A stretch of DNA of 64,000 nucleotides, taken from assembly GCF_001905145.1 (NCBI RefSeq), contig NZ_LWLB01000033.1, positions 372,001 to 436,000 of the forward strand, given 5' to 3'. Under the pieces are notes generated by a model. The model ran no database searches, had not been told where the DNA came from, and was given only the letters and a program-made list of their open reading frames with translations. The position numbers and the translations under genes are program-made. Positions 1 to 64,000 of this stretch are shown one piece after another. Positions within the stretch are counted from its first letter, which is position 1; every line of letters begins with the position of its first letter. The DNA comes from Nocardiopsis sp. TSRI0078 (GTDB taxonomy: Bacteria > Actinomycetota > Actinomycetes > Streptosporangiales > Streptosporangiaceae).

Positions 1-167
1 TCTACAGCCCCGACGAGTTGCGCGAGGCCCTGGACCTGCCCCCGGAGGTGCCCGTCGTCTACTGCGACGCCCGCGACCGCAACTCCGTCGTCCGGGTCCT
101 GGTGACGCTGGTCAAGCACGCCATGGTCCTGGAGGCCCGCCAGAGCCACCACCGCCAGCTCGCCTGA
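1..167 (+). CDS. C-terminus of CvnD-type ATP/GTP-binding protein (partial)
   Basis: Only the last 54 codons are present, read from base 3 to the TGA at 165-167; the 5' part lies outside the window. The visible tail (ending HRQLA, with the stretches LREALDLPPEVPV and VLVTLVKHAM) resembles the C-terminus of the small MglA-like GTPases (CvnD) that close actinobacterial conservon operons, after a sensor kinase, a roadblock protein and a DUF742 protein. In that family the protein acts in membrane-associated signalling. No nucleotide-binding motif is visible here, so the assignment rests on tail similarity and actinobacterial context. Confidence 0.6.
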   Translation, partial: YSPDELREALDLPPEVPVVYCDARDRNSVVRVLVTLVKHAMVLEARQSHHRQLA

Positions 168-263
168 GCCGCGGGTGCCCCCATCGACGCCGGGGAGAGG
201 CCGAGGCCGAGATATCCGGCATATGCGGGCACCCGCGGTGCTCCAAACATGTGTGTCCGGCGT

Positions 264-269
264 TACTCT
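264..269 (+). promoter_or_regulatory. Candidate -10 element upstream of secA2
   Basis: TACTCT followed by GTGG, 19 bases before the ATG at 288. The same TACTCTG string occurs at 2662-2668 upstream of the next gene. If it is a -10 box, an in-frame ATG at 249 would lie upstream of the transcript, which favours the start at 288. Confidence 0.35.
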
Positions 270-287
270 GTGGTGGTGTTCGGACGA

Positions 288-2594
288 ATGGCGGAAAGCG
301 TCCGCCGCTTCCTGGGTAAGCCCGGCGCGGTGGATCTACGGCCCTATACCAAGCTCCTGTCGGCGATCGAGGCCGAGGAGGATGGTCTGCGTGAGCTCGG
401 CGACGCCGAGCTGACGGACAAGGCCATCGAACTCGGCAACGCCGAACTCCCCTACGGTCGTGACGACCTCGTGCTGCTGTGCGCCGTCGGCCGCGAGGCC
501 GCCCGGCGCACCCTGGGCGAGCGACCATTCGACGTTCAGCTCCTCGGTGTCATGGCCCTGCTCGACGGCCACGTCGCCGAGATGGCCACGGGCGAGGGCA
601 AGACCCTCTCGGGCGCCCTGGCCGCCGCCGGGTTCGCCCTGCGCGGCCAGCGCGTGCACCTGCTGAGCGTCAACGACTACCTGGCCAAGCGCGACGCCGA
701 GTGGATGCGCCCCCTCTACGACATGCTCGGCGTCACCGTGGGCTGGATCAACGAGGACTCCACGCCGCGGGAGCGCCGCGCCGCCTACTCCTGCGACGTC
801 ACCTACGCGGCCGTCAGCGAGCTGGGCTTCGACGTCCTGCGCGACCGCATGGTCACCGACATCGACGACCGGGTCGTGCCGCCGCCCAACGTGGCGATCG
901 TCGACGAGGCCGACTCGGTGCTCGTCGACGAGGCCCGCGTCCCGCTGGTGCTGGCCGGCGCCGCCGAGAGCGTGGCCGCCGACGTGGAGATGGCCGACGT
1001 CGTCCGCACGCTCAAGCCGCGCCTGCACTACGAGGTCGACGGGGAGGGACGCAACGTCCAGCTCACCGACGCCGGGATCGACGCCGTGGAGAAGGCGCTG
1101 GGCGGGGTGGACCTGTACTCCGAGGACGACACCTCCGTCCTGCCGCAGGTCAACCTGGCCCTGCACGCCCACGTCCTGCTCCAGCGCGACGTCCACTACG
1201 TGGTGCGCGACGGCGAGGTCCGGCTCATCAACGAGTCGCGCGGCCGCATCGCCCTGCTCCAGCGCTGGCCGGACGGCCTGCAGGCCGCGGTCGAGGCCAA
1301 GGAGAAGGTGGCGCTCAGCGAGACCGGCGAGGTGCTGGACTCCATCACCGTGCAGTCGCTCGTCCTGCGCTACCCCACGCGCGGCGGTATGACCGGTACC
1401 GCGATGGCCGTCGCCGAACAGCTCCGCGAGTTCTACGAGCTGGAGGTCGCGGTCATCCCCTCCAACAAGCCGAACATCCGGGAGGACCACGGCACGCGCC
1501 TGTACGCCACGCGCGAGGAGAAGGAGGACGCCCTCGTCGCCAAGGTGGAGGAGGTCCACAAGACCGGGCGGCCGATCCTCATCGGTACCCAGGACGTGGC
1601 CGAGTCCGAGCTGCTGGCCGGGCGCCTGCGCGAGGCCGGGCTGGAGTGCGTGGTCCTCAATGCCAAGAACGACGCCGACGAGGCCTCGATCATCGCCGAG
1701 GCGGGCACCTACGGCGCCGTCACCGTCTCCACGCAGATGGCCGGCCGCGGTACCGACATCCGCCTGGGCGGCAGCGACATGGCCGACCGCGACCGGGTGG
1801 TGGAGGCCGGCGGCCTGTACGTGATGGGCTTCGGCCGCTACCCCAGCAGCCGCCTGGACGGGCAGCTGCGCGGCCGCGCCGGGCGCCAGGGCGACCCGGG
1901 CGACTCCATCTTCTTCGTCAGCATGGACGACGACCTGGTGGTCAACCACGCCTCGGAGACCACGGGGTACCAGACCACCGCCGAGGGCGAGATCACCGAC
2001 GAGGGCTGGCTGAACATGGTGGACCACGCGCAGCGGGTCGCCGAGGGGCAGCTGCTGGAGGTGCACCGCAACACCTGGCGGTACAACCAGCTGATCGACG
2101 TGCAGCGCGACGTGGTCCTGGAGCACCGTGAGATGGTCCTGACCGGCGACCAGGGCGACCGGCAGGTCAGGGCCGACCGCAAGGAGCGGCACGCGGAGCT
2201 GGTGGAGGAGCTGGACGAGGAGAAGGTCGCCCAGGCGGCGCGCCTGATCACCCTGTACCACCTGGACCGGGGCTGGACCGACCACAACGCCTTCCTGTCG
2301 GAGCTGCGGGAGGGCATCCACCTGCGCTTCCTGGGCCGCCGCGACCCGCTGGACGAGTTCAACCGCGAGGCGGTGCCGGTCTTCAAGGGCTTCCTGGACC
2401 AGGCGCGCGCCCGCGCCGCGGAGAGCTTCGAGGAGCTGGAGGTGGAGGACGGCGAACTCGACGTCGGCTCGGTGGGCGTCAAGCGCCCGTCGATGACGTG
2501 GACCTACATGGTGCACGACCACCCGTTCAGCTCGGCGTTCGAGACCCTGGTGGGCAGGCTCAAGGGCGGACGGGGCTCCTCCTCGGGGGGCTGA
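288..2594 (+). CDS. secA2: Accessory Sec system translocase SecA2
   Basis: ATPase motor of the accessory Sec export route, thought to push a subset of proteins through SecYEG at the membrane. The 768-residue product begins MAESVRRFLGKPG. It has the Walker A motif MATGEGKTL near residue 100, a DEAD-type Walker B (VDEADSVLVDEAR) near residue 205, the helicase C-terminal motif QMAGRGTDIRLGG near residue 485 and RGRAGRQGD shortly after. It is about 770 residues and lacks the zinc-binding tail of housekeeping SecA, and the sequence is closer to mycobacterial SecA2 than to SecA1. An in-frame ATG at 249 would add 13 residues but precedes a likely -10 box. It is apparently monocistronic, followed by a strong hairpin. 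Its substrates cannot be inferred here. Confidence 0.93.
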   Translation: MAESVRRFLGKPGAVDLRPYTKLLSAIEAEEDGLRELGDAELTDKAIELGNAELPYGRDDLVLLCAVGREAARRTLGERPFDVQLLGVMALLDGHVAEMATGEGKTLSGALAAAGFALRGQRVHLLSVNDYLAKRDAEWMRPLYDMLGVTVGWINEDSTPRERRAAYSCDVTYAAVSELGFDVLRDRMVTDIDDRVVPPPNVAIVDEADSVLVDEARVPLVLAGAAESVAADVEMADVVRTLKPRLHYEVDGEGRNVQLTDAGIDAVEKALGGVDLYSEDDTSVLPQVNLALHAHVLLQRDVHYVVRDGEVRLINESRGRIALLQRWPDGLQAAVEAKEKVALSETGEVLDSITVQSLVLRYPTRGGMTGTAMAVAEQLREFYELEVAVIPSNKPNIREDHGTRLYATREEKEDALVAKVEEVHKTGRPILIGTQDVAESELLAGRLREAGLECVVLNAKNDADEASIIAEAGTYGAVTVSTQMAGRGTDIRLGGSDMADRDRVVEAGGLYVMGFGRYPSSRLDGQLRGRAGRQGDPGDSIFFVSMDDDLVVNHASETTGYQTTAEGEITDEGWLNMVDHAQRVAEGQLLEVHRNTWRYNQLIDVQRDVVLEHREMVLTGDQGDRQVRADRKERHAELVEELDEEKVAQAARLITLYHLDRGWTDHNAFLSELREGIHLRFLGRRDPLDEFNREAVPVFKGFLDQARARAAESFEELEVEDGELDVGSVGVKRPSMTWTYMVHDHPFSSAFETLVGRLKGGRGSSSGG

Positions 2595-2613
2595 TAATTC
2601 GACTATTCGCCGA

Positions 2614-2647
2614 TGCGCGGGTCAGGACCAAAGTCCCGGCCCGCGCA
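2614..2647 (+). terminator. Intrinsic terminator after secA2
   Basis: TGCGCGGG (2614-2621) pairs with CCCGCGCA (2640-2647) across an 18-base loop and is followed by TTACTTTTGT, the T-rich tract expected of a rho-independent terminator. Confidence 0.7.
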
Positions 2648-2725
2648 TTACTTTTGTCAGCTACTCTGGCCAAAACACCGGACAGGCCTGAAAACGGCGT
2701 CCTCAATTGCTCTGTCCGGGTTAGC

Positions 2726-3043
2726 ATGGCGGGGCTTTCAATGGAATCCGAGACGGTTGGGACTGAATCCACTGTGGTCCACGAGGTCGGCGCGCAGGAG
2801 AAGATCAGTTACGGGCGGAACGACCGCTTCGCGGGAGGTCCGGTCGGCGGGGGCAGCTTCTGGACCGATGACGACGGCCAGCCCGTCGCCAAGATCGGCG
2901 GGCCCCGGGAGTGGCGCCCCACGCCCATGATCGACGTCCGTGTGGGTGACGTGTTCAGCGTCGGGGGACAGGCGTGGAGGGTGACCGATATCGTCGACGC
3001 GGACAGCCCCTCCGCATATCTGCTGGCCACGCGGATAAGCTGA
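2726..3043 (+). CDS. Conserved hypothetical protein, 105 aa
   Basis: Soluble acidic protein with no signal peptide or membrane segment. The C-terminal 45 residues (VRVGDVFSVGGQAWRVTDI and LLATRIS) form a short beta-rich block typical of small actinobacterial proteins of unknown function. A second in-frame ATG at 2741 is an alternative start; no convincing ribosome site separates the two. The gene lies alone between the secA2 terminator and its own hairpin at 3051-3070, so it is probably transcribed by itself, perhaps from the TACTCT box at 2662. No function can be given. Confidence 0.7.
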   Translation: MAGLSMESETVGTESTVVHEVGAQEKISYGRNDRFAGGPVGGGSFWTDDDGQPVAKIGGPREWRPTPMIDVRVGDVFSVGGQAWRVTDIVDADSPSAYLLATRIS

Positions 3044-3050
3044 CTCCGCG

Positions 3051-3070
3051 CCCGGGGTGGACACCCCGGG
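3051..3070 (+). terminator. Intrinsic terminator after the 105-aa gene
   Basis: CCCGGGGT pairs with ACCCCGGG in a tight hairpin just 7 bases after the stop codon, followed by CCTTCGTCTTTCTTGTT. Confidence 0.7.
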
Positions 3071-3083
3071 CCTTCGTCTTTCT

Positions 3084-3928
3084 TGTTCGGCCGGGAATCG
3101 CAACCACGTGCAACCTTCCCCCGGGTTGGCGCTTTCGGTTCCCGGTTTTACTGTTGCCGCCTCCTTCGGGGGAAGGGCGCGTTCCCGTGTGGTTTCCGGG
3201 GCTTTTGTGGCCTCTGTGGGCACGGGGGTTTGGGGGGCGGGAGGCGGAAGAGGGGGCGCTTCCGTGCAGGTCAGGGAAGAGGGCGAGGCACCAACCAGGA
3301 GGAATCGAGACGTTCCGGTTATCTGATGGAGGGTGTTCGTGTTACCGGCGCCTCGTTAACGTCTGTTGGGCAGGGCGCGCCCCGGCCGGGAGGTTCCCCC
3401 ACTCCCAGCGGATCTCGGGCCGCTGCGCCCTGTCGCCCCCAAGGTTGGTCCCAGGGGCTGTCCCCCGCCCCTGGGCCTGACCGCCCCCGCGGCGGCGGGG
3501 AGGAGTTCCCCCGGCTCCGACCGCGCCGTCGCCGGGCGGGGCCGTGCCGACGCACACGGCCCCCGCATCGCCGCCTCCGCACGGGCCCCGTGGCGGAATC
3601 GGGTTCCCCGCCGACGGCGCACTCAGGCCAGATCGGGTAGATCCTGTTCCATCACCTCGACCGCTCCTGGCTGTCTTGGTTCACCTCGTATGCGGATGCA
3701 GTTGCGACTCTTGCGGTAGAACGCGTTCCAGTATTAACCTCTGGGTATGCCTGACCCGGTGAGGGCACCCGTGCGGTTCGTCCGCGGGGTGTCAGCGGGC
3801 GGCAGGCGAGAACCGTCGCCCGTCGAAGTCGGATCGCGCCCCGACTTCGGCGGGCGACGTCCGTTGCGGGCGGTCGGAGCCGCGGCGGGCCCCGGCGGCA
3901 CGGCGTGCCCCCGGGCCGCGCAAGGCTC
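3084..3928. other. Gene-poor intergenic region
   Basis: About 850 bases with no convincing gene. The open frames here (for example 3083-3640 plus) are Arg/Pro-rich, have poor starts and match nothing recognised. Base composition is more mixed than in the flanking genes. A TTGCGG at 3711 and TATTAA at 3732 with a 15-base spacer could be a weak promoter. It would drive a 61-codon frame at 3747-3932 that looks non-coding. The palindrome GAACGCGTTC sits at 3719-3728. A long hairpin lies at 3815-3858. Confidence 0.5.
3815..3858. repeat. 18-bp inverted repeat
   Basis: GTCGCCCGTCGAAGTCGG (3815-3832) and its near-perfect reverse complement (3841-3858, one G-T wobble) flank an 8-base loop. It stands 70 bases downstream of the minus-strand gene ending at 3929, so it may be that gene's terminator. 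No T-run follows. Confidence 0.6.
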
Positions 3929-4276
3929 CTAGGGGATGAGGCGGCGGATCCGGGCGAAGGTGGGGCAGGGCCAGGTCAGGAGGCATCCCCGGCAGCGGCA
4001 CTCGCCGTGCTCTCCCGCGTCGGGGGCGTGCAGGTGCAGCAGGTCCACGCACACGTCGGCCAGGGAGGACACCTCCTCGCGGGCGTTGGCGTAGAAGGCG
4101 ACGTCGTTGATGCGGGCCAGAGCGCTGGGGGACCTCGCGGCCGGGATCCCGACCGTGTCCGGTTCCCAGGGGGCCGCCCGCGTCGAGCGCTCCCGGATGC
4201 ACAGTACGCACTGGAGCAGCCTCGCGTGTTCGAAGAGGGGACCCCTTCCCGACGCTGGTCTGGTGAACGGCGGCAT
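3929..4276 (-). CDS. Small Cys-containing hypothetical protein with WPCPT motif, 115 aa
   Basis: The product has an early pair CVLC (residues 23-26) and a C-terminal cluster ECRCRGCLLTWPCPT, seven cysteines in all if the single Cys of VCVDLLH is counted. The C-terminal pattern with WPCPT recurs in small actinobacterial proteins of unknown function and may bind a metal. It differs from the spaced four-cysteine pattern of WhiB proteins, so WhiB is unlikely. The start is supported by GGGGGAG eight bases upstream of the ATG. It is transcribed alone, with a palindrome in front of it. Confidence 0.7.
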   Translation of the reverse strand: MPPFTRPASGRGPLFEHARLLQCVLCIRERSTRAAPWEPDTVGIPAARSPSALARINDVAFYANAREEVSSLADVCVDLLHLHAPDAGEHGECRCRGCLLTWPCPTFARIRRLIP

Positions 4277-4307
4277 CGCTGATCTCCCCCAACGGGTGGA
4301 TACGCAG

Positions 4308-4336
4308 CTTCACTGTGATCACACAGCGTATACCTA
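4308..4336 (-). promoter_or_regulatory. Candidate promoter and palindrome upstream of the WPCPT gene
   Basis: The perfect palindrome TGTGATCACA (4314-4323) lies next to GTATAC (4328-4333), which could act as a -10 box on the minus strand. The gene starts at 4276. The palindrome would overlap the transcription start, a typical operator position. The binding protein is unknown. Confidence 0.35.
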
Positions 4337-4449
4337 TCGTCGCCCGATGTCGCGACATGCCGGTGCGGGGGAGCGGGGCCGGTACGGGGTGCGGTGACGG
4401 GGACGGGCCGCCCGGGAGGGGCGGCCCGCGGAAGGGGACGGGGTTCTCC

Positions 4450-4472
4450 GGTTCCCAGCGGACCTGGGAACC
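4450..4472 (-). terminator. Hairpin closing the cyd transcript
   Basis: GGTTCCCAG (4450-4458) pairs perfectly with CTGGGAACC (4464-4472) across a 5-base loop, 8 bases downstream of the cysteine-rich peptide's stop codon. Its place suggests that the peptide ends the cydAB transcript. Confidence 0.6.
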
Positions 4473-4479
4473 CGGTGCT

Positions 4480-4593
4480 CTAGCTGCAGGAGCCGCCGCA
4501 GCTGCAGGAGCCGCCGCTCTGGCAGCCGCAGCCGCAGCCAGATCCGCAGCTGCATCCGCTCAGGTCGGGGGTCGTGGTCAGGGGGTGAGTCAC
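4480..4593 (-). CDS. Cysteine-rich small peptide, 37 aa
   Basis: A GTG start preceded by GAGGAGG at 3-base spacing opens a 37-codon frame. After a Thr/Pro-rich start (MTHPLTTTPDLSG) the product is almost only Cys, Gly and Ser. It has 8 cysteines in the last 24 residues, arranged as CSC, C, CGCGC... and a second CSC. It has no signal peptide or hydrophobic segment. The Shine-Dalgarno, the GTGA overlap with the preceding frame and the hairpin immediately downstream argue that it is real and is co-transcribed with cydAB. The composition is metallothionein-like. Metal binding or a post-translationally modified peptide are possible roles, but neither is shown. Confidence 0.7.
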   Translation of the reverse strand: MTHPLTTTPDLSGCSCGSGCGCGCQSGGSCSCGGSCS

Positions 4594-4787
4594 AGTCCCT
4601 CCTCAGGGGCTCGACGACGCCCGTGCGCGATCACGCCGTGGCCTCCCCCGGTGGGAGGGGCGTCACGGGCGTGTTTCCCGGACGGGAGCGTGCCCGCTCT
4701 CCCGATCCTCCAACCCGGCGGGGGTGCCCCGGCAGGCGCCACGGAGCCGCCGTGGAACGGCCGTACCCGCGCGACCTGGGGGTTCAC
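4590..4787 (-). CDS. Putative 65-aa protein between cydB and the Cys-rich peptide
   Basis: A GTG start lies 9 bases after the cydB stop, with GGAGGAG between them, an unusually good ribosome site. The frame ends in a TGA that overlaps the GTG of the cysteine-rich peptide, the arrangement of translational coupling. The product is basic and Gly/Pro/Arg-rich, with no cysteine, membrane segment or recognised domain, and its codon use is less biased than in the flanking genes. It may serve mainly to couple translation. The position is the main support. Confidence 0.4.
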   Translation of the reverse strand: MNPQVARVRPFHGGSVAPAGAPPPGWRIGRAGTLPSGKHARDAPPTGGGHGVIAHGRRRAPEEGL

Positions 4788-4796
4788 CTCCTCCGG

Positions 4797-5720
4797 TCAG
4801 GCGAAGAAGGTCGGGGCGCCCGCCGGGCGGCGTGTCATTCGGTAGAGCCAAACCTGCCCGACGAACATGACCGGAACCACGGGAACCAGGGACGCCCACA
4901 CGAACACCTCGACCGTGGAGGGGATCTCGGTGGAGGGCAGCCGGGCCGCCAGCGCCACCAGCAGGCCCGGGACCGCGATCGCCGCCGCCGACGTGTGCCG
5001 GGACAGCATCGGGCCCGCCAGACCGCTGGTGGCCGCCAGGGCGACCAGCAGCGCCGCGGTCAGGGCGGCCGCGACGGGGAGCGCGGACAGCGCGGGACCG
5101 CCGGGCAGCGGTGCCGACGCCGCCGCCAGCGCCACCGTCCCCAGAGCGGTCCTGGCGAACACGCGGGTGTCGCGTGCGGCGACGTCCGCGCACTCGGAGT
5201 CCGCCGGGCCGACCAGCCGCTCGGCGCCGAAGGCCGCGCCGCGCAGCGCGAACAGCGCCATGACGGCGACCGCGCACAGCACGGTGAACGGGCTCGCGGT
5301 GAGCCCGTCCGTGAGCAGGCCCGCCACCGTCAGCCCCCACGCGGAGGCGAGGCTCCAACTGCCCGCGACGACCGCGCCGTCGCAGGCCAGCCGCCACCGG
5401 TCGCCGTCCACACGGGCGCGCAGCCACAGTCCGGCGTCGCGCACCAGCCATCCGGCCAGCAGGACGGCGAGCACCGGCCACAGCCCGGTGACCACGTGGT
5501 GCTCCAGGACGGGGAACAGGCCCGCCAGGACGCCGACGGCGCCGACCAGCCACACCTCCGAGGCGAGGAAGTAGGGGGCGATCGCGGCGACCACGCGGCG
5601 GCGCTGCTCCGTGCCGCGCGCCACGTGCGGCATCAGCATGCCGAGGCCCACGTCGGCGCCCGCGAGGACGAGGTAGCCCACGAGGAGCAGGGCGAGGAGT
5701 GCGGGGGAGAGGGGGTCCAT
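4797..5720 (-). CDS. cydB: Cytochrome bd ubiquinol/menaquinol oxidase subunit II
   Basis: Second subunit of the high-affinity cytochrome bd terminal oxidase in the cytoplasmic membrane, which reduces oxygen to water at low oxygen tension without pumping protons. The 307-residue product is mostly hydrophobic with about eight membrane helices. It carries the family's N-terminal signature LVGYLVLAGADVGLGML, where other members have a Gly-Tyr and D/G-rich first helix. It follows cydA by 18 bases. CydCD, the usual assembly transporter, is not in the window. The downstream small ORFs appear coupled to it. Confidence 0.9.
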   Translation of the reverse strand: MDPLSPALLALLLVGYLVLAGADVGLGMLMPHVARGTEQRRRVVAAIAPYFLASEVWLVGAVGVLAGLFPVLEHHVVTGLWPVLAVLLAGWLVRDAGLWLRARVDGDRWRLACDGAVVAGSWSLASAWGLTVAGLLTDGLTASPFTVLCAVAVMALFALRGAAFGAERLVGPADSECADVAARDTRVFARTALGTVALAAASAPLPGGPALSALPVAAALTAALLVALAATSGLAGPMLSRHTSAAAIAVPGLLVALAARLPSTEIPSTVEVFVWASLVPVVPVMFVGQVWLYRMTRRPAGAPTFFA

Positions 5721-5738
5721 GGCAGCGGCCTTCCTGGC

Positions 5739-7007
5739 TCAGAACGTGTGGACGGGGGCGGCGGGCTCCTGGGGGGCCTCGGGGTGCTCTGTGCGGCGCT
5801 CGGCCAGCGGACCGCCCTCGGGGCCGCGCCGCGCGTAGCGCACCAGGAGCCAGTAGGTGACCGCGGCCAGGACCGCGAAGGCCACGGTGAAGAACCCGAA
5901 GGAGAGCACGGCCGTGCCCGGGGACATGGGTGTCACCGCGTCGGCGGTGGTCAGGTGGTGCACCACCACCCAGGGCTGGCGGTTGGTCTCCCGGAACACC
6001 CAGCCGGCGACGATCCCGGCGTAGGGCAGGACCGGTGCGGCGACCAGCGGGGCGAGCAGCCACCTCCGCCGCCGTACCCCCTGGACCCGGCGGCTGACCA
6101 GCCAGCCCAGCAGCATCGTCGGGCCGATGAGGAACATCACCGCGTACACCGTGAACATGAGGATCTCGCCGGTCGAGTTGGCGGCCCGCACGAGTCCTCC
6201 CTCCGAGGCCGCCTCGACCGCCTCGATCTCCGCGGCGGTGTAGGTGAGGCCGCTGGTGGGCGGATCCTCCCCGAAGTAGCCGAACTGCATTCCGCCGAAG
6301 ACGGCCACCAGTTCGGACGTGAGCGCCATCGTGATCGCCGTGTACCGGACACCCCGTCCGAAGACGCCGTGCGGGTCGCCGCGGCGGATCAGGTGGTAGG
6401 CGCTGACCGCACCCACCACCAGGGCGCCGACCACCAGCGAGCTGGTGACGATGTGCCCGAACGCCATCACGGCCGCCGGATTGGTCATCAGCGCGACGGG
6501 ATCGGTCATGTGCGCCACGCCGTCGACCATCTCGAAGCCCACGGGGTTGCGCAGGAAGCCGTTGGAGACCAGTACCCACCACGCCGACGCGTACGCCGTC
6601 GCGGTGACGACGGCGAAGCAGGCCAGGTGCGCCCACCGGCCCATGCGGTCCCAACCGAAGATCCACAGCCCCAGGAACGTGGACTCGACGAAGAACGCCG
6701 TCATCGTCTCCAGGGCCAGGGGCGCGGCGAAGGTGTAGCCGAACATCTCGTGCAGACCGCTCCAGTTGAGCGCGAGCTGGAGCTCCATCACCAGGCCGGA
6801 CAGGACCCCCATGCCGTAGTTGACCAGGTACAGGCCGCCCCAGAACCGCACGGCGGTCATCCGGGAGCGGTCGCCGCGCAGGGTGGCGACCAGCTGGGTG
6901 GTGAGGATGTACGGGGCGAGCCCGAGGGTCAGTGCCACGAACGTGTAGTGCGTGGCCGCGGTCAGCGCGAACTGCAGCCGTGCCAGGAGAAGGGGGTCTT
7001 CGAACAT
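5739..7007 (-). CDS. cydA: Cytochrome bd oxidase subunit I
   Basis: Catalytic subunit that binds hemes b558, b595 and d and oxidises quinol. The product from the chosen ATG is 422 residues and begins MFEDPLLLARLQFALTAATH, with the conserved early His for heme ligation. It also has the helix-2/3 region RFWGGLYLVNYGMGVLSGLV and the quinol-loop region with GWVFRETNRQPW. An upstream in-frame ATG at 7073 would add 22 Arg/Pro-rich residues and is rejected. GAGG lies a few bases before the chosen start. A two-component system sits directly upstream on the same strand, and a palindrome shared with that system's promoter lies 121 bases before the start. Confidence 0.93.
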   Translation of the reverse strand: MFEDPLLLARLQFALTAATHYTFVALTLGLAPYILTTQLVATLRGDRSRMTAVRFWGGLYLVNYGMGVLSGLVMELQLALNWSGLHEMFGYTFAAPLALETMTAFFVESTFLGLWIFGWDRMGRWAHLACFAVVTATAYASAWWVLVSNGFLRNPVGFEMVDGVAHMTDPVALMTNPAAVMAFGHIVTSSLVVGALVVGAVSAYHLIRRGDPHGVFGRGVRYTAITMALTSELVAVFGGMQFGYFGEDPPTSGLTYTAAEIEAVEAASEGGLVRAANSTGEILMFTVYAVMFLIGPTMLLGWLVSRRVQGVRRRRWLLAPLVAAPVLPYAGIVAGWVFRETNRQPWVVVHHLTTADAVTPMSPGTAVLSFGFFTVAFAVLAAVTYWLLVRYARRGPEGGPLAERRTEHPEAPQEPAAPVHTF

Positions 7008-7127
7008 CGTCGGGCCTCGCGTTCGGCGGTGGGAACGCGTCCAAGCATCCGGCGGGGGCGGGGACGGGCGCATCGTCCCGGCGGGGACTCCTCACGGCCG
7101 CCTCCGGGGGTAGGAGCGCGGGAGGAG

Positions 7128-7145
7128 GTACACCGGTGGGTGTAC
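7128..7145. promoter_or_regulatory. Palindromic operator upstream of cydA
   Basis: GTACACC-GGTG-GGTGTAC, a perfect 7-bp inverted repeat with a 4-base centre. It matches the form GTACnCC-N4-GGnGTAC found again at 9118-9135 upstream of the two-component kinase, and both copies are followed by GGG. It is probably the binding site of the response regulator encoded next door. Confidence 0.6.
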
Positions 7146-7187
7146 GGGTGATCCCCGAGGCGGCCCCGGGGTTGCCTGGGGCCGGCC

Positions 7188-7856
7188 CTACCGGCTCCAC
7201 CGGGGCGTGACGAGGGCGGTCTCGTAGGCGATGACGACCAGTTGGGCGCGGTCGCGCACGCCCAGCTTCACCATGGCCCGGCTGACGTGGGTCTTGGCGG
7301 TGGCCGGGCTGACCACCAGGCGGGCGGCGATCTCCTCGTTGGACAGGCCGCCGCCGACCAGGGCGACCACCTCGCGCTCGCGCTCGGTGAGCCCGTTCAG
7401 CCGCACGGAGGGGTCGGGTGCGCTCGGCGGGCGGCGTGCGTAGTCGGCGATCAGCCGCCGGGTGATCCCGGGGGAGAGCAGGGCCTCGCCGCCGTGCACC
7501 ACCCGTACCGCCTGCAGCAGGTCACGGGGCTCGGTGTCCTTGACCAGGAACCCGCTGACCCCCGAGCGCAGCGCCTCGAAGATGTACTCGTCCAGGTCGA
7601 AGGTGGTGAGGACGACGATCCGCGTCGACTCCAGGCCGGAGTCGGAGAGGATGCGCTCGGCGGCGGCCAGGCCGTCCACGCCGGGCATGCGGATGTCCAT
7701 CAGGACCACGTCGGGGCGCTCGGCGCGCGCCAGCCGGACGGCCTCCTCGCCGTCGGCGGCCTCGGCGACCACCTCGATGTCGGGGGCGCTGTCCAGCAGC
7801 GCGCGAAACCCCGCGCGCACCAGGGCCTGGTCGTCTGCGAGCAGTACCCGGATCAA
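7188..7856 (-). CDS. NarL/LuxR-family response regulator
   Basis: DNA-binding output half of a two-component system. The 222-residue product begins IRVLLADDQALVRAGFRALL. It has the acidic pocket DD near residue 8, the phospho-acceptor Asp in VVLMDIRMPGVDG near residue 54, the switch Thr and the Lys of LVKDTEPRDLL. It ends in a LuxR-type helix-turn-helix (LTEREREVVALVGGG to AKTHVSRAM). The start is TTG and shares four bases with the kinase stop (TTGA). The neighbours and the shared palindrome suggest that it controls its own operon and cydAB. Confidence 0.9.
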   Translation of the reverse strand: MIRVLLADDQALVRAGFRALLDSAPDIEVVAEAADGEEAVRLARAERPDVVLMDIRMPGVDGLAAAERILSDSGLESTRIVVLTTFDLDEYIFEALRSGVSGFLVKDTEPRDLLQAVRVVHGGEALLSPGITRRLIADYARRPPSAPDPSVRLNGLTEREREVVALVGGGLSNEEIAARLVVSPATAKTHVSRAMVKLGVRDRAQLVVIAYETALVTPRWSR

Positions 7857-9049
7857 CGGGCCCTCGTTTCCTCGTCGTGGGGGACGGACTCCGGCCCGGC
7901 GCCGTTGAGGGGGAACCGGGCACGCACCCGGAATCCTCCCCCCTGCAGGGGCCCGGCGTCCACCGTGCCGCCCACGAGCGCGGCGCGCTCGCGCATCCCG
8001 GTGATGCCGTTGCCCGGCACCGGGGGCCCGACGGTCCCATGGCCGTCGTCGTCGACCTCCACGACCAGGAGGGACGGGTGGTGCTCGATCCGGACCTTCG
8101 CCGCAGAGGCCCCGGAGTGGCGGACCACGTTGGTGAGCGACTCCTGGACCGCGCGGTAGGCGGCGGACTCGGTGCCCACGGGCAGGTGCCCGGGGACTCC
8201 CGCGGCCTCGACGGTCACGTGGACCCCCGCGCCGCGTGTGCCCTCGGCCAGCTCCTCCACGCGGTCCAGGCCGGGGACGGGCGACCTGGGCGCGGCCTCG
8301 TCCACCGCGCGCAGCACGCCGAGTATGCCGCGCAGCTCGGTGAGGGTGTCCTTGCTGGTCTGCTTGATGGTGGCCAGCGCCTCGGCGGCCCGTTCCGGCT
8401 CGGTCTCCATGAGGTACAGGGCGGTCCCGGCCTGCACGTTGATGAGGGAGATGTTGTGCGCGACCGTGTCGTGCACGTCCCGGGCCAGCCGGACCCGCTC
8501 CTCGGAGGCCCGGCGCAGCAGCTCCTCCTCCCGCGTGCGGGTGCTCTCGGCCTCGCGCTCGCGGTCGGCCCGCATGTACTCGTGCCGCCAGCGCACGACC
8601 TCGCCCGCGCACAGCAGGACGATGACCCAGGCGATGAGGCCGACCGCCTCGGGGCGGAAGGATCCGACCAGGGCGATCTCGTAGGCGTTGACGATGAGGA
8701 ACTGGCTGATGCCCAGCACCCATCCGAACTTCCGGTAGCCCCACCGGACCAGGGTGTAGAGCATGACGGCGGCGCACAGCATGACCAGGCCGTCGGGGAA
8801 GCCCAGGGGGTAGTACGAGGTCGAGGCGAGGACCGAGACCAGCCCGGTGACGCACGGCCAGGCGGACCGCCACAGGACCGGCAGGCAGGCGGCCAGGACG
8901 AGTGCGTATCCCCACGGCCACGGGTCACGGTTGACCGTCGGCACCGGGTCGACCAGCTCGATCACGAAGGTGCTGCCCAGGGACAGGAACAGCAGGACCA
9001 GGGTGATCCAGGCGTCGGCGCGTGTGGGACGCGGAGGTAGTGCTGCCAC
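7853..9049 (-). CDS. Sensor histidine kinase (HisKA_3 type)
   Basis: Membrane sensor partner of the adjacent response regulator. The 398-residue product starts at a GTG (then AALPPRPTRADAW). It has about five membrane helices in the first 150 residues with very short loops and no extracytoplasmic domain. A charged coiled segment rich in ERE follows, then the phospho-acceptor motif RLARDVHDTVAHN, and finally a HATPase domain with the N-box ESLTNVVRHSGAS and G-box GNGITGMRERA. An intramembrane-sensing design like this is common in DesK/LiaS-type kinases. The ligand is unknown; the location beside cytochrome bd points to redox, oxygen or envelope stress. Confidence 0.9.
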   Translation of the reverse strand: MAALPPRPTRADAWITLVLLFLSLGSTFVIELVDPVPTVNRDPWPWGYALVLAACLPVLWRSAWPCVTGLVSVLASTSYYPLGFPDGLVMLCAAVMLYTLVRWGYRKFGWVLGISQFLIVNAYEIALVGSFRPEAVGLIAWVIVLLCAGEVVRWRHEYMRADREREAESTRTREEELLRRASEERVRLARDVHDTVAHNISLINVQAGTALYLMETEPERAAEALATIKQTSKDTLTELRGILGVLRAVDEAAPRSPVPGLDRVEELAEGTRGAGVHVTVEAAGVPGHLPVGTESAAYRAVQESLTNVVRHSGASAAKVRIEHHPSLLVVEVDDDGHGTVGPPVPGNGITGMRERAALVGGTVDAGPLQGGGFRVRARFPLNGAGPESVPHDEETRAR

Positions 9050-9117
9050 ACCATCGACAGTACGGGGAGCCCCTCCGGGGCGCGCGTCACCCGAGGGGAG
9101 GGTTTTCCGGCGGCGGC

Positions 9118-9135
9118 GTACTCCCCGTGGAGTAC
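9118..9135. promoter_or_regulatory. Palindromic operator upstream of the two-component kinase
   Basis: GTACTCC-CCGT-GGAGTAC, 68 bases before the kinase start. It has the same architecture as the palindrome before cydA (7128-7145), which supports autoregulation. A partial copy, GTACGGGGA, occurs at 9060-9068. Confidence 0.6.
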
Positions 9136-9189
9136 GGGGACGGGAGCCAGGGGGCGGGGAGCAGAGGAGGACGAACGCCCTCCTCCGGG

Positions 9190-10050
9190 CTAGAAGACGC
9201 CGTCCGGCGGGGCGGGGGAGTCGACGGCGTCGGCGTCGTGGACGGGCGCGCGGCCCGAGACGAAGCGGTCCAGGTCCTCGCCCTCCAGCAGGCGGGCCAT
9301 CTCCGGGTCCCGGTGGGCCCGGCGGCCCAGCTCGTCCAGGGGGAGGGGCCGGTGGGAGGCGGTCAGGACGAGGTTGCCGAACCGGCGCCCGCGCAGCACA
9401 CCGGGAGGGGCGGACAGCGCCGTGTGCGGCAGCGCCGTCCGCGCGGTCGCCACCTGGCTCCGGGCGTGGACCAGGCTCCCGCCGTCGCCGATGTTGACCA
9501 CCAGCATCCCGGTGGGCCGCAGGACACGCGCCAGCTCGGCGTAGAACTCCGCCGACGTCAGCCGGGCCGGGGTGCGCGCGCCGGCGAACACGTCGCTGAC
9601 CACCAGGTCCGCGCTGTCGGCGTGCCGGGCGGTGATCCACTCCCGGGCGTCGCCGATGCCCACGCGCAGCTGCGCCCTGCGGTCCCAGGGCAGGCGCCGG
9701 CGCACCATGTCGACCAGGGGCGCGTCCACGTCCACCGCGCGCTGGCGGGACCCGGGTCGGGTGTGCGCCACGTAGCGGGCCAGGGTGAGCGCGCCCGCGC
9801 CCAGGTGCAGGGCCTCGACGGGCTCTCCGGGGGGAGCCACGAGGTCGGCGGCGTGCGCGATCCGGCGCATGTAGGAGAAGTCCAGGTAGGAGGGGTCGGA
9901 CAGGTCCACATGGGACTGGGGTGTGCCCTCCACGACCAGGAACCACGAGTCCGGCCGGTCGGCGTCGGCGAGCAGCTCCATGCCCGGCTCCACGCCGGAC
10001 TCCTCCCGCTCGTGCCCACGCTCCTGCTCCCGTGCGCGGCGTCTGCCCAC
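9190..10050 (-). CDS. Spermidine synthase-like SAM-dependent protein
   Basis: Rossmann-fold protein of the spermidine synthase/methyltransferase superfamily, 286 residues. Visible are the nucleotide-binding loop [15 protein letters not shown] (about residues 100-114), an acidic pair in [12 protein letters not shown] at the end of the next strand and VVSDVFAGA at the catalytic strand. The N-terminal region has the SpeE-like beta segment [16 protein letters not shown]. The usual polyamine-binding residues cannot be confirmed by eye, and many actinobacterial members make no spermidine. The alternative is an uncharacterised methyltransferase. It is divergent from proS with 151 bases between the starts. 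Confidence 0.75.
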
Positions 10051-10201
10051 TTCCGCCTCCCGTTCCTCGGCTCCAGGTTATGCTCAGCGCCCGCGCGGGC
10101 GCTCCCGCACTAGCGCTAGCCTGGGATCCCGACTCCTTCTGGACCTCTCCAGATGTGTTCGGGCCTTCCAAGTTTTCCTGCGTATCCCACGAGGAGTGGC
10201 C

Positions 10202-11950
10202 GTGCTACTGCGGATGTCGACCCTGTTCCTGCGCACCCTGCGTGAGGACCCGGCGGACGCCGAGGTGCCGAGCCACAAGCTGCTCGTCCGCGCCGGGTTC
10301 GTGCGCCGCGCGGCCCCCGGCATCTACTCCTGGCTGCCCCTGGGCAGGATCGTCCTGGAGAACGTCTCGCGGGTCGTGCGCGAGGAGATGGACGCCATCG
10401 GCGCCCAGGAGGTCCTCCTCCCCGCCCTGCTCCCCAAGGAGTACTACGAGGCCACCGGCCGCTGGGAGGAGTACGGCGACACCCTGTTCCGCCTCAAGGA
10501 CCGCAAGGGCGCCGACTACCTGCTCGGCCCCACCCACGAGGAGCTGTTCACGCTCCTGGTCAAGGGCGAGTACTCCTCCTACAAGGACTTCCCGGTCATC
10601 CTGTACCAGATCCAGGAGAAGTTCCGCGACGAGGCCCGTCCCCGGGCCGGCGTGCTGCGCGGCCGCGAGTTCCACATGAAGGACTCCTACTCCTTCGACA
10701 TCGACGACGAGGGCCTGCAGACCTCCTACGACAAGCACCGCGACGCCTACATCCGGATCTTCGACCGGCTGGGCCTGGAGTACGTGGTCGTGTCGGCCAC
10801 CTCGGGCGCGATGGGCGGCTCGGCCTCCGAGGAGTTCCTGGCCGTCGCGCCGAACGGTGAGGACACCTTCGTGCGCAGCACGGAGTCCGACTACGCCGCC
10901 AACGTCGAGGCCGTGTCCGTCCCGGCCCCCGACGCGCTGCCCGTCGAGGGGCTGCCCGAGGCCGTGGTGCACCACACCCCGGACACCGCCACCATCCAGA
11001 CCCTGGTGGACTTCCTCAACAACGCCGGCCTGGGCCGCGACTTCAGCGAGGCCGACACCCTCAAGAACGTCCTGGTCAAGACCCGCGCCCCCGGCTCCGA
11101 GGAGTGGGAGCTGCTGGCCATCGGCCTGCCCGGCGACCGCGAGGTGGACTTCAAGCGCCTGGAGGCCGCGCTGGAACCCGCGGAGGTCGCGCTCCTGGAG
11201 GAGTCCGACTTCGCCGCCAACCCGTTCCTGGCCAAGGGCTACATCGGCCCCCGCGCGCTGTTGGACAACAAGGTCCGCTACCTGGTCGACCCGCGGGTGG
11301 TCACCGGTACCGCCTGGGTGACCGGCGCGGACAAGGCCGACCACCACGTCATCGACCTGGTCGCGGGCCGCGACTTCACCCCGGACGGCACCATCGACGT
11401 CGCCGAGGTGCGCGACGGCGACCCCTCCCCCGACGGCAGGGGCACGCTGTACACCGCGCGCGGCATCGAGATCGGCCACATCTTCCAGCTGGGGCGCAAG
11501 TACACCGACGCCTTCCAGGTGGACGCTCTGGGATCGGACGGCAAGCCGAAGCGGATCACCATGGGCTCCTACGGGATCGGCGTCTCGCGCGCCGTCGCCT
11601 CGATCGTCGAGCAGTCCCACGACGACAAGGGCATCGTCTGGCCGCGCGAGATCGCGCCCGCCGACGTGCACGTGGTCGGTACCGGCAAGGGCGAACAGGT
11701 CGAGGAGGCGCTGCGCATCGCACGGGAGCTGGAGGCCAGGGGCCTGCGCGTGCTGGTGGACGACCGCAAGGGGGTCTCGCCCGGCGTGAAGTTCACCGAC
11801 GCCGAGCTGCTGGGCATCCCGACCGGCGTCATCGTCGGCCGCGGCCTCAAGGACGGCGTGGTCGAGCTGCGCGACCGCGCCACCGGCGACCGCGAGGAGG
11901 TCGCCCTGGCCGAGATCGTGGAGCGCGCCGTCGCCGCCTGCCGCGGCTGA
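10202..11950 (+). CDS. proS: Prolyl-tRNA synthetase
   Basis: Charges tRNA-Pro with proline using ATP in the cytoplasm. The 582-residue product has class II motif 1 ([13 protein letters not shown]), motif 2 ([17 protein letters not shown]) and motif 3 ([13 protein letters not shown]). An inserted editing domain lies between motifs 2 and 3 (roughly residues 225-405), as in bacterial-type ProS, and a C-terminal anticodon-binding domain contains [15 protein letters not shown]. The start is GTG at 10202, with GAGGAG five bases upstream; an ATG at 10214 lacks this spacing. A perfect 16-bp hairpin follows. Confidence 0.96.
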
Positions 11951-11964
11951 GGCGCCCGCCCCGC

Positions 11965-12000
11965 CCTCGGGCCGCGTCCCCACCGGGACGCGGCCCGAGG
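11965..12000 (+). terminator. Strong hairpin terminator after proS
   Basis: A perfect 16-bp stem (CCTCGGGCCGCGTCCC and its reverse complement) with a CACC loop lies 14 bases after the proS stop. No T-tract follows, as is common in high-GC actinobacteria. Confidence 0.75.
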
Positions 12001-12027
12001 GCCGGGGGTGGCGCCTAGGGTGCCGCC

Positions 12028-12201
12028 ATGACCGTTTCCGACCATGAGCGCCACTGCACCGGGATCATGGCGCAGACCGAACTGCTCCTGCTCGTGTACC
12101 GCCGGCGCCCCGTCCGCGGCGGGGGCGTCGGGGTCCTCGGCGACGAGCGGCTGCTGGACTTCTGGCCGGACCGTCGGCTTCGGACGAGGCGGGCCGTGTG
12201 A
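12028..12201 (+). CDS. Possible 57-aa leaderless small protein
   Basis: An ATG five bases after TAGGGT (12017-12022) resembles the -10-to-start spacing of actinobacterial leaderless mRNAs. The 57-codon frame has GC-rich third positions and a short hydrophobic stretch (ELLLLVY) followed by an Arg-rich tail. No domain or homologue is recognised. It lies between the proS terminator and the convergent DUF4439 gene. It could be a real small gene or chance. Confidence 0.35.
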   Translation: MTVSDHERHCTGIMAQTELLLLVYRRRPVRGGGVGVLGDERLLDFWPDRRLRTRRAV

Positions 12202-12217
12202 GCGGCCTCCCGACCCC

Positions 12218-12670
12218 CTATCCGGCCTCGTCGAAACCGGGCAGGGCGTCCAGCACCCCGCCCCACTCCAGGGCGCGCACGGTCGCCTCCTGCAGGGCCC
12301 TGGCCCCGGTCACCCGGAGATCGGTGTCCCGCGAGGCCGTCAGCCACAGGTAGGCGCGTACCGTCGTCTCCTCCAGGCCCACGGCGTAGGAGTCGACGGC
12401 CTTGCCGCCGTGTCCCTGTGAGACCGGGTAGGACGCCAGGGCGGGCGGCGGGTCGAGGCCCCGCTCCACGGCGGCCGCGTGCAGCGCGTCGCGCAGCGCC
12501 TTGTGCTGGTAGGCGTTGTCCTTCGCGCGCTCGCGGCGGTCCTCGTCCTCGGCCGCCCCGCCGACGTACTCGTACCCGTACACGGCCGCGTGTTCGGCGC
12601 GCAGCGCCTCGGCCAGCGCGTCCGGACCGGCGTCCGGGGCCTGTCCGGGGGACGCGGATTCCTCGCTCAC
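12218..12670 (-). CDS. DUF4439 ferritin-like protein
   Basis: A 150-residue, mostly helical protein with a glutamate-rich helix (ALAEALRAEHAAVYGYEY) and further helices carrying E and H at spacings like a ferritin four-helix bundle (YQHKALRDALHAAAVERG and GLEETTVRAYLWL). Actinobacterial homologues of unknown function commonly lie beside rimP-nusA, as here. Metal binding is inferred from the fold. It follows the lipoprotein gene on the same strand by 56 bases and is probably co-transcribed with it. Confidence 0.8.
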   Translation of the reverse strand: MSEESASPGQAPDAGPDALAEALRAEHAAVYGYEYVGGAAEDEDRRERAKDNAYQHKALRDALHAAAVERGLDPPPALASYPVSQGHGGKAVDSYAVGLEETTVRAYLWLTASRDTDLRVTGARALQEATVRALEWGGVLDALPGFDEAG

Positions 12671-12726
12671 CTGCCACCTGCCTCTTCCGTCTCGGGGTGC
12701 TCGCCCCGTCCGTCGCTCCCGCTCCG

Positions 12727-13230
12727 CTAGGCCTCGGCCAGCAGGTGCGCGTGCCCGGCCTCGCAGGCACCGATCGCGCTGATCAGCTGGGACAGCCCGG
12801 GGTCGGTGACGGCACCCGCCTGGTCCAGCCGGGCGCTCGTGGCGGCCGCCTCCAGCACGCCGAGCCCGGCGGCGCCCGGGGCCGTGTCCGGCGCGGGGTC
12901 CTCCTCGGGGGCCGACGGGGAGGCGTCCGCCTCCGCCGGGGGTGTGGGGGAGGAGCTCTCGGGCAGGGCCTCCAGCAGCGCGTCCAGATGGGACAGGTGG
13001 TGCTCCAGGAACCGCTCCAGGAGCTCCTGGGGCCCCGCCCCCTCGGCGACCGCGGCCTCGTAGCGCGCGACCATCCGCTCCTTCTCACGGACCACGGAGC
13101 GCAGCACGTACTCGTCCGGGGTCACGTCCGAGGGGTACCACTCGGTGCGGCCGCACCCGGCCAGGATCCCGGTACCCACCGCGGCCGTCGCGCCCAGCAC
13201 CGTGCGACGGCTGACGCAGCCGATCCCCAC
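12727..13230 (-). CDS. Tat-type lipoprotein, ferritin-like domain
   Basis: The 167-residue product starts at GTG with GGAGGGAG upstream. Its N-terminus has twin arginines (SRRTVLGATAAVG) and the lipobox LAGC, so it is probably exported by Tat and lipidated at Cys 27. The mature part is helical and acidic, with HHLSHLDALLEAL and a Pro/Glu/Ala-rich linker, and ends in GACEAGHAHLLAEA. It resembles the ferritin-like partner of DUF4439 proteins. The two genes may encode cytoplasmic and envelope members of one system. The substrate is unknown. Confidence 0.75.
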   Translation of the reverse strand: MGIGCVSRRTVLGATAAVGTGILAGCGRTEWYPSDVTPDEYVLRSVVREKERMVARYEAAVAEGAGPQELLERFLEHHLSHLDALLEALPESSSPTPPAEADASPSAPEEDPAPDTAPGAAGLGVLEAAATSARLDQAGAVTDPGLSQLISAIGACEAGHAHLLAEA

Positions 13231-13569
13231 GCGCTCTCCCTCCGTGCCTCCCGGACCGCCCTTGGCGGTGGACGGTCCCATCTTTCCACGCCCCGCGCGG
13301 GGCGCGGTCCGCCGCCGCACAGGCCCTTCCCGCGTTCGGGAGGCCGCACGGCGACGCGCCCCCGGCACTGACGGCGACCTGGAAGGGGTCCGGGTGTGGA
13401 TACCCTTGCAGCACAACCGCCGTCGTACGCGACGCGCGGGCGGTCCGCGTCCCCGTCCAAGGGGAGGCGGACCGGTTTCAGACGAAGACTACGTACAGAG
13501 CTGGACCGCCCCGTACACCGGCCCGACGGCCGAGCGGGCGGGATTTCGCCGTTGGAGGGGCCACACCAC
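13231..13569. promoter_or_regulatory. Divergent promoter region, lipoprotein and rimP-nusA-infB operon
   Basis: A 339-base region between divergently transcribed genes. GTGGATACCC near 13395 contains a possible -10 (GATACC), and the open frame from 13396 that runs into rimP has an N-terminal stretch unlike RimP, so it is likely leader. No riboswitch-like structure was recognised. GGAGGGG at 13554-13560 is the rimP ribosome site. Confidence 0.4.
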
Positions 13570-14052
13570 ATGGGAGCGCAGTCGCGCGAGGAGCGCATCG
13601 CCGAGCTGCTGGAGCCGGTACTGGCCGAGGTCGGGCTGGACCTGGAGGCCGTCGAACTGACACCGGCGGGCAAACGGCGCGTTCTGCGCGTGGTCGTGGA
13701 CTCCGACAACGGGGTCGACCTGGACACGGTCGGCGAGGTCAGCCAGGAGGTCAACACCGCCCTGGACTCCTCCGACGTCATGGGCCAGCAGCCCTACGTC
13801 CTGGAGGTCACCTCACCCGGGGTGGACCGTCCGCTGACGCAGCCGAGGCACTGGCGCCGCTCCCGCGGCCGCCTGGTGCAGGCCTCCCTCGCCGAGGGCG
13901 GGCAGGTCACCGGCCGCGTCACCGACGCCGACGACGAGGGGGTCACCCTGGACGTCGAGGGCCGGCCCCGCACCTTCGCCCACGCCGAACTCGGCAAGGG
14001 CAGGGTCCAGGTGGAATTCCGTCGCGAAGCCGACACCGACGCGGCGGACTAG
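13570..14052 (+). CDS. rimP: Ribosome maturation factor RimP
   Basis: Needed for maturation of the 30S subunit. The 160-residue product has the two-domain RimP layout. An N-terminal alpha/beta domain contains LLEPVLAEVGLDLEAVEL, RVVVDSDNGVDLDTV and LEVTSPGVDRPLT, the last being the family's strongest motif. A C-terminal SH3-like barrel is also present. GGAGGGG nine bases upstream fixes the ATG at 13570. It is the first gene of the rimP-nusA-ylxR-infB set, with nusA starting 12 bases after its stop. Confidence 0.93.
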   Translation: MGAQSREERIAELLEPVLAEVGLDLEAVELTPAGKRRVLRVVVDSDNGVDLDTVGEVSQEVNTALDSSDVMGQQPYVLEVTSPGVDRPLTQPRHWRRSRGRLVQASLAEGGQVTGRVTDADDEGVTLDVEGRPRTFAHAELGKGRVQVEFRREADTDAAD

Positions 14053-14064
14053 AGGGGGAGCCCC

Positions 14065-15090
14065 GTGGATATTGACATGAGCGTCCTGCGCAGCCTCGAA
14101 CGAGAGAAGGACATCTCGGTCGAGCTGGTGGCCAAGGCCATCGAGGACGCGCTGCTGATCGCCTACCACCGCGAGGAGGGGCCCGAGAAGCGGGCGCGCG
14201 TCGAGCTCAACCGCTCCAGCGGCCACGTGACCGTGTGGGTGTCCGACACCAACGAGGACGGAGAGGTCGTCGGCGAGTTCGACGGCACCCCCACCGGGTT
14301 CGGCCGCATCGCGACCTCCACCGCCAAGCAGGTCATCCTCCAGCGCCTGCGCGACGCCGAGGACGAGCTGACCCTCGGCGAGTTCGCCGGCCGCGAGCAC
14401 GACATCGTCTCCGGCATCATCCAGCAGGGCAAGGACCCCCGCAACGTGCTGGTGGACCTCGGCAGGATCGAGGCCGTCCTGCCCCCGCAGGAGCAGGTGC
14501 CCACCGAGACCTACACCCACGGCGAGCGCCTGCGCGCCTACGTCGTGCAGGTCCGCAAGGGCCACCGCGGCCCCTCGGTCACCCTCTCCCGCACACACCC
14601 CAACCTGGTGCGCAAGCTCTTCGAGCTGGAGGTGCCCGAGATCGCCGACGGCACCGTCGACATCGCGGCGATCGCCCGCGAGGCCGGGCACCGCACCAAG
14701 ATGGCCGTGCGCTCCAACCGGGGCGGCGTCAACGCCAAGGGCGCCTGCATCGGCCCGCTGGGCAGCCGTGTCCGCAACGTCATGGCCGAACTCCACGGAG
14801 AGAAGATCGACATCGTCGACCACTCCGAGGACCCGGCCGAGTTCGTGGCCAACGCCCTGTCCCCCGCACGGGTCAACTCCGTGGAAATCCTTGACATGGC
14901 CGCCCGGGTCGCACGCGTGGTCGTGCCCGACTACCAGCAGTCCCTGGCGATCGGCAAGGAGGGCCAGAACGCCCGCCTGGCCGCGCGTCTGACCGGTTGG
15001 CGTATCGACATCCGCTCCGACGCCGACCCCAGCGAGAGCATCCGCGACCAGGGTGCGACCGAGGGCGACGACGCCACCGCGACCGGTTGA
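14065..15090 (+). CDS. nusA: Transcription elongation/termination factor NusA
   Basis: Binds RNA polymerase and nascent RNA to modulate pausing, termination and antitermination. The 341-residue product starts at GTG after GAGGGGGAG. It has the N-terminal polymerase-binding domain (about 1-120), an S1 domain near 130-195 (GERLRAYVVQVRKGHRGPS) and two KH domains (GRRs visible as RSNRGGVNAKGACIGPLG and LAIGKEGQNARLAARLTGW). The acidic C-terminal repeats of E. coli NusA are absent, as is usual in actinobacteria. Confidence 0.95.
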   Translation: MDIDMSVLRSLEREKDISVELVAKAIEDALLIAYHREEGPEKRARVELNRSSGHVTVWVSDTNEDGEVVGEFDGTPTGFGRIATSTAKQVILQRLRDAEDELTLGEFAGREHDIVSGIIQQGKDPRNVLVDLGRIEAVLPPQEQVPTETYTHGERLRAYVVQVRKGHRGPSVTLSRTHPNLVRKLFELEVPEIADGTVDIAAIAREAGHRTKMAVRSNRGGVNAKGACIGPLGSRVRNVMAELHGEKIDIVDHSEDPAEFVANALSPARVNSVEILDMAARVARVVVPDYQQSLAIGKEGQNARLAARLTGWRIDIRSDADPSESIRDQGATEGDDATATG

Positions 15091-15103
15091 TCGGACCGCG
15101 GGG

Positions 15104-15427
15104 ATGCCTCGACGCGATAGAGTGGCCCAAGACGGTCCTGACCGTCCCGTGCGTACGTGCGTGGGGTGCCGGTCGCGGGCAGTCCAGTCCGACCTCGTGA
15201 GGCTGGTGGCTGTGGGCTCGGCCATCACGCCCGACACCCGGGGTCGACGTCCGGGGCGCGGCGCCTACCTGCACCGCGACCGGCGATGCTTCGAGCTCGC
15301 CGAGCGCCGCAGGGTGTGGTCCCGCGCGTACCGGAGGGGAGCGGGTGACGCCGGATGGGACACCTCGTCCGTGGCGGCCCTGCTCGACGCCGCCCCGTGT
15401 GGCGGATCGGGTCAGCGCTCCCGATAG
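15104..15427 (+). CDS. ylxR: YlxR family RNA-binding protein (DUF448)
   Basis: Small basic protein of the nusA-infB operon with the family signature RTCVGCRSRAVQSDLVRLV and GRGAYLHRDRRCFELA. Homologues bind RNA and have been linked to RNase P and to transcriptional modulation. The ATG at 15104 lies 13 bases after the nusA stop; a GTG at 15122 would give a product six residues shorter and is possible. The product is 107 residues. Confidence 0.85.
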   Translation: MPRRDRVAQDGPDRPVRTCVGCRSRAVQSDLVRLVAVGSAITPDTRGRRPGRGAYLHRDRRCFELAERRRVWSRAYRRGAGDAGWDTSSVAALLDAAPCGGSGQRSR

Positions 15428-15641
15428 GGTTGGAATGTCTGGGCCGATCTCCGGTGTTGTACTGACCGAGGTCGGCGTACCAGTGCTGTGTCGGCACCTA
15501 AGAACCGGCCCATTGTTGTGTAGCGATGAGGAAGCAGGTCGAGATTGCGATGAGCGCCTGATGAGTACGCAGCGATGAGTAACTCAAGCTAACGACGGTC
15601 CGGCACGAGCCCATGTCCCGGACCGAAGCTGAAGGAGAGTA

Positions 15642-18554
15642 GTGGCGAAGGTCCGGGTGTACGAACTCGCCAAGGAGTTCGGTGTGGAGAGCAAGGCCGT
15701 CCTGGCCAAGCTCAACGAGATGGGCGAATTCGTTCGTTCGGCGTCCTCGACGATAGAGGCCCCCGTCGTGCGACGCCTGCAAGAAGCTTTCAACAACGGT
15801 TCCGACGGTGGACGCAACAAGGGTTCGGCTCCCAAGCCCGGCCCGCGTGCCGCCGCGGACAGCGGCGCCGCCCCGAAGCCGGGTCCGGCGCCTAAGCCGG
15901 GTCCCAAGCCGGGGCCGGCCCCCAGGCCGTCCGCCCAGGGTGACAAGCCCGCGGCGCAGGGCGACAAGCCGACCGCGCAGGGCGAGTCCGCCCCGCGTCC
16001 CGGTGCGCCCAAGCCCGGTCCCAAGGGCCCCCGCGGCGACGCGGGTTCCCGTCCCGGCGGCGCGCCCAAGCCCGGTGCTCCGGCGGGCCGCCCCGAGGGT
16101 GGCCGTCCTGAGGGCGGCCGTCCCGAGCGCCCGCAGCGCGGCGACCGTCCCCAGCGCGGTGACCGCGCCGAGCGCGGCGGTCCCCGTCCGGGCCCGCGTC
16201 CGACCGGCCCGCGTCCGGGCAACAACCCGTTCGCGTCCAACGCCTCCGGCATGGGCTCCAAGCCCGCTCCGCGTCCGGGCGGCGGCGCCCCGCGTCCGGG
16301 CCCGCGTCCCGGTCCGCAGGGCGGCGGCGACCAGCGCGCCCCGCGTCCCGGCGGTGCCGGCGCTCCGCGTCCGGGCGGTGCCGCGGGCGGTCCGCGTCCG
16401 GGCCCCCGTCCCGGCGGTCCGCGCCCCAGCCCGATGAACATGCCCTCGTCCCGTCCGACCCCGCCCGCGGGCGCCGGTCGCGGCGGTGGCGGCGGCCGTC
16501 CCGGCGGCGGTGGCCGCGGTCGCGGGGGAGCCCCCGCGGGTGCCGGTCCGCGTCCCGGTGGCGGCGGTGGCCGTCCGGGCGGCTTCGGCGGTCGTCCCGG
16601 TGGCGGCGGCCGCGGCCGCGGCGGCGGTACGGCCGGTGCGTTCGGTCGCCCCGGCGGCCGTCCCGGGCGTGCCCGCAAGTCCAAGAAGCAGCGGCGCCAG
16701 GAGTTCCACGACCTCCAGGCACCGTCCTTCGGCGGCGTCAAGATCCCGAGCGGCAACAACCAGACCATCCGCCTGTCCCGCGGCGCCTCGCTGTCGGACT
16801 TCGGTGACAAGATCGACGTCAACCCGGCGTCGCTGGTCCAGGTCATGATGCACCTGGGCGAGATGGTCACCGCGACCCAGTCCCTTCCGGACGAGACCCT
16901 CCAGCTGCTCGGCGAGGAGCTGAAGTACCGGGTCGAGGTCGTCAGCCCGGAGGACGAGGACCGCGAGCTGCTGGAGTCCTTCTCCATCGAGTTCGGTGAG
17001 AACGAGGGCACCGACGAGGACCTGCGTCCGCGTCCCCCGGTGGTCACCGTCATGGGTCACGTCGACCACGGTAAGACCCGACTGCTGGACACCATCCGCA
17101 AGACCAACGTCGTCAGCGGCGAGGCCGGCGGTATCACCCAGCACATCGGTGCCTACCAGGTCGCGACCGAGGTGGACGGCGAGGAGCGCAAGCTCACCTT
17201 CATCGACACCCCCGGTCACGAGGCGTTCACCGCCATGCGTGCCCGTGGTGCGAAGGTCACCGACATCGCGGTGCTGGTCGTGGCGGCCGACGACGGCGTC
17301 AAGCCGCAGACGGCCGAGGCCATCGACCACGCCAAGGCGGCCGAGGTCCCGATCGTGGTCGCGGTCAACAAGATCGACGTCGAGGGCGCCGACCCGCAGC
17401 GGGTCCGCGCGCAGATGACCGAGTACGGCCTGGTGGCCGAGGAGTACGGCGGCGACGTCCAGTTCGTGGACATCTCCGCGCTCCAGGGCACCAACATCGA
17501 CGCCCTGCTGGAGTCGGTCGTACTGACCTCCGACGCGGCGCTCGACCTCCAGGCCAACCCGGAGATGGACGCGCAGGGCCTGGCGATCGAGGCCTACCTG
17601 GACCGCGGTCGCGGTTCCATGGCCACGGTGCTGGTCCAGCGGGGCACGCTCAACGTCGGCGACTCGATCGTCTGCGGCGACGCCTTCGGCCGCGTTCGCG
17701 CCATGCTCGACGAGCACGGCCAGAACGTGCAGAGCGCCGAGCCGTCCCGTCCGGTGCAGGTGCTGGGTCTGACCAACGTTCCCAGCGCCGGTGACAGCTT
17801 CCTGGTCGTCAAGGACGACCGGGTGGCGCGGCAGATCGCCCAGCAGCGTGAGGCGCGTGAGCGCTTCGCCCAGCAGGCGCGTTCGGCCCGCCGTGTCACC
17901 CTCGACAACTGGCAGAACGCCCTGAAGGAGGGCGAGCGCTCCGAGCTGCTCCTCCTCATCAAGGGCGACATGTCCGGTTCCGTCGAGGCGCTGGAGGAGT
18001 CCCTGCTCAAGATCGACGCCGGTGGCGACGAGGTGAGCATCCGGGTCATCGGGCGCGGTGTCGGTGCGATCACGCAGAACGACATCAACCTGGCGGCCTC
18101 CGCGGACGCGATCATCGTCGGCTTCAACGTTCGGCCCGAGGGCAAGAACAGCGAGCTGGCCGACCGCATGGGCGTGGACATCCGGTACTACTCGGTGATC
18201 TACCAGGCCATCGACGAGGTCGAGGCCGCGGTCAAGGGTCTCCTCAAGCCGGTCTACGAGGAGGTCCAGCTCGGCAGCGCCGAGATCCGCGAGGTCTTCA
18301 AGGTGCCCAAGATCGGCAACATCGCCGGTTCGATCGTCCGCAGCGGCCTCATCCGCCGCAACGCCAAGGCGCGGCTCATCCGCGAGGGCGTCGTCATCTC
18401 CGAGAACCTCAACGTGGACTCCCTGCGCCGGTTCAAGGACGATGCGACCGAGGTCCGCGAGGGCTTCGAGTGCGGTATCGGTGTCGGCTACAACGACCTG
18501 CGTATCGGTGACGTCATCGAGACCTACGAGATGCAGGAGAAGCCCCGCGACTGA
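15642..18554 (+). CDS. infB: Translation initiation factor IF-2
   Basis: GTPase that brings fMet-tRNA to the 30S subunit and promotes subunit joining. The 970-residue product starts at GTG after GAAGGAGAG. An N-terminal IF2N domain ([19 protein letters not shown]) is followed by a disordered segment of about 280 residues that is almost only Pro, Gly, Arg, Ala and Lys (RPGGGG-like repeats, about 65-345). Then come a second IF2N region, the G domain with GHVDHGKT near 473, DTPGHE and NKID, and the C-terminal domains II-IV. The long basic linker is typical of actinobacterial IF2. Confidence 0.97.
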
Positions 18555-18576
18555 TTCTCGCGGAGCATGATCCGAC

Positions 18577-18604
18577 GGGGCCCCGGCCGTGTGGCCGGGG
18601 CCCC
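18577..18604 (+). terminator. Terminator hairpin after infB
   Basis: GGGGCCCCGGCC and its exact reverse complement flank a GTGT loop and are followed by GCGTTTGAAG. It separates infB from ylxP-rbfA-truB. Confidence 0.7.
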
Positions 18605-18658
18605 GCGTTTGAAGCCGGACACGGCTTCCCCACAACTCCACACACCACAGGTGATCAC

Positions 18659-18955
18659 TTGTACGTTGGGGCGCTGACCCTGGACGTCCTTCTCGGTGAC
18701 GTCCACTCGCTCAAACAGAAGCGTTCGCTGGTGCGGCCGGTCGTCGCCGAGCTGCGCCGCAAGTTCTCGGTCTCGGTCTCCGAGGTGGGGGACCAGGACC
18801 TGTACCGCCGGGCCAAGATCGGCGTCGCGGTGGTCGCGTCGACGGCGGCACACGCCCGGGACCTGATGGACACCTGCGAGCGCTTCGTCGCGGGCCGTCC
18901 CGAACTGGAGCTGCTCTCCGCCAGGCAGCGGCTCTTCAACGAAGAGGAAGACTGA
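18659..18955 (+). CDS. ylxP: DUF503 (YlxP-like) protein
   Basis: A 98-residue protein with the family pattern YVGALTLDVLLGDVHSLKQK and RRKFSVSVSEVGDQDLYRRA. It is found widely between infB and rbfA and is thought to assist ribosome assembly, though its function is not firmly established. It starts at TTG with AGGTGA upstream; no ATG or GTG in this frame preserves the conserved N-terminus. The stop is two bases before the rbfA start, so the two genes are cotranslated. Confidence 0.85.
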   Translation: MYVGALTLDVLLGDVHSLKQKRSLVRPVVAELRRKFSVSVSEVGDQDLYRRAKIGVAVVASTAAHARDLMDTCERFVAGRPELELLSARQRLFNEEED

Positions 18956-18957
18956 CG

Positions 18958-19398
18958 ATGGTTGACGCCGCACGCGCGCGGAAGATCGCCGACCGCATCC
19001 AGCGCATCGTCGCCGAGATGCTGGACCGGCGGATCAAGGACCCGCGCCTGGGATTCGTCACCGTGACCGACGCGCGCATCACCGCCGACCTGCGGGACGC
19101 GACGGTGTACTACACGGTGTTCGGCAGCCCCGAGGAGAAGGAGGCCTCCGCCGCCGCCCTGGAGAGCGCCAAGGGCGTGATCCGCACGGAGGTGGGGCGC
19201 CAGACCGGTATCCGCCACACGCCGAGCCTGACCTTCGTCGTCGACGAGGTGCAGGAGAACGCCCAGCACATCGAGGAACTGCTGCTCAAGGCGCGCCAGT
19301 CCGACGCGGAGCTGGCCGCGCGTGCCAGCGGAGCCGAGCCCGCGGGCGAGGCCGATCCCTACCGGGCCCCGCGCGAGTACGAGGACGAGGACGAGTAA
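18958..19398 (+). CDS. rbfA: 30S ribosome-binding factor RbfA
   Basis: Assists late maturation of 16S rRNA and is important in the cold. The 146-residue product has the KH-like core with RIQRIVAEMLDRRIKDPRLGF near the N-terminus and HTPSLTFVVDE at the end of the core, followed by a disordered acidic tail. It lies directly after ylxP. Confidence 0.93.
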   Translation: MVDAARARKIADRIQRIVAEMLDRRIKDPRLGFVTVTDARITADLRDATVYYTVFGSPEEKEASAAALESAKGVIRTEVGRQTGIRHTPSLTFVVDEVQENAQHIEELLLKARQSDAELAARASGAEPAGEADPYRAPREYEDEDE

Positions 19399-19453
19399 GA
19401 CCCCCGGCGGCGGCGCGGTCCGCGCCGCCGCCCCACCCCTTTCGAGGAGTCCC

Positions 19454-20341
19454 ATGGCCGAGAGCGGCGTCGTGGTCGTCGACAAGCCCGCCGACTGGAC
19501 CTCGCACGACGTGGTCGCCAAGACGCGCGGGCTGGCGCGCACCCGCAGGGTGGGCCACGCGGGCACCCTGGACCCGATGGCCACCGGTGTCCTGGTGCTG
19601 GGGATCGAGAAGGGCACCAAGCTCCTCGGTCACCTGACCCTGACCGAGAAGGTCTACGAGGCCACCATCCGGCTGGGCCTGACCACCAACACCGACGACG
19701 CCGAGGGCGAGCCGGGTGTCCGGGTGGACGCCTCCGGTGTCCCCGCCGAGGCCGTCCGTGCGGCGGCCGGGAAGCTCACGGGCCGGATCCAGCAGGTTCC
19801 GCCCCAGGTCAGCGCGATCAAGGTGGACGGCAAGCGCGCCTACAAGTCGGCGCGCGAGGGCAAGGAGGTCGTCCTCAAGGCCCGCGAGGTCACCGTCTCG
19901 GAGTTCGCCGTCACGGACGTGCGCCGGGTGTCCGGGGCCGACGGGGAGTTCGTGGACGTGGACGCCTCCGTCACCTGCTCCAGCGGCACCTACATCCGCT
20001 CGCTGGCCCGCGACATGGGCGCCGGCCTGGGCGTGGGCGGCCATCTGACCGCGCTGCGGCGCACCAGGGTGGGTCCCTACGACCTGTCCCGGGCCCGGAC
20101 GCTGGACGAGTTGGCCGTGGAGTTCACACAGGTCCCGCTGGCCGAGGCGGTCGCCGCCGCCTTCCCCGCGCGTGCGCTCACCGAGCAGGAGGCACGCCGT
20201 ATCCAGCACGGCAACAGGATCGATCCCGACGGGTCGGGGAGCGGGCCGGTCGGCCTGTTCGCCCCGGACGGCCGTGTGATCGCCCTGGGGGAGAACCGCC
20301 GGGACCACATGAAACCCGTGGTGGTCTTCGAGCCCGCCTGA
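19454..20341 (+). CDS. truB: tRNA pseudouridine(55) synthase TruB
   Basis: Isomerises uridine 55 in the T-loop of tRNAs. The 295-residue product shows the catalytic motif HAGTLDPMATGVL with the essential Asp near residue 41, the KVYEATIRLGLTT strand, the RIQQVPPQVSAIKVDGKRAY segment and CSSGTYIRSLARDMG. The C-terminal extension ends HMKPVVVFEPA. GAGGAG seven bases upstream fixes the ATG. An upstream extension of the frame into rbfA is rejected. The gene converges with the next gene, 18 bases away. Confidence 0.95.
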   Translation: MAESGVVVVDKPADWTSHDVVAKTRGLARTRRVGHAGTLDPMATGVLVLGIEKGTKLLGHLTLTEKVYEATIRLGLTTNTDDAEGEPGVRVDASGVPAEAVRAAAGKLTGRIQQVPPQVSAIKVDGKRAYKSAREGKEVVLKAREVTVSEFAVTDVRRVSGADGEFVDVDASVTCSSGTYIRSLARDMGAGLGVGGHLTALRRTRVGPYDLSRARTLDELAVEFTQVPLAEAVAAAFPARALTEQEARRIQHGNRIDPDGSGSGPVGLFAPDGRVIALGENRRDHMKPVVVFEPA

Positions 20342-20359
20342 GCCCCGCGCCAGGGCCGG

Positions 20360-21208
20360 TCAGGGGGAGGCCAGGAACTCCCCGAGCGCGGCGGTCAGCT
20401 CACCGGGGCGCTCGACGGACGGCAGGTGGCCGGTGTCGGGCATCTCCAACAGCCGCGCGCCGGGCACGCCCTTGGCGTACAGGTCCGCGACCTCCTGTAC
20501 CTGCGCGACCTCCGCGAGCCCCTTGACCACCAGCGTCGGGACGGCGATCTCGCCGAGGCGCTCCCTGGTGGGCCGCTCGGGAGGGCGGACGGTGTGGACC
20601 GGGCCGGACCATCGGCGTGCGAACAGCTCCCGCAGCATCAACAGCGTCAGGTCCCACGCCTCGGTCGGCATGTCCTCGGGCAGGCGTCCGGGGCCCAGCA
20701 CCATGAACCGGGCCTGGGCCTCGGCCATCGCCGCCACGTCGCCGGGGTCCGGGTCGGCGCGGCCCGCGCGGTAGACCTCCAGCCGCTCGTGGGGGACGGC
20801 GCCCAGCACCATCTTCCGCGCCTCCCGGGTGAAGGCCTCCGGCCACTCGTGCCCCGACATGCCCGGGCACACCAGGGCCAGCGCCTCCACACGCTCGGGG
20901 GCGGCCAGCGCGGCGTCCGCGCAGTAGGCGCCTCCGAGGGAGGCGCCGACCAGGGCCGCCCGGCCGATGCCCAGCGCGTCCATGAGGGCGAGCAGGTCCT
21001 CGTGGTGGGCGGCGGGCCCCTCCTGGTCGGCGGAGCCGCCGTGGCCGCGCCAGTCGTAGCGGACCACGCGGTGGGTCCTCGCGAACGCGGTGAACTGGTG
21101 GTCCCACATGCGCCGGTCGCCCAGGCCGGCGTGCACGAACACGATCGCGGGGCCGGAGCCGGCCTCGTCGTAGGCCAGACGGGTCGTACCCGTGTCGATC
21201 ATCGCCAT
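20360..21208 (-). CDS. Alpha/beta hydrolase
   Basis: A 282-residue alpha/beta-hydrolase-fold protein with no signal peptide, hence cytoplasmic. It has the oxyanion region VFVHAGLGDRRMWDHQ, the nucleophile elbow GASLGG (Ser near 96) and the late His in DTGHLPSVERPGEL. It resembles the 3-oxoadipate enol-lactonase/haloperoxidase-like branch, but the substrate cannot be predicted. Two in-frame ATGs (21208 and 21202) compete as starts. It interrupts the usual truB-ribF neighbourhood on the opposite strand. Confidence 0.85.
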   Translation of the reverse strand: MAMIDTGTTRLAYDEAGSGPAIVFVHAGLGDRRMWDHQFTAFARTHRVVRYDWRGHGGSADQEGPAAHHEDLLALMDALGIGRAALVGASLGGAYCADAALAAPERVEALALVCPGMSGHEWPEAFTREARKMVLGAVPHERLEVYRAGRADPDPGDVAAMAEAQARFMVLGPGRLPEDMPTEAWDLTLLMLRELFARRWSGPVHTVRPPERPTRERLGEIAVPTLVVKGLAEVAQVQEVADLYAKGVPGARLLEMPDTGHLPSVERPGELTAALGEFLASP

Positions 21209-21355
21209 CCGGGCACGGTAACCGCCGCCCGCGCGTGTGCCAACCCGGATCCGCGCAGGGCGGAGCGGGTACGTGTGCCGGACGCCATCGAAGATCCCGG
21301 AGGCGTTGGCGCGAATCCTGTACATCCGGGAGGCTTCTTGGCTGGCATCAGCGCC

Positions 21356-21646
21356 ATGACGACGCTTCCGCTGGCGGATGCCAGGAACAACCTGTCCAAG
21401 ATCGTCGACGAGGTGGAGAGAACCCACGACGCGGTCACCATCACCCGAAACGGCAGGCCCAGCGCCGTGGTGATCTCCGTGGACGACTACGAGTCGATGA
21501 TGGAGGCCTTCGCCCTGTTGGACAGTCCGGAGGAGCAGAAGCGGCTGCGTGAGGCCGAGGATTCGCTCGCGGCCGGGGACCTGACGACCGGTGAGGAAAT
21601 GGCCGAGCTGATGCGTGAGCGGATGAAGCGGGAAGGCCCGGAGTGA
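21356..21646 (+). CDS. Type II antitoxin, Phd/YefM family
   Basis: The 96-residue product begins MTTLPLADARNNLSKIVDEV, the DNA-binding N-terminus of Phd/YefM antitoxins, with TRNGRPSAVVISVDDYESM completing the fold and an acidic C-terminal helix that would wrap the toxin. A TTG at 21338, four bases after GGGAGG, may be the true start and would add six residues. It overlaps the toxin gene by 4 bases. In this family antitoxin and toxin together repress their promoter. Confidence 0.88.
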   Translation: MTTLPLADARNNLSKIVDEVERTHDAVTITRNGRPSAVVISVDDYESMMEAFALLDSPEEQKRLREAEDSLAAGDLTTGEEMAELMRERMKREGPE

Positions 21647-21927
21647 GCGACCGCCACGATCCCGTGCTCGCCCGCCCAGCACGGCGGGCGCTCACGGACG
21701 AGCTTCCCCTCAAGATCGCCTCAGCGGTCTGGGAGCTGGTCAACGGAGACCTCCTGGACGAACCCCGCAAGATCGGCAAACCCCTGAACCCCCCGTTCTC
21801 CGGACGATGGGTGGCCCGGCGCTCCTCGTACCGGGTGCGCTACCGGATCGACGAGGACGCGCACCGCGTCACGGTGCTGGACGTCCAGGGCCGTTCCGAC
21901 GCCTACCACTACTCGGGAAGACGCTGA
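21643..21927 (+). CDS. Type II toxin, RelE/ParE superfamily
   Basis: A 94-residue basic protein, presumed ribosome-dependent mRNA interferase. Visible family features are ARPARRALTDELPLKIASAV at the N-terminal helix, GKPLNPPFSGRW with the usual Pro-loop, and RRSSYRVRYRIDEDAHRVTVL forming the basic beta-sheet. The GTG start overlaps the antitoxin stop (GTGA). The cognate pair forms a complete toxin-antitoxin module. Confidence 0.88.
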   Translation: MSDRHDPVLARPARRALTDELPLKIASAVWELVNGDLLDEPRKIGKPLNPPFSGRWVARRSSYRVRYRIDEDAHRVTVLDVQGRSDAYHYSGRR

Positions 21928-22088
21928 TTCCAGGAAGCCCGGAAGTGGCTCGGCGTGTGCCGGGCCACACACCCCTCGTGTCGGTGGGGGACCCGCGGAC
22001 GTGGCACCCTTGGTTCGGGCGGAACCCGGACGCGCCGAGCACGGCGGGATCCGCGGACCACGAGGAGCGACGAGCAGGGGAGCCGGAC

Positions 22089-23036
22089 GTGCGGCGATGG
22101 GACGGGCTGGAGGGCGTGCCCTCCGGATGGGGACGCTCCGTGGTGGCGGTCGGCGTGTTCGACGGGGTGCACCGGGGCCACCAGGCCATCCTGGAGACCG
22201 CGGTCGGACACGGCCGCGAACTCGGGCTCCCGGTGGTCGTGGTGACCTTCGACCCCCATCCCGAGGCGGTGCTGCGCGGTACCACCCCGCCGGTGCTCAC
22301 CCCGCTGGAGCGGCGCCTGGCGCTGCTCGGCGATCACGGTGCCGAGGCCGTGTGCGTCCTGTCCTTCAGCAAGGACCTGTCCTCGCTGACCCCGGAGGAG
22401 TTCGTCCAGCGGGTCCTGGTCGACCGCCTGCACGCCTCGGCCGTGGTCGTGGGCGAGGACTTCCGCTTCGGGCACCGCGCGGCCGGCGACGTCGCCGCGC
22501 TGGCCGGGCTGGGCGCCGAGTACGGTTTCACCGCCGACGGGGTCGCGCTGGTCGCGGACGGCGACACCATCACCTCCACCCGCGTGCGCGGACTGCTCGC
22601 CGAGGGCTCCGTGGCCGAGGCCGCCGAGCTGCTCGGACGCCCGCACCGGGTCGAGGGCGAGGTCGTGCACGGAGCCGCGCGCGGACGCGAGCTGCTGGGC
22701 TTTCCCACCGCCAACATGGACCTGCTCCCCGACACCGCGGTCCCCGGCGACGGCGTCTACGCGGGTTGGCTGAACCGCACCGTCCCGGTCACCGGGGAGG
22801 AGGCGCGCTGGCCCGCGGCCATCTCCGTGGGCACCAACCCCACGTTCGACGGCGCCGAGCGCACCGTGGAGGCCTACGCCCTGGACCGCGACGACCTGGA
22901 CCTGTACGGGCTGCGCATGTCGGTGGACTTCACCGTGCGCATCCGCGGCCAGGAGCGCTTCGAGAGCATCGACGAACTGATCGTGGCCATGCACCGCGAC
23001 GTGGACCGCTGCCGCGAGGTCCTGGGGGCCGGCTAG
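22089..23036 (+). CDS. ribF: Bifunctional riboflavin kinase/FAD synthetase
   Basis: Phosphorylates riboflavin to FMN and adenylylates FMN to FAD. The 315-residue product has the N-terminal nucleotidyltransferase with GVFDGVHRGHQ near residue 23 and TFDPHPEAVL, and TSTRVRGLLAEG. The C-terminal flavokinase has GRELLGFPTANM (about 205-216) and the ISVGTNPTFDG strand. GTG at 22089 is preceded by GGGGAG. The frame extends upstream to 21807 over the toxin gene and is not credible there. Confidence 0.94.
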   Translation: MRRWDGLEGVPSGWGRSVVAVGVFDGVHRGHQAILETAVGHGRELGLPVVVVTFDPHPEAVLRGTTPPVLTPLERRLALLGDHGAEAVCVLSFSKDLSSLTPEEFVQRVLVDRLHASAVVVGEDFRFGHRAAGDVAALAGLGAEYGFTADGVALVADGDTITSTRVRGLLAEGSVAEAAELLGRPHRVEGEVVHGAARGRELLGFPTANMDLLPDTAVPGDGVYAGWLNRTVPVTGEEARWPAAISVGTNPTFDGAERTVEAYALDRDDLDLYGLRMSVDFTVRIRGQERFESIDELIVAMHRDVDRCREVLGAG

Positions 23037-23092
23037 CGGACCGGCCGTGAACGTTGCGGGTGTGGAGCAGGAGGTTCCACGCCCGTTGTCTC

Positions 23093-23160
23093 GTACTCGT
23101 GGCGGGGTCGGGCGCCGAAGTGCGCTACAGGTACAAGATCACGCCGGTCGGGGCCGACCC
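23093..23160 (-). repeat. Dispersed 68-bp stem-loop repeat, copy 1
   Basis: Read on the minus strand it aligns without gaps to 39927-39994, identical at 51 of 68 positions by hand alignment. The most conserved core is CCGGCGTGATCT and TTCGGCGCCC. The ends of the last 42 bases can pair (GTACCTGTAGCG with CGCCACGAGTAC, 10 of 12 pairs including one wobble). Confidence 0.65.
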
Positions 23161-23247
23161 GGCGGATCCTCGCGGCGCCGCACCAGGCGGACGGGCGGGC
23201 GTGAGACCCGCCCCCTCGGTACGGGCCCGTCACCCCACTGTCTGCGG

Positions 23248-23253
23248 TAGGGT
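23248..23253 (+). promoter_or_regulatory. Candidate -10 box of rpsO
   Basis: TAGGGT matches the actinobacterial -10 consensus (TAnnnT) and lies about 200 bases before the rpsO start. No clear -35 box was seen. Confidence 0.35.
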
Positions 23254-23451
23254 GGTCGATGTCCACGTGTGCCCCACGGCCGGTCGCCTCGCCGCGACAC
23301 GCCGGGCGGGGAGCGCGGTGCACCCACGCCGTCGGCGGCGGGCCGCGCGCACCACACGCGACGGCGACTGTTCGTACGCGCGGTCGCCGCGTCTGATCCC
23401 GGTCGTGAACCGGGTTCGCCCTGCGTACCGACTTTCTAGAGAAGGAGCGTT

Positions 23452-23721
23452 GTGTCGATCGACACCGCCACCAAAGAGAAGATCATCGCGGAGTACGGCA
23501 CCAAGGAAGGTGACACCGGCTCCCCCGAGGTCCAGGTCGCGCTGCTCACGCACCGCATCATCGAGCTGACCGAGCACCTCAAGGACCACAAGCACGACCA
23601 CCACAGCCGTCGTGGCCTGCTTCTGATGGTCGGTCGCCGCCGCCGTCTGCTCAAGTACGTCGCCAAGCAGGACATCACCCGGTACCGCTCGCTGATCGAG
23701 CGCCTGGGTCTGCGCCGCTGA
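23452..23721 (+). CDS. rpsO: 30S ribosomal protein S15
   Basis: Primary 16S rRNA-binding protein of the platform. The 89-residue product has the full family pattern, including [38 protein letters not shown] and [14 protein letters not shown]. It starts at GTG after GAAGGAG. A T-tailed hairpin follows, then pnp, the usual order. Confidence 0.97.
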
Positions 23722-23730
23722 GGCCGACCG

Positions 23731-23756
23731 GCGGGAGTGGCTTCGGCCGCTCCCGC
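23731..23756 (+). terminator. Intrinsic terminator after rpsO
   Basis: GCGGGAGTGGC and GCCGCTCCCGC pair (one G-T) around a TTCG tetraloop, followed by TTTGTTAGT. It lies 9 bases after the stop codon. Confidence 0.8.
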
Positions 23757-24030
23757 TTTGTTAGTAAGGTGTAACGCGACGGGGGTCACACCCGCCGTCC
23801 GTGCACAATTCCACAGAGAACCACCCGCGCCTCTCCCTCGGCCGCAGAGTCGAGGCCGGTCCTCGGTAGTGGCCTCCGGACATCCCCTCCAGGGCATGCC
23901 GTGGGCTTCGATCGATGACCGGCCGTCATCAACTCCGGGGCACGGACGCGGGAAGACGAACCATCAACGCGCACAGGGCACACCGTGTCCGGCGCGTCGA
24001 ACGCGAACACGTGTTAGTAGGAGGTCGCCC
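23757..24030. other. rpsO-pnp intergenic region (pnp leader)
   Basis: Presumed pnp promoter and leader. The frame open through it lacks any PNPase similarity. The ribosome site TAGGAGG lies shortly before the pnp ATG. In other bacteria RNase III and PNPase act on a hairpin in this leader; no strong hairpin was identified by eye. Confidence 0.4.
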
Positions 24031-26340
24031 ATGGAGGGCGTGTACTCGGCCGAAGCCGTCATCGACAACGGCTCCTTCGGCTCCCGCACCATCCGCTTCG
24101 AGACCGGTCGCCTGGCCCGCCAGGCCGCCGGATCGGCCACGGTGTACCTGGACGACGAGACCGTCGTGCTGTCCGCCACCACCGCCTCGAAGCGCCCCAA
24201 GGAGAACCTCGACTTCTTCCCCCTGACGGTGGACGTCGAGGAGCGCATGTACGCCGCGGGCCGCATCCCCGGCTCCTTCTTCCGGCGTGAGGGCCGTCCC
24301 TCCGAGGACGCCATCCTCACCTGCCGCCTGATCGACCGGCCGCTGCGCCCGTCGTTCAGGAAGGGCCTGCGCAACGAGATCCAGATCGTCGAGACGATCC
24401 TGGCCCTGCACCCCGAGCACCTGTACGACGTCGTCGCCATCAACGCGGCCTCGATGTCCACGCAGATCTCCGGGATCCCCTTCTCCGGTCCGATCGGCGG
24501 CGTGCGCGTCGCCCTCATCGACGGCCAGTGGGTGGGCTTCCCGACCCACGCCGAGCTGGGCAGGGCCACCTTCGACATGGTGGTCGCCGGCCGCGTCCTG
24601 GAGGACGGCGACGTCGCCATCATGATGGTGGAGGCCGAGTCCACGCCCTCGACCCTCAAGCTGGTCTCCGAGGGCGCCGTCGGCCCCAACGAGCAGACCG
24701 TCGCCGAGGGCCTGGAAGCCGCCAAGCCCTTCATCAAGGTCCTGTGCAAGGCCCAGCAGGCCGTCGCCGACCAGGCCAGCCGCGAGCAGGCCGAGTTCCC
24801 GATCTTCCTCGACTACGAGGACGACGTGTACGCCGCCGTGGAGGGCGCCGTCCGCGAGGAGCTGTCCAAGGCGCTCACCATCGCCGACAAGCAGGACCGC
24901 GAGGCCGAGCTGGACCGCGTCAAGGCCGCGGTGGGCGAGAGGCTCGCCGAGGACTTCGAGGGCCGTGAGAAGGAGGTCGGCGCCGCCTTCCGCTCCCTGA
25001 GCAAGCAGCTCATGCGTGAGCGCGTGCTGCGCGAGCAGGTCCGCATCGACGGCCGCGGCCCCAAGGACATCCGCCAGCTCAGCGCCGAGGTCGGCGTGCT
25101 GCCGCGGGTGCACGGCTCGGCCCTCTTCGAGCGCGGTGAGACCCAGATCCTGGGCGTCACCACGCTCAACATGCTGCGCATGGAGCAGATGGTTGACACG
25201 CTCAACCCGGACAAGACCAAGCGCTACATGCACAACTACAACTTCCCGCCCTACTCCACCGGCGAGACCGGCCGGGTGGGCTCGCCCAAGCGGCGCGAGA
25301 TCGGGCACGGCGCCCTCGCCGAGCGCGCCCTGCTCCCGGTCCTGCCCTCCCGCGAGGAGTTCCCCTACGCGATCCGGCAGGTCTCCGAGGCGCTGGGCTC
25401 CAACGGCTCCACCTCGATGGGCTCGGTCTGCGCCTCCACCATGTCCCTGATGGCGGCCGGCGTGCCCCTGAAGGAGATGGTGTCGGGTATCGCCATGGGC
25501 CTGATCAGCGAGGGCGACAAGTTCGTCACGCTGACCGACATCCTCGGTGCCGAGGACGCGTTCGGCGACATGGACTTCAAGGTCGCCGGTACCCGTGACC
25601 TCATCACGGCCCTGCAGCTGGACACCAAGCTCGACGGCATCCCCGCCGAGCAGCTGGCGCTCGCGCTCCAGCAGGCCCGCGGAGCCCGCCTGGCCATCCT
25701 CGACGTCATGAAGGAGGCGATCGAGCGTCCGGCCGAGATGAGCCCGTACGCTCCGCGCATCCTGACCGTCAAGGTCCCGACCGAGAAGATCGGCGAGGTC
25801 ATCGGCCCCAAGGGCAAGATGATCAACTCGATCCAGGACGACACCGGCGCCGAGATCACGATCGAGGACGACGGCACCATCTACATCGGTGCCACCGACG
25901 GCCCCTCGGCCGAGGCCGCGCGGGACACGATCAACCAGATCGCGAACCCGACGATGCCCGAGGTCGGCGACCGCTACCTGGGCACCGTCGTCAAGACGAC
26001 CACGTTCGGCGCGTTCGTGTCGCTGCTGCCCGGCAAGGACGGCCTGCTGCACATCTCGCAGATCCGCAAGCTGCACGGCGGCAAGCGGATCGAGAACCTC
26101 GACGACGTGATCAGCATCGGCGAGAAGATCCAGGTCGAGATCCGCGAGATCGACGACCGCGGCAAGCTGTCGCTGGTCCCGGTCGAGGTCGTGGAGGCCG
26201 AGTCCGCTCCCGCCCCGGCCCCGGCCGAGGACGGGGACTCCCAGGACGAGGACGGCAACGGCGGGGAGAAGGCCGAGCGCAACGGGGACGCCCCGCGTCG
26301 CCGTCGCCGCCGCAGCTCGGCGCGTTCGGAGAACACCTGA
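24031..26340 (+). CDS. pnp: Polyribonucleotide nucleotidyltransferase (PNPase)
   Basis: Phosphorolytic 3'-5' exoribonuclease and, in actinobacteria, also an RNA 3'-tailing enzyme. The 769-residue product contains two RNase PH domains (about 10-150 and 330-545, the second with [20 protein letters not shown] and [17 protein letters not shown]), a helical linker, a KH domain ([16 protein letters not shown] near 590) and an S1 domain ([19 protein letters not shown] near 650). It ends in an acidic then Arg-rich tail ([11 protein letters not shown]), as in other actinobacteria. The start is the ATG after TAGGAGG. Confidence 0.96.
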
Positions 26341-26358
26341 TCCTGACTGACGCCTGAA

Positions 26359-26392
26359 GGGGGCGGTCGCACCGTGGGGTGCGGCCGCCCCC
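26359..26392 (+). terminator. Terminator hairpin after pnp
   Basis: A 15-bp stem with one G-T pair (26359-26373 with 26378-26392) around a GTGG loop, 18 bases after the pnp stop. Confidence 0.7.
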
Positions 26393-26459
26393 ACCGCGTA
26401 TCCTCGGCCGGGCCCGCCGGGTGGGCCGGCCGCCGACCTCCGACGAAGAAGAAGGTTCT

Positions 26460-27794
26460 ATGAGCTCTGTCCCCATCGCCGCCGAGCAGGAGCCGGGTAC
26501 GACCGTGACGCTGCTGGAGCCGGACGGCGGCTCCGGCCTGGTGCGCCGCACGGTGCTGCCCGGCGGGTTGCGCGTGGTCACCGAGGCCGTCCCCGGGGGG
26601 CGGTCCGCCGCGTTCGGCATCTCGGCGACCACGGGGTCCCGCGACGAGGACTCCGCGCACGCGGGGTCGGCGCACTTCCTGGAGCACCTGCTGTTCAAGG
26701 GGACCAAGACCCGCTCGGCCCTGGAGATCTCCGCCCTGCTGGACGGTGTGGGGGCGGACCACAACGCCTACACCACCAAGGAGCACACCTGCTACTACGC
26801 CAAGGTGCTCGACCGGGACCTGCCGCTGGCCATCGACGTGGTGGGTGACATGGTGGCCGAATCGGTGCTCGACGAGGGCGAGGTGGAGACCGAGCGGGGC
26901 GTGATCCTGGAGGAGATCGCCATGTACGAGGACGAGCCCGCCGACCTGGTGGACGACGTCTTCGCGGCGCACTTCTTCGGCGACTCGCCCCTGGGGCGCC
27001 CGATCCTGGGCACCAACGACACCATCCGGGCGCTGTCCCGGGACCGGATCGCCGAGCAGTACCGCGACGCCTACGTGCCCGGCGGGCTGATCGTGACCGC
27101 CGCGGGCAGCCTGGACCACGACCGTGTGGTGGAGCAGGTCCGGGAGGTCTTCGCCGAGCAGCTGGCCGCCGCCGGCGACGCCCGCCCGGTGCCTCCCCGC
27201 GCGGGCGGCTCCCCGGCGGCCACCCACGGGGGCACGGTGGTGGAGTCGCGCGAGACCGAGCAGGCGCACATCATCCTCGGCTCGGAGGGCCTGACCCGCA
27301 ACGATCCGCGCTGGAACGCGCTGCGGCTGCTCAGCGCCGCCCTGGGCGGCGGTATGTCGTCCCGGTTGTTCCAGGAGGTGCGCGAGAAGCGCGGCCTGGC
27401 CTACGCCGTGCACGCCTACCACACCAGCTACGCCGACACCGGAATCTTCCAGATCTACGCCGGCTGCCTGCCGGAGAAGGCCGACGAGGTCATCGGTGTG
27501 TGCCGCGAGGAGCTGGCGAAGGTGGCCGCCTCGGGGCTCACCGACGAGGAGCTGCGGCGCGCCAAGGGCCAGATCCAGGGGTCGCTGGTGCTGGGCACCG
27601 AGGGCACCAACGCGCGGATGGGGCGGCTGCTCTCGCACGAGCTGAACCGTCCCCGCCACTTCTCGATCGACGAGGACCTGGCGCTGGTCGAGGCCGTGAC
27701 CGGGGCGGAGGTGGCCGAGGTGGCCGCCGACCTGCTGGTGAAGCCCCGCGCGCTGGCCGTGATCGGTCCCTACGAGGCCGACCGGACCTTCTAG
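26460..27794 (+). CDS. M16 family zinc metallopeptidase
   Basis: Insulinase-type protease usually next to pnp in actinobacteria and firmicutes. The 444-residue product has the inverted zinc motif HFLEH at residues 72-76 and the downstream Glu of ERGVILEEIAMYEDEP. The second, inactive M16 domain follows with LGGGMSSRLFQEVREKRGLAY, which in this family closes the active-site chamber. There is no signal peptide, so it is cytoplasmic. Proposed roles include degradation of short peptides; the substrate is unknown. Confidence 0.9.
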   Translation: MSSVPIAAEQEPGTTVTLLEPDGGSGLVRRTVLPGGLRVVTEAVPGGRSAAFGISATTGSRDEDSAHAGSAHFLEHLLFKGTKTRSALEISALLDGVGADHNAYTTKEHTCYYAKVLDRDLPLAIDVVGDMVAESVLDEGEVETERGVILEEIAMYEDEPADLVDDVFAAHFFGDSPLGRPILGTNDTIRALSRDRIAEQYRDAYVPGGLIVTAAGSLDHDRVVEQVREVFAEQLAAAGDARPVPPRAGGSPAATHGGTVVESRETEQAHIILGSEGLTRNDPRWNALRLLSAALGGGMSSRLFQEVREKRGLAYAVHAYHTSYADTGIFQIYAGCLPEKADEVIGVCREELAKVAASGLTDEELRRAKGQIQGSLVLGTEGTNARMGRLLSHELNRPRHFSIDEDLALVEAVTGAEVAEVAADLLVKPRALAVIGPYEADRTF

Positions 27795-27828
27795 GGACCG
27801 GCCCCGCCGGTCCTCCCGCTCTTCCGGA

Positions 27829-27868
27829 CGCCCCGGGCCCCGCCGTTCACACGGCCGGGGCCCGGGGC
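27829..27868. terminator. Bidirectional terminator between M16 peptidase and sigma factor
   Basis: A long GC hairpin (left arm from 27829, right arm to 27868, one unpaired base) around a TCAC loop lies between two convergent genes. Confidence 0.7.
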
Positions 27869-27902
27869 GTCGGCGTCGCGCGCCCTCGCCGCCACGCCGT
27901 CC

Positions 27903-28583
27903 TCAGGCGGTGAACCCGCGCAGCAGCTCGCCGCGGGCACGGGCGACCCGCGAGCGGATCGTGCCCACGGGCACGCCCGCCGACCGGGCGGCCTCGGCGT
28001 AGGTCAGGCCCTCGACCTGGGTGAGGACGAACGCCTGCCGCCGCTCGGCAGGGAGCCCCTCCAGCAGGGCGCGCAGGACGACGTACTCGTCGAACCGGGC
28101 CGACCGCTCGGGCAGCAGGTCCCAGTCGGTCGGGCGCACGCAGTCGGGGCGTGCGGCGTCGCCGCGGTAGCGGTCGACGACGGTGTTGCGGGCGATGGCC
28201 AGCAGCCAGGCCCGCGCCGGGGCGCGTCCGGCGAACCGCGGCAGGCCGTGCAGCGCCCGCAGGTAGGTCTCCTGGGTGAGTTCCTCGACCCGGTCGGAGT
28301 GGACCCTGCGGGCGATGTAGCGGGTGACGCCGGGACGGGTGCGCCGGACGAACGCCTCCAGCGCGGTGTCCGAGCCCCTGCGCGCGGCGAGCGCCAGCCG
28401 GTCGAGTTCGCGGTCGTGCTCGCGGCCGTGTTCCTCGGGGGAGGGGGACTCCTCCTCCTGGGCCGGTGCGGTGTTCGGGGGCCCGCCCGCGGGTCGGTCG
28501 GTCCGCGGGCGGCGCGTGGGACGTGGGGAGGGGTGTCGCGCCCGCAGCGGGCGCTGTTCCTGGGACATGGTGTCGGTGGGCAT
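27903..28583 (-). CDS. ECF-type RNA polymerase sigma factor
   Basis: A 226-residue group IV sigma factor. A 65-residue Pro/Arg/Glu-rich extension precedes region 2 (LEAFVRRTRPGVTRYIARR, then VEELTQETYLRALHGL, with DRYRGD at its end) and region 4 (LEGLPAERRQAFVLTQVEGL, YAEAARSAGVPVGTIRSRVARAR). GGAG precedes the ATG. The sequence resembles mycobacterial SigC. No anti-sigma factor is encoded next to it. The closeness of copper and heme genes on the same strand upstream suggests, but does not prove, a link to metal homeostasis. Confidence 0.88.
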   Translation of the reverse strand: MPTDTMSQEQRPLRARHPSPRPTRRPRTDRPAGGPPNTAPAQEEESPSPEEHGREHDRELDRLALAARRGSDTALEAFVRRTRPGVTRYIARRVHSDRVEELTQETYLRALHGLPRFAGRAPARAWLLAIARNTVVDRYRGDAARPDCVRPTDWDLLPERSARFDEYVVLRALLEGLPAERRQAFVLTQVEGLTYAEAARSAGVPVGTIRSRVARARGELLRGFTA

Positions 28584-28881
28584 CGGTGCTCCGGGTTCCG
28601 GGCGCGCACGACCGGCCCGGCGGCGGACGGCCCCGGGCGGGGTGGTGCGCGCGGTGGCGGAAGGCGTGCGGGACCGGCCACGCGTAGGGAGGCCGGACAC
28701 GGGCACGCGGGGACCGCGCGTGCGGGGAAGCCGCGTGTGGCGCGGCGGGGCCGCGGCACGGCGCGGACAGGGCACGCCGGGGGAGTGCCCTCAGCAGGCT
28801 TTCGGGTCGGCGAGCGGGCCTCGCTCCCGCCGCGCACCGCCTCGTAGGATCGGCGGGACCGCACAGCGGGGGCCCGGCCCT

Positions 28882-29544
28882 CTACGAGGTGCGGAGTCCG
28901 GCCTGGTCGTGCTTCACGAGCGCGAAGGCGCGGCGGGAGGCAGCCTGGCGGACGCGAGCCCGAGATGACGCGGAGAACACGTCCCGGAGCGCGGGCGGGC
29001 CCCTCAGGACCAGGCTGTGCCGCAGGTAGGGCATGACGGGCGCGGGTGCGTCCCGATCCGGGAACGGGGCCGACGGCGCCCGTACGGGCGTCAGGCGCGG
29101 TACCGCGAGTACCAGGACGGGCAGCAGCGCGGCGGCGGTCAGGCGCAGGTGGGAGAAGAGCGCCGCCTCGCCCTGGCGGAGCCACCAGGCGCACACGGCT
29201 CCCGCCACCACGTGGGCGGCGAGCATGTCGGCGCCGCCCGAGGCGGCCTCCACGGCGGCGGGTGCGGCCGCGTGGGCGACGTGGGCGCCCGCCGACTGGG
29301 CCGTGGAGAACACCAGGTGCAGGGCCAGCTGGCCCCACGCCATCCACCCGGCGATGGCGCCGAGCCCGCGTTCGCGGCCGGTCCCGGCCCAGGAGAAGGC
29401 GTAGACCAGGGCGGCGCCCACGAGCAGGCCGCCGAGCGGAACGCCGTGGTCCGAGGTCAGGGTGTGGCCGCCCACGGACACGGCGGTGCACACCGAGGTG
29501 AACACCCCGGTGCGGGCCGCGCGCAGGGGTGGCCGCTCCGTCAT
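28882..29544 (-). CDS. Integral membrane protein of the copper/Dyp locus
   Basis: A 220-residue hydrophobic protein with about five membrane helices, several rich in His and Ala (TLTSDHGVPLGGLL, WGQLALHLVF, AHVAHAAAP). Unnamed membrane proteins of this kind accompany PCuAC chaperone genes in streptomycetes. The last roughly 25 codons (RQAASRRAFALVKHDQAG and on) coincide with a dispersed DNA repeat (28901-28966), so the natural C-terminus may have been replaced or extended. The product follows the Dyp peroxidase gene on the same strand by 97 bases. Confidence 0.7.
   Translation of the reverse strand: MTERPPLRAARTGVFTSVCTAVSVGGHTLTSDHGVPLGGLLVGAALVYAFSWAGTGRERGLGAIAGWMAWGQLALHLVFSTAQSAGAHVAHAAAPAAVEAASGGADMLAAHVVAGAVCAWWLRQGEAALFSHLRLTAAALLPVLVLAVPRLTPVRAPSAPFPDRDAPAPVMPYLRHSLVLRGPPALRDVFSASSRARVRQAASRRAFALVKHDQAGLRTS
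28901..28966 (+). repeat. Dispersed repeat of about 66 bp, copy 1 (inside a coding end)
   Basis: It begins GCCTGGTCGTGCTTC and contains CGGCGGGAGGC, GCCTGG and CGCGAGCCC in the same order as 39819-39885, with small gaps. Here it makes up the 3' end of the membrane protein gene on the minus strand. Confidence 0.6.
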
Positions 29545-29641
29545 GGGTTCATCGTCGCACCCGCTCGTCCCGTCCCGTGTCCGGGGCCCGTCGGAGGCCG
29601 ACGACGGCTCCCCCGCCGGCGACGGTGCGCGGGCGGGGCCT

Positions 29642-30850
29642 TCAGCCCTCGAACAGGGACTGGCCCACGTACCCTTCCTCCCCGCAGCCCGGCGGGACGG
29701 CGAACACCGCCGACCCCACGGCGGTCACCCACTCGTCGAGCAGGTCCAACTCGTCCAGGCGCTTCTGGACGGGGACGAACTGGCGCAGCGGATCGGCCTG
29801 GTAGGAGGCGAACAGCAGCCCCGCGTCCTGGCCGCCGGAGTCCCGGTGGTCGTAGTTGTAGCCGCGGCGGAAGATCCGCTGGTCCGGGTCGCCGGTGCGG
29901 GCCCGGCGTATGTGGGCGAAGTCGGCGATGACGGCCAGGCCGGAGTCGTCCGTGGCCTCCAGGTCCGCCTCGTCGTGCTCCTCGGTGCCGGTCAGCGGCG
30001 CGCCGTTGTCCATGCGGCGGCCGATGACCGCCTCCCGCGCGGGCCGGTCCAGCTCGTCCCAGGTGTCCAGGTGGGTGGTGATCCGGCGCAGCACCAGGCT
30101 CGTGCCACCCTCCGGCCACCCCGGTCCGCCGCCGCCCCACACCAGCCGGTCGAAGTCCTCGGTGCCCGGCGCCGGGTTGACGGTGCCGTCCACCTGCCCC
30201 ATCAGGTTGCGCATGGTGGTGCCCCCGGGCCGGGACCCGTGGGCACGGCGGAAGCCGGTCTGCACCCACCGCACCCGCGCGAAGGACCGCGCGTCCTTGA
30301 GCATCATCCGCACCGCGTGGGAGACCGTGACGGGATCGTCCGCGCACACCTGGAGCAGCAGGTCCGCCTCGCCCCAGGCCGGGTCGAGCCGGTCGTGGCC
30401 GAAGTCCGGCAGCGGCCTCAGCCAGTCCGGTACGGCGGCGGTGTCCACCCGCTCCACCAGCCCCCTGCCGAACCCGAACGTGGTGGTGAGCCGGGCCGGG
30501 ACCTCGGCGAGTTCGGGCTCGGTGTCGGCCAGGGCGGGTTCGCCCCGGGACATGCGCGCCGCGTCGTCGCTGAGCAGCCGCATGAGCCGGCGCACCCCGT
30601 CGGCGCCGGTCCGCGGTTCCAGGTCCAGGGCGACGAAGATGCCGTGCGCCTGCGGCGGCGTCTCCACCCCCGCCTGATGGGCGCCGTGGAACGGTACGGT
30701 CAGCGTGCCGTTGAGGGCGCGGGCCTCGGGGGCCGGCGCCGGTTCCGCGGCCCACCGGTGGGCGAGCGCGCCTCCGGCGGCACCGGCTCCGGCGGCGGCG
30801 CCGCCGAGGAGCAGGCCCCGGCGGCTGAACTGTGCCTTGCCGTCACCCAT
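29642..30850 (-). CDS. Dyp-type heme peroxidase (EfeB-like, Tat-exported)
   Basis: A 402-residue dye-decolorising peroxidase. The N-terminus has a twin-arginine signal (SRRGLLLGGAAAGAGAAGG), so it is exported folded with its heme. The GXXDG motif (MGQVDGTVNP) supplies the distal Asp. Downstream residues such as AHIRRARTGDPDQRIFRRGY carry the Arg and the region of the proximal His, and LLFASYQADPLRQFVPVQKRL closes the domain. Its ATG overlaps the stop of the PCuAC gene (TGATG), so they are coupled. EfeU/EfeO partners are absent, so the role may be oxidative defence rather than iron uptake. Confidence 0.92.
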   Translation of the reverse strand: MGDGKAQFSRRGLLLGGAAAGAGAAGGALAHRWAAEPAPAPEARALNGTLTVPFHGAHQAGVETPPQAHGIFVALDLEPRTGADGVRRLMRLLSDDAARMSRGEPALADTEPELAEVPARLTTTFGFGRGLVERVDTAAVPDWLRPLPDFGHDRLDPAWGEADLLLQVCADDPVTVSHAVRMMLKDARSFARVRWVQTGFRRAHGSRPGGTTMRNLMGQVDGTVNPAPGTEDFDRLVWGGGGPGWPEGGTSLVLRRITTHLDTWDELDRPAREAVIGRRMDNGAPLTGTEEHDEADLEATDDSGLAVIADFAHIRRARTGDPDQRIFRRGYNYDHRDSGGQDAGLLFASYQADPLRQFVPVQKRLDELDLLDEWVTAVGSAVFAVPPGCGEEGYVGQSLFEG

Positions 30851-31434
30851 CAGTGGTCCTCGTGCCCCTCGTGGCCCCCGCTCCGGGACTCCTCCTGCTC
30901 CTCGCCCTCGTACTCCTCGTCGGCCCCGGCGTAGTCCTTGACGGCCGCGGTGAACTCGGCCGTGGAACCGTCGGAGAACTCCACGGTGACGTTCGCCTCG
31001 GCACCCGGTTCGAGGTCCTCGGCCAGGTCCATGAGCATGATGTGGTCGGCGCCGGGCTCCAGCAGGTGGCTGCCTCCGGCGGGGATGGTGAAGCCGCCCT
31101 CCTTCTCGCGCATGGTGGAGTCGACCCCCTCGGTGGAGGACTCGTGCAGCTCGACCGCTCCGGCGGCGTCGTAGCCCGCGGAGACGAGGGTGACCTCCTC
31201 GCCGGAGCCGTTGACCAGCTCCCCGAAGACGCCGGTCATCCCCTCCTCGGCGGTGGCGGCCTTGATCCAGGGGTCGGTCACCGAGAAGGAGTCCGCGGCG
31301 GTCGCCGCGGCGCCGGCCTCCTGGTCCGCCGGGGCGGCGCCCTCCTGCCCGGACCCGGTCCCCCCGCAGGCGGTGAGGCCGAGGCAGAGCAGGGCGGCGG
31401 CCCAGGCGGTACGGACGGTGCGTGCGCGGTCCAT
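30850..31434 (-). CDS. PCuAC-type periplasmic copper chaperone lipoprotein
   Basis: A 194-residue lipoprotein with a signal peptide ending LGLTAC. The PCuAC copper site is readable as a His in VELHESS, a Met about ten residues on (STMREKE), and HIM in GADHIMLMDL; these bind Cu(I) for delivery to cytochrome oxidase. The mature N-terminus is Gly/Ala/Glu-rich and the C-terminus ends in a His-rich tail (GGHEGHEDH) that may bind further metal. It is the first gene of the chaperone-Dyp-membrane protein set. A longer frame upstream of the chosen ATG lacks signal features. Confidence 0.9.
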   Translation of the reverse strand: MDRARTVRTAWAAALLCLGLTACGGTGSGQEGAAPADQEAGAAATAADSFSVTDPWIKAATAEEGMTGVFGELVNGSGEEVTLVSAGYDAAGAVELHESSTEGVDSTMREKEGGFTIPAGGSHLLEPGADHIMLMDLAEDLEPGAEANVTVEFSDGSTAEFTAAVKDYAGADEEYEGEEQEESRSGGHEGHEDH

Positions 31435-31540
31435 GTTCTCTCCGTGGGGTGCGGGCCGCGTTCTCGCGGCCGTTCCCCCTACGGGTCGGTCCGGGGCGCC
31501 GTTCGGTTCCCGGCCTTCGGGTGCCGGTCTCCGCACACGG

Positions 31541-31574
31541 CGGGGTCCCCCGGGAACACTCCCGGGGGACCCCG
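31541..31574 (-). terminator. Terminator hairpin after hsp20
   Basis: A perfect 15-bp stem (31541-31555 with 31560-31574) around ACAC, 52 bases downstream of the hsp20 stop and upstream of the PCuAC start at 31434. Confidence 0.7.
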
Positions 31575-31625
31575 TCGGCACCGCGGACGAGCGGCCGTGG
31601 AGCCGCCGGCCGCCTCGCCGGGCGG

Positions 31626-32099
31626 TCAGGACCTGTTCTGCGACCGCTTTCGGATGGTGATGCGCCGGGGACCGCGCGAGTTGGCGGCGCCGTGTACCAC
31701 CACCTCCAGCAGTCCCTCGCCGTAACTGGCCTCGATGTCGTTTTCGTCCACGGCCTCCGGGAGGCTGATCTCCCGGCGGAACGTGCCCATGAACCGCTCC
31801 GAGGAGTAGTAGACGACGTCGTCGGAGTCCCGTTGGCGCTCACCGCTGATGGTGAGGATCCCGTTGTTGAGGCTCACGGACACGTCCTGCTCCTGCACCC
31901 CCGGCACCTCGCAGCGGATGACCAGGTCGTTGCCCCGGGCGAGGATGTCGGTGGGCGGGCTCCACGCGTCGGCGTGCCCGCGTTCGCGCTCCCCGGCCTG
32001 ACCGGTCTCCATCGAGGACATGCTGTCGGAGATGCGGTTCATCTCGGTGATCATGTCGACCACACCGTGGAAGGGGTTGTGGAATCGCTTGGGCGCCAC
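31626..32099 (-). CDS. Hsp20/alpha-crystallin small heat shock protein
   Basis: A 157-residue ATP-independent holdase. The alpha-crystallin domain spans about 45-145, starting WSPPTDILARGNDLVIRCEV. It has the beta-strand pair GILTISGER and SSERFMGTFRREISLPEAVD, where FMGTFRREI is the family's conserved strand, and ENDIEASYGEGLLEVVV with the usual G-x-L. The C-terminal anchor is basic (ITIRKRSQNRS). It stands alone between the BCCT transporter and PCuAC, with a possible ribosome site AAAGGAGG upstream. Confidence 0.9.
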   Translation of the reverse strand: MAPKRFHNPFHGVVDMITEMNRISDSMSSMETGQAGERERGHADAWSPPTDILARGNDLVIRCEVPGVQEQDVSVSLNNGILTISGERQRDSDDVVYYSSERFMGTFRREISLPEAVDENDIEASYGEGLLEVVVHGAANSRGPRRITIRKRSQNRS

Positions 32100-32129
32100 G
32101 GCGGCCTCCTTTCTTCGTGCTGTCCGTAC

Positions 32130-33752
32130 CTACCCGCGCGGCTGCTTCGTCGGCGCCGGACCGGAGGGCTGGCGGTCCTCTGCGCGCTGCTCCCTCGGGC
32201 CTCCCGGCGCGGGTTCGTTCGACAGCGCCTTGACCAGGCCCCACACCATGAGCAGCAGGATGATGGCGAAGGGCAGGCCGGTGACCACCGACGCCGCTTG
32301 GAGCGCCGAGAGCGCGTTCTCGCCGCCCAGCACCAGCAGGACCAGGGTGATGGCGCCCTCGCTGATGGCCCAGAAGGCGCGCGGGGCCTTGTACGGGTGG
32401 ATGCTTCCGCCGCTGGTGAGCGTGTCCACCACGAGGGAGCCGGAGTCGGAGGAGGTGATGAAGAAGACCGCCACCACGATGATCAGCAGGACGGCGATGA
32501 TGTCGCCCACGAGCGAGGGCACCGGCAGCAGCTCCAGGAGCCGGAAGGAGCGGGCCTCCTCGCTCAGCCCGCTCAGGCCCGCGTTCCCGAACAGCTCGTA
32601 GTACAGGCCGGAGCCGCCGAAGGTCCCGAACCACAGGATGGACACCGCGACCGGTGCGAACAGGGCGCCGATGACGAACTCGCGGATGGTGCGGCCGTAG
32701 GAGATCCGGGCGAGGAAGATGCCGACGAAGGGCGCCCAGGAGATCCACCAGCCCCAGTAGAAGACGGGCCACGCGGTGGTCCAGGCGGCGGCCTGCTGGT
32801 CGATGAGCGGGCTGGGGAAGGCCAGGCTCCACTCGACGATGTTGCTGAGGTACTCGCCGGCGCCCGTGGTCATGATGCTGGCGATCCAGATCTTGGGACC
32901 CACGGCGAAGACCACGATCAGCAGCAGGAACGCCAGCCACAGGTTGATCATCGACAGGCGACGGATGCCCTTGTCGATGCCCGAGAGCACGCTGACGAGC
33001 GCGACCGAGGTGATCAGGATGATGATGATCGCCTGCACGGTGGAGTTGACCGGGATGCCGAAGACGTGGTTGAGCCCGCCGTTGATCTGGAGGGTGCCCA
33101 GGCCCAGTGAGGTGGCCAGGCCGAACAGCGTGCCGAAGACGGCGAGGATGTCCACGATGTGCCCGGGCCAGCCGAAGACGCGGTCGCCGAGCAGGGGGTG
33201 GAGCGCGGAGGCCGGACGAAGGGGCAGGCCCTTGCGGAAGGCGAAGTAGCCCAGTGACAGGCCGAGCGCGATGTAGATCGCCCAGGGGTGGAAGCTCCAG
33301 TGGAAGTAGCTCAGCGCCAGGGCCTCGGTCGCCGCCTCGGCCAGGGGCGGATCCCCCTCCGCGGGGAGGAACTCGGCCGTGCGCGGCCAGGTCAGGTGGT
33401 GGATGGGCTCCGAGACTCCCCAGAACACCAGGCCGATGCCCATGCCGGTGGTGAAGAGCATGGCGAACCAGGCCAGCGTTCCGAACTCGGGCCGGGAGTC
33501 GTCCGGGCCCAGGCGGACCCTGCCGAACCGGCTGAGCATCAGGAAGATCGCCAGGCCGAGGAAGAAGGTCGTGGACAGGACGTAGATCCAGCCCAGCTTC
33601 TCGCCGATCCAGTCACGGGCGGTGGTGGCCGCCTCCAGCATCGGTTCGGTGGCGACGATGCCGAGGACGACGAAGGCGATGACCACGATCCCGGACACGC
33701 CAAAGACCGTGGGGTTGGTGTGTTCTCGGATGTACTCGCGTAGGGATGAGAT
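32130..33752 (-). CDS. BCCT-family betaine/carnitine/choline transporter
   Basis: Uptake of osmoprotectant betaines by sodium or proton symport. About 540 residues with 12 membrane helices; visible are FTTGMGIGLVFWGVSEPIHH (helix 3, the glycine-rich substrate and sodium site), YWGWWISWAPFVGIFLARIS (helix 8 with the tryptophan box) and FFITSSDSGSLVVDTLTSGG. The start is uncertain. The only good ribosome site, GGAAGGAG, precedes an ATC at 33752. The nearest in-frame ATG (33869) would add 39 Pro-rich residues unlike the family. The neighbouring ectoine genes suggest an osmotically challenged host. Confidence 0.88.
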   Translation of the reverse strand: MSSLREYIREHTNPTVFGVSGIVVIAFVVLGIVATEPMLEAATTARDWIGEKLGWIYVLSTTFFLGLAIFLMLSRFGRVRLGPDDSRPEFGTLAWFAMLFTTGMGIGLVFWGVSEPIHHLTWPRTAEFLPAEGDPPLAEAATEALALSYFHWSFHPWAIYIALGLSLGYFAFRKGLPLRPASALHPLLGDRVFGWPGHIVDILAVFGTLFGLATSLGLGTLQINGGLNHVFGIPVNSTVQAIIIILITSVALVSVLSGIDKGIRRLSMINLWLAFLLLIVVFAVGPKIWIASIMTTGAGEYLSNIVEWSLAFPSPLIDQQAAAWTTAWPVFYWGWWISWAPFVGIFLARISYGRTIREFVIGALFAPVAVSILWFGTFGGSGLYYELFGNAGLSGLSEEARSFRLLELLPVPSLVGDIIAVLLIIVVAVFFITSSDSGSLVVDTLTSGGSIHPYKAPRAFWAISEGAITLVLLVLGGENALSALQAASVVTGLPFAIILLLMVWGLVKALSNEPAPGGPREQRAEDRQPSGPAPTKQPRG

Positions 33753-34090
33753 GGTGGCTCCTTCCCAGCCCCGGAAGGGTCGGGCCCCCGGTGTGGGGAT
33801 GGCGGGGACGGGCCGGACCGGGTCCGGCCCATGGACATGTCCCGTGGGATGGTAGGGGCTGAGCGCCATGTCGTGAAGCAACCGCACAACTGCGGAGTGT
33901 TGGCCTACGAGAGACGAAGTGTGCTTTGGGGGGCCATAGGCCTTGTTCGGTCACATCGGGCCATGCGGTGCCATAAGGGAGGACGAAACCGTTGGGGCGC
34001 GCGTGCACGCGGCATGTCCCGGCACGGGTGTCCGCGGGAGCGCGCTCCACGGGCGTCCGTGCGGCGAGGGACCGCGCGCGGTGTTCCGTC
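33753..34090. other. Intergenic region between BCCT and MarR genes
   Basis: 338 bases upstream of the BCCT gene and downstream of marR, both on the minus strand. It should contain the transporter's promoter. CCGCACAACTGCGG (33881-33894) is a small inverted repeat. No convincing gene is seen. Confidence 0.35.
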
Positions 34091-34609
34091 CTAGTCCGGT
34101 TCCCCGGACAGCCGGTCGAGGGTGCCGCCGATCCTGTCCAGCCAGTCCGCGATCGTGGCCAGCTCCTCCACCGAGTAGCCGGAGTGCGCGGCGGTCATCG
34201 CCTCGCCCACCCCCAGCGCTCCGGCGCCGCCCATGCGCTCGGCGTCCTCCGTCAGCCGGACGGTCACCTTGCGCCGGTCCTGGGGGTGGCGGGCCCGCTC
34301 GACCAGGCCGTGCGCCTCCAGGCGGTCGACCACACCGGTCACCGAACCGGTGGACAGGCACAGGTTGTCGGCGATCTCCCCGGGCGTCAGGGAGCCGCTC
34401 ACGCGCAGCAGCGTGAAGCACTGGAAGTCGGTCGGGTTCATCCCCGAGCGCTCGGCCATCCGGTGCAGCAAGCGGATGAGGCGTACGGCGAGTCGCTGCC
34501 CGTCGACCTGGAGAGCGTCGTAGAGTTCGGCGCGCGACCTGGTCTCCGCCTCCGCCGGGCGGGGCTCTCCGGAGCCGGGTGGAGAGGACGCGGTCGACGC
34601 GGTGTCCAT
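34091..34609 (-). CDS. MarR-family transcriptional regulator
   Basis: A 172-residue winged-helix repressor. The DNA-binding part is readable from FQCFTLLRVSGSLTPGEIA through LCLSTGSVTGVVDRLEAHGL to the wing ERARHPQDRRKVTVRLT. It diverges from crtE with 138 bases between, the typical place for a regulator of its neighbour, so it may control the carotenoid genes. GAGGGACC precedes the ATG. The ligand is unknown. Confidence 0.9.
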   Translation of the reverse strand: MDTASTASSPPGSGEPRPAEAETRSRAELYDALQVDGQRLAVRLIRLLHRMAERSGMNPTDFQCFTLLRVSGSLTPGEIADNLCLSTGSVTGVVDRLEAHGLVERARHPQDRRKVTVRLTEDAERMGGAGALGVGEAMTAAHSGYSVEELATIADWLDRIGGTLDRLSGEPD

Positions 34610-34638
34610 GGTCCCTCTCTCGCACTCGCGCGACCGGT

Positions 34639-34660
34639 ACTTCCGGCCGCCCCTGGAAGT
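34639..34660. promoter_or_regulatory. Candidate operator between marR and crtE
   Basis: ACTTCC-N10-GGAAGT, an exact inverted repeat with its centre in the divergent intergenic region. This geometry suits a MarR dimer. No second copy was found at the crtY-crtT promoter. Confidence 0.35.
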
Positions 34661-34747
34661 CTAGGGCGCCGCGGCCCGCGGAGCCCCTCCCGGAGGAGGA
34701 GCGCCCCCGTGAGGGGAGGGGATTCGTCCTCGGCGAGGGGGGAAGTG

Positions 34748-35938
34748 GTGCGCCTACCAAGATTCGTGGAATCCGCGCCTTCCGTGCGCGGGGTCCGGGA
34801 CCGTCCCGGGGAGGACACCGTCAATCCCATCCTGAACACCCACAGACACACCGACCACGGAGACGGCGCGGCCGGGGACGACCGCGCCGCCCTGGACGAC
34901 GCGCTGCGGCGCTACCTCGACCGCAGGCTCGGCGAGGCCGAGCGCGTCGACGGAGAGTTCGGCGGGGAGCTGGCCGGGACGACCGTCCGCTTCACCCTCG
35001 AGGGGGGCAAGCGGATGCGGTCCCGGCTGGCGTGGTGGGGATGGACCACGGGCGGGGGTGCCTCCTGCGGGGACGCGGCGCGATCCGCCCTCCAGGCCTG
35101 TGCCGCACTGGAGCTCATCCAGACCTGTGCGCTCGTCCACGACGACGTGATGGACGGCTCCCCGACCCGCAGGGGCCGCCCCTCGGTGCACGCCGACCAC
35201 ATCGGCGAGCACCTGCGGGACGGTCTCGCCGGAGAGCCCCGCCGCTACGGCGAGGCACTGGCCGTGCTCGTGGGGGACCTGGCCCTGGTGTGGGCCGACG
35301 ACATGCTGGGCGAGGCCCTGCCGGGCGTCCCCGAACCCGAGCGGGCCAGGGCCGTGTGGCGGAAGCTGCGCACCGAGATCATGGCCGGGCAGTTCCTCGA
35401 CGTGCGCACCCAGGCACGCCGGGAGCGATCGGAGGAGGCGGCCCTGCGCGTGGACCTGCTCAAGACCGCCTCGTACAGCGTCGAGCGCCCCCTGCACCTG
35501 GGTGCGGCGATGGCCGGGGCCGGCCCGGGGACGGTGGACGCGCTGCGCGGGTACGGCAGGGACGTCGGCACGGCCTTCCAGCTGCGCGACGACCTCCTCG
35601 GCGTGTACGGGGACAGCGACCGGACCGGCAAACCGGTGGGCGAGGACATCCGCGAGGGCAAGTGCACCCTGCTGCTCGTGGCCGGCATCCGCCTGGCCCG
35701 GGAGCGCGGGGACACCGCCGCACTGCGGCTGCTCGATCTGGTCGGCGCCCCCGGCGCGGACGCGGACCCCGCCGAGGTGGCCGACGCGCTGGACCGTGTC
35801 GGCGCCCGCGACCTGGTCCGGCGCAGGTGCCGGGAACTCGCCGCACGGGGCGAGGCCCGACTGGAGGGGCTCGACGCGCCCGGAACCGCGCTGGAGGGGC
35901 TGCGCGCTCTGGCCGCACTGACGGCGGACCCCCCGTGA
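34748..35938 (+). CDS. crtE: Geranylgeranyl diphosphate synthase (polyprenyl synthase)
   Basis: Makes the C20 precursor of carotenoids from IPP and DMAPP or FPP. The product of about 396 residues has the first Asp-rich motif HDDVMDGSPTRRG and the second FQLRDDLLGVYGD, both needed for magnesium-diphosphate binding, plus LEGGKRMRSRL near the start. The GTG at 34748 is preceded by GAGGGGGG. Alternative GTG starts at 34745 and 34766 exist. It is the first gene of the plus-strand carotenoid operon; crtI follows after 60 bases. Confidence 0.92.
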   Translation: MRLPRFVESAPSVRGVRDRPGEDTVNPILNTHRHTDHGDGAAGDDRAALDDALRRYLDRRLGEAERVDGEFGGELAGTTVRFTLEGGKRMRSRLAWWGWTTGGGASCGDAARSALQACAALELIQTCALVHDDVMDGSPTRRGRPSVHADHIGEHLRDGLAGEPRRYGEALAVLVGDLALVWADDMLGEALPGVPEPERARAVWRKLRTEIMAGQFLDVRTQARRERSEEAALRVDLLKTASYSVERPLHLGAAMAGAGPGTVDALRGYGRDVGTAFQLRDDLLGVYGDSDRTGKPVGEDIREGKCTLLLVAGIRLARERGDTAALRLLDLVGAPGADADPAEVADALDRVGARDLVRRRCRELAARGEARLEGLDAPGTALEGLRALAALTADPP

Positions 35939-35998
35939 CCCGCCGTGCGTGACCACAGTGCGGGGAAGGCGCCCGCCCGACCGGAGAGGAGTACCGCC

Positions 35999-37579
35999 GT
36001 GCCCGATCCCGAGAGGCCCGGTCCTGAGAAGCCCGCTCCAGGGGAGCCCGGCCCCGAGAGCCGCGAACCGCGAACGGCCCCGACCGGGTCGCGCCCGGGG
36101 CCGCGCGGGCGCGACCCCGTGGTGGTCGTGGGCGCCGGGCTGTCCGGACTGGCCTGCGCACTGCACCTGCTGGGCGCCGGACGGGAGGTCACCGTGGTCG
36201 AGCGCGAACCGTATCCGGGCGGTCGCGCGGGGCGGCTCGACCTGGACGGCTTCCAGATCGACACCGGCCCCACCGTGCTCACCATGCCCGAACTCCTCGA
36301 CGAGGCCCTGGGCGCGGTCGGCGAGACCGTGGCCGACCGCCTCGACCTGGTGCCGCTGAGCCCCGCCTACCGGGCCTCCTTCGCCGACGGCTCCTCGATC
36401 GACGTGTACACCGAGCGCGAGGCGATGGCCGCCGAGGTCGCCCGGGTGGCCGGACAGCGCGAGGCCGACGGCTACCTGCGGCTGCGGGACTGGCTCACCC
36501 GGCTGTACCGGGTGGAGATGCGCTCCTTCATCGACGCACAGTTCGACTCGCCGCTGGACCTGGTCCGCCCCGACCTCCTCCGGCTCGCCGCGATGGGGGG
36601 CTTCGGCAGACTGGCCCCGGCCGTGGGCCGCCACGTGCGGGACGAACGGCTGCGCCGCGTCTTCTCCTTCCAGTCGCTGTACGCGGGGGTGGCGCCGGAG
36701 AGCGCGCTCGCCGCCTACGCCGTCATCGCCTACATGGACACCGTCGCGGGCGTGTACTTCCCCCGGGGCGGGATGCGGGCACTGGGCGAGGCCCTGGCGG
36801 GCGCGGTCGTCAAGGCCGGGGGGACCGTGCGCTACGGTGACGCGGTCGCCCGGCTCGAACGCGCCGGTACGCGGGTCACCGCCGTCGTCACCGAGGAGGG
36901 GGACCGCCTGGCCTGCGACCAGGTGGTGCTCACCACCGACCTGCCCGCCGCCCACAGGCTGCTCGGCCACACGCCCCGGCGCCCCGTGGCCGCGCGCTAC
37001 TCGCCCTCGGCGGTCGTCCTGCACCTGGGCACCGACCGCACCTGGGAGCGGCTGGGCCACCACACCATCTCCTTCGGCGGCGCCTGGAAGCGCACCTTCA
37101 CCGAGATCATCCGCCAGGGCCGCACCATGAGCGACCCCTCCCTGCTGGTCACCCAACCCACCCGCACCGACCCCGGCCTCGCCCCCGAGGGCCGCCACCT
37201 GCTGTACGTGCTCGCCCCGGCGCCCAACCTGGCCGCGGGCGGCATCGACTGGGACCGTGAGGGGCCCCGCTACCGGGACCACCTGGTCGGGGTGCTGGAA
37301 CAGCGGGGCCTGGACGGACTGGACGCCTCCGTACGCACCGAGCACCTGGTCACCCCGGCGGACTGGGCGCGGCAGGGGCTCGCCCACGGCACGCCGTTCT
37401 CGCTGGCGCACACCTTCGCGCAGACCGGGCCCTTCCGTCCCCGCAACACCGTCCCCGGAACCTCCAACGCCGTCCTGGCCGGGTGCGGGACCACGCCGGG
37501 GGTCGGCCTGCCGACCGTGCTGATCTCGGGCAAGCTCGCCGCCGCCAAGGTGGTCCGACGGACGGGAGGGCGTCGATGA
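35999..37579 (+). CDS. crtI: Phytoene desaturase
   Basis: FAD-dependent desaturase that converts phytoene to lycopene at the membrane. The 526-residue product starts at GTG after GGAGAGGAG. After a Pro-rich leader of about 40 residues it has the dinucleotide-binding motif VVVVGAGLSGLACALHL and YPGGRAGRLDLDGFQIDTGP. It ends with the CrtI signature region PGTSNAVLAGCGTTPGVGLP. The stop overlaps the crtB start by 4 bases. Confidence 0.94.
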   Translation: MPDPERPGPEKPAPGEPGPESREPRTAPTGSRPGPRGRDPVVVVGAGLSGLACALHLLGAGREVTVVEREPYPGGRAGRLDLDGFQIDTGPTVLTMPELLDEALGAVGETVADRLDLVPLSPAYRASFADGSSIDVYTEREAMAAEVARVAGQREADGYLRLRDWLTRLYRVEMRSFIDAQFDSPLDLVRPDLLRLAAMGGFGRLAPAVGRHVRDERLRRVFSFQSLYAGVAPESALAAYAVIAYMDTVAGVYFPRGGMRALGEALAGAVVKAGGTVRYGDAVARLERAGTRVTAVVTEEGDRLACDQVVLTTDLPAAHRLLGHTPRRPVAARYSPSAVVLHLGTDRTWERLGHHTISFGGAWKRTFTEIIRQGRTMSDPSLLVTQPTRTDPGLAPEGRHLLYVLAPAPNLAAGGIDWDREGPRYRDHLVGVLEQRGLDGLDASVRTEHLVTPADWARQGLAHGTPFSLAHTFAQTGPFRPRNTVPGTSNAVLAGCGTTPGVGLPTVLISGKLAAAKVVRRTGGRR

Positions 37580-38553
37580 GCGCGGGGACCGCGGAACTGG
37601 ACGCCGCCGGGATCACCGGGCGGCCGCTGCGGGAGGCCTACCTCAGGTGCCGGACCCTGCACGCCCGCCACGGGCGCACGTACTACACGGCCACGCGGGT
37701 GCTGCCTCCCGAGCGCCGGCCCGGGGTGCACGCGCTGTACGGGTTCGCCCGGTGGGTGGACGACATCGTGGACGAGCCGCCGCCCGGCACCACCCCGGAG
37801 AAGCAGGCCGCGCGTCTGGACGGCATCGACGCCGACCTCGCCCGGGTGCTGGCCGGCGGGCGGGCAAGGGACGCCGGGAACGCGCCCGTGCTCAGCGCCC
37901 TGGCGCACACGGTGGACCGGTACGGGCTGCCGCACGCCTACTTCACCGCCTTCATGGCCTCCATGCGCATGGACCTGGACGTCACCGGCTACCGCGACCT
38001 GGACCACCTGCGCGAGTACATGTACGGCTCGGCGGCGGTGATCGGCCTGCAGGTCCTGCCGGTCCTGGGGACCGTGGTCCCGAGGGAGGAGGCGGCCCCG
38101 CACGCCGCCGCGCTGGGCGAGGCCTTCCAGCTCACCAACTTCCTGCGGGACGTGGCCGAGGACCTGCGGCGCGGCCGCGTCTACCTGCCCCGGGACGTGT
38201 TGGCGGCGCACGGTGTGGACCGGGAGCTGCTGGAGCAGTGCGAACGGGCCCGGGAGCCCCATCCGCGCGTGCGCGACGCACTGGCGGACCTGGTGGAGGC
38301 CAACCAGGGCTTCTACCGGCGGGCCGAGCCGGGCATCGCCATGCTCTCGCCGGTGGCGCGCCCGTGTGTCGCCACCGCCTTCCGGCTCTACCGCGCGATC
38401 CTGGACGAGGTGCGCGCGGCCGACTACGACGTGTGGAGCATCCGGCACCGCGTCTCGGACACCCGCAAGGCGGCAGCGGCCGTGCCCGCCCTCGCGCGCT
38501 CGCTGCTGGCCCGGTCGCTGCGGGGCCGGGTGCCGAGACCCCGGACCGGCTGA
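37576..38553 (+). CDS. crtB: Phytoene synthase
   Basis: Condenses two GGPP to phytoene. The 325-residue product has both Asp-rich sites: DDIVDE in GFARWVDDIVDEPP and DVAED in LTNFLRDVAEDLRRGRVYLP. LHARHGRTYYTATRVLP lies near the start. The ATG overlaps the crtI stop (ATGA), so synthesis is coupled. The last 30 residues are Arg- and Leu-rich. Confidence 0.94.
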   Translation: MSAGTAELDAAGITGRPLREAYLRCRTLHARHGRTYYTATRVLPPERRPGVHALYGFARWVDDIVDEPPPGTTPEKQAARLDGIDADLARVLAGGRARDAGNAPVLSALAHTVDRYGLPHAYFTAFMASMRMDLDVTGYRDLDHLREYMYGSAAVIGLQVLPVLGTVVPREEAAPHAAALGEAFQLTNFLRDVAEDLRRGRVYLPRDVLAAHGVDRELLEQCERAREPHPRVRDALADLVEANQGFYRRAEPGIAMLSPVARPCVATAFRLYRAILDEVRAADYDVWSIRHRVSDTRKAAAAVPALARSLLARSLRGRVPRPRTG

Positions 38554-38670
38554 GGGCGCGGCCCCCGGCCCGGCCGGTCCCGTCGGTCCCGACCGGCCCC
38601 GGACGGATCCGGTCCCGGGGGACCCGGCCCCGGCTTCAGGTCCCACGGCCCGACGTATCTGGAGGACTCC

Positions 38671-39681
38671 GTGACACTGCCCGATCCCCGGCCGCGGCGA
38701 CTGCCCCTGCGCCGCATGCCCCCCACCACGTGGAAGGCCCAGGAACCCACCTGGAGGGAGGGGTCGCCCGCCGTCATCGGGGCGGCGCTCAAACGCGCCC
38801 TCGCCCGTCCCTCCGGGAACTGGTTCGTGCTGGCCGCGAGCACCGAGGTGCGCGCGGACCGGCCCTTCGGACGTGTCGTGGCGGGGACCGAACTGGTGGC
38901 CTGGCGCACCCCGGACGGGACCGCGCACGCGGGGCCGGGCGCCTGTCCCCACCTGGGCGCCCCGCTGTGCCGGGGGGCGGTGGACTCCGGACGGCTGGTG
39001 TGCCGGTGGCACGGGCTGTCGCTGGACGGGGACGGGTTCCCCGGGTGGGACCCCTATCCGGTCCACGACGACGGCTTGTTGGTGTGGGTGCGCCTGGACC
39101 ACGCGGGCGGCGAGGAGCCCCTGGACGCGCCGGTGGTGCCCGAGCGCCCCGATCCCGGCGGGAGCCTGGCCGCGGTGGAGAGCATGGCCGGGCGGTGCGA
39201 GCCGGAGGACGTGGTGGCCAACCGGCTCGACCCCTGGCACGGCTCGTGGTTCCACCCCTACTCGTTCGTGGGGCTGAAGGTGACCGAGGTGCCACGGGGA
39301 GCCGACCCGGACCCGGACCGGATGGTGGTGGACGTGGGTTTCCGCGTGGCGGGCCGGTGGGGCGTGCCGGTACGCGCGGAGTTCCACTGCCCCGAGCCGC
39401 GCACCGTGGTCATGCGCATCATCGAGGGCGAGGGGACGGGCAGCGTGGTGGAGACGCACGCCACCCCGCTGGGCGTGGACGGGCGCGGGGTGCCGCGCAC
39501 GGCGGTCGTCGAGGCCACGGTGGCGAGTTCGGAGCGGACCGGGTTCGCGATCGCCAGGAGGGTGGCCGGGGCGGTGGTGCGCCCCGCCATGCGGATGGCC
39601 GTCCGGCGCCTGTGGAGGGACGACCTGGCCTACGCCGAACGCCGGTACCTGCTGAGGAGCACCGGCCGCTGGCCCGGCTGA
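38671..39681 (+). CDS. Rieske (2Fe-2S) protein, DUF5914-type, of the carotenoid locus
   Basis: A 336-residue protein with an N-terminal Rieske domain. Its cluster ligands are seen in CPHLGAPLC and CRWHGLSLDGDGF (CxH ... CxxH) near residues 93-115. A C-terminal domain of the ring-hydroxylating oxygenase fold carries DPWHGSWFHPYSFVGL, where two or three His could bind iron. Such genes are frequent in actinobacterial carotenoid clusters, so a role in modifying the carotenoid end groups or chain is plausible. Its actual reaction is not known. It starts at GTG, 117 bases after crtB, and ends the operon. Confidence 0.8.
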   Translation: MTLPDPRPRRLPLRRMPPTTWKAQEPTWREGSPAVIGAALKRALARPSGNWFVLAASTEVRADRPFGRVVAGTELVAWRTPDGTAHAGPGACPHLGAPLCRGAVDSGRLVCRWHGLSLDGDGFPGWDPYPVHDDGLLVWVRLDHAGGEEPLDAPVVPERPDPGGSLAAVESMAGRCEPEDVVANRLDPWHGSWFHPYSFVGLKVTEVPRGADPDPDRMVVDVGFRVAGRWGVPVRAEFHCPEPRTVVMRIIEGEGTGSVVETHATPLGVDGRGVPRTAVVEATVASSERTGFAIARRVAGAVVRPAMRMAVRRLWRDDLAYAERRYLLRSTGRWPG

Positions 39682-39818
39682 CACGGTCGGCGCGGCTTTC
39701 GGCCCCGGTGGCCGGGAACCCCGGGACGGCCCCGCTTCCGGCGGTCGACCCGCGCCCCCCTGTGCGCCGCCTCGCACGGCGGCCCGACCCTCCCGCGCGA
39801 GACGCGGCGCGCGGCTCA

Positions 39819-39885
39819 GCCTGGTCGTGCTTCGCGGGCGTCGTCGGCACGGCGGGAGGCGGCCTGGGGCGCGAGCCCAGAACGA
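39819..39885 (+). repeat. Dispersed repeat of about 66 bp, copy 2
   Basis: Matches 28901-28966: GCCTGGTCGTGCTTC, CGGCGGGAGGC, GCCTGG and CGCGAGCCC are shared in order, with small gaps. This copy is intergenic. Confidence 0.6.
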
Positions 39886-39926
39886 GCCGAACGGTATGCC
39901 TGGTGCTGTGGCCGGGAAGGTTCACC

Positions 39927-39994
39927 GGATCGGTCCTGTCCGGCGTGATCTCGTACCTGGAGCGGGTTTCGGCGCCCAGACTCGCTCCAGGTAC
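39927..39994 (+). repeat. Dispersed 68-bp stem-loop repeat, copy 2
   Basis: Gap-free match to the reverse complement of 23093-23160. GTACCTGGAGCG (39953-39964) and CGCTCCAGGTAC (39983-39994) form a perfect 12-bp stem around the conserved TTCGGCGCCC. Position 8 of the stem changes from G-C here to T-A in the other copy, a compensatory change. Confidence 0.7.
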
Positions 39995-40048
39995 AGGGTC
40001 ACCCCGGGATGGAGCACTCCAGCCGCACCGGCGACGTATCCGGTCAAC

Positions 40049-41704
40049 TCACCAGCGCGGGCGGCGGGCCCAGCGGGCGAGTGCCCGCAGCGGGGTCGAC
40101 CTGCCCCGCCGGGGCACGGTCCACACCGTGTGTCCCGGCCTTCCCCAGCGCGACAGCAGCGCGTTGGCGGCGAGCAGGCCGCTGGTGGCCGCGCGTTCCA
40201 TGAGCGCCACGGGCAGGTCCGTGCGCACGTGGTCGCCCGCCACCGCCACGAACGGGTCGGGGGTGGCCACCCCGCAGCGGTCGCGGTGGCCTCCGGGGGC
40301 GAACAGCGGGCAGTCCGCGCGCATCTCGTGCCGGGAGTCCACCGCCCGGGCCCGCGCGAGTTCCGGGTAGACGGCCCGCGCCTGCTCCCACAGCCTGCGC
40401 CGCTCGGTCCCGGGGTCGCACCCCTCCTCCAGCGCGTAGGCGTGCAGCTCGACCACGGAGCCGCCGGTGCGCCGCGCCCACTCGCGGGCCTCGTCCTCGT
40501 AGCGCTCCAGCACGCTGACGTTGTCCAGCGTCGGGTAGCCCGCCGTGCCCAGGAAGGCGGGTCGGTGCGGACGCACGGGCCGGTCCAGCCAGTAGCGCGA
40601 CACCAGGAACGGGGGAGCCGTCTCCACCCGGGCCATCCGGCCGCGCCACTCCCGGCCGCCCGGTCCCGCCTCGCCCAGCCCCGGCGAGGCCGCCACCAGG
40701 TCGCGCGTACCGGCCGGGGTGGCGGCGAGCACCACGGCGTCGGCCCCGGCCTCGAAGGGCGCGCCCTCGGGCGTCCGGCCGCGCACCGAGAACCGGTGCT
40801 CCCGTCCCGGGTGGACCGCCTCGACCGGGCAGGCCGTGCGAAAGCGCACCCCGAGCCTGGCGAGGTGGCGCTCCAGGGGGTCCCACAACGCCTGGGGGAA
40901 CGGCGAGCGCGGCACGTCGAACACCAGCCCCTCGGACGAGCCGAGGAAGTAGACGTGGAACATCACCGCCAGCTCGGCCGCCGACAGCCGTCCCGGGTCG
41001 GCGAAGAAGCTGCGTGTGAACACCTCGAACGCCAGGTGCCGTGCCGTGGGCGGGAAGCGCACCGCGTCCAGCAGGTCCCGGGCGCTCAGGTGGTCCAGGC
41101 GCTCGTACACGCCGGGCACGTCCACGTCGAGCAGCTGCAGCGCCGCGGGCACGTTGACCCGGGCCAGGTCGCGCGGCGGGAAGCTCGGGCTGGTCGCCGC
41201 CAGGACGGCGGCGTTCCACGGCGGTGTCGGGGGCAGCCCCGAGAAGCGGTCGCGCGGGCCGTCCCGGTGCACCAGCGGATAGTCGGGGAGCGGGACCAGG
41301 CGGTCGAGCCCGGGGTCCGCGCGGCGCAGCAGGGCGCGCAGGTTGTAGTACTGGCGGAAGAACGCGTGGAAGCCCCGGGTCATGGTCGCGGGTGAGCCGT
41401 CGGAGAGCGTCGTGGCCCAGCCGCGCAGGCGGCCCCCGAGTGAGGGCTCGCGCTCGAACACCGTCACGTCCACATCCCGCTCGGCCAGCGCGCAGGCCGC
41501 GGCCAGACCGGCGATGCCGCCGCCGACCACGGCGACGCCGGGCACGGACGCCGTACGCGGACCGGAGGGCGGCTCGGGCACGACGGCCTCGGCCAGGGGG
41601 TCGCGGCCACCCCCGGGCGGCGCGGTGCTCCCGTTCCGGGACGCGCGGCCGGTACCTCCGGCGCGGCCCGCGCCGCCGGCACGGCCGGTACCGTCAGCGG
41701 CCAT
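40049..41704 (-). CDS. crtU: Carotenoid desaturase/methyltransferase (CrtU-type, isorenieratene synthase)
   Basis: FAD-dependent enzyme that aromatises the beta rings of beta-carotene with methyl migration, giving isorenieratene. The 551-residue product opens with a Gly/Arg-rich leader of about 50 residues. The nucleotide motif VAVVGGGIAGLAAACALAER follows, then VTVFEREPSLGGRLRGW. RGFHAFFRQYYNLRALL is typical of CrtU. The C-terminal VAVAGDHVRTDLPVALMERA shows the FAD-binding end. It overlaps crtT upstream by 11 bases. The alternative is another CrtI-type oxidoreductase; the crtT-crtU-crtY context favours CrtU. Confidence 0.85.
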   Translation of the reverse strand: MAADGTGRAGGAGRAGGTGRASRNGSTAPPGGGRDPLAEAVVPEPPSGPRTASVPGVAVVGGGIAGLAAACALAERDVDVTVFEREPSLGGRLRGWATTLSDGSPATMTRGFHAFFRQYYNLRALLRRADPGLDRLVPLPDYPLVHRDGPRDRFSGLPPTPPWNAAVLAATSPSFPPRDLARVNVPAALQLLDVDVPGVYERLDHLSARDLLDAVRFPPTARHLAFEVFTRSFFADPGRLSAAELAVMFHVYFLGSSEGLVFDVPRSPFPQALWDPLERHLARLGVRFRTACPVEAVHPGREHRFSVRGRTPEGAPFEAGADAVVLAATPAGTRDLVAASPGLGEAGPGGREWRGRMARVETAPPFLVSRYWLDRPVRPHRPAFLGTAGYPTLDNVSVLERYEDEAREWARRTGGSVVELHAYALEEGCDPGTERRRLWEQARAVYPELARARAVDSRHEMRADCPLFAPGGHRDRCGVATPDPFVAVAGDHVRTDLPVALMERAATSGLLAANALLSRWGRPGHTVWTVPRRGRSTPLRALARWARRPRW

Positions 41705-42461
41705 CGGCGGGGTCCTCGCGGGTGCCGGTCGGCCGCTGGCCGACGAAGGTGTGCGTGACCCCGTACTGCCAACCCGGCAGCGGCGCGTCGGCCACCGGCG
41801 CGAACCCCGCGCGGCGCATCCGCTCCAGCAGCGCGGTCCGGCCGTCGAACTCCAGGACGCTGCGCCACAGGTACCGGAACAGGTCGGCGCGGCCGGTCAG
41901 CACCCGCCCCGCCGGGATCACCACCCCCCAGCACACCGCCGACCACACCATCCGGGCCGGCGCCGAGTCGGCCACGGAGTACTCGTGCAGGGCGACGCGC
42001 CCGCCGGGCCGCAGCAGGGCGCGCACGGCCCGCAGCAGGGCGTCGGGGTCGGGGCAGTTGCGGATCAGGTAGGCGCCGAACACCGCGTCCACGGGTCCGT
42101 CCAGGTGCTCGGCCGCCCACCCGGGGGTGAGCTCCTCCGCCCGGGCCCGGTGGAAGGAGACCGAGGCGGGCCAGCGCTTGGCGCGGGCGGCCTCCAGCAT
42201 GCCGTCCGAGGCGTCCACGCCCGCGATCCGGGCACGGGGCAGCGCGTGCAGCAGGGCGGCGGTGGAGGCCCCGGTGCCGCACCCGAGGTCGAGCAGGCGC
42301 AGCCCCGATCCGTCGCCGGGCAGCCCCAGCCGCCTCGCGGAGATCCGCAGGTGGGCGTGGTATCCGGGGTTGGCGGCCACGAGCCGGTCATAGGCCCCGG
42401 CGGCGTGGTCGAACTCGTCGGTGACCGCGCCGTCCTTCATCGCGTGTGTCGTAGTGTTCAC
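41694..42461 (-). CDS. crtT: Methyltransferase of the carotenoid locus (CrtT-type)
   Basis: Class I SAM-dependent methyltransferase, 255 residues, with motif I LLDLGCGTGASTAALL and VDASDGMLEAARAK at the second strand. The gene starts at GTG after GGGAGAG; an ATG eight codons in is an alternative. Homologues named CrtT lie beside crtU and crtY in streptomycetes, where the reaction is not firmly established. It is divergent from crtY. Confidence 0.8.
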   Translation of the reverse strand: MNTTTHAMKDGAVTDEFDHAAGAYDRLVAANPGYHAHLRISARRLGLPGDGSGLRLLDLGCGTGASTAALLHALPRARIAGVDASDGMLEAARAKRWPASVSFHRARAEELTPGWAAEHLDGPVDAVFGAYLIRNCPDPDALLRAVRALLRPGGRVALHEYSVADSAPARMVWSAVCWGVVIPAGRVLTGRADLFRYLWRSVLEFDGRTALLERMRRAGFAPVADAPLPGWQYGVTHTFVGQRPTGTREDPADGR

Positions 42462-42486
42462 GGACTCTCCCGTGGCGGGTGTTCAC
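42454..42486. promoter_or_regulatory. Direct repeat in the crtT-crtY divergent region
   Basis: GTGTTCAC occurs at 42454-42461 and again at 42479-42486, 25 bases apart. The first copy contains the crtT start codon on the other strand. They could be operator half-sites; chance is possible. Confidence 0.25.
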
Positions 42487-42523
42487 AGCGGGCACGGACG
42501 GCCTCCCGGTGCATGCTGGGAAC

Positions 42524-43714
42524 ATGGCCGACTACGACGTGGCGATCATCGGCGGGGGAGCCGCTGGCCTCAGCCTCACCCACCAGCTCCGCGGGGTCAA
42601 CGACCGACGTGGCCGACCGCTGCGCGTCGCCCTGGTGGAGCCGCCGCCGGGCCCGCACACGCCCCCTCCGCGCACATGGTGCTTCTGGGAGCCCGACGGC
42701 GGCCCCTGGGACGACCTGCTGGCCGCCCGCTGGGAACACCTGTCGGTGGTGGCGGCCGACGGGTCCGAGCACTCCTCTCCGGCCTCGCCCTACGTGTACA
42801 AGATGCTGAGGTCGGCCGACGTGGACGCGCACGTGCGCGCCTCGGCGGGCGGGCACGTGGACCAGCTGCCGCTGCTGGTCACCGAGGTCCGTGACGGCGC
42901 GGACCACGCCGTGGTCCGGGGCGGGGAGCCCGGCGGCGGGACGTCGGCCCTGACCGCGGAGTGGGTGTTCGACTCGCGGCCTCCCAAGCCGGTCCCGCGG
43001 GGGCGGACCCACCTGCTCCAGCACTTCCGGGGATGGTTCGTGCGTGCCTCATCCGACGCCTTCGACCCCGGTTCGGCCGTGCTGATGGACCTGCGCCCTC
43101 CCCAGCCCCCGGCCGGGGTGGCCTTCGGCTACGTGCTGCCGCTGTCCCCGCGCGAGGCGCTCGTGGAGTACACCGAGTTCGGCCGCGAGGCGCTCACCAC
43201 CGCCGAGTACGAGCGCGCGCTCAAGGACTACTGCGGACTGCTGGGGCTGGCGGACGTGGAGGTGACGGCCGCCGAGCAGGGGGCCATCCCGATGACCGAC
43301 GCCCGTTTCCGGCCCCGGGCGGGGCGGCGCGTGTTCCGGCTGGGCACGGCGGGCGGCGCCACCCGGCCCTCGACGGGGTACACGTTCAGCGGGGTGCGGC
43401 GCCAGACGGCCGCCGTGGCGCGGGCGCTGGCCGAGGGGCGTGTCCCGGTGCCGCCGGTGCCGCACCGGCGCCGCCACCTGGCCATGGACGCGGTCATGCT
43501 GCGGGCCCTGGACACCGGCCGGGTCCGGGGAGCGGAGTTCTTCGCCGGGCTGTTCGCGGCCAACCGCCTCGGGGACGTGCTGGCCTTCCTCGACGGGGGG
43601 TCGCGCCTGCACCGGGAGCTGGCCATGGGGTTGACGACCCCGGTGGCGGCCATGTCGCTGACCAGCGCGGACCAGGCGTGGTACTCGCTGCGCACGCGGC
43701 TCTCCCGCTCCTGA
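42524..43714 (+). CDS. crtY: Lycopene beta-cyclase
   Basis: Converts lycopene to beta-carotene. The 396-residue flavoprotein starts MADYDVAIIGGGAAGLSLTH, followed by the CrtY landmarks PPPRTWCFWEPDGGPW and later GRRVFRLGTAGGATRPSTGY. The chosen ATG directly precedes the FAD motif; an upstream extension of 15 codons has no family similarity. It is transcribed away from crtT-crtU, giving three transcription units in the locus. Confidence 0.92.
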   Translation: MADYDVAIIGGGAAGLSLTHQLRGVNDRRGRPLRVALVEPPPGPHTPPPRTWCFWEPDGGPWDDLLAARWEHLSVVAADGSEHSSPASPYVYKMLRSADVDAHVRASAGGHVDQLPLLVTEVRDGADHAVVRGGEPGGGTSALTAEWVFDSRPPKPVPRGRTHLLQHFRGWFVRASSDAFDPGSAVLMDLRPPQPPAGVAFGYVLPLSPREALVEYTEFGREALTTAEYERALKDYCGLLGLADVEVTAAEQGAIPMTDARFRPRAGRRVFRLGTAGGATRPSTGYTFSGVRRQTAAVARALAEGRVPVPPVPHRRRHLAMDAVMLRALDTGRVRGAEFFAGLFAANRLGDVLAFLDGGSRLHRELAMGLTTPVAAMSLTSADQAWYSLRTRLSRS

Positions 43715-43969
43715 GGCCTTCCGGCGGCGAGCGGTTCGCCGGAGGGCGCGGAGCGGGCGGCGTCGGCGGCGGGGCCCAGACGTGCGGCGGGCTCCCCGGG
43801 AGCGGGCGCGCCGAACACGGACACGAGGCCGTCGACCAGGCGGTTCGGCTTGTGATGCGCGCCCCGGTGACCGACTCTTTCCGGGAGGGCACCGAGGGAG
43901 GCGGCACATGGACACGGACATCAGGCCTTCGGACGGCCACCGCCGTACCGGCACGGTCGGGACGGAGGA

Positions 43970-44209
43970 ATGACGGCGGGAACGGCCCTGGTCACCGGGG
44001 CCACCGGCTACATCGGTGGGCGCCTGGTCCCGGAGCTGCTCGACGCCGGGTACCGGGTCCGCTGCCTGGCCCGCACCCCGGACAAGCTGCGCGACCAGCC
44101 CTGGCGCGACCGCGTGGAGGTGGTCCGGGGCGACGTCGTCGGCGGTGGTGGCCTCGACGAGGCGTTCCGGGACGCGGACACCGCCTACTACCTCGTGCAC
44201 TCGATGTGA
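43970..44209 (+). pseudogene. Truncated NAD(P)-binding SDR/epimerase-like remnant
   Basis: The 79-residue frame starts MTAGTALVTGATGYIGGRLV, a complete Rossmann nucleotide motif, and runs through RVEVVRGDVV to AYYLVHSM. There a TGA ends it, where full-length relatives continue for another 150-400 residues. The bases after the stop read in the same frame as the C-terminal half of an MMPL transporter. A deletion probably removed the rest of this gene and the first half of the next one. Confidence 0.75.
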
Positions 44210-45382
44210 CGCACGGCGTTCTGGCCCGCGATCCCGCACGGGGCGTCCGGACCGGAGGGGGGCTTCGGGGAGGTCGTCGCCCGCCACCGGTTCTGGGGCC
44301 GCCTGGCCATGACCGTCGCCCGCAGGCCCCGGACGTACTGGATCCTCACCACGGCGGCCCTGGCGGCCGCGGCGGTGCTCGCGCCCCGGTTCGACGCGGG
44401 AGGAACCGGACAGGCCGAGGTCTTCCGCACCGAGGCGGAGGCGGTGGAGGCCCAGGAGGTGCTGGAACGGGGATTCGGCTCCGACGCCGCCGCGGCCCCC
44501 GCCCTCGTGGTCGCCGACGCCGACCGCGTGGACGAGGTCGTCCGGGCCGCCGAACGGCTGCCGCGGGTGGAGAGGGCCGTGCCCGTCACCGAGCCAGGCC
44601 CGCCCGGGACCGACCCGCCGCCCCTGGAGGAGGACGGTCGCGTCCTGGTCGAGGCCGTCCTCACGGTCGGTCCCGAGTCCCCCGAGGCGGTGGACGCGGT
44701 GCGGGGCCTACGCGAGGGACTGCGCGCCGTGGAGGGCGCCGACGCACTGGTCGGCGGGGTGAGCGCCACCGACCTGGACACCCTGGAGACGGCGCAGCGC
44801 GACTTCGCGGTCGTGGTGCCGCTCGTACTCGTCGCGGTCTTCCTCGTGCTCATCCCGCTGCTGCGCTCGCTGGTGGCGCCGCTGCTGCTGATGGCGGTCA
44901 ACGTGCTGTCCTTCGCGGCCGCGCTGGGTGTGGGAACCCTGGTCTTCGACCACCTGCTCGGCCTGCCCGGCGCCGACCCGGTGGTGCCGCTGTTCGCTTT
45001 CGTGTTCCTGGTGGCGCTGGGGATCGACTACAGCATCTTCCTGATGTCCCGGGCGCGGGAGGAGTCCCTGGAGCACGGGCACCGCGAGGGCGTGCTGCGC
45101 GCGCTGACCGTCACCGGAGGGGTGATCACCTCCGCCGGTGTGGTCCTGGCCGCGACCTTCGCGGCGCTGGCGGTGATCCCGCTGCTGTTCCTGCTCCAGC
45201 TGGCGTTCCTGGTGGCGTTCGGTGTCCTGGTGGACGCCCTGCTCGTGCGGACGGTACTGGTGCCCGCACTGTCGCTGGACGTCGGGCCGCGCGTGTGGTG
45301 GCCCGGCAGGGCGCGGTCGGCGGGGAACCGCCCGGCGGGGGAGCCCGCGGGTCACAGCGGTTCTCCGGAAAGCCCGGAGTAG
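44210..45382 (+). pseudogene. C-terminal half of an MMPL family transporter
   Basis: MMPL proteins are RND-type membrane exporters of about 700 residues with two similar halves. Only the second half is here. In frame after the TGA the sequence reads RTAFWPA, then VARRPRTYWILTTAAL as a first helix. An extracytoplasmic domain and five helices follow, with LVALGIDYSIFLMSRAREES as the conserved Asp-Tyr helix. An ATG at 44309 could restart translation and yield 357 residues, but no ribosome site is evident. The end overlaps the convergent aminotransferase gene by 31 bases. Confidence 0.75.
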
Positions 45383-46137
45383 GCGGCGGCGATCTTGTGG
45401 ACCAGGGCCGACTGCGGCAGGTGGACGCCGTCGATGGCGGCCACCGGCCGTACCCCGGTGGTGGCGTTGGTGACGAACGCGCCCGCCGTGCGGGTGCTCG
45501 CGGCCGCGGCGATCGGCCGGGTGCTCACCGGGACGCCCAGCTCCCCGGCCACCCGCTCGACCAGCCGTGTCGTCACGCCCGGGAGGCAGGGGGCCTGCGG
45601 CCAGACGAGGCCGCCGCCGTCCAGGAAGCCGATGTTCCAGGTGGGGCCCTCCGAGACCCGGCCGTCCACGCCCGTGAACAGGGCGTCGTCGTAACCGTCC
45701 AGCTGGGCGGCGCGCCTCTGGTGGACCGCTCCGAACAGGCCGGTGCTCTTGACCTGGGGGGCGTCGCGGGTGAACCGCCGGGTGCCCAGCCGCACGGGCG
45801 GCGGTGCGGCGCCGGGGGCGGGGCGGGTGGTGACCAGGATGTGCGGGAGCTGGCGGGCGGAGGGACGGCCCAGGTCCATGCGGGGGTCGAACACGGTCAC
45901 GCGCACCACCGAGGGGGAGGGGTGCGCGCGGGCGGAGCGGCGGGCGAGCTCGCGGACCCGGGGGATGTCGAGTTCGGCGTCGAAGAGGGCGCGGCAGTCG
46001 CGGCTCAGGCGTTCCATGTGCAGGTCGAGCCCGCGAACGCGCAGGTCGGTGACGAGCATGGTGGTGAAGTGGCCGTAGCCGTACAGGGCGAGGCCCGCGA
46101 GTTCCCCGGTGCTGACGGGGCGTCCGTTCAGTTCCAT
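45352..46137 (-). CDS. Class IV aminotransferase (PLP fold type IV)
   Basis: A 261-residue enzyme of the branched-chain aminotransferase/4-amino-4-deoxychorismate lyase family. The PLP Lys is visible in VKSTGLFGAVHQRRAAQ and the cofactor-binding region in VSEGPTWNIGFLDGGGLVWPQ. GYDDALFTGVDGRVSEG is the usual active-site strand. GAGGGCACG precedes the ATG. Many actinobacterial members act on unknown amino acids or are aminodeoxychorismate lyase (PabC). No folate or BCAA gene is adjacent. Confidence 0.85.
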   Translation of the reverse strand: MELNGRPVSTGELAGLALYGYGHFTTMLVTDLRVRGLDLHMERLSRDCRALFDAELDIPRVRELARRSARAHPSPSVVRVTVFDPRMDLGRPSARQLPHILVTTRPAPGAAPPPVRLGTRRFTRDAPQVKSTGLFGAVHQRRAAQLDGYDDALFTGVDGRVSEGPTWNIGFLDGGGLVWPQAPCLPGVTTRLVERVAGELGVPVSTRPIAAAASTRTAGAFVTNATTGVRPVAAIDGVHLPQSALVHKIAAAYSGLSGEPL

Positions 46138-46478
46138 CGTGCCCTCATGATGGCACTTCGGGACCTCGGTCACGGGGCTTTCCGCGCCCGGCCTCCCGGG
46201 GCCGGGAGCCCGCGGCGGACCGCGGCCGGGCACCCGTGGAGTCCGGGCTGGTGTGCGACCACGGCCCGTTCGTGCGCGGGGGAGGCGGTCGTCCGCCGCG
46301 GGGCTTCGTTCCGGCCCTCCTCGCGGCCGCTGTTCCTGGGACGCACCGTCCCGGTCCCCGTGGGGCGGCTCGCCGTTGGAGTCCCCGCCCCGCACCGCCG
46401 GGGCGGCCCGCCTCCACCGGTTCCACCGATCTCCTCGGGCGGGCCGCCCCCACAGGTGTCCGGTCCGACGGGGCCGTC
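46138..46478. other. Intergenic region between aminotransferase and MurG-like genes
   Basis: 341 bases between two minus-strand genes. It holds the terminator at 46400-46450 and presumably the aminotransferase promoter. No gene is seen. Confidence 0.4.
46400..46450 (-). terminator. Hairpin after the MurG-like gene
   Basis: GGGGCGGCCCGCC (46400-46412) and its reverse complement (46438-46450) with a 25-base loop, 28 bases downstream of the stop codon. Confidence 0.55.
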
Positions 46479-47654
46479 CTAGCCCCGGGCGGCCGCCAGC
46501 ACCACGTCGACCAGGCGGGCGGCGGCGTCGGGCCGCCCGTGCTCACGGGCCCGCTCCGCGATCCCGGCACGCCGCTGCGGGTCGTCCAGCAGCGGCTCCA
46601 CCGCCTTCTGGAGGTCCTCCGCCGTGACCTCGTCCAACAGGGCCACCGCGGCGCCCGACTCCTGGAGGTGGCGGGCGTTGTGCCGCTGCTCGTCGCCCGC
46701 GGAGGAGGCGAGCGGAACCAGCACGGCGGCCTTGCCCAGCGCGGTCAGCTCCGCGATCGTCCCGGCCCCGCTGCGGGAGACCACCACATCCGCCAGGGCC
46801 AGCACGTCGGGCAGCTCCGGGCCGACGAAGTCCGTCAGGTGGTACCGCCCGGCGAGGTCGGGCGGAAGGCCGGCCGCGCCGCGGCGCAGCCCCTCCAGGT
46901 TCGCCGCCCCGCACTGGTGGACCACGTTCGCGCGCGTGAGCAGCCACGGCAGGACGGCGCGGACCGTGTCGTTGATCTGCGCCGACCCCTGCGCCCCGCC
47001 CGTGACGTAGACGGTGGGGAGCGCGGGGTCGTGCCCCTCGAACCCGAGTTCCCCGGCGGCGAGGTCGGCCTGTCCGGACAGCACCTCCGGGCGCACCGGG
47101 TTGCCGGTCACGGCGGCGCGGGCGCGCGCGGAGCCCGGGAGCAGTTCGATCGTGGACGGGGAGGACACGGCGACACGGGCCGACACACGGGCGAGGACCT
47201 TGTTGGCCAGGCCCAGGCGGACCGTCTGTTCGTGCACCACGAGCGGACGGCGGCACAGCTTCGCGGCCAGGCCCACGGGCACCGCCACGTAGCCGCCGGT
47301 GGCCAGCACCGCGTCGGGCGCGAAGCCGGCGACCAGGCGCCGGGCCTGCGCGATCCCCCGGGGCACGTTGGCCATGTCCCTGATGTTGGCCGCGGAGAGG
47401 AGCTTGAGCGGGTTCTTCGAGCGGCGGATCTTGCCGGTCGCGACCGGCTCGAAGGCGATCCCCTCGGCCGCCGCGACCCGGGACTCCAGACTGTCCGCCG
47501 TACCCACCCACAGCACGTCCAGGCTGCGGCCGACGGCCTCCAGCCGGTCCCGCAGCGCGCGGACGGAGGTGAGGGCGGGATAGGTGTGTCCGCCCGTTCC
47601 CCCTCCGGTCACGATCAGACGGATATCCCGCAGGGGGAGGTCGTCGCTGCTCAC
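46479..47654 (-). CDS. MurG-like glycosyltransferase
   Basis: A 391-residue GT-B fold glycosyltransferase similar to MurG, which adds GlcNAc to lipid I in peptidoglycan synthesis. It has the N-terminal loop VTGGGTGGHTYPAL, the middle VLATGGYVAVPVGLAAKL with VVHEQTVRLGLANKVL, and the C-terminal donor-site region VVSRSGAGTIAELTALGKAAVLVP. It does not lie in a division/cell wall cluster, so it may be a second copy acting on another glycan or glycolipid. The GTG start follows AGATGGGAA; the long upstream frame is rejected. Confidence 0.82.
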   Translation of the reverse strand: MSSDDLPLRDIRLIVTGGGTGGHTYPALTSVRALRDRLEAVGRSLDVLWVGTADSLESRVAAAEGIAFEPVATGKIRRSKNPLKLLSAANIRDMANVPRGIAQARRLVAGFAPDAVLATGGYVAVPVGLAAKLCRRPLVVHEQTVRLGLANKVLARVSARVAVSSPSTIELLPGSARARAAVTGNPVRPEVLSGQADLAAGELGFEGHDPALPTVYVTGGAQGSAQINDTVRAVLPWLLTRANVVHQCGAANLEGLRRGAAGLPPDLAGRYHLTDFVGPELPDVLALADVVVSRSGAGTIAELTALGKAAVLVPLASSAGDEQRHNARHLQESGAAVALLDEVTAEDLQKAVEPLLDDPQRRAGIAERAREHGRPDAAARLVDVVLAAARG

Positions 47655-47905
47655 ATGGTTCCCATCTGGTCGCCCCGAGGCGGGGCAGAGCGAGGATATG
47701 GCAAGGAGAGGGGCACATGCGGGCGATGCGGTGCCCGGGACGTGCCCCACAACACCGTAGCCCTCGGCGGACCCGTCGCAGAACACGAGTTCCCGTGCCG
47801 TCCTGGTGGACGGAGGCGGAGTGCGCGACCGCCCGTGGTTCGCCTGATGCGCGCCGGAGCGGTCGTCACGGACAATCAGGGCTCCCCTACGGAAAGGAGC
47901 CGACG

Positions 47906-48574
47906 ATGCGATCCTCCCTCGCACCCGTCCTCGCCGCGCTGACCCTGGCCTTCGCGGTCATGGCCCCGGCGACCGCCCACGCCCAGGAGCGCGACCCCGT
48001 CCTCTTCGTGCACGGCTACGGCGGGAGCGGGGACAACTGGGACCCGATGATCGCCGACCTCACCGACCACGGATGGGACGGCGACCGGCTGTACACCATC
48101 AGCTACGACTACGACGCCTCCAACGAGGTGACCGCCCGGCTGATCGGACAGGAGGTCGACAGGATCCTCGACGAGACCGGACACGACGCGGTGGACCTGG
48201 TCACCCACTCCATGGGCGGGCTGTCCTCCCGCTGGTACCTGAGGTTCCTCGGCGGGCACGAGGACGTCGACGACTGGGTCTCGCTCGCCGGGCCCAACGA
48301 GGGCTCCCTCGTGCGGCTGCCGTGCGTGGAGACCTCCCCGTCGTGTCAGGAGGTGGTCGTGGGGTCGGAGTTCCTGGAGGAGCTCAACTCCGGCGACCCG
48401 ACCCCCGGGGACGTCACGTACACGACCTTCCGGTCGTTGTGCGACCTCATCGTCCGGCCCTCCACCAGCGTCACCCTTCCCGGGGCCGACAACCACCGGG
48501 TCGGCTGCGTCGGACACGTCTCGTTCCTCACCGACCCCGAGGTGTCCGAGGGCGTGCGCGACACGCTGTCCTGA
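47906..48574 (+). CDS. Secreted triacylglycerol lipase (alpha/beta hydrolase)
   Basis: A 222-residue secreted hydrolase. The signal peptide ends around AHA (residues 24-26). It has the oxyanion motif PVLFVHGYGGSGDNWD and the nucleophile elbow THSMGG with Ser 102, and a late His in GCVGHVSFLTDPEV. The size and motifs match Bacillus LipA-type lipases. GGAAAGGAG precedes the ATG. The gene runs away from the MurG-like gene and towards the GntR gene. Confidence 0.9.
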   Translation: MRSSLAPVLAALTLAFAVMAPATAHAQERDPVLFVHGYGGSGDNWDPMIADLTDHGWDGDRLYTISYDYDASNEVTARLIGQEVDRILDETGHDAVDLVTHSMGGLSSRWYLRFLGGHEDVDDWVSLAGPNEGSLVRLPCVETSPSCQEVVVGSEFLEELNSGDPTPGDVTYTTFRSLCDLIVRPSTSVTLPGADNHRVGCVGHVSFLTDPEVSEGVRDTLS

Positions 48575-48619
48575 CACCTCTCGGCGCACGTCCCCTCAAC
48601 CCGGAGCGGCGTCGCGGGC

Positions 48620-48650
48620 GGGCCTGGCGGCGCTCGCCGCCGTCAGGCCC
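48620..48650. terminator. Bidirectional hairpin between lipase and GntR genes
   Basis: GGGCCTGGCGGCG (48620-48632) pairs with 48638-48650 (one G-T) around a 5-base loop and overlaps the last codons of the GntR gene. Confidence 0.6.
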
Positions 48651-49350
48651 GATCCTCCATGGCGGTGAAGGCGGTGACCAGCTGGTCCTCGGAGGCGTCC
48701 AGGTAGGTCGTCAGCTCCTCCGCCGCGCCCCGCGCGTCACCCGAGGCCAGCAGCGTGTGGATCCTGCGGTTCCAGTCCAGGTACGGGGCGTGGAACTCCC
48801 GGGGAGCGTCCATCACGTGGAACACGAGCCGCGTCTCGGCCAGCACCTGGCTCATGAACCCGTTCACCCGCGCGCTCTCCGCGAGCCCGGCGACGGCCTG
48901 GTGGAAGCGCATGTTGGCGGTACCCATCCGCCACCAGTCCTCCCGCTCCCGCGCGGCCTCGCCCTCGTCCACGGCCGCGCCCACCTGGCGCACCGCCTCC
49001 TCGGAGGGGGCCGCCGCCCCGCGCAGCGCGGGGAGCTCCAGGATCCTGCGGGCCTTGAACAGGTCGCGGACGTCATCGCTGGTCGGCAGGCCGACGAACA
49101 CACCCCGGTGCATCTGGTGCACCAGCAGCCGCTCGCGCACCAGCAGCCGGAACGCCTCGCGCAGGGTGTTGCGGGAGACCCCGAACTCCTCGCACAGGCG
49201 CTCCTCCGACAATCGCTGCCCCGGCGGGTACACCCCGTCGATGAGGGACTCGCGCAGCAGCTCGGCGACCCGTTCCGCCTGGGTCGGCAGCGGGGGGAGG
49301 AGGCGCGTACGGCCGGTGGGCCGGTCGGCGCGGGCGTCCGTGGCCGTCAC
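48643..49350 (-). CDS. GntR-family (FadR subfamily) regulator
   Basis: A 235-residue repressor. The N-terminal winged helix has VYPPGQRLSEERLCEEFGVS and RNTLREAFRLLVRERLLV. The C-terminal FCD ligand-binding domain has three putative metal-binding His/Asp positions (FHQAVAGLAES, WNRRIHTLLASGD). The start is the GTG at 49350 after GAAGGAG; an ATG 12 codons upstream has a poorer site. It diverges from the NRAMP-pxp operon and probably controls it, as KipR-like or GntR regulators do elsewhere. Confidence 0.87.
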   Translation of the reverse strand: MTATDARADRPTGRTRLLPPLPTQAERVAELLRESLIDGVYPPGQRLSEERLCEEFGVSRNTLREAFRLLVRERLLVHQMHRGVFVGLPTSDDVRDLFKARRILELPALRGAAAPSEEAVRQVGAAVDEGEAAREREDWWRMGTANMRFHQAVAGLAESARVNGFMSQVLAETRLVFHVMDAPREFHAPYLDWNRRIHTLLASGDARGAAEELTTYLDASEDQLVTAFTAMEDRA

Positions 49351-49559
49351 AGGTTCTCCTTCGGGGCCGGCGTCGGTCCTTTCCATTGTCGCCGACGCGG
49401 CGCACTCCCGGGGGGCCAGGGCTCCGGAGAGGTCGGTTCATCTGATGGGCGGATCCTCCCAACGGGCTTTCCGGAGGGGTCTCTGAGGCGGGTGAGGCAG
49501 GTGTGGACTCCCCTGGCGCAGGTGACCTGGCGTTTTGTCGGCCCACTCTTTACCTACAT

Positions 49560-49592
49560 CGTTGTATTGAAGTATCGTTCAACAATCCAACG
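49560..49592. promoter_or_regulatory. Candidate operator of the NRAMP-pxp operon
   Basis: CGTTGTATTG and CAATCCAACG form an imperfect inverted repeat with a 13-base centre in an AT-rich stretch 57 bases before the transporter start. GntR/FadR-type sites are often of this length and composition. Confidence 0.4.
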
Positions 49593-49648
49593 ATGGCGCG
49601 GCCGGTCATCGCGCCACCGCCCCCTTTCCGCACCCCCTGGAGAACCCC

Positions 49649-50899
49649 ATGGGCGACACGCCCCCCGCACCTTCCGAAGTGCGTCCCCGTGCCGGGCGGA
49701 TCGCACTGAGCAGCAGCCTGCTCGGCGCGATGTTCCTCATGGCGACCAGTGCCATCGGTCCCGGCTTCATCACCCAGACCACCACCTTCACCGCCCAGCT
49801 CGGCGCGACCTTCGCGTTCGCGATCCTCGTCTCGGTCCTGGTCGACATCGCCGTCCAGCTGAACATCTGGCGGATCATCGGGATCGCCGACATGCGCGCC
49901 CAGGACCTGGCCAACAAGGTCGTTCCCGGCGCGGGCTACCTGCTGGCCGTCCTGATCGTCTTCGGCGGCCTGGTCTTCAACGTCGGCAACCTCGCGGGCA
50001 CGGGCCTCGGCCTGGACGCGATGGTCGGGTTCGACCCCAGGTTCGGCGCCGTCCTCTCCGCTCTCCTCGCCGTCCTCATCCTCGGTGTCAGGAGGCTGGG
50101 CGTGGCCCTCGACCGCATCCTGATCGTGCTCGGCCTGGCCATGATCTGCCTGACCGTGTACGTCGCCCTCGTGTCCCGGCCCCCGGTCGGCGACGCCCTG
50201 AGGCAGGCCGTCCTGCCCGAGCAGCTGGGCGCGGACGTCTTCCTCGCCACGGTCACCATCATCGGCGGCACGGTCGGCGGCTACATCACCTACGCGGGCG
50301 TGCACCGCCTCGTCGAGTCGGGCCAGGGCGGCCGCGACAACGTCCGGGCCATCACGCAGACCTCCGTCACCGGCATCGTCGTCACCGGGATCATGCGCGT
50401 GGTCCTGTTCCTGGCCATCCTCGGCGTCGTCACCGGCGGAGCCGACATCCTGGCGGCCGCCAACCCCTCCGCCGAGGCCTTCCGCCAGGCCGCGGGCGAG
50501 GCCGGGATGCGCCTGTTCGGCATGATCATGTGGGCCGCGGCGGTCAGCTCCGTCATCGGCGCCTCCTACACCTCGGTCTCCTTCGTCACGAGTTTCCACC
50601 CGTGGCTGGAGAGGCGCCGCGGCGTCCTGGTCACCGTGTTCATCGGCGTCTCGCTGGGGATCCTGCTGCTGTCCGGGCAGGCCCCGAACACGCTGCTGAT
50701 CCTGGCCGGTGCGCTGAACGGCGTGATCCTGCCGGTCGGCCTCGGCGTCATGCTGTGGGTCGCGGCCCGCCGCTCCGGCGACCTGCTGGGCGGCTACCGC
50801 TACCCGCGTCGGCTCATCATCGTCGGCGTCGCCGCCTGGGCGCTCACCGCCTACATGGCGGTCAACTCGCTGGGCGGTATCGCCGCCCTCTGGCAGTAG
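49649..50899 (+). CDS. NRAMP-like membrane transporter (YcsG-type)
   Basis: A 416-residue membrane protein with about 11 helices. Helix 1 has [20 protein letters not shown], the NRAMP pattern but with GPGF where metal transporters have the DPGN motif, so divalent metal transport is doubtful. Its position before pxpA-pxpB-pxpC mirrors B. subtilis ycsG-ycsF-kipI-kipA, and a role in 5-oxoproline or related compound uptake is inferred. The start is the ATG at 49649, which reads [15 protein letters not shown]. Confidence 0.82.
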
Positions 50900-50970
50900 G
50901 AGCCGAAGGGCGCGGGCCGTGCCGGTCCGCCGCCGGAGCGGCCGCGCCCCGCACCCGACCGTCCCCCCCG

Positions 50971-50998
50971 CCCCGCCCGGTCCACGGGCCGGGCGGGG
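50971..50998 (+). terminator. Hairpin between the NRAMP gene and pxpA
   Basis: CCCCGCCCGG and CCGGGCGGGG pair around TCCACGGG. It could end some transcripts before pxpA, lowering its expression relative to the transporter. Confidence 0.45.
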
Positions 50999-51044
50999 TA
51001 GGAACCCCGTGAGGGACCAGAAGAAGAACGAGGGAGCACCGACG

Positions 51045-51812
51045 TTGCGCATCGACCTCAACTCCGACCTCGGCGAGGGCTTCGGCCGCTGGGAGCTCGG
51101 TGACGACCGGGCCCTGCTGTCCATCGTCACCAGCGCCAACGTCGCCTGCGGATTCCACGCCGGCGACCCGTCCGTGCTGCGCCGCACCACACGCGAGGCC
51201 GCGGCCGGGGGCGTGGCCGTCGGTGCGCACGTGGGCTACCGCGACCTGGCCGGCTTCGGCCGCCGCTTCGTCGACGTGCCGCCCGACGAACTGACCGACG
51301 AGGTCCTCTACCAGCTCGGCGCCCTGTCCGCGTTCACCCGCCTGGCCGGGGACCGCATCCGCTACGTCAAGCCGCACGGCGCGCTCTACAACGCGATCGT
51401 GCGCCACGAGAAGCAGGCCGCCGCGGTCGTCGCGGCCGTGCGGGCCTTCGACCCCGGCCTCCCCGTGCTCGGCCTGCCCGGCTCCGAGTTCCTGCGCCTG
51501 GCGGAGGAGGCCGGACTACCCACCCACCAAGAGGCGTTCGCCGACCGTGCCTACACCCCGGAGGGCGAACTGGTGCCCCGGCGCGAGCCCGGCGCCGTGC
51601 TGCACGATCCGGAGGAGATCGCCGAACGCTGCCTGCGCATCGCCCGCGGCGAGCCGGTCGAGGCGGTCGACGGCACCCGGATCCGTGTCGAGGCCGACTC
51701 CCTGTGCGTGCACGGCGACAGCCCCGGAGCGGTGGACATCGCCCGGGCCGTGGCCGGGAGGCTGCGCGCCGAGGGTGTCACCGTCGCACCCTTCACGGGG
51801 GAGGGCGCGTGA
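51045..51812 (+). CDS. pxpA: 5-oxoprolinase subunit A (LamB/YcsF family)
   Basis: With PxpB and PxpC it hydrolyses ATP to open 5-oxoproline to glutamate. The 255-residue product has the family start [40 protein letters not shown] and [18 protein letters not shown] at 51045 after GAGGGAG preserves the conserved N-terminus; a GTG at 51009 would add 12 residues. pxpB starts 61 bases after its stop. Confidence 0.9.
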
Positions 51813-51873
51813 TCCCCGCAGGCACCAGGTCCGCCCGCTCCGCCCCGTACCGCGACCACGCCGAGGAGTCCCC

Positions 51874-52491
51874 GTGCGTTTCCTGAGGTGCGCCGACACC
51901 GGTGTGCTCGTGGAGGTCGCCGACCTGGCCGAGGTGATCGCGCTGCGCGCCGCCCTGGAGGCGAACCCCGTCCCCGGCGTCGCCGACGTCGTCCCGGCCG
52001 CCCGCACACTGCTGCTGCGCGTCGAGCCCGGCACCGACCCGGACGCGGTCGCCGAGGCCGTCACCGGACTCCCGCTCGAACCCGGGGCCGACCAGGGTCC
52101 CGGCGAGACCGTCACCATCCCGGTGTCCTACGACGGTGAGGACCTGGACGACGTCGCCGAGCTGACCGGCCTGACCAGGCGCGGGGTGGTCGAGGCGCAC
52201 ACCGGCGCCGTCTGGACCGTCGCGTTCTGCGGTTTCGCGCCCGGGTTCGGCTACATGGTCGGCGACGACCCGCGCCTGCACGTGCCCCGGCGCGGAGAGG
52301 CGCGCACCCGCGTGCCCGCGGGGTCGGTGGCGCTGGCCGGGGAGTTCACGGGGGTGTACCCGCGCAGCTCGCCCGGGGGCTGGCAGCTGCTCGGCCGCAC
52401 CGACGCCAGGATCTGGGACCTGGACCGCGAGCCGCCCGGCCTGCTCAGACCCGGTGTCCGTGTGCGCTTCACCGAGGCGGAGGCATCATGA
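51874..52491 (+). CDS. pxpB: 5-oxoprolinase subunit B (KipI-type)
   Basis: A 205-residue protein of the KipI/allophanate hydrolase subunit 1 family. The core has VDVVPAARTLLLRVEPGTD and VAFCGFAPGFGYMVGDDPRL, with the two glycine turns that contact subunit C, and ends in the family's ARIWDLDREPPGLLRPGVRV. GTG follows GAGGAG. It overlaps pxpC by 4 bases. Confidence 0.9.
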   Translation: MRFLRCADTGVLVEVADLAEVIALRAALEANPVPGVADVVPAARTLLLRVEPGTDPDAVAEAVTGLPLEPGADQGPGETVTIPVSYDGEDLDDVAELTGLTRRGVVEAHTGAVWTVAFCGFAPGFGYMVGDDPRLHVPRRGEARTRVPAGSVALAGEFTGVYPRSSPGGWQLLGRTDARIWDLDREPPGLLRPGVRVRFTEAEAS

Positions 52492-53357
52492 GCGGTGTCC
52501 GGACCCGCGCCCTGGAGGTCCTGGCCGCCGGACCCATGACCACGGTCCAGGACACGGGCCGGTTCGGCCACGCCGGCCTGGGCGTGGGCCGCTCCGGTGC
52601 CGCCGACGCCGCCTCCCACGCCCTGGCCAATCGGCTGCTCGCCAACCCCCGGGACGCCGCCACCCTGGAGACCACCCTGGGCGGACTGCGCGTGCGCGCC
52701 CGCGGCCCGGTGACGGTCGCCGTCACCGGCGCGGAGGCACCCCTGCGGGTGGACGGGCGCGGCGCGGCCGCCAACACGGTGCTGCACCTGCCCGACGGCG
52801 CGGAGCTGGCCATGGGCGTGCCCGAGCGGGGGCTGCGCTCCTACCTGGGGGTGCGCGGCGGGGTGGACGTCCCGCCGGTCCTGGGCTCGCGCAGTACCGA
52901 CGTCCTGGCCGGCCTGGGCCCCGACCTCCCCGTGCCCGGGGCGCTGCTCCCGGTCGGACCCGCGCCCGCCGCGCCGCCGAACACGGACCACGCCCCCACC
53001 GCGCCCGTCGGCGGACCCGAGGCGGTCCTGCGGGTCGTCCTGGGCCCGCGCGACGACTGGTTCACCGAGAGGGCCGTCGACACGCTGCTGTCGGGCCGGT
53101 ACGAGGTGACCCCCCGCAGCGACAGGGTCGGCGCCCGCCTGTCCGGCCCCGTCCTGGAACGCGCCCGCACGGGCGAACTCCCCAGCGAGGGCATGGTCGC
53201 GGGATCGGTCCAGGTCCCGCCCGGCGGTGAACCGGTGCTGTTCCTGGCCGACCACCCCGTGACCGGCGGCTACCCGGTGGTGGCCGTCGTGTGCTCGGAG
53301 GACCTGCCCGGGGCGGCCCAGGCGCGTCCGGGCACCCGCGTCCGCTTCACCCTCTGA
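52488..53357 (+). CDS. pxpC: 5-oxoprolinase subunit C (KipA-type)
   Basis: A 289-residue carbamoyltransferase-like subunit with the family N-terminus [20 protein letters not shown] and the middle [20 protein letters not shown]. The C-terminal half contains [11 protein letters not shown] and the conserved [20 protein letters not shown], followed by [14 protein letters not shown]. It starts at the overlapping ATGA with pxpB and completes the three-part enzyme. Confidence 0.9.
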
Positions 53358-53421
53358 CGGTCCGGGCGGCCCCGGACCGGACCCCGAACCAGACCCCGCA
53401 AGGAACGAAGGGCAGGAAACG

Positions 53422-54204
53422 ATGACCCCGCCGGCCGACCTCTCCCCGGCCCGCGCCCGCGCGCTGTTCCGCGACGGGCTGCGGGTCCCCACCTCCGGAT
53501 ACAGCGCGGGATACGCGCAGGCCAACCTCATCGCCCTCCCCCGCGAGGCGGCCTTCGACCTCCTGCTGTTCGCCCAGCGCAACCCCAAGCCCTGCCCGGT
53601 CCTGGACGTCACCGAGCCGGGGGAGACCAGCGCCTCGGTCTTCGACGGCGACCTGCGCACGGACCTGCCCGCCTACCGGGTCTACCGCGACGGCGAGCTG
53701 GTGGAGGAGCGCACCGACGTCACCGACCTGTGGCGGGAGGACCTGGTGGCCTTCCTCATCGGGTGCAGCTTCACGTTCGAGGCGCCGCTGCTGGAGGCCG
53801 GTGTCCCGGTCCGCCACATCGAGACGGGCGGCAACGTCGCCATGTACACCACCAACCGGATGTGCCGTCCGGCGGGTCGGTTCCGCGGCCCGCTGGTGGT
53901 GTCCATGCGGCCGGTCCCCGCCGACCGGGTGGCCGACGCGGTGCGCGTCACCTCGCGCTACCCGGCGGTCCACGGCGCCCCGGTGCACGTGGGCGACCCC
54001 GCCGCGCTGGGCATCGAGGACCTGGGCAGGCCCGACTACGGCGACCCGGTGGAGGTGCGCCCCGGGGAGATCCCGCTCTTCTGGGCGTGCGGGGTCACCC
54101 CGCAGGCCGCCGTGGCCGCCTCCGCGCCGGAGTTCGCCATCGGCCACGCCCCCGGCCACATGGCCGTCACCGACGTACGCGACTCCTCCTACCAGGTGCC
54201 CTGA
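53422..54204 (+). CDS. DUF1445 protein, putative hydro-lyase / D-glutamate cyclase (YcsI-type)
   Basis: A 260-residue protein with the family landmarks [37 protein letters not shown] and [15 protein letters not shown]. Homologues are annotated as putative hydro-lyases, and a related enzyme makes 5-oxo-D-proline from D-glutamate. Next to 5-oxoprolinase genes such a function fits. It is the last gene of the operon in the same order as B. subtilis ycsI. The real substrate here has not been shown. Confidence 0.85.
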
Positions 54205-54279
54205 CGGGTTTGCGGCCGGGCCGCCGGGGTAGCCGCGGTGCTGAGGACATGTCGGACCGCAACCTGAGGGGGACGCACA

Positions 54280-54774
54280 GTGGATGCCCGTGAGCAGTTC
54301 ATCTCCTGGCTCAACGACGCCTATGCGATGGAAAAGTCGCTGGAGGAGACCCTGGAGCGCCACGCCAAGGACGCGGAGGGCGAGCCTGAGGTTCACGCGC
54401 GCATCACCCGCCACATCGACGAGACGCGTAGCCAGGCGGAGACGGTCAAGGGGTGCATCGAGTCCCTGGGCGGCAGCGTCTCGAAGGTCAAGAGCGCGCT
54501 GTCCGGGATGATGGGCGCCGCGCAGGGCATGGCGAACAAGCCCGCGGGCGACACGATGGTCAAGAACGCCCTCGCCGACTACGCGGCCGAGCACTTCGAG
54601 ATCGCCTCGTACCGCGCGCTGATCGAGTCCGCCCACGCGCTGGGCGAGGAGCAGATCGCGCTCAAGCTGACCTCCATCCTGCACCAGGAGGAGGACATGG
54701 CCCGCTTCCTGGAGGAGAAGCTCCCGGACGCGGTGCGCGGAGCGCTCGCCTCCGCCCAGTCCTCCCAGAGGTAG
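54280..54774 (+). CDS. DUF892 (YciE/YciF-like) ferritin-like protein
   Basis: A 164-residue all-helical protein with a ferritin-like iron site suggested by Glu/His in YAMEKSLEETLERHA, HIDETRSQAETV, YAAEHFEIASYRALIE and LHQEEDMARFLEEK. Family members are induced by osmotic and oxidative stress, but their function is unknown. It starts at GTG and ends at a hairpin, so it is expressed by itself. Confidence 0.9.
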   Translation: MDAREQFISWLNDAYAMEKSLEETLERHAKDAEGEPEVHARITRHIDETRSQAETVKGCIESLGGSVSKVKSALSGMMGAAQGMANKPAGDTMVKNALADYAAEHFEIASYRALIESAHALGEEQIALKLTSILHQEEDMARFLEEKLPDAVRGALASAQSSQR

Positions 54775-54816
54775 CGGCACGGCGGGAGGAGCCGCCGCAT
54801 CCGCCACACCGTGTCC

Positions 54817-54851
54817 GAACGCCCCGGCAGGCCGCGCCCGCCGGGGCGTTC
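54817..54851. terminator. Terminator between DUF892 and VWA genes
   Basis: GAACGCCCCGGC (54817-54828) and its exact reverse complement (54840-54851) flank an 11-base loop between convergent genes. Confidence 0.7.
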
Positions 54852-54868
54852 GTGCGCCGCGGCCCGGT

Positions 54869-56287
54869 TCAGTACGTCGGCGGGGGCGTGTCCCCCTCGT
54901 CGAGGGTGGGACGGCCCCTGTCGGTCTGCTCGCCCCGGATGCGGCGCCCCCGACCGCCCGAACCGCGGTCGCCGTCCCCGGTCTGCCGTCCGCCGGACCG
55001 CGGCGGCCGCTGGCGGCCGCTCTTGCGCGAGTGGCCCGCCTGGCTGGCGAACAGCGTCTTGGAGGCCCGGGAGGCGTCCTCGTTGCGCGCCATCCGCGCC
55101 ATCCGCCGCAGCTCGGTGGCCTGCGCGGTCACCTCCGCGGAAGCGGACACCGGCGCCGCACCCGCTTCCTCGTCCTGGGACGCGGACGGCTCCAGCAGAT
55201 CGCGCCGGGCCCGTTCCAGCCTGTCGACGGCGGCGACGCGGTCGCCCCGGCGCATGGCCTCACTGGCCTCGCGTTTGGCGGTCTGCGCCCGCTGCAGGGC
55301 CTCCTCCGTGCGCACCTCGGGCCGGGGCACCCGATCGGTCGCCTCCTGCCCCGGAACCACGTTGACCGTGACGGGCAGGGCCGCGGTGTAGGTGGTCAGT
55401 GTCGCCGGGTCCACGTAGGTGGCCTCCAGCGTGGTGACGGTGGCCGTGCCCAGGGAGGCCTTCCCGGGGACGTCCAGGTGCAGGAGCAGCCGTCGCTTCT
55501 CACCGGAGTGGAAGTCGCCCAGTTCCACCACCACCGACCGGTCCGACAGCTGGTGGGAGGGCATCTCACCCGCCACGCCGACGCCGCGCAGGTGCGGGTC
55601 GACCGGAATCCGCAGCGACACGGCCTGGACGGTCTTCGACAGCAGGTAGTCGGCCTCCTGGGCGATGAGGCCGACCGCGGTGTCGGGGTCCTCGGCGAAC
55701 AGCGCGCTGCCCGCGCCGCCGTCGGCCACCGCACCGAGCAGTTCCTCGTCGTAGCCCAGCCCGTACCCCAGGGTCGTGGTGGTGACCCCGTGCGCGTAGG
55801 CGTCGCCCGCCACCTGCTGGAGCAGGCCGTGGTCGGTGACACCCTGGTTGGTGTGCCCGTCGGAGACCAGCAGCAGGGTGGCACCCCTGTCGGCGCTGGC
55901 GCGGCGGGCCTCCTGCACGCCGCGCAGCAGACCGCTGGACAGGTCCGTGCCCCCCGACGCGCGCAGCTCCGAGATCGTGCGGCGCACCCCGGCCTTGTCG
56001 TCCAGCGGCCCGCACGGGATCTCGACGCGGGCCTGGTGGTCGAAGGACACCAGCCCGAAGTTGTCGGAGGGGGACATGCGGTCCACCAGGTCGAGCAGCG
56101 CCCGCACCACCCCCTCCAGTCTCCCGTCGCCCATGGAGCCGCTGCGGTCCAGCACGACCTGCAGCGTCGCGGGCGGGCGTTCGGCGTCCTCCTCGCGTTC
56201 GGGAGCGGTGACCTCCAACAGGAGGGATACGGCGTCGTCGGTGTCCAGGGGTACGGCGTCGAAGTCCAACAGCGCGGACAGGTGCAT
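54869..56287 (-). CDS. von Willebrand factor type A domain protein
   Basis: A 472-residue protein. The VWA domain (about 40-220) has the metal-ion-dependent adhesion site DRSGSMG (near residue 49), later SGGTDLSSGL and VSDGHTNQG, which together bind Mg. A beta-rich domain follows, and then a C-terminal disordered Arg/Gly/Glu-rich region. No signal peptide is visible, so it is probably cytosolic, as in TerF- or YfbK-like proteins. CAGGAGACCG precedes the ATG. It is next to a membrane protein gene on the same strand. Its partners are not known. Confidence 0.85.
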   Translation of the reverse strand: MHLSALLDFDAVPLDTDDAVSLLLEVTAPEREEDAERPPATLQVVLDRSGSMGDGRLEGVVRALLDLVDRMSPSDNFGLVSFDHQARVEIPCGPLDDKAGVRRTISELRASGGTDLSSGLLRGVQEARRASADRGATLLLVSDGHTNQGVTDHGLLQQVAGDAYAHGVTTTTLGYGLGYDEELLGAVADGGAGSALFAEDPDTAVGLIAQEADYLLSKTVQAVSLRIPVDPHLRGVGVAGEMPSHQLSDRSVVVELGDFHSGEKRRLLLHLDVPGKASLGTATVTTLEATYVDPATLTTYTAALPVTVNVVPGQEATDRVPRPEVRTEEALQRAQTAKREASEAMRRGDRVAAVDRLERARRDLLEPSASQDEEAGAAPVSASAEVTAQATELRRMARMARNEDASRASKTLFASQAGHSRKSGRQRPPRSGGRQTGDGDRGSGGRGRRIRGEQTDRGRPTLDEGDTPPPTY

Positions 56288-56447
56288 GCGGTCTCCTGGG
56301 TGTGCGGTCGGCTCCGGAGCAGCGCCCATCCCGGTGTGGAAGGCGGTACGGCTGTGGCCGAGGACCCCGTGTGAGGGCACCGTCCGTTCCGGGCCGCCGG
56401 CCGGGGATGGACACTCTCGACGGTACCCCGACGGGGAGCCGGACTCC

Positions 56448-57056
56448 TCAAAGCCCGCGCAGTCCCAGGCGGCGCAGTTCCAGGGAGGCCAGCTCGCGCA
56501 CCGCCTCCCGGTCGCCGGAGTGCCAGGCGCCCGCCGGGTCCTCGTGCACGTCGGCGAGCCTGGACGGGGACACCGACGAAAGGGCGCGCAGGGCCAGCAG
56601 CCGGGACCGCGCCTCGGGTGCGAGTCCGCGCATCCGCCGGACGGAACCGGCCTGGCGCATCCACCGCACACGTGCGGGCAGCCACGTCGCGGCGAGCAGC
56701 AGTAGCGGCAGCGCCGCGGTGAGCAGCGGCAGGGTCAGCCCGAGCGAGGCCACCGACTCCTGGAAGGACGCGCCCGCGGCGGAAAGGGTCTCGCCGGTCC
56801 CGCTCATGCTGGTGAACGGGGTGGCCAGGGCGTCCCCGGCCAGGGGCACCTTCAGGGCCTGTCCGGCCGCGCTGTCCATGTGCTCGCTGAAGCCCTCGCC
56901 GGTGCTCACCATCAGCTCGCCGGGGCGCTCCAGGGCCATGAGGACCTCGCGCAGCGACAGCGCCGCACCGACCCACAGGTACACCCAGGCCAGGGCGAGC
57001 AGGTCGGCGGCGATCTGGAGGGACATTCGCACGGGGGTGTCGGCGTACGGCTTCAC
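56448..57056 (-). CDS. Membrane protein of unknown function, 202 aa
   Basis: Starts at a GTG after GGAGCAACC. It has an N-terminal helix (LALAWVYLWVGAALSL), a hydrophilic Gly/Ser/Glu loop of about 75 residues likely outside the membrane and a second helix near LTLPLLTAALPLLLLAAT. An Arg/Glu-rich cytosolic tail ends the protein (LLALRALSSVSPSRL). The family is seen in actinobacteria but has no assigned function. It precedes the VWA protein gene by 160 bases on the same strand and may act with it. Confidence 0.75.
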   Translation of the reverse strand: MKPYADTPVRMSLQIAADLLALAWVYLWVGAALSLREVLMALERPGELMVSTGEGFSEHMDSAAGQALKVPLAGDALATPFTSMSGTGETLSAAGASFQESVASLGLTLPLLTAALPLLLLAATWLPARVRWMRQAGSVRRMRGLAPEARSRLLALRALSSVSPSRLADVHEDPAGAWHSGDREAVRELASLELRRLGLRGL

Positions 57057-57358
57057 GGTTGCTCCGGGAGGTGGGGAGGGAACGGGTGCGCGGGTCCTCG
57101 GGGCCCGTGGTCGTCCGTTACCCGCTCCGCGGCCCCGGCACGCCGCGGACGTGCTCCCCCAGCGGCTCGGGACCGCCCCCCACCGTCGAAACCTCCCCCG
57201 GCCGTATTGGCGGCGTCCGGCCGGCGCCGGAACAAAAGCGTGGCTCCGGGTCTCTTTGAAAAAACTGCTATTACCTGCTAAAAAGACTTTCACCCTTCGC
57301 TGCGCTGCCCAGGGTTCCACCCCGGTCAATGGGGTGATGTTCAAATCGAGGTCACACC
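57057..57358. promoter_or_regulatory. Divergent promoter region with AT-rich patch
   Basis: 302 bases between the minus-strand membrane protein and the plus-strand 104-aa gene. Near 57235-57300 the base composition is much lower in GC than the surroundings. TTGAAA at 57256-57261 and TAAAAA at 57279-57284 are 17 bases apart and could be a sigma-70-type promoter for the 104-aa gene. Confidence 0.4.
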
Positions 57359-57673
57359 ATGTACCTGGTCCAACTCTCTTTCCTTCCCTCCGTGGAGGGT
57401 CGGGAGTTCCCCGGCGATGTCCGGGAAATGCTCTACTCCAGCGCACGCGCGGAGGACGGTCTCGAACACGTGAGTGTCAGTGAAAAGCCCGGGGCCGACC
57501 CCGTGATCGGGCTCTTCCTCCTTTCCCCGGACCTCGCCGGGGCCGAGCGCACGGCGGCCCTCCTGTGGGGCCGGGCCGCCGAACGGCACCCTGAACTCGC
57601 TGATCACCAGCTTTTCAGGGCGGAGGTCCCCCTCATCGACGACGGCGGGGACTGGCCTGGGGAAGGGGTGTAG
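57359..57673 (+). CDS. Conserved hypothetical protein, 104 aa
   Basis: Small soluble acidic protein, MYLVQLSFLPSVEGREF at the start and an Asp/Gly-rich end, with no signal or membrane segment. It may adopt an alpha/beta fold (ADPVIGLFLLSPDLAGAERT). Sequences of this type occur singly in actinobacteria and I cannot name the family. GAGGTCA precedes the ATG. Its position at the cluster edge next to the AT-rich promoter region could mean that it belongs to the biosynthetic cluster or to neither. Confidence 0.7.
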   Translation: MYLVQLSFLPSVEGREFPGDVREMLYSSARAEDGLEHVSVSEKPGADPVIGLFLLSPDLAGAERTAALLWGRAAERHPELADHQLFRAEVPLIDDGGDWPGEGV

Positions 57674-57744
57674 CCGTGCGGCCCCCGGGGCCGCCGAGGG
57701 GTGGACAAAAGGGGCCATGGACCGTTTAGGACACGGCTGGATCC

Positions 57745-57774
57745 TTCACTTCATTTCGCGGCTGTGCTCATAAT
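57745..57774 (+). promoter_or_regulatory. Candidate promoter of the amino-acid/ectoine-like cluster
   Basis: TTCACT (57745-57750) and CATAAT (57769-57774) separated by 18 bases lie 42 bases before the secreted peptide's start. The surrounding bases are less GC-rich than the window. Confidence 0.45.
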
Positions 57775-57815
57775 GGACATCGCAGGGGCAGCAGCAGGCA
57801 AGAAGGGAAATACCA

Positions 57816-58019
57816 GTGTCCATTCGTGTGAACGCTCTTTCCGTGGCAGTTTCCTCCACATTCGTTATCGCCTTCTCGGCTCTCGCGGGATTTTCTCCCG
57901 CTGTGGCGGCGGACGGCGGCGCGGAAACGCTCCGGACCGCCTCCGCGGTCACCTCCGACGACTCCGGCTGGCAGTCGGTCGGCACCGGCCTCCAGTCGGG
58001 CGACTCGGGCTGGCAGTAG
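57816..58019 (+). CDS. Secreted 67-aa peptide with two DSGWQ motifs
   Basis: Starts at GTG after AAGAAGGGAAA. The first 31 residues form a signal peptide with a long hydrophobic core (VAVSSTFVIAFSALAG) and a probable cut after AVA. The remaining 36 residues (ADGGAETLRTASAV to the end) are rich in Ser, Gly and Asp and contain the motif DSGWQ twice, the second at the very C-terminus. No cysteine is present. The gene ends 50 bases before the PLP decarboxylase gene and may share its transcript. It could be a peptide substrate, signal or structural peptide; no family is recognised. Confidence 0.75.
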   Translation: MSIRVNALSVAVSSTFVIAFSALAGFSPAVAADGGAETLRTASAVTSDDSGWQSVGTGLQSGDSGWQ

Positions 58020-58069
58020 GGGCCGAAGCGGTCCGCCACATCCCACGCACGACCGACGGAAGGTGAAAG

Positions 58070-59338
58070 GTGCCCACCACCGAGTCCCCCGGACCCGACC
58101 ACGCACGACTCGCGGAGGAGTTCGGAACCCCGCTCTTCGTCTACGACGCCCAGACCGCCGAACGCTCCTACGCCGCCCTCAGACGGGCGCTCCCCGAGGG
58201 CGTCGACATCATGTACTCCCTCAAGGCCAACCCGAACGTCAGCGTCTGCGCGCTGCTCGGCTCACTCGGCGCCGGCGCCGAGGTCAGCTCCCACGCCGAA
58301 CTCGTCACCGCGCTGCGGGCGGGGATCGCACCCGAGGACGTCATCTTCCTCGGACCGGGAAAGTCGCACCAGGAACTGGAGGCATGCCTGGACGCGGGGA
58401 TCGCGGCACTGGTCTGCGAGTCCCTGGACGAGGTGGAACGCGTCGACGCGCTGGTCGGCCAGCGCGGTTCGGCGCCCTTTCCGGTGATGCTCAGGGTGAA
58501 CCCGTCCTTCGCCGCCAAGGGACAGGGCCTGGCCATGGGCGGCAAACCCCGCCAGTTCGGGATCGACGAGGCGGTGGTACGCGACGCCAAGCACCGTCTG
58601 GGCGACCTCGCCGGCGTCCGGATCACGGGAATCCACGCCTACATGGGCACGAGGTTCCTCGACCACACCAGTGTCGTCCGCAACACCGAGCGCATCCTCG
58701 GCCTGGCCGAGTCCCTCGCCGCCGACCTGGGGATCGACCTGGAGTCGGTGGACTTCGGCGGCGGCCTCGGCGTCGCCTACTTCGCGGGCGAGGGCGATCC
58801 GGACATGGCGGCCCTGGGCCGGGGCATGCACGAGGCGATCGCCGACTTCCGCGGCCGCAACCCCCGCTGCCGCCTGATGATGGAGTCCGGACGCTACCTG
58901 ACCGCCGCGTCGGGCACCTACGTGGTGCGCGTACGCGAGGTCAAGGAGTCCATGGGTGAACTGTTCGCCGTGGCCGACGGGGGGACCAACCACCACATGG
59001 CCGCCGTGGGCGTCGGCAGCTTCGCCAAGCGGAACTTCCCCGTGCGCCGCCTCGGCCCGGCGGAGTCGTCCGCCACGCACGAGTACTCCGTCACCGGGCC
59101 GCTGTGCACGCCCAACGACCTCATCGCCAAGAAGGTCGTCCTGCCCGAGCTGCGTGCGGGCGACCTGCTCGGAATCGGGCGCTCGGGCGCCTACGGGCCC
59201 ACCGCCTCACCCGGGCTGTTCCTCAGCCACGGCTATCCCGCCGAGGTCATGGTCCACCGGGGCCGCGCCCACCTGGTGCGGCTCCCCGACACCACCGGAG
59301 ACCTGCTGGGCAGGCAGCGTCTCGTCGACCTCCGGTGA
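58070..59338 (+). CDS. PLP-dependent decarboxylase, BtrK/VinO-like (fold type III)
   Basis: A 422-residue enzyme of the diaminopimelate/ornithine decarboxylase fold. The PLP Lys is K52 in MYSLKANPN. Specific features are FLGPGKSHQELEA, MGGKPRQFG, MESGRYL, DGGTNHHMAA, GPLCTPNDLIAKK (the catalytic Cys of the second subunit) and SGAYGPTASPGLFLSH. These match BtrK (decarboxylates glutamyl-carrier protein in butirosin synthesis), VinO and the exosortase-associated decarboxylases, more than lysine-pathway DAP decarboxylase. It is therefore inferred to decarboxylate an amino acid tethered to the ACP at 61822. The start is the GTG after GGAAGG. The stop overlaps the next gene. Confidence 0.85.
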   Translation: MPTTESPGPDHARLAEEFGTPLFVYDAQTAERSYAALRRALPEGVDIMYSLKANPNVSVCALLGSLGAGAEVSSHAELVTALRAGIAPEDVIFLGPGKSHQELEACLDAGIAALVCESLDEVERVDALVGQRGSAPFPVMLRVNPSFAAKGQGLAMGGKPRQFGIDEAVVRDAKHRLGDLAGVRITGIHAYMGTRFLDHTSVVRNTERILGLAESLAADLGIDLESVDFGGGLGVAYFAGEGDPDMAALGRGMHEAIADFRGRNPRCRLMMESGRYLTAASGTYVVRVREVKESMGELFAVADGGTNHHMAAVGVGSFAKRNFPVRRLGPAESSATHEYSVTGPLCTPNDLIAKKVVLPELRAGDLLGIGRSGAYGPTASPGLFLSHGYPAEVMVHRGRAHLVRLPDTTGDLLGRQRLVDLR

Positions 59339-59796
59339 GCACGGGCACCGGCTCCACCGCCCTGCGCGTCGGCGTCGACGTCCTGGACCGGCGCGAACTG
59401 GACCGGCTCACGCGCCGACCGTGGTTCCTGCGCTTCGGGTACGCGCCGGGCGAGGTGGAGGAGGCCGCCGGCATGGGTACGCGGCGCCGGGCGGAGTTCC
59501 TGTCGGGGCGCTTCGCCGCCAAGGAGGCGGTCCTCAAGGCACTGGGACACGGACTGCTCCAGGGGGTGGCGCCGCGCGACATCTGGGTGGTCCGGGAGGA
59601 GGGGGGCGCACCAAGGGTCGTCTTCCTCGGGGAGGCCGCGCGGATGGGCCTGCCCCCCGTGTCCCTGTCGATCTCACACAAGGAGAACGTCGTCGTCGCC
59701 GTGGCCCTGTGCGTGCGTGGAACCGACGCACCGCGGCCCCCGCGGACCGGCCCTGACGACGAGAAGGAGGTAGGAGCACATGAGCACCACCACTGA
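59335..59796 (+). CDS. AcpS-type 4'-phosphopantetheinyl transferase
   Basis: A 153-residue enzyme that would load the phosphopantetheine arm from CoA onto the ACP encoded 2 kb downstream. It has the N-terminal GVDVLDRREL (Mg-binding Asp) and the catalytic SGRFAAKEAVLKALGHGL (Glu). The beta-strand SLSISHKENVVVAVAL contains the CoA-binding SH motif. The C-terminus has a disordered Pro/Arg/His tail. GTG overlaps the decarboxylase stop. A dedicated PPTase suggests that the carrier protein is not served by the housekeeping enzyme. Confidence 0.85.
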   Translation: MSTGTGSTALRVGVDVLDRRELDRLTRRPWFLRFGYAPGEVEEAAGMGTRRRAEFLSGRFAAKEAVLKALGHGLLQGVAPRDIWVVREEGGAPRVVFLGEAARMGLPPVSLSISHKENVVVAVALCVRGTDAPRPPRTGPDDEKEVGAHEHHH

Positions 59797-60250
59797 ACGG
59801 ACCGAGCGGCGGGAAGCGCCCGCCGCCCCGGCGGACGAGGACCGGGAGGCCGGCGAGACCACGGCGTTCCTGCGGGTGCGCCTGAACGAGGCCGACGCCT
59901 ACTACGGCGGGAACGTGGTGGAGGGCGCCCGCGTCCTGCGCCTGTTCGGCGACCTGGTCACCGAGATCACCGTCCGGGAGGACGGGGACGAGGGCCTGCT
60001 GGCCGCCTACTCGGACGTGCGCTTCACCGCTCCCGTCTCGCCCGGCGACTACCTGGAGGTCCGCGGCCGCCTCGTGCGCCGGACCCGGTTGCGCAGGGTC
60101 GTGGAGATGACCGCCCACAAGGTGATCGCCGCCGATCCCGGGACGCGTCCCAGCGCGGCACGCCTCCTCCCCGAACCCCGGCTCGTGTGCGCCGCGACGG
60201 CCACGACCGTGGTCCCCCACGAAGCAGTGAGAAAGAAGGAGTCCCCGTGA
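59780..60250 (+). CDS. Hotdog-fold protein like 3-aminobutyryl-CoA ammonia-lyase
   Basis: A 156-residue hotdog domain. It carries FLRVRLNEADAYYGGNVVEGARVLRL-type features, seen as YYGGNVVEGARVL and the acidic GDLVTEITVREDGDEGLLA, then DVRFTAPVSPGDYLEVRGRL. These are close to Kal, the lysine-fermentation enzyme that eliminates ammonia from 3-aminobutyryl-CoA. In this cluster it could act on a beta-aminoacyl- or enoyl-ACP by removing or adding ammonia, or act as a thioesterase. The start is ATG with GAAGGAGG upstream and overlaps the PPTase by 17 bases; its stop overlaps the ligase start. Confidence 0.8.
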   Translation: MSTTTERTERREAPAAPADEDREAGETTAFLRVRLNEADAYYGGNVVEGARVLRLFGDLVTEITVREDGDEGLLAAYSDVRFTAPVSPGDYLEVRGRLVRRTRLRRVVEMTAHKVIAADPGTRPSAARLLPEPRLVCAATATTVVPHEAVRKKESP

Positions 60251-61764
60251 ACACCGAGCCGCGACTACTGCACGACCTGCTCGACCGGGCGGCCGAGCGC
60301 GACCCGCACACCCCCTTCCTGTCCTTCCGCGACCAGGCCACCGGCCTCGGCGAGCTCGCCGACACCAGCACCCGCATCGCCCACCACCTGCGTGCACGCG
60401 GCGTGAGGCGCGCGGACCGGGTGGTCGTGCGGACCGGGAACCCGCTGGCGGCCGTCTCCGCGCTCTTCGCCGTCTCCCGCGTCGGCGGGGTGTTCAGCCT
60501 CCTGCACGAGAGCGTTCGCGACGGCGCCCTGTCCCACGTCCTCAAGGACTGCGAGCCCGCGGTCGTGGTCTGCGACACCGACGAGGCCGAGGACGAGGCC
60601 ACCGCGGGGGGCGCCGACTTCCTGACCACGGACGAGCTGCTCGGCACGGACGGCGGGCCCGCTCGGGCCCCCGCGCCCGCCGGCTCCGGCCACGACCGGG
60701 CGCTGGAGGTGGACCCGGTGTGCATGATCTACACCTCCGGCACCACCTCCCGGCCCAAGGCCGTGGTGAGCACGCACCAGCAGGTGCTGTTCTCCGCCCG
60801 GGCCATCCAGCGGCGTCTGTCCTACCGGTCCGACGACACGGTGTACTGCCCGCTGCCGGTCTCCTTCGACTACGGGCTCTACCAGGTCTACCTGGTGCTG
60901 CTGGCCGGGGCGCGGCTGCGTTTCGGCACGGCCGCCGAATCCGGGCCGCCGCTGTTGCGCAGCCTGGTCGAGAGCGGGGCGACCGTCCTGGCCGGTGTGC
61001 CCGCCGTCTCCGACCGGCTGGCGTGGCTGGCGGCCCGCACCGAGCACAGGCCCACCTCCCTGCGCCTGCTCACCAACACCGGCGCCGCGCTCTCGGAGAA
61101 GACCGTCGCCTCACTGAGGAGCTCTCTTCCCGGGCTGCGGGTGCAGGTGATGTACGGCCTGACCGAGTGCAAGCGTGCCACCATCATGCCGCCCGACGGC
61201 GACCTGGACCATCCGGGCTCGTGCGGCCTGCCGCTGGACGGGACCGAGGTCTTCGTCACCGGCCCCGACGGTGAGCGGCTCCCGCCCGGTGAGACCGGCC
61301 AGATCGTGGTACGCGGCCCCAACGTCATGGCCGGCTACTGGAGGCGCGAGGAGCTGACGGCCGAGCGCTTCCACCGCCGGGACGGGCTCTTCCCGGAGCT
61401 GCGGACGGGCGACTACGGATGGCAGGACGAGGACGGCTACCTGTACTTCGACGGCCGCAGGGACGACATCTACAAGGAGCGCGGCTTCCGGGTCAGCGCG
61501 ACCGAGGTCGAGGCGGCCGCCCACCGGGTCGACGGCGTGACCTCCGCGATCGTCCTCCCGCCGGAGGGCCGCAGCCCCGCCCAGCTCGCGGTCATCGCCG
61601 CCATCCCCAGGGAGGAGGTCCTGGTGAGGATGCGCGCGGAGATCGAGGAGTACAAGATCCCCCGGGTCTGCACCCGGTTCGACGACCTGCCCACCAACGG
61701 CAACGGCAAGGTCGACCGCAAGCGGCTCGCCCGGCTGATCTCGGCCGGACGGGGCCGTGACTGA
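60247..61764 (+). CDS. Stand-alone AMP-forming amino/acyl-acid ligase
   Basis: A 505-residue adenylating enzyme expected to activate a carboxylic or amino acid with ATP and pass it to the ACP next door. It has core motif A3 YTSGTTSRPKAVV, A5 YGLTECKRATIMP, A7 GDYGWQDEDGYLYF and A10 NGNGKVDRK, whose Lys is the adenylation Lys. The A5 form YGLTECKR and the combination with a PLP decarboxylase and ACP match the exosortase-associated ligase/decarboxylase/ACP cassettes and VinN-like loading enzymes. The substrate-specificity residues cannot be assigned by eye. The GTG overlaps the hotdog gene (GTGA). Confidence 0.85.
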   Translation: MNTEPRLLHDLLDRAAERDPHTPFLSFRDQATGLGELADTSTRIAHHLRARGVRRADRVVVRTGNPLAAVSALFAVSRVGGVFSLLHESVRDGALSHVLKDCEPAVVVCDTDEAEDEATAGGADFLTTDELLGTDGGPARAPAPAGSGHDRALEVDPVCMIYTSGTTSRPKAVVSTHQQVLFSARAIQRRLSYRSDDTVYCPLPVSFDYGLYQVYLVLLAGARLRFGTAAESGPPLLRSLVESGATVLAGVPAVSDRLAWLAARTEHRPTSLRLLTNTGAALSEKTVASLRSSLPGLRVQVMYGLTECKRATIMPPDGDLDHPGSCGLPLDGTEVFVTGPDGERLPPGETGQIVVRGPNVMAGYWRREELTAERFHRRDGLFPELRTGDYGWQDEDGYLYFDGRRDDIYKERGFRVSATEVEAAAHRVDGVTSAIVLPPEGRSPAQLAVIAAIPREEVLVRMRAEIEEYKIPRVCTRFDDLPTNGNGKVDRKRLARLISAGRGRD

Positions 61765-61821
61765 GGAACGACCGCACACGAGCCAAGACGACACCCGCAC
61801 CGACACACCAAGGAGACGAAC

Positions 61822-62082
61822 ATGCAGCGCAACGACGTGACCAAGGCTCTTGAGACGGCCCTCTCGGAGGCCCTGGAGCGAGAGGTCGCCGACCTGGACG
61901 GCGGCGTCCGCCTCTTCGACGACCTGCACCTGGACTCCACCTCGATGCTGGAGGTCCTCATGGGTCTGGAGGAGTCCATCGGACTGGAGGTCGCCCCGGA
62001 GGACCTGGAGATCGAGGCGTTCGAGTCCGTGGACACCCTCACCGACTTCGTCCTGGCCGCCACCCGGCCCGCCGCGGTCTGA
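61822..62082 (+). CDS. Acyl carrier protein
   Basis: An 86-residue acidic, helical protein with [20 protein letters not shown]; Ser 39 in LDSTSM is the phosphopantetheine site. It lies 57 bases after the ligase gene and before ectC, and carries [14 protein letters not shown] at the N-terminal helix. It is most likely the carrier for the amino acid activated by the ligase and decarboxylated by the BtrK-like enzyme. GAGACGA and AAGGAGA lie before the ATG. Confidence 0.92.
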
Positions 62083-62125
62083 GCACGACGCCCCCCGCCG
62101 AACCGCCACCCCCAGAGAGGCCGCC

Positions 62126-62530
62126 ATGCTGATCCGTTCCTTCGCCGAGATCGAGGACACCGAACGCCACGTCAAGGGTGCCAAGGGCACCTGGGAGAGC
62201 AAGCGGATCGTGCTCGCCAGGGAGGGCGTCGGGTTCTCCCTGCACGAGACCACCGTCTACGCGGGCACCGAGACGTCCCTGTGGTACGCCAACCACTACG
62301 AGGCCGTCCTGTGCGTCGAGGGCGAGATGGAGCTGACCGACGACGAGACCGGTGAGAAGCACTGGATCACCCCCGGGGTCATGTACCTGCTCGACGGACA
62401 CGAGCGGCACACCCTGCGCCCGACCAAGGACTCCCGTTTCGTCTGTGTGTTCAACCCCCCGGTCACCGGCCGCGAGGACCACGACGAGAACGGCGCCTAC
62501 CCCCTCCTGACCGACGCGGCGGACGCCTGA
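62126..62530 (+). CDS. ectC: Ectoine synthase (cupin)
   Basis: Cyclises N-gamma-acetyl-2,4-diaminobutyrate to ectoine by loss of water in a cupin barrel. The 134-residue protein is canonical: [49 protein letters not shown] and [16 protein letters not shown], ending [17 protein letters not shown]. The metal or substrate residues of known EctC correspond to Glu 59, Tyr 87 and His 95, all present. It follows the ACP gene by 43 bases. EctB, which supplies diaminobutyrate, is not in the cluster, so its substrate source or identity is open. Confidence 0.94.
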
Positions 62531-62600
62531 GGCCGCCCCCGTCCACCGGCCGCGGCCCCGCGGGCGAGGACCCCGACACGACCAGGACCAAGGAGTCACG

Positions 62601-63125
62601 ATGACCGTCACGATGGAAGACCGGACCGCCCTCCCCGCGCGCGACCGGGTCGTCTTCCGCCGGCCCGAGCCCTCCGACGCCCACGCCGTCCGGGAGATGG
62701 TGGAGGCCTCCGAGGAGCTCGACGACAACAGCGAGTACTACTACATGATCTGGTTCCGCGACTTCGCGCGGACCTCGATGGTGGCCACCCTCGACGGGGA
62801 GGTCATCGGTTTCCTCAGCGGCTACCGCCGCCCCGACCAGCCCGACACCTACTTCGTCTGGCAGGAGGCGGTCACACCCAGGCACGGCATCCCCTTCCTC
62901 GGGGTGAAGCTCTTCGACCACGCCGTGGAGCAGGAGCTCCTGGCCGGAGCCAGGTACGTGGAGGCGACCGTCTCCGAGGCCAACACACCGATCGTGATGG
63001 TGCTCAAGCGGTTCGCCAAGCGGTGGGGCGCCGGCATCGACAGGAGCGTGCTCTTCACCAGCGCCGACTTCGGCGGCGGCCACCACGAGGAGACCCTGTA
63101 CCGGATCGGCCCGGTCGCGCCCTGA
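62601..63125 (+). CDS. ectA: Diaminobutyrate acetyltransferase (EctA-like GNAT)
   Basis: Acetylates the gamma-amino group of 2,4-diaminobutyrate with acetyl-CoA. The 174-residue product has the EctA landmarks FRRPEPSDAHAVREMV, LDDNSEYYYMIWFRDFA, SMVATLDGEVIGFLSGYR, PDTYFVWQEAV, YVEATVSEANTP and HHEETLYRIGP. The pocket between strands 4 and 5, where standard EctA has a GRGLA-type acetyl-CoA loop, reads HGIPFLGVKLF, so the pyrophosphate loop is unusual; activity on another amine is possible. It is the last gene of the cluster and ends at a hairpin. Order (C before A) is reversed compared with ectABC. Confidence 0.88.
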   Translation: MTVTMEDRTALPARDRVVFRRPEPSDAHAVREMVEASEELDDNSEYYYMIWFRDFARTSMVATLDGEVIGFLSGYRRPDQPDTYFVWQEAVTPRHGIPFLGVKLFDHAVEQELLAGARYVEATVSEANTPIVMVLKRFAKRWGAGIDRSVLFTSADFGGGHHEETLYRIGPVAP

Positions 63126-63153
63126 CACGGCGGCCGCGCAACCGGTGAACAGC

Positions 63154-63189
63154 GCACCGGGGCGGTGGGAGGACCCACCGCCCCGGTGC
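63154..63189. terminator. Strong terminator closing the cluster
   Basis: GCACCGGGGCGGTGGG (63154-63169) pairs perfectly with 63174-63189 around AGGA, lying between the end of the ectA-like gene and the convergent regulator. Confidence 0.78.
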
Positions 63190-63225
63190 TCGTGTGCGTG
63201 GGGCCGCGCACGGGCGCCGGCGTGG

Positions 63226-64000
63226 TCAGGCCGCGTGCGACGTGCCCCGGAAGGTGCGCCGGTAGGCGCTGGGCGACACGCCGAGTTCGGCGTGCATGCG
63301 CTGGCGCAGGGACGCCGCCGTACCGAAACCCGCCTCGTACGCGATCCGGTCCACCGGCAGATCCGACTCCTCCAGCAACTGCCGGGCCCGGTCCAGGCGC
63401 TGCTGGGCGATCCACTGGCCGGGTGAGAGCCCCACCTCGTCGCGGAACCGGCGGGTGAAGGTGCGCACGCTCATGGACTCCTGGCCGGCCATCTCCCGCA
63501 GGCTCGGCTGGAGGTGGAGGTGGCCCAGGGCCCAGGATCGCGCGCGGCCGGTCGCGGCCCGTTCCGGTGCGGGCACGGGGTGGCGGATGTACTGGGCCTG
63601 GCCGCCGTCCCGGTGGGGCGGCACGACGGTGCTGCGCGCCACCTCGTTGGCCACGGCGGCGCCGTGGTCGACACGGATCATGTGCAGGCTCAGGTCGATA
63701 CCGGAGGCGACCCCGGCGGCGGTCAGCACGCGCCCGTTGTCGGTGTACAGCACGTTCGGGTCCAGGTCGATGCCGGGGTACATGGCGCGGAAGAAGCCCG
63801 CCGACTTCCAGTGGGTGGTCACACGGCACCCGGTCAGCAGCCCCGCGGCGGCGAGCACGAACGCCCCGGTGCAGATGGAGGCCACACGCGCGTCCGGTCG
63901 GATGCCGGCGACGGCCGCGGCCAGGGCCGGGGAGAGGGGGTCGTGCGGGCGTTCGACGTAGTCCTCGTCGGCGGCGGGCAGGATCACCGTCCGGGCATCG
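63226..64000 (-). CDS. GlxA/AraC-family transcriptional regulator (partial, 5' end outside)
   Basis: At least 258 residues are encoded; the frame continues beyond base 64000, so the N-terminus is missing. A DJ-1/PfpI-like domain with VASICTGAFVLAAAGLLTGC (the conserved Cys-x-Gly elbow) and TTHWKSA is followed by an AraC helix-turn-helix pair (QESMSVRTFTRRFRDEVGLS and IAYEAGFGTAASLRQRMHAE). Regulators of this GlxA-like class respond to nitrogen or amine metabolites in some bacteria. Its position opposite the end of the ectoine-like cluster suggests a link, but it is not proven. Confidence 0.88.
   Translation of the reverse strand, partial: DARTVILPAADEDYVERPHDPLSPALAAAVAGIRPDARVASICTGAFVLAAAGLLTGCRVTTHWKSAGFFRAMYPGIDLDPNVLYTDNGRVLTAAGVASGIDLSLHMIRVDHGAAVANEVARSTVVPPHRDGGQAQYIRHPVPAPERAATGRARSWALGHLHLQPSLREMAGQESMSVRTFTRRFRDEVGLSPGQWIAQQRLDRARQLLEESDLPVDRIAYEAGFGTAASLRQRMHAELGVSPSAYRRTFRGTSHAA

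Follow-up and report, generated by a model that had tools for sequence, protein, structure and literature searches.

Gene content and arrangement of the locus

Eight genes lie on the plus strand between positions 57816 and 63125 of the window (the whole stretch of DNA analysed, 64,000 nucleotides), and their content, as seen from open reading frames and family searches, agrees with that listed in an initial annotation. The first (57816-58019) encodes a small peptide of 67 aa with an N-terminus that is hydrophobic by eye, two DSGWQ motifs and a DSGWQ-stop end. It is followed by a PLP decarboxylase of the BtrK/VinO type (422 aa, 58070-59338), whose predicted substrate is an ACP-bound amino acid, an AcpS-type phosphopantetheinyl transferase (PPTase; 153 aa, 59335-59796; Pfam ACPS, E = 1.5e-12), a Kal-like hotdog protein predicted to be a beta-aminoacyl-thioester ammonia lyase (156 aa, 59780-60250), a VinN/FlvN-like AMP-forming ligase predicted to join aspartate to the ACP (505 aa, 60247-61764) and the ACP itself (86 aa, 61822-62082; Pfam PP-binding, E = 1.9e-5; Ser in a DST motif). 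The last two genes encode EctC2, a cyclase of the ectoine synthase type (134 aa, 62126-62530), and EctA2, a predicted diaminobutyrate N-acyltransferase lacking the usual GNAT donor loop (174 aa, 62601-63125). Three junctions overlap, namely decarboxylase/PPTase by 4 bases, PPTase/Kal by 17 and Kal/ligase by 4, and the remaining four gaps are 50, 57, 43 and 70 bases long.

Kept upstream of the operon is a protein, X (104 aa, 57359-57673, plus strand), with a predicted ferredoxin-like alpha/beta fold (AlphaFold2 pLDDT 85, 13-row alignment), for which no Pfam match was found and Foldseek returned nothing at E ≤ 0.001. Downstream, on the minus strand, is an AraC-type regulator (DJ-1/PfpI plus HTH_18, 63226-64000, running beyond the window end) which adjoins the cluster in several loci; an MFS transporter gene comes next, beyond the 64-kb window. 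A separate, ordinary ectABC set is present elsewhere in the same Nocardiopsis genome.

The small peptide matched no Pfam or NCBIfam family. Of the 19 other ect-type loci scanned, 13 have a tail of the form DD(S/G)GWQ-stop immediately before the decarboxylase, whereas 1.2 Mb of other loci contained none; a small ORF with this ending belongs to most ect-type clusters. Two further DxGWQ matches in the Nocardiopsis genome itself were not such peptide tails.

Recurrence of the cluster

The scan for related clusters started from 80 of 130 relatives, thus the numbers of cluster loci are to be read as 'at least'. Nineteen ect-type loci from Nocardiopsis, Streptomyces, Lentzea and other relatives could be evaluated, and every one contained the decarboxylase-PPTase-Kal-ligase-ACP core together with ectA. 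An EctC or divergent EctC accompanied the core in 17 of them; ectC was not found in the cluster at L043 and L055, where ring closure would need an ordinary EctC. EctB was found with the cluster in 14/15 evaluable loci outside Nocardiopsis and in none of the four Nocardiopsis loci. The eight genes are a single conserved cluster and not a chance neighbourhood, since the gene order recurs in other species and chance adjacency of ectC and ectA can be rejected. The initial annotation was right in seeing a real cluster here, in which carrier-protein genes for handling an amino acid are combined with ectoine enzymes. Some loci were counted in part. L189, whose assembly contains frameshifts, was counted for EctA but not for the ligase, Kal or EctC, and was kept out of the trees; L041, whose cluster runs off its contig, is outside the ligase count, L159 probably being the other half of the same cluster; and the L188 row was left out of the ligase table.

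The outcomes that would have told against the initial annotation mostly did not appear. The ect-type loci all pair ectA with the core, yet the core is found apart from ect genes as well, so one such outcome does occur in part: at least four loci (L185-L188) carry it adjoining genes confirmed as polyketide synthase genes, and at least five (L047-L050, L054) have no more of it than the decarboxylase, PPTase and ACP, next to an ATP-grasp gene that occupies the place of the ligase (Pfam match for L049). These look like the same module serving other ends. A neighbour in L054 resembles seryl-tRNA synthetase, with a match below the Pfam cut-off (25.7 versus 29.3 bits).

An ordinary EctA was additionally present in 11 of the 12 cluster genomes tested, which indicates that the cluster is specialised and makes it unlikely to be the cell's ordinary supply of ectoine in those 11. 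The exception, Lentzea aerocolonigenes (G209), shows no EctC besides that of the cluster and a single EctA above the cut-off.

The carrier-protein enzymes

The best solved structure for the ligase is VinN (3wvn, E = 1.2e-103). The best non-VinN entry, at 1.5e-62, lies about 41 orders of magnitude behind in E-value, so a fatty-acid ligase, the identity that would have told against the initial annotation, is unlikely. The retention of key residues of the VinN beta-amino-acid pocket agrees with this: D230, K330 and R331 of VinN are kept in 17/17 cluster ligases aligned, while F231 and S299 are aligned with Y and T. The roles of these residues are those given in the accessible text of PMC11253843. 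The accessible text of PMC11284099 names an ACP and the decarboxylase VinO as the partners of VinN, and aspartate as the substrate of FlvN. The cluster ligase would more likely load aspartate than glutamate. Given that a glutamate mutase E subunit was not found in this Nocardiopsis genome, 3-methylaspartate is a less likely substrate.

For the decarboxylase the best solved structures are BtrK (2j66, E = 1.4e-76) and 7ru7 (E = 1.5e-76), and its assignment to the BtrK/VinO type follows from the closest solved relative and from the neighbouring ACP and loading enzyme.

The Kal-like protein scores 138 bits against NF052388, under the equivalog cut-off of 160, and among solved structures a single relative reached E ≤ 0.01, namely beta-alanyl-CoA:ammonia lyase (4mtu, E = 7.8e-16). 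The core YGG..V.GA..LFGD..TE of ordinary KAL is largely kept (17 cluster versus 28 ordinary rows, with single-row exceptions), and the cluster proteins show fixed changes at 102, 104, 105 and other positions. The enzyme is predicted to act on an ACP-bound thioester. For kal, dN/dS was 2.1 in the closest pair, where dS is 0.016 and very few changes exist, and 0.29-0.31 in the other two pairs.

EctA2, EctC2 and the origin of the acyl group

EctA2 scores 131 bits against TIGR02406 (cut-off 120.6), shares 32 conserved positions with ordinary EctA, and gives a predicted model that matches EctA best (Z 20.4 in VIA-align, other GNATs ≤16.6). The difference lies in the donor loop, which was judged by sequence. 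The presumed acetyl-CoA loop in its wide form is present in 15/15 ordinary and 0/19 cluster EctA, its strict form being present in ten of the 15 ordinary proteins and missing in five. At the loop position all 19 cluster EctA, and none of the 15 ordinary ones, have RHGxPxLG instead (RHGIPFLG in EctA2). Seven of nine fixed differences between cluster and ordinary EctA fall at residues 97-135, the donor half, and outside this half the conserved positions of EctA2 are those of ordinary EctA; the acceptor half is kept. We infer that EctA2 takes an ACP-bound acyl group, although loss of the loop alone is no proof of ACP binding; since EctA2 passes the TIGR02406 cut-off it may still use acetyl-CoA. 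The fixed differences between the cluster and ordinary clades may also be drift.

EctC2 is an ectoine synthase homologue (NF009806, 183 bits, cut-off 128) with its catalytic residues kept. Its ten metal/ligand positions are those of ordinary actinobacterial EctC; nine are identical to PlEctC, and the tenth (N38) is H in 13/13 cluster and 15/15 ordinary actinobacterial EctC. Residue roles were taken from the accessible text of PMC6344544. Cluster and ordinary EctC are told apart by only four positions, of which three lie, by sequence, close to residues of the pocket. All four are also found in three divergent EctC that are P450-linked. The dN/dS of ectC2 was 1.2 in the closest pair (dS 0.011, very few changes) and 0.11-0.31 in the other two.

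In the trees, cluster EctA and EctC each form their own clade, while cluster EctB is intermixed with ordinary EctB. This would be expected if diaminobutyrate were shared between the two pathways and the acyl donor were not. The separate clades, together with the purifying selection on ectA2 (dN/dS 0.21-0.43) and the keeping of ectA in every evaluable ect-type locus, speak against the view that EctA2 and EctC2 are relics, or do unrelated work, next to a carrier-protein cluster that is independent of them. Such a reading could draw on the core without ect genes in L185-L188 and on the two clusters in which ectC was not found, but we regard it as highly improbable.

In the initial annotation the acceptor sat on the carrier: EctA would acetylate the amino acid while it was bound to the ACP, and EctC would cyclise it. 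The gene content would allow this, but outside Nocardiopsis the cluster includes EctB, EctA2 agrees with ordinary EctA at the conserved positions beyond the donor half and the usual donor loop is lost, so this version of the chemistry now appears very unlikely. The same three observations fit transfer of an acyl group from the ACP to free diaminobutyrate.

Could the ect genes instead make ordinary ectoine or hydroxyectoine, to which the ACP-bound aminoacyl group is later attached as an ester or amide? The intact catalytic residues of EctC2, the score of EctA2 above the EctA cut-off and the position of ectD after ectA in six Streptomyces loci would all suit this. However, no condensation enzyme, amide ligase or acyltransferase other than EctA2 is among the recurring genes identified, and neither the ordinary EctA of 11/12 genomes nor the loss of the usual donor loop in 19/19 cluster EctA would be expected, so that we consider later attachment rather unlikely.

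Proposed pathway

The reading that we favour, with somewhat better than even confidence and from sequence comparison, is that the cluster is a carrier-protein-dependent variant of ectoine synthesis in which the acyl group would come from the ACP and not from acetyl-CoA. Titles and abstract beginnings in the open-licence PMC literature gave nothing describing such a link between a carrier protein and ectoine enzymes. The ligase would load L-aspartate via its beta-carboxyl onto the ACP, itself activated by the cluster PPTase, and the decarboxylase would remove the alpha-carboxylate to give beta-alanyl-ACP. Elimination of ammonia by the Kal-like enzyme would then give acryloyl-ACP, the reverse reaction (amine addition) also being possible. 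EctA2 would acylate the gamma-amine of diaminobutyrate from acyl-ACP instead of acetyl-CoA, the diaminobutyrate being made by EctB of the cluster outside Nocardiopsis and by the ordinary ectABC set in Nocardiopsis. Ring closure by EctC2 would yield an ectoine with a non-methyl group at C2, most simply 2-vinyl. An ectoine analogue, the kind of product foreseen in the initial annotation, is likely as predicted from the genes. What the sequences show is which genes are present, how they are conserved and which residues they keep; all of the reactions are our inference, as are aspartate as substrate, the ACP as donor and acryloyl as the acyl group, to which beta-alanyl is the main alternative.

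In that alternative EctA2 would pass the ACP-bound beta-alanyl group to diaminobutyrate, and ring closure by EctC2 would give 2-(2-aminoethyl)-ectoine. With Asp as substrate, the ligase and decarboxylase would yield beta-alanyl-ACP directly, and the changes in the EctA2 donor loop and the EctC2 pocket fit equally well. The Kal-like enzyme would then have another role, such as editing or recycling the ACP-bound group, but its presence in 19/19 evaluable ect-type loci with the KAL core largely kept suggests a needed elimination step, and transfer of beta-alanyl seems unlikely.

Taking the ACP-fed acryloyl route further, we tentatively suggest that the product may be 2-vinyl ectoine, a vinyl-amidine, or its open form N-gamma-acryloyl-diaminobutyrate, a reactive Michael acceptor serving as antibiotic or signal and not as osmolyte. 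EctA would be an acyl-ACP N-acyltransferase, a LuxR-type regulator and the tiny peptide ending in DD(S/G)GWQ would be linked to expression, and P450-bearing clusters would oxidise the product.

If the proposed pathway is true, ectoine enzymes are not confined to making a stress protectant, and a carrier protein can supply them with a different acyl group. It would imply a family of C2-substituted ectoines as a new natural-product scaffold, assign a function to some of the additional ect copies that Streptomyces genomes carry, and explain the ligase-ACP-decarboxylase-Kal module found beside polyketide synthases as supplying an acryloyl starter made from aspartate.

Comparison with known systems

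The top NCBIfam matches of the ligase (TIGR03098, 299 bits, cut-off 592) and decarboxylase (TIGR03099, 345 bits, cut-off 478) are the exosortase-A-associated families, and both scores are well below the cut-offs. In butirosin biosynthesis BtrI, BtrJ and BtrK convert a gamma-glutamyl group to GABA on an ACP. BtrK is the top match of the cluster decarboxylase, but the cluster uses an AMP-forming ligase, the ATP-grasp gene being found instead in the sister loci L047-L050 and L054. The VinN-VinL-VinO/FlvN pathway, which provides beta-amino-acid starters for macrolactams, shares with the cluster a VinN-like ligase with its acid-binding residues, an ACP and a BtrK/VinO-type decarboxylase; counterparts of the polyketide synthase, VinM and VinK are absent among the recurring genes identified, and the cluster has Kal and the ect genes in addition. 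The cluster Kal is a hotdog relative of KAL and beta-alanyl-CoA:ammonia lyase with most of the conserved core, and differs in falling below the equivalog cut-off and in its predicted ACP substrate. Ectoine biosynthesis itself has homologous EctA and EctC, the latter with the same catalytic residues, and homologous EctB outside Nocardiopsis. Its gene order is A-B-C where that of the cluster is B-C-A, and the cluster differs from it by the lost EctA donor loop and by the added ligase, ACP, decarboxylase, Kal and PPTase.

Conservation and distribution of the cluster

All eight genes reported in the initial annotation at 57816-63125 (+) were confirmed, and the cluster is real and conserved. The genome containing the window is 6.1 Mb and carries an ordinary ectABC set on a second contig. 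Querying species genomes with the decarboxylase gave 130 relatives, and among the best 80 kept, the nearest named locus, from Nocardiopsis quinghaiensis (L053), had a decarboxylase 95% identical. Loci combining the core genes dec-acpS-kal-lig-acp with ect genes (ect-type) numbered at least 13 among these 80, and a sample of 392 Streptomyces genomes gave 6 more; including the window, 20 genomes carry such a cluster. One cluster, L040, was left out of the count below as its contig ends inside kal. Another, L041, lies on a contig ending inside ectB, and L159 from the same genome, inferred to be its other half, was counted as such.

The order dec-acpS-kal-lig-acp with ectA downstream was found in all 19 evaluable ect-type loci, window included. 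EctC was of the window's type in 13 of the 19, divergent in four (L042, L044, L180, L189) and not found in the clusters of two (L043, L055). EctB was present in 14 of 15 loci outside Nocardiopsis, on the other strand in L183; none was found in L184 or in the Nocardiopsis loci (0/4). Genes for a P450, a ferredoxin and a ferredoxin reductase occur in the six loci L042, L043, L044, L055, L180 and L189; ectD immediately follows ectA in L039, L159, L045, L051, L181 and L182. A single open frame of 495 aa joins ectA2 and ectD through a proline-rich linker at L045:16199-17740 and may be a natural fusion or a sequence error; in the close relative L051 the two genes are separate.

The ect-type cluster is rare. 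Close Kal relatives were found in 13 genomes of the 392-genome Streptomyces sample, which was centred on a genome already known to carry the cluster, and 9 of these 13 lie in ect-type clusters. Of 394 genomes sampled across the class, two encode a close EctA2 (E of 1e-38 or better): that of the window and G151, which belongs to its genus and is probably the same strain as that of locus L038. Some Kal relative was present in 66 of 200 genomes of a family sample, with at least 80% identity only in the window's own genome and G151. Streptomyces eurythermus (G215; L164, L165) has one locus with ectB and ectC and no EctA2-like match in its stretch, and another with an EctC relative only 36% identical and no ectA or ectB match. 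In a proteobacterial locus (L052, Methylorubrum aminovorans), a ligase (35%) and a decarboxylase (44%), both distant, are paired and accompanied by an ACP-like stretch.

The small peptide and the regulator

The peptide noted initially as secreted is part of the system. Its tail, D(S/G/P)GWQ-stop with an optional Arg, was found in the window and in 13 of the 19 other ect-type loci scanned, every match being directly upstream of the decarboxylase. The matches read DD(S/G)GWQ and the window GDSGWQ. L040 and L041, which are among the 19, have EPGWQR-stop in its place, and the tail was not found in L039, L046, L183 and L184. No match occurred in 78 kb of PKS-type, 91 kb of ATP-grasp-type and 1.04 Mb of other loci. 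Outside this tail the peptide is variable, and no clear signal sequence was apparent by eye in the Streptomyces forms. Depending on which start codon is assumed for the decarboxylase, ~4 to 50 bases separate it from the preceding peptide stop.

Directly past the window, at L033:4399-5394, is a LuxR-type regulator; relatives accompany ect-type and ATP-grasp-type clusters. Among Pfam matches to the regulator, a LuxR-type HTH passes the cut-off and TrmB-like ones fall short of it. In L046, L183 and L184 this regulator and X, a 104 aa protein encoded at 57359..57673 (+) in the window, were also absent within the locus stretches compared. The peptide may be a signal peptide for the regulator, or a nascent-chain attenuator.

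Ligase, decarboxylase and Kal

The nearest solved relative of the ligase is VinN (E 1.2e-103; best non-VinN entry 1.5e-62), whose D230 is the residue that binds the beta-amino group, with K330 and R331 as key residues of a loop and F231 and S299 opposite (PMC11253843, excerpt). With VinN numbering transferred using an inferred construct offset of 16, the window ligase aligns D, K, R, Y and T with D230, K330, R331, F231 and S299, and these residues are identical in 17 of 17 aligned cluster ligases. VinN puts 3-methylaspartate on the ACP VinL for decarboxylation by VinO, and the substrate of FlvN is Asp (PMC11284099, excerpt). Asp is favoured as substrate, since a search of the window's genome revealed no E subunit of glutamate mutase. 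The decarboxylase is closest to BtrK, and the single solved relative of Kal is beta-alanyl-CoA:ammonia lyase, whose reaction is described in PMC4619459 (excerpt). Judged by these relatives, the core would convert Asp to beta-alanyl-ACP and then acryloyl-ACP.

EctA2, EctC2 and their history

When 19 cluster and 15 ordinary EctA sequences were aligned, 32 positions carried one shared residue in at least 90% of each group and nine differences were fixed, seven of which fall within residues 97-135. The motif of the loop that binds the CoA pyrophosphate in GNAT enzymes, [QR]Gx[GR][LI]A, is in 15/15 ordinary and 0/19 cluster sequences, and RHGxPxLG is in 19/19 cluster and 0/15 ordinary sequences. 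The strict loop form [QR]xxGx[GA] occurs in only 10/15 ordinary EctA, so the loop varies among ordinary enzymes too. EctA2 scores above the EctA family cut-off, which counts against an acyl-ACP donor. Its AlphaFold2 model (pLDDT 77.7) best matches EctA structures, including substrate, product and CoA complexes. EctA2 is under purifying selection (dN/dS 0.21-0.43, three pairs). Cluster EctA was found in 12/12 cluster genomes tested, 11 of which have an ordinary EctA as well.

In EctC, the ten positions assigned in PMC6344544 (excerpt) to metal, substrate or product are identical between 13 cluster and 15 ordinary actinobacterial sequences, N38 of that set being H in both. Four positions alone separate the groups, cluster (ordinary): V44 (L), M/T/S68 (A), S103 (F) and F/Y105 (C/V). 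V44 is two residues past T42 (T40 of PlEctC), and S103 and F105 are in step with C107 and F109 (C104 and F106 of PlEctC); from this spacing, assuming strand alternation, they probably face the pocket. The three divergent EctC tested have the cluster state at all four positions and N38 replaced by S; L042, L044 and L180 carry His in place of the metal ligand Tyr84. The divergent genes (L042:18957-19349, L044:18658-19071, also in L180 and L189) share their clusters with the P450-ferredoxin-reductase genes.

Trees separated cluster from ordinary sequences for EctA (18 and 15 rows, 100/100) and EctC (16 and 15 rows, 99/96). The EctB tree (13 and 15 rows) had no split and four label changes. This indicates exchange of EctB with its ordinary counterpart and none of EctA or EctC, as predicted if diaminobutyrate is shared and the acyl group is private. 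The initial interpretation was right in part. The acyl-ACP-dependent EctA/EctC scheme as stated is held at slightly better than even, with product, donor and acyl group as predictions.

The core in other settings and comparison with known systems

Decarboxylase, ACP, AcpS, Kal and ligase are present and ect genes absent in L185-L188. Polyketide synthase domains AT-DH-KR-ACP-TE adjoin the core in L185 and L187 and an acyltransferase domain in L188; the large ORF of L186 is that of L187 (79% identical). A KAS III-like protein also occurs in this setting (match in L187). These loci are candidates for an aspartate-to-acryloyl starter-unit route. In L047-L050 and L054, the decarboxylase (60-63% identical) and ACP occur without Kal or the AMP ligase, together with ATP-grasp and AurF-like genes (Pfam matches in L049) and a gene resembling KAS III (Pfam match in L054); L054 also has a class II tRNA-synthetase-like protein below Pfam's cut-off. 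The core would yield an acyl-ACP whose acyl group different transferases pick up according to cluster type, EctA2 being the single recurring candidate identified in ect-type clusters.

A search of titles and abstract beginnings of open-licence papers returned nothing linking carrier proteins to ectoine enzymes, and an excerpt of PMC5924519 mentions no such link. That excerpt describes additional ect sets in Streptomyces as well as ectC genes that stand alone and whose function is unclear.
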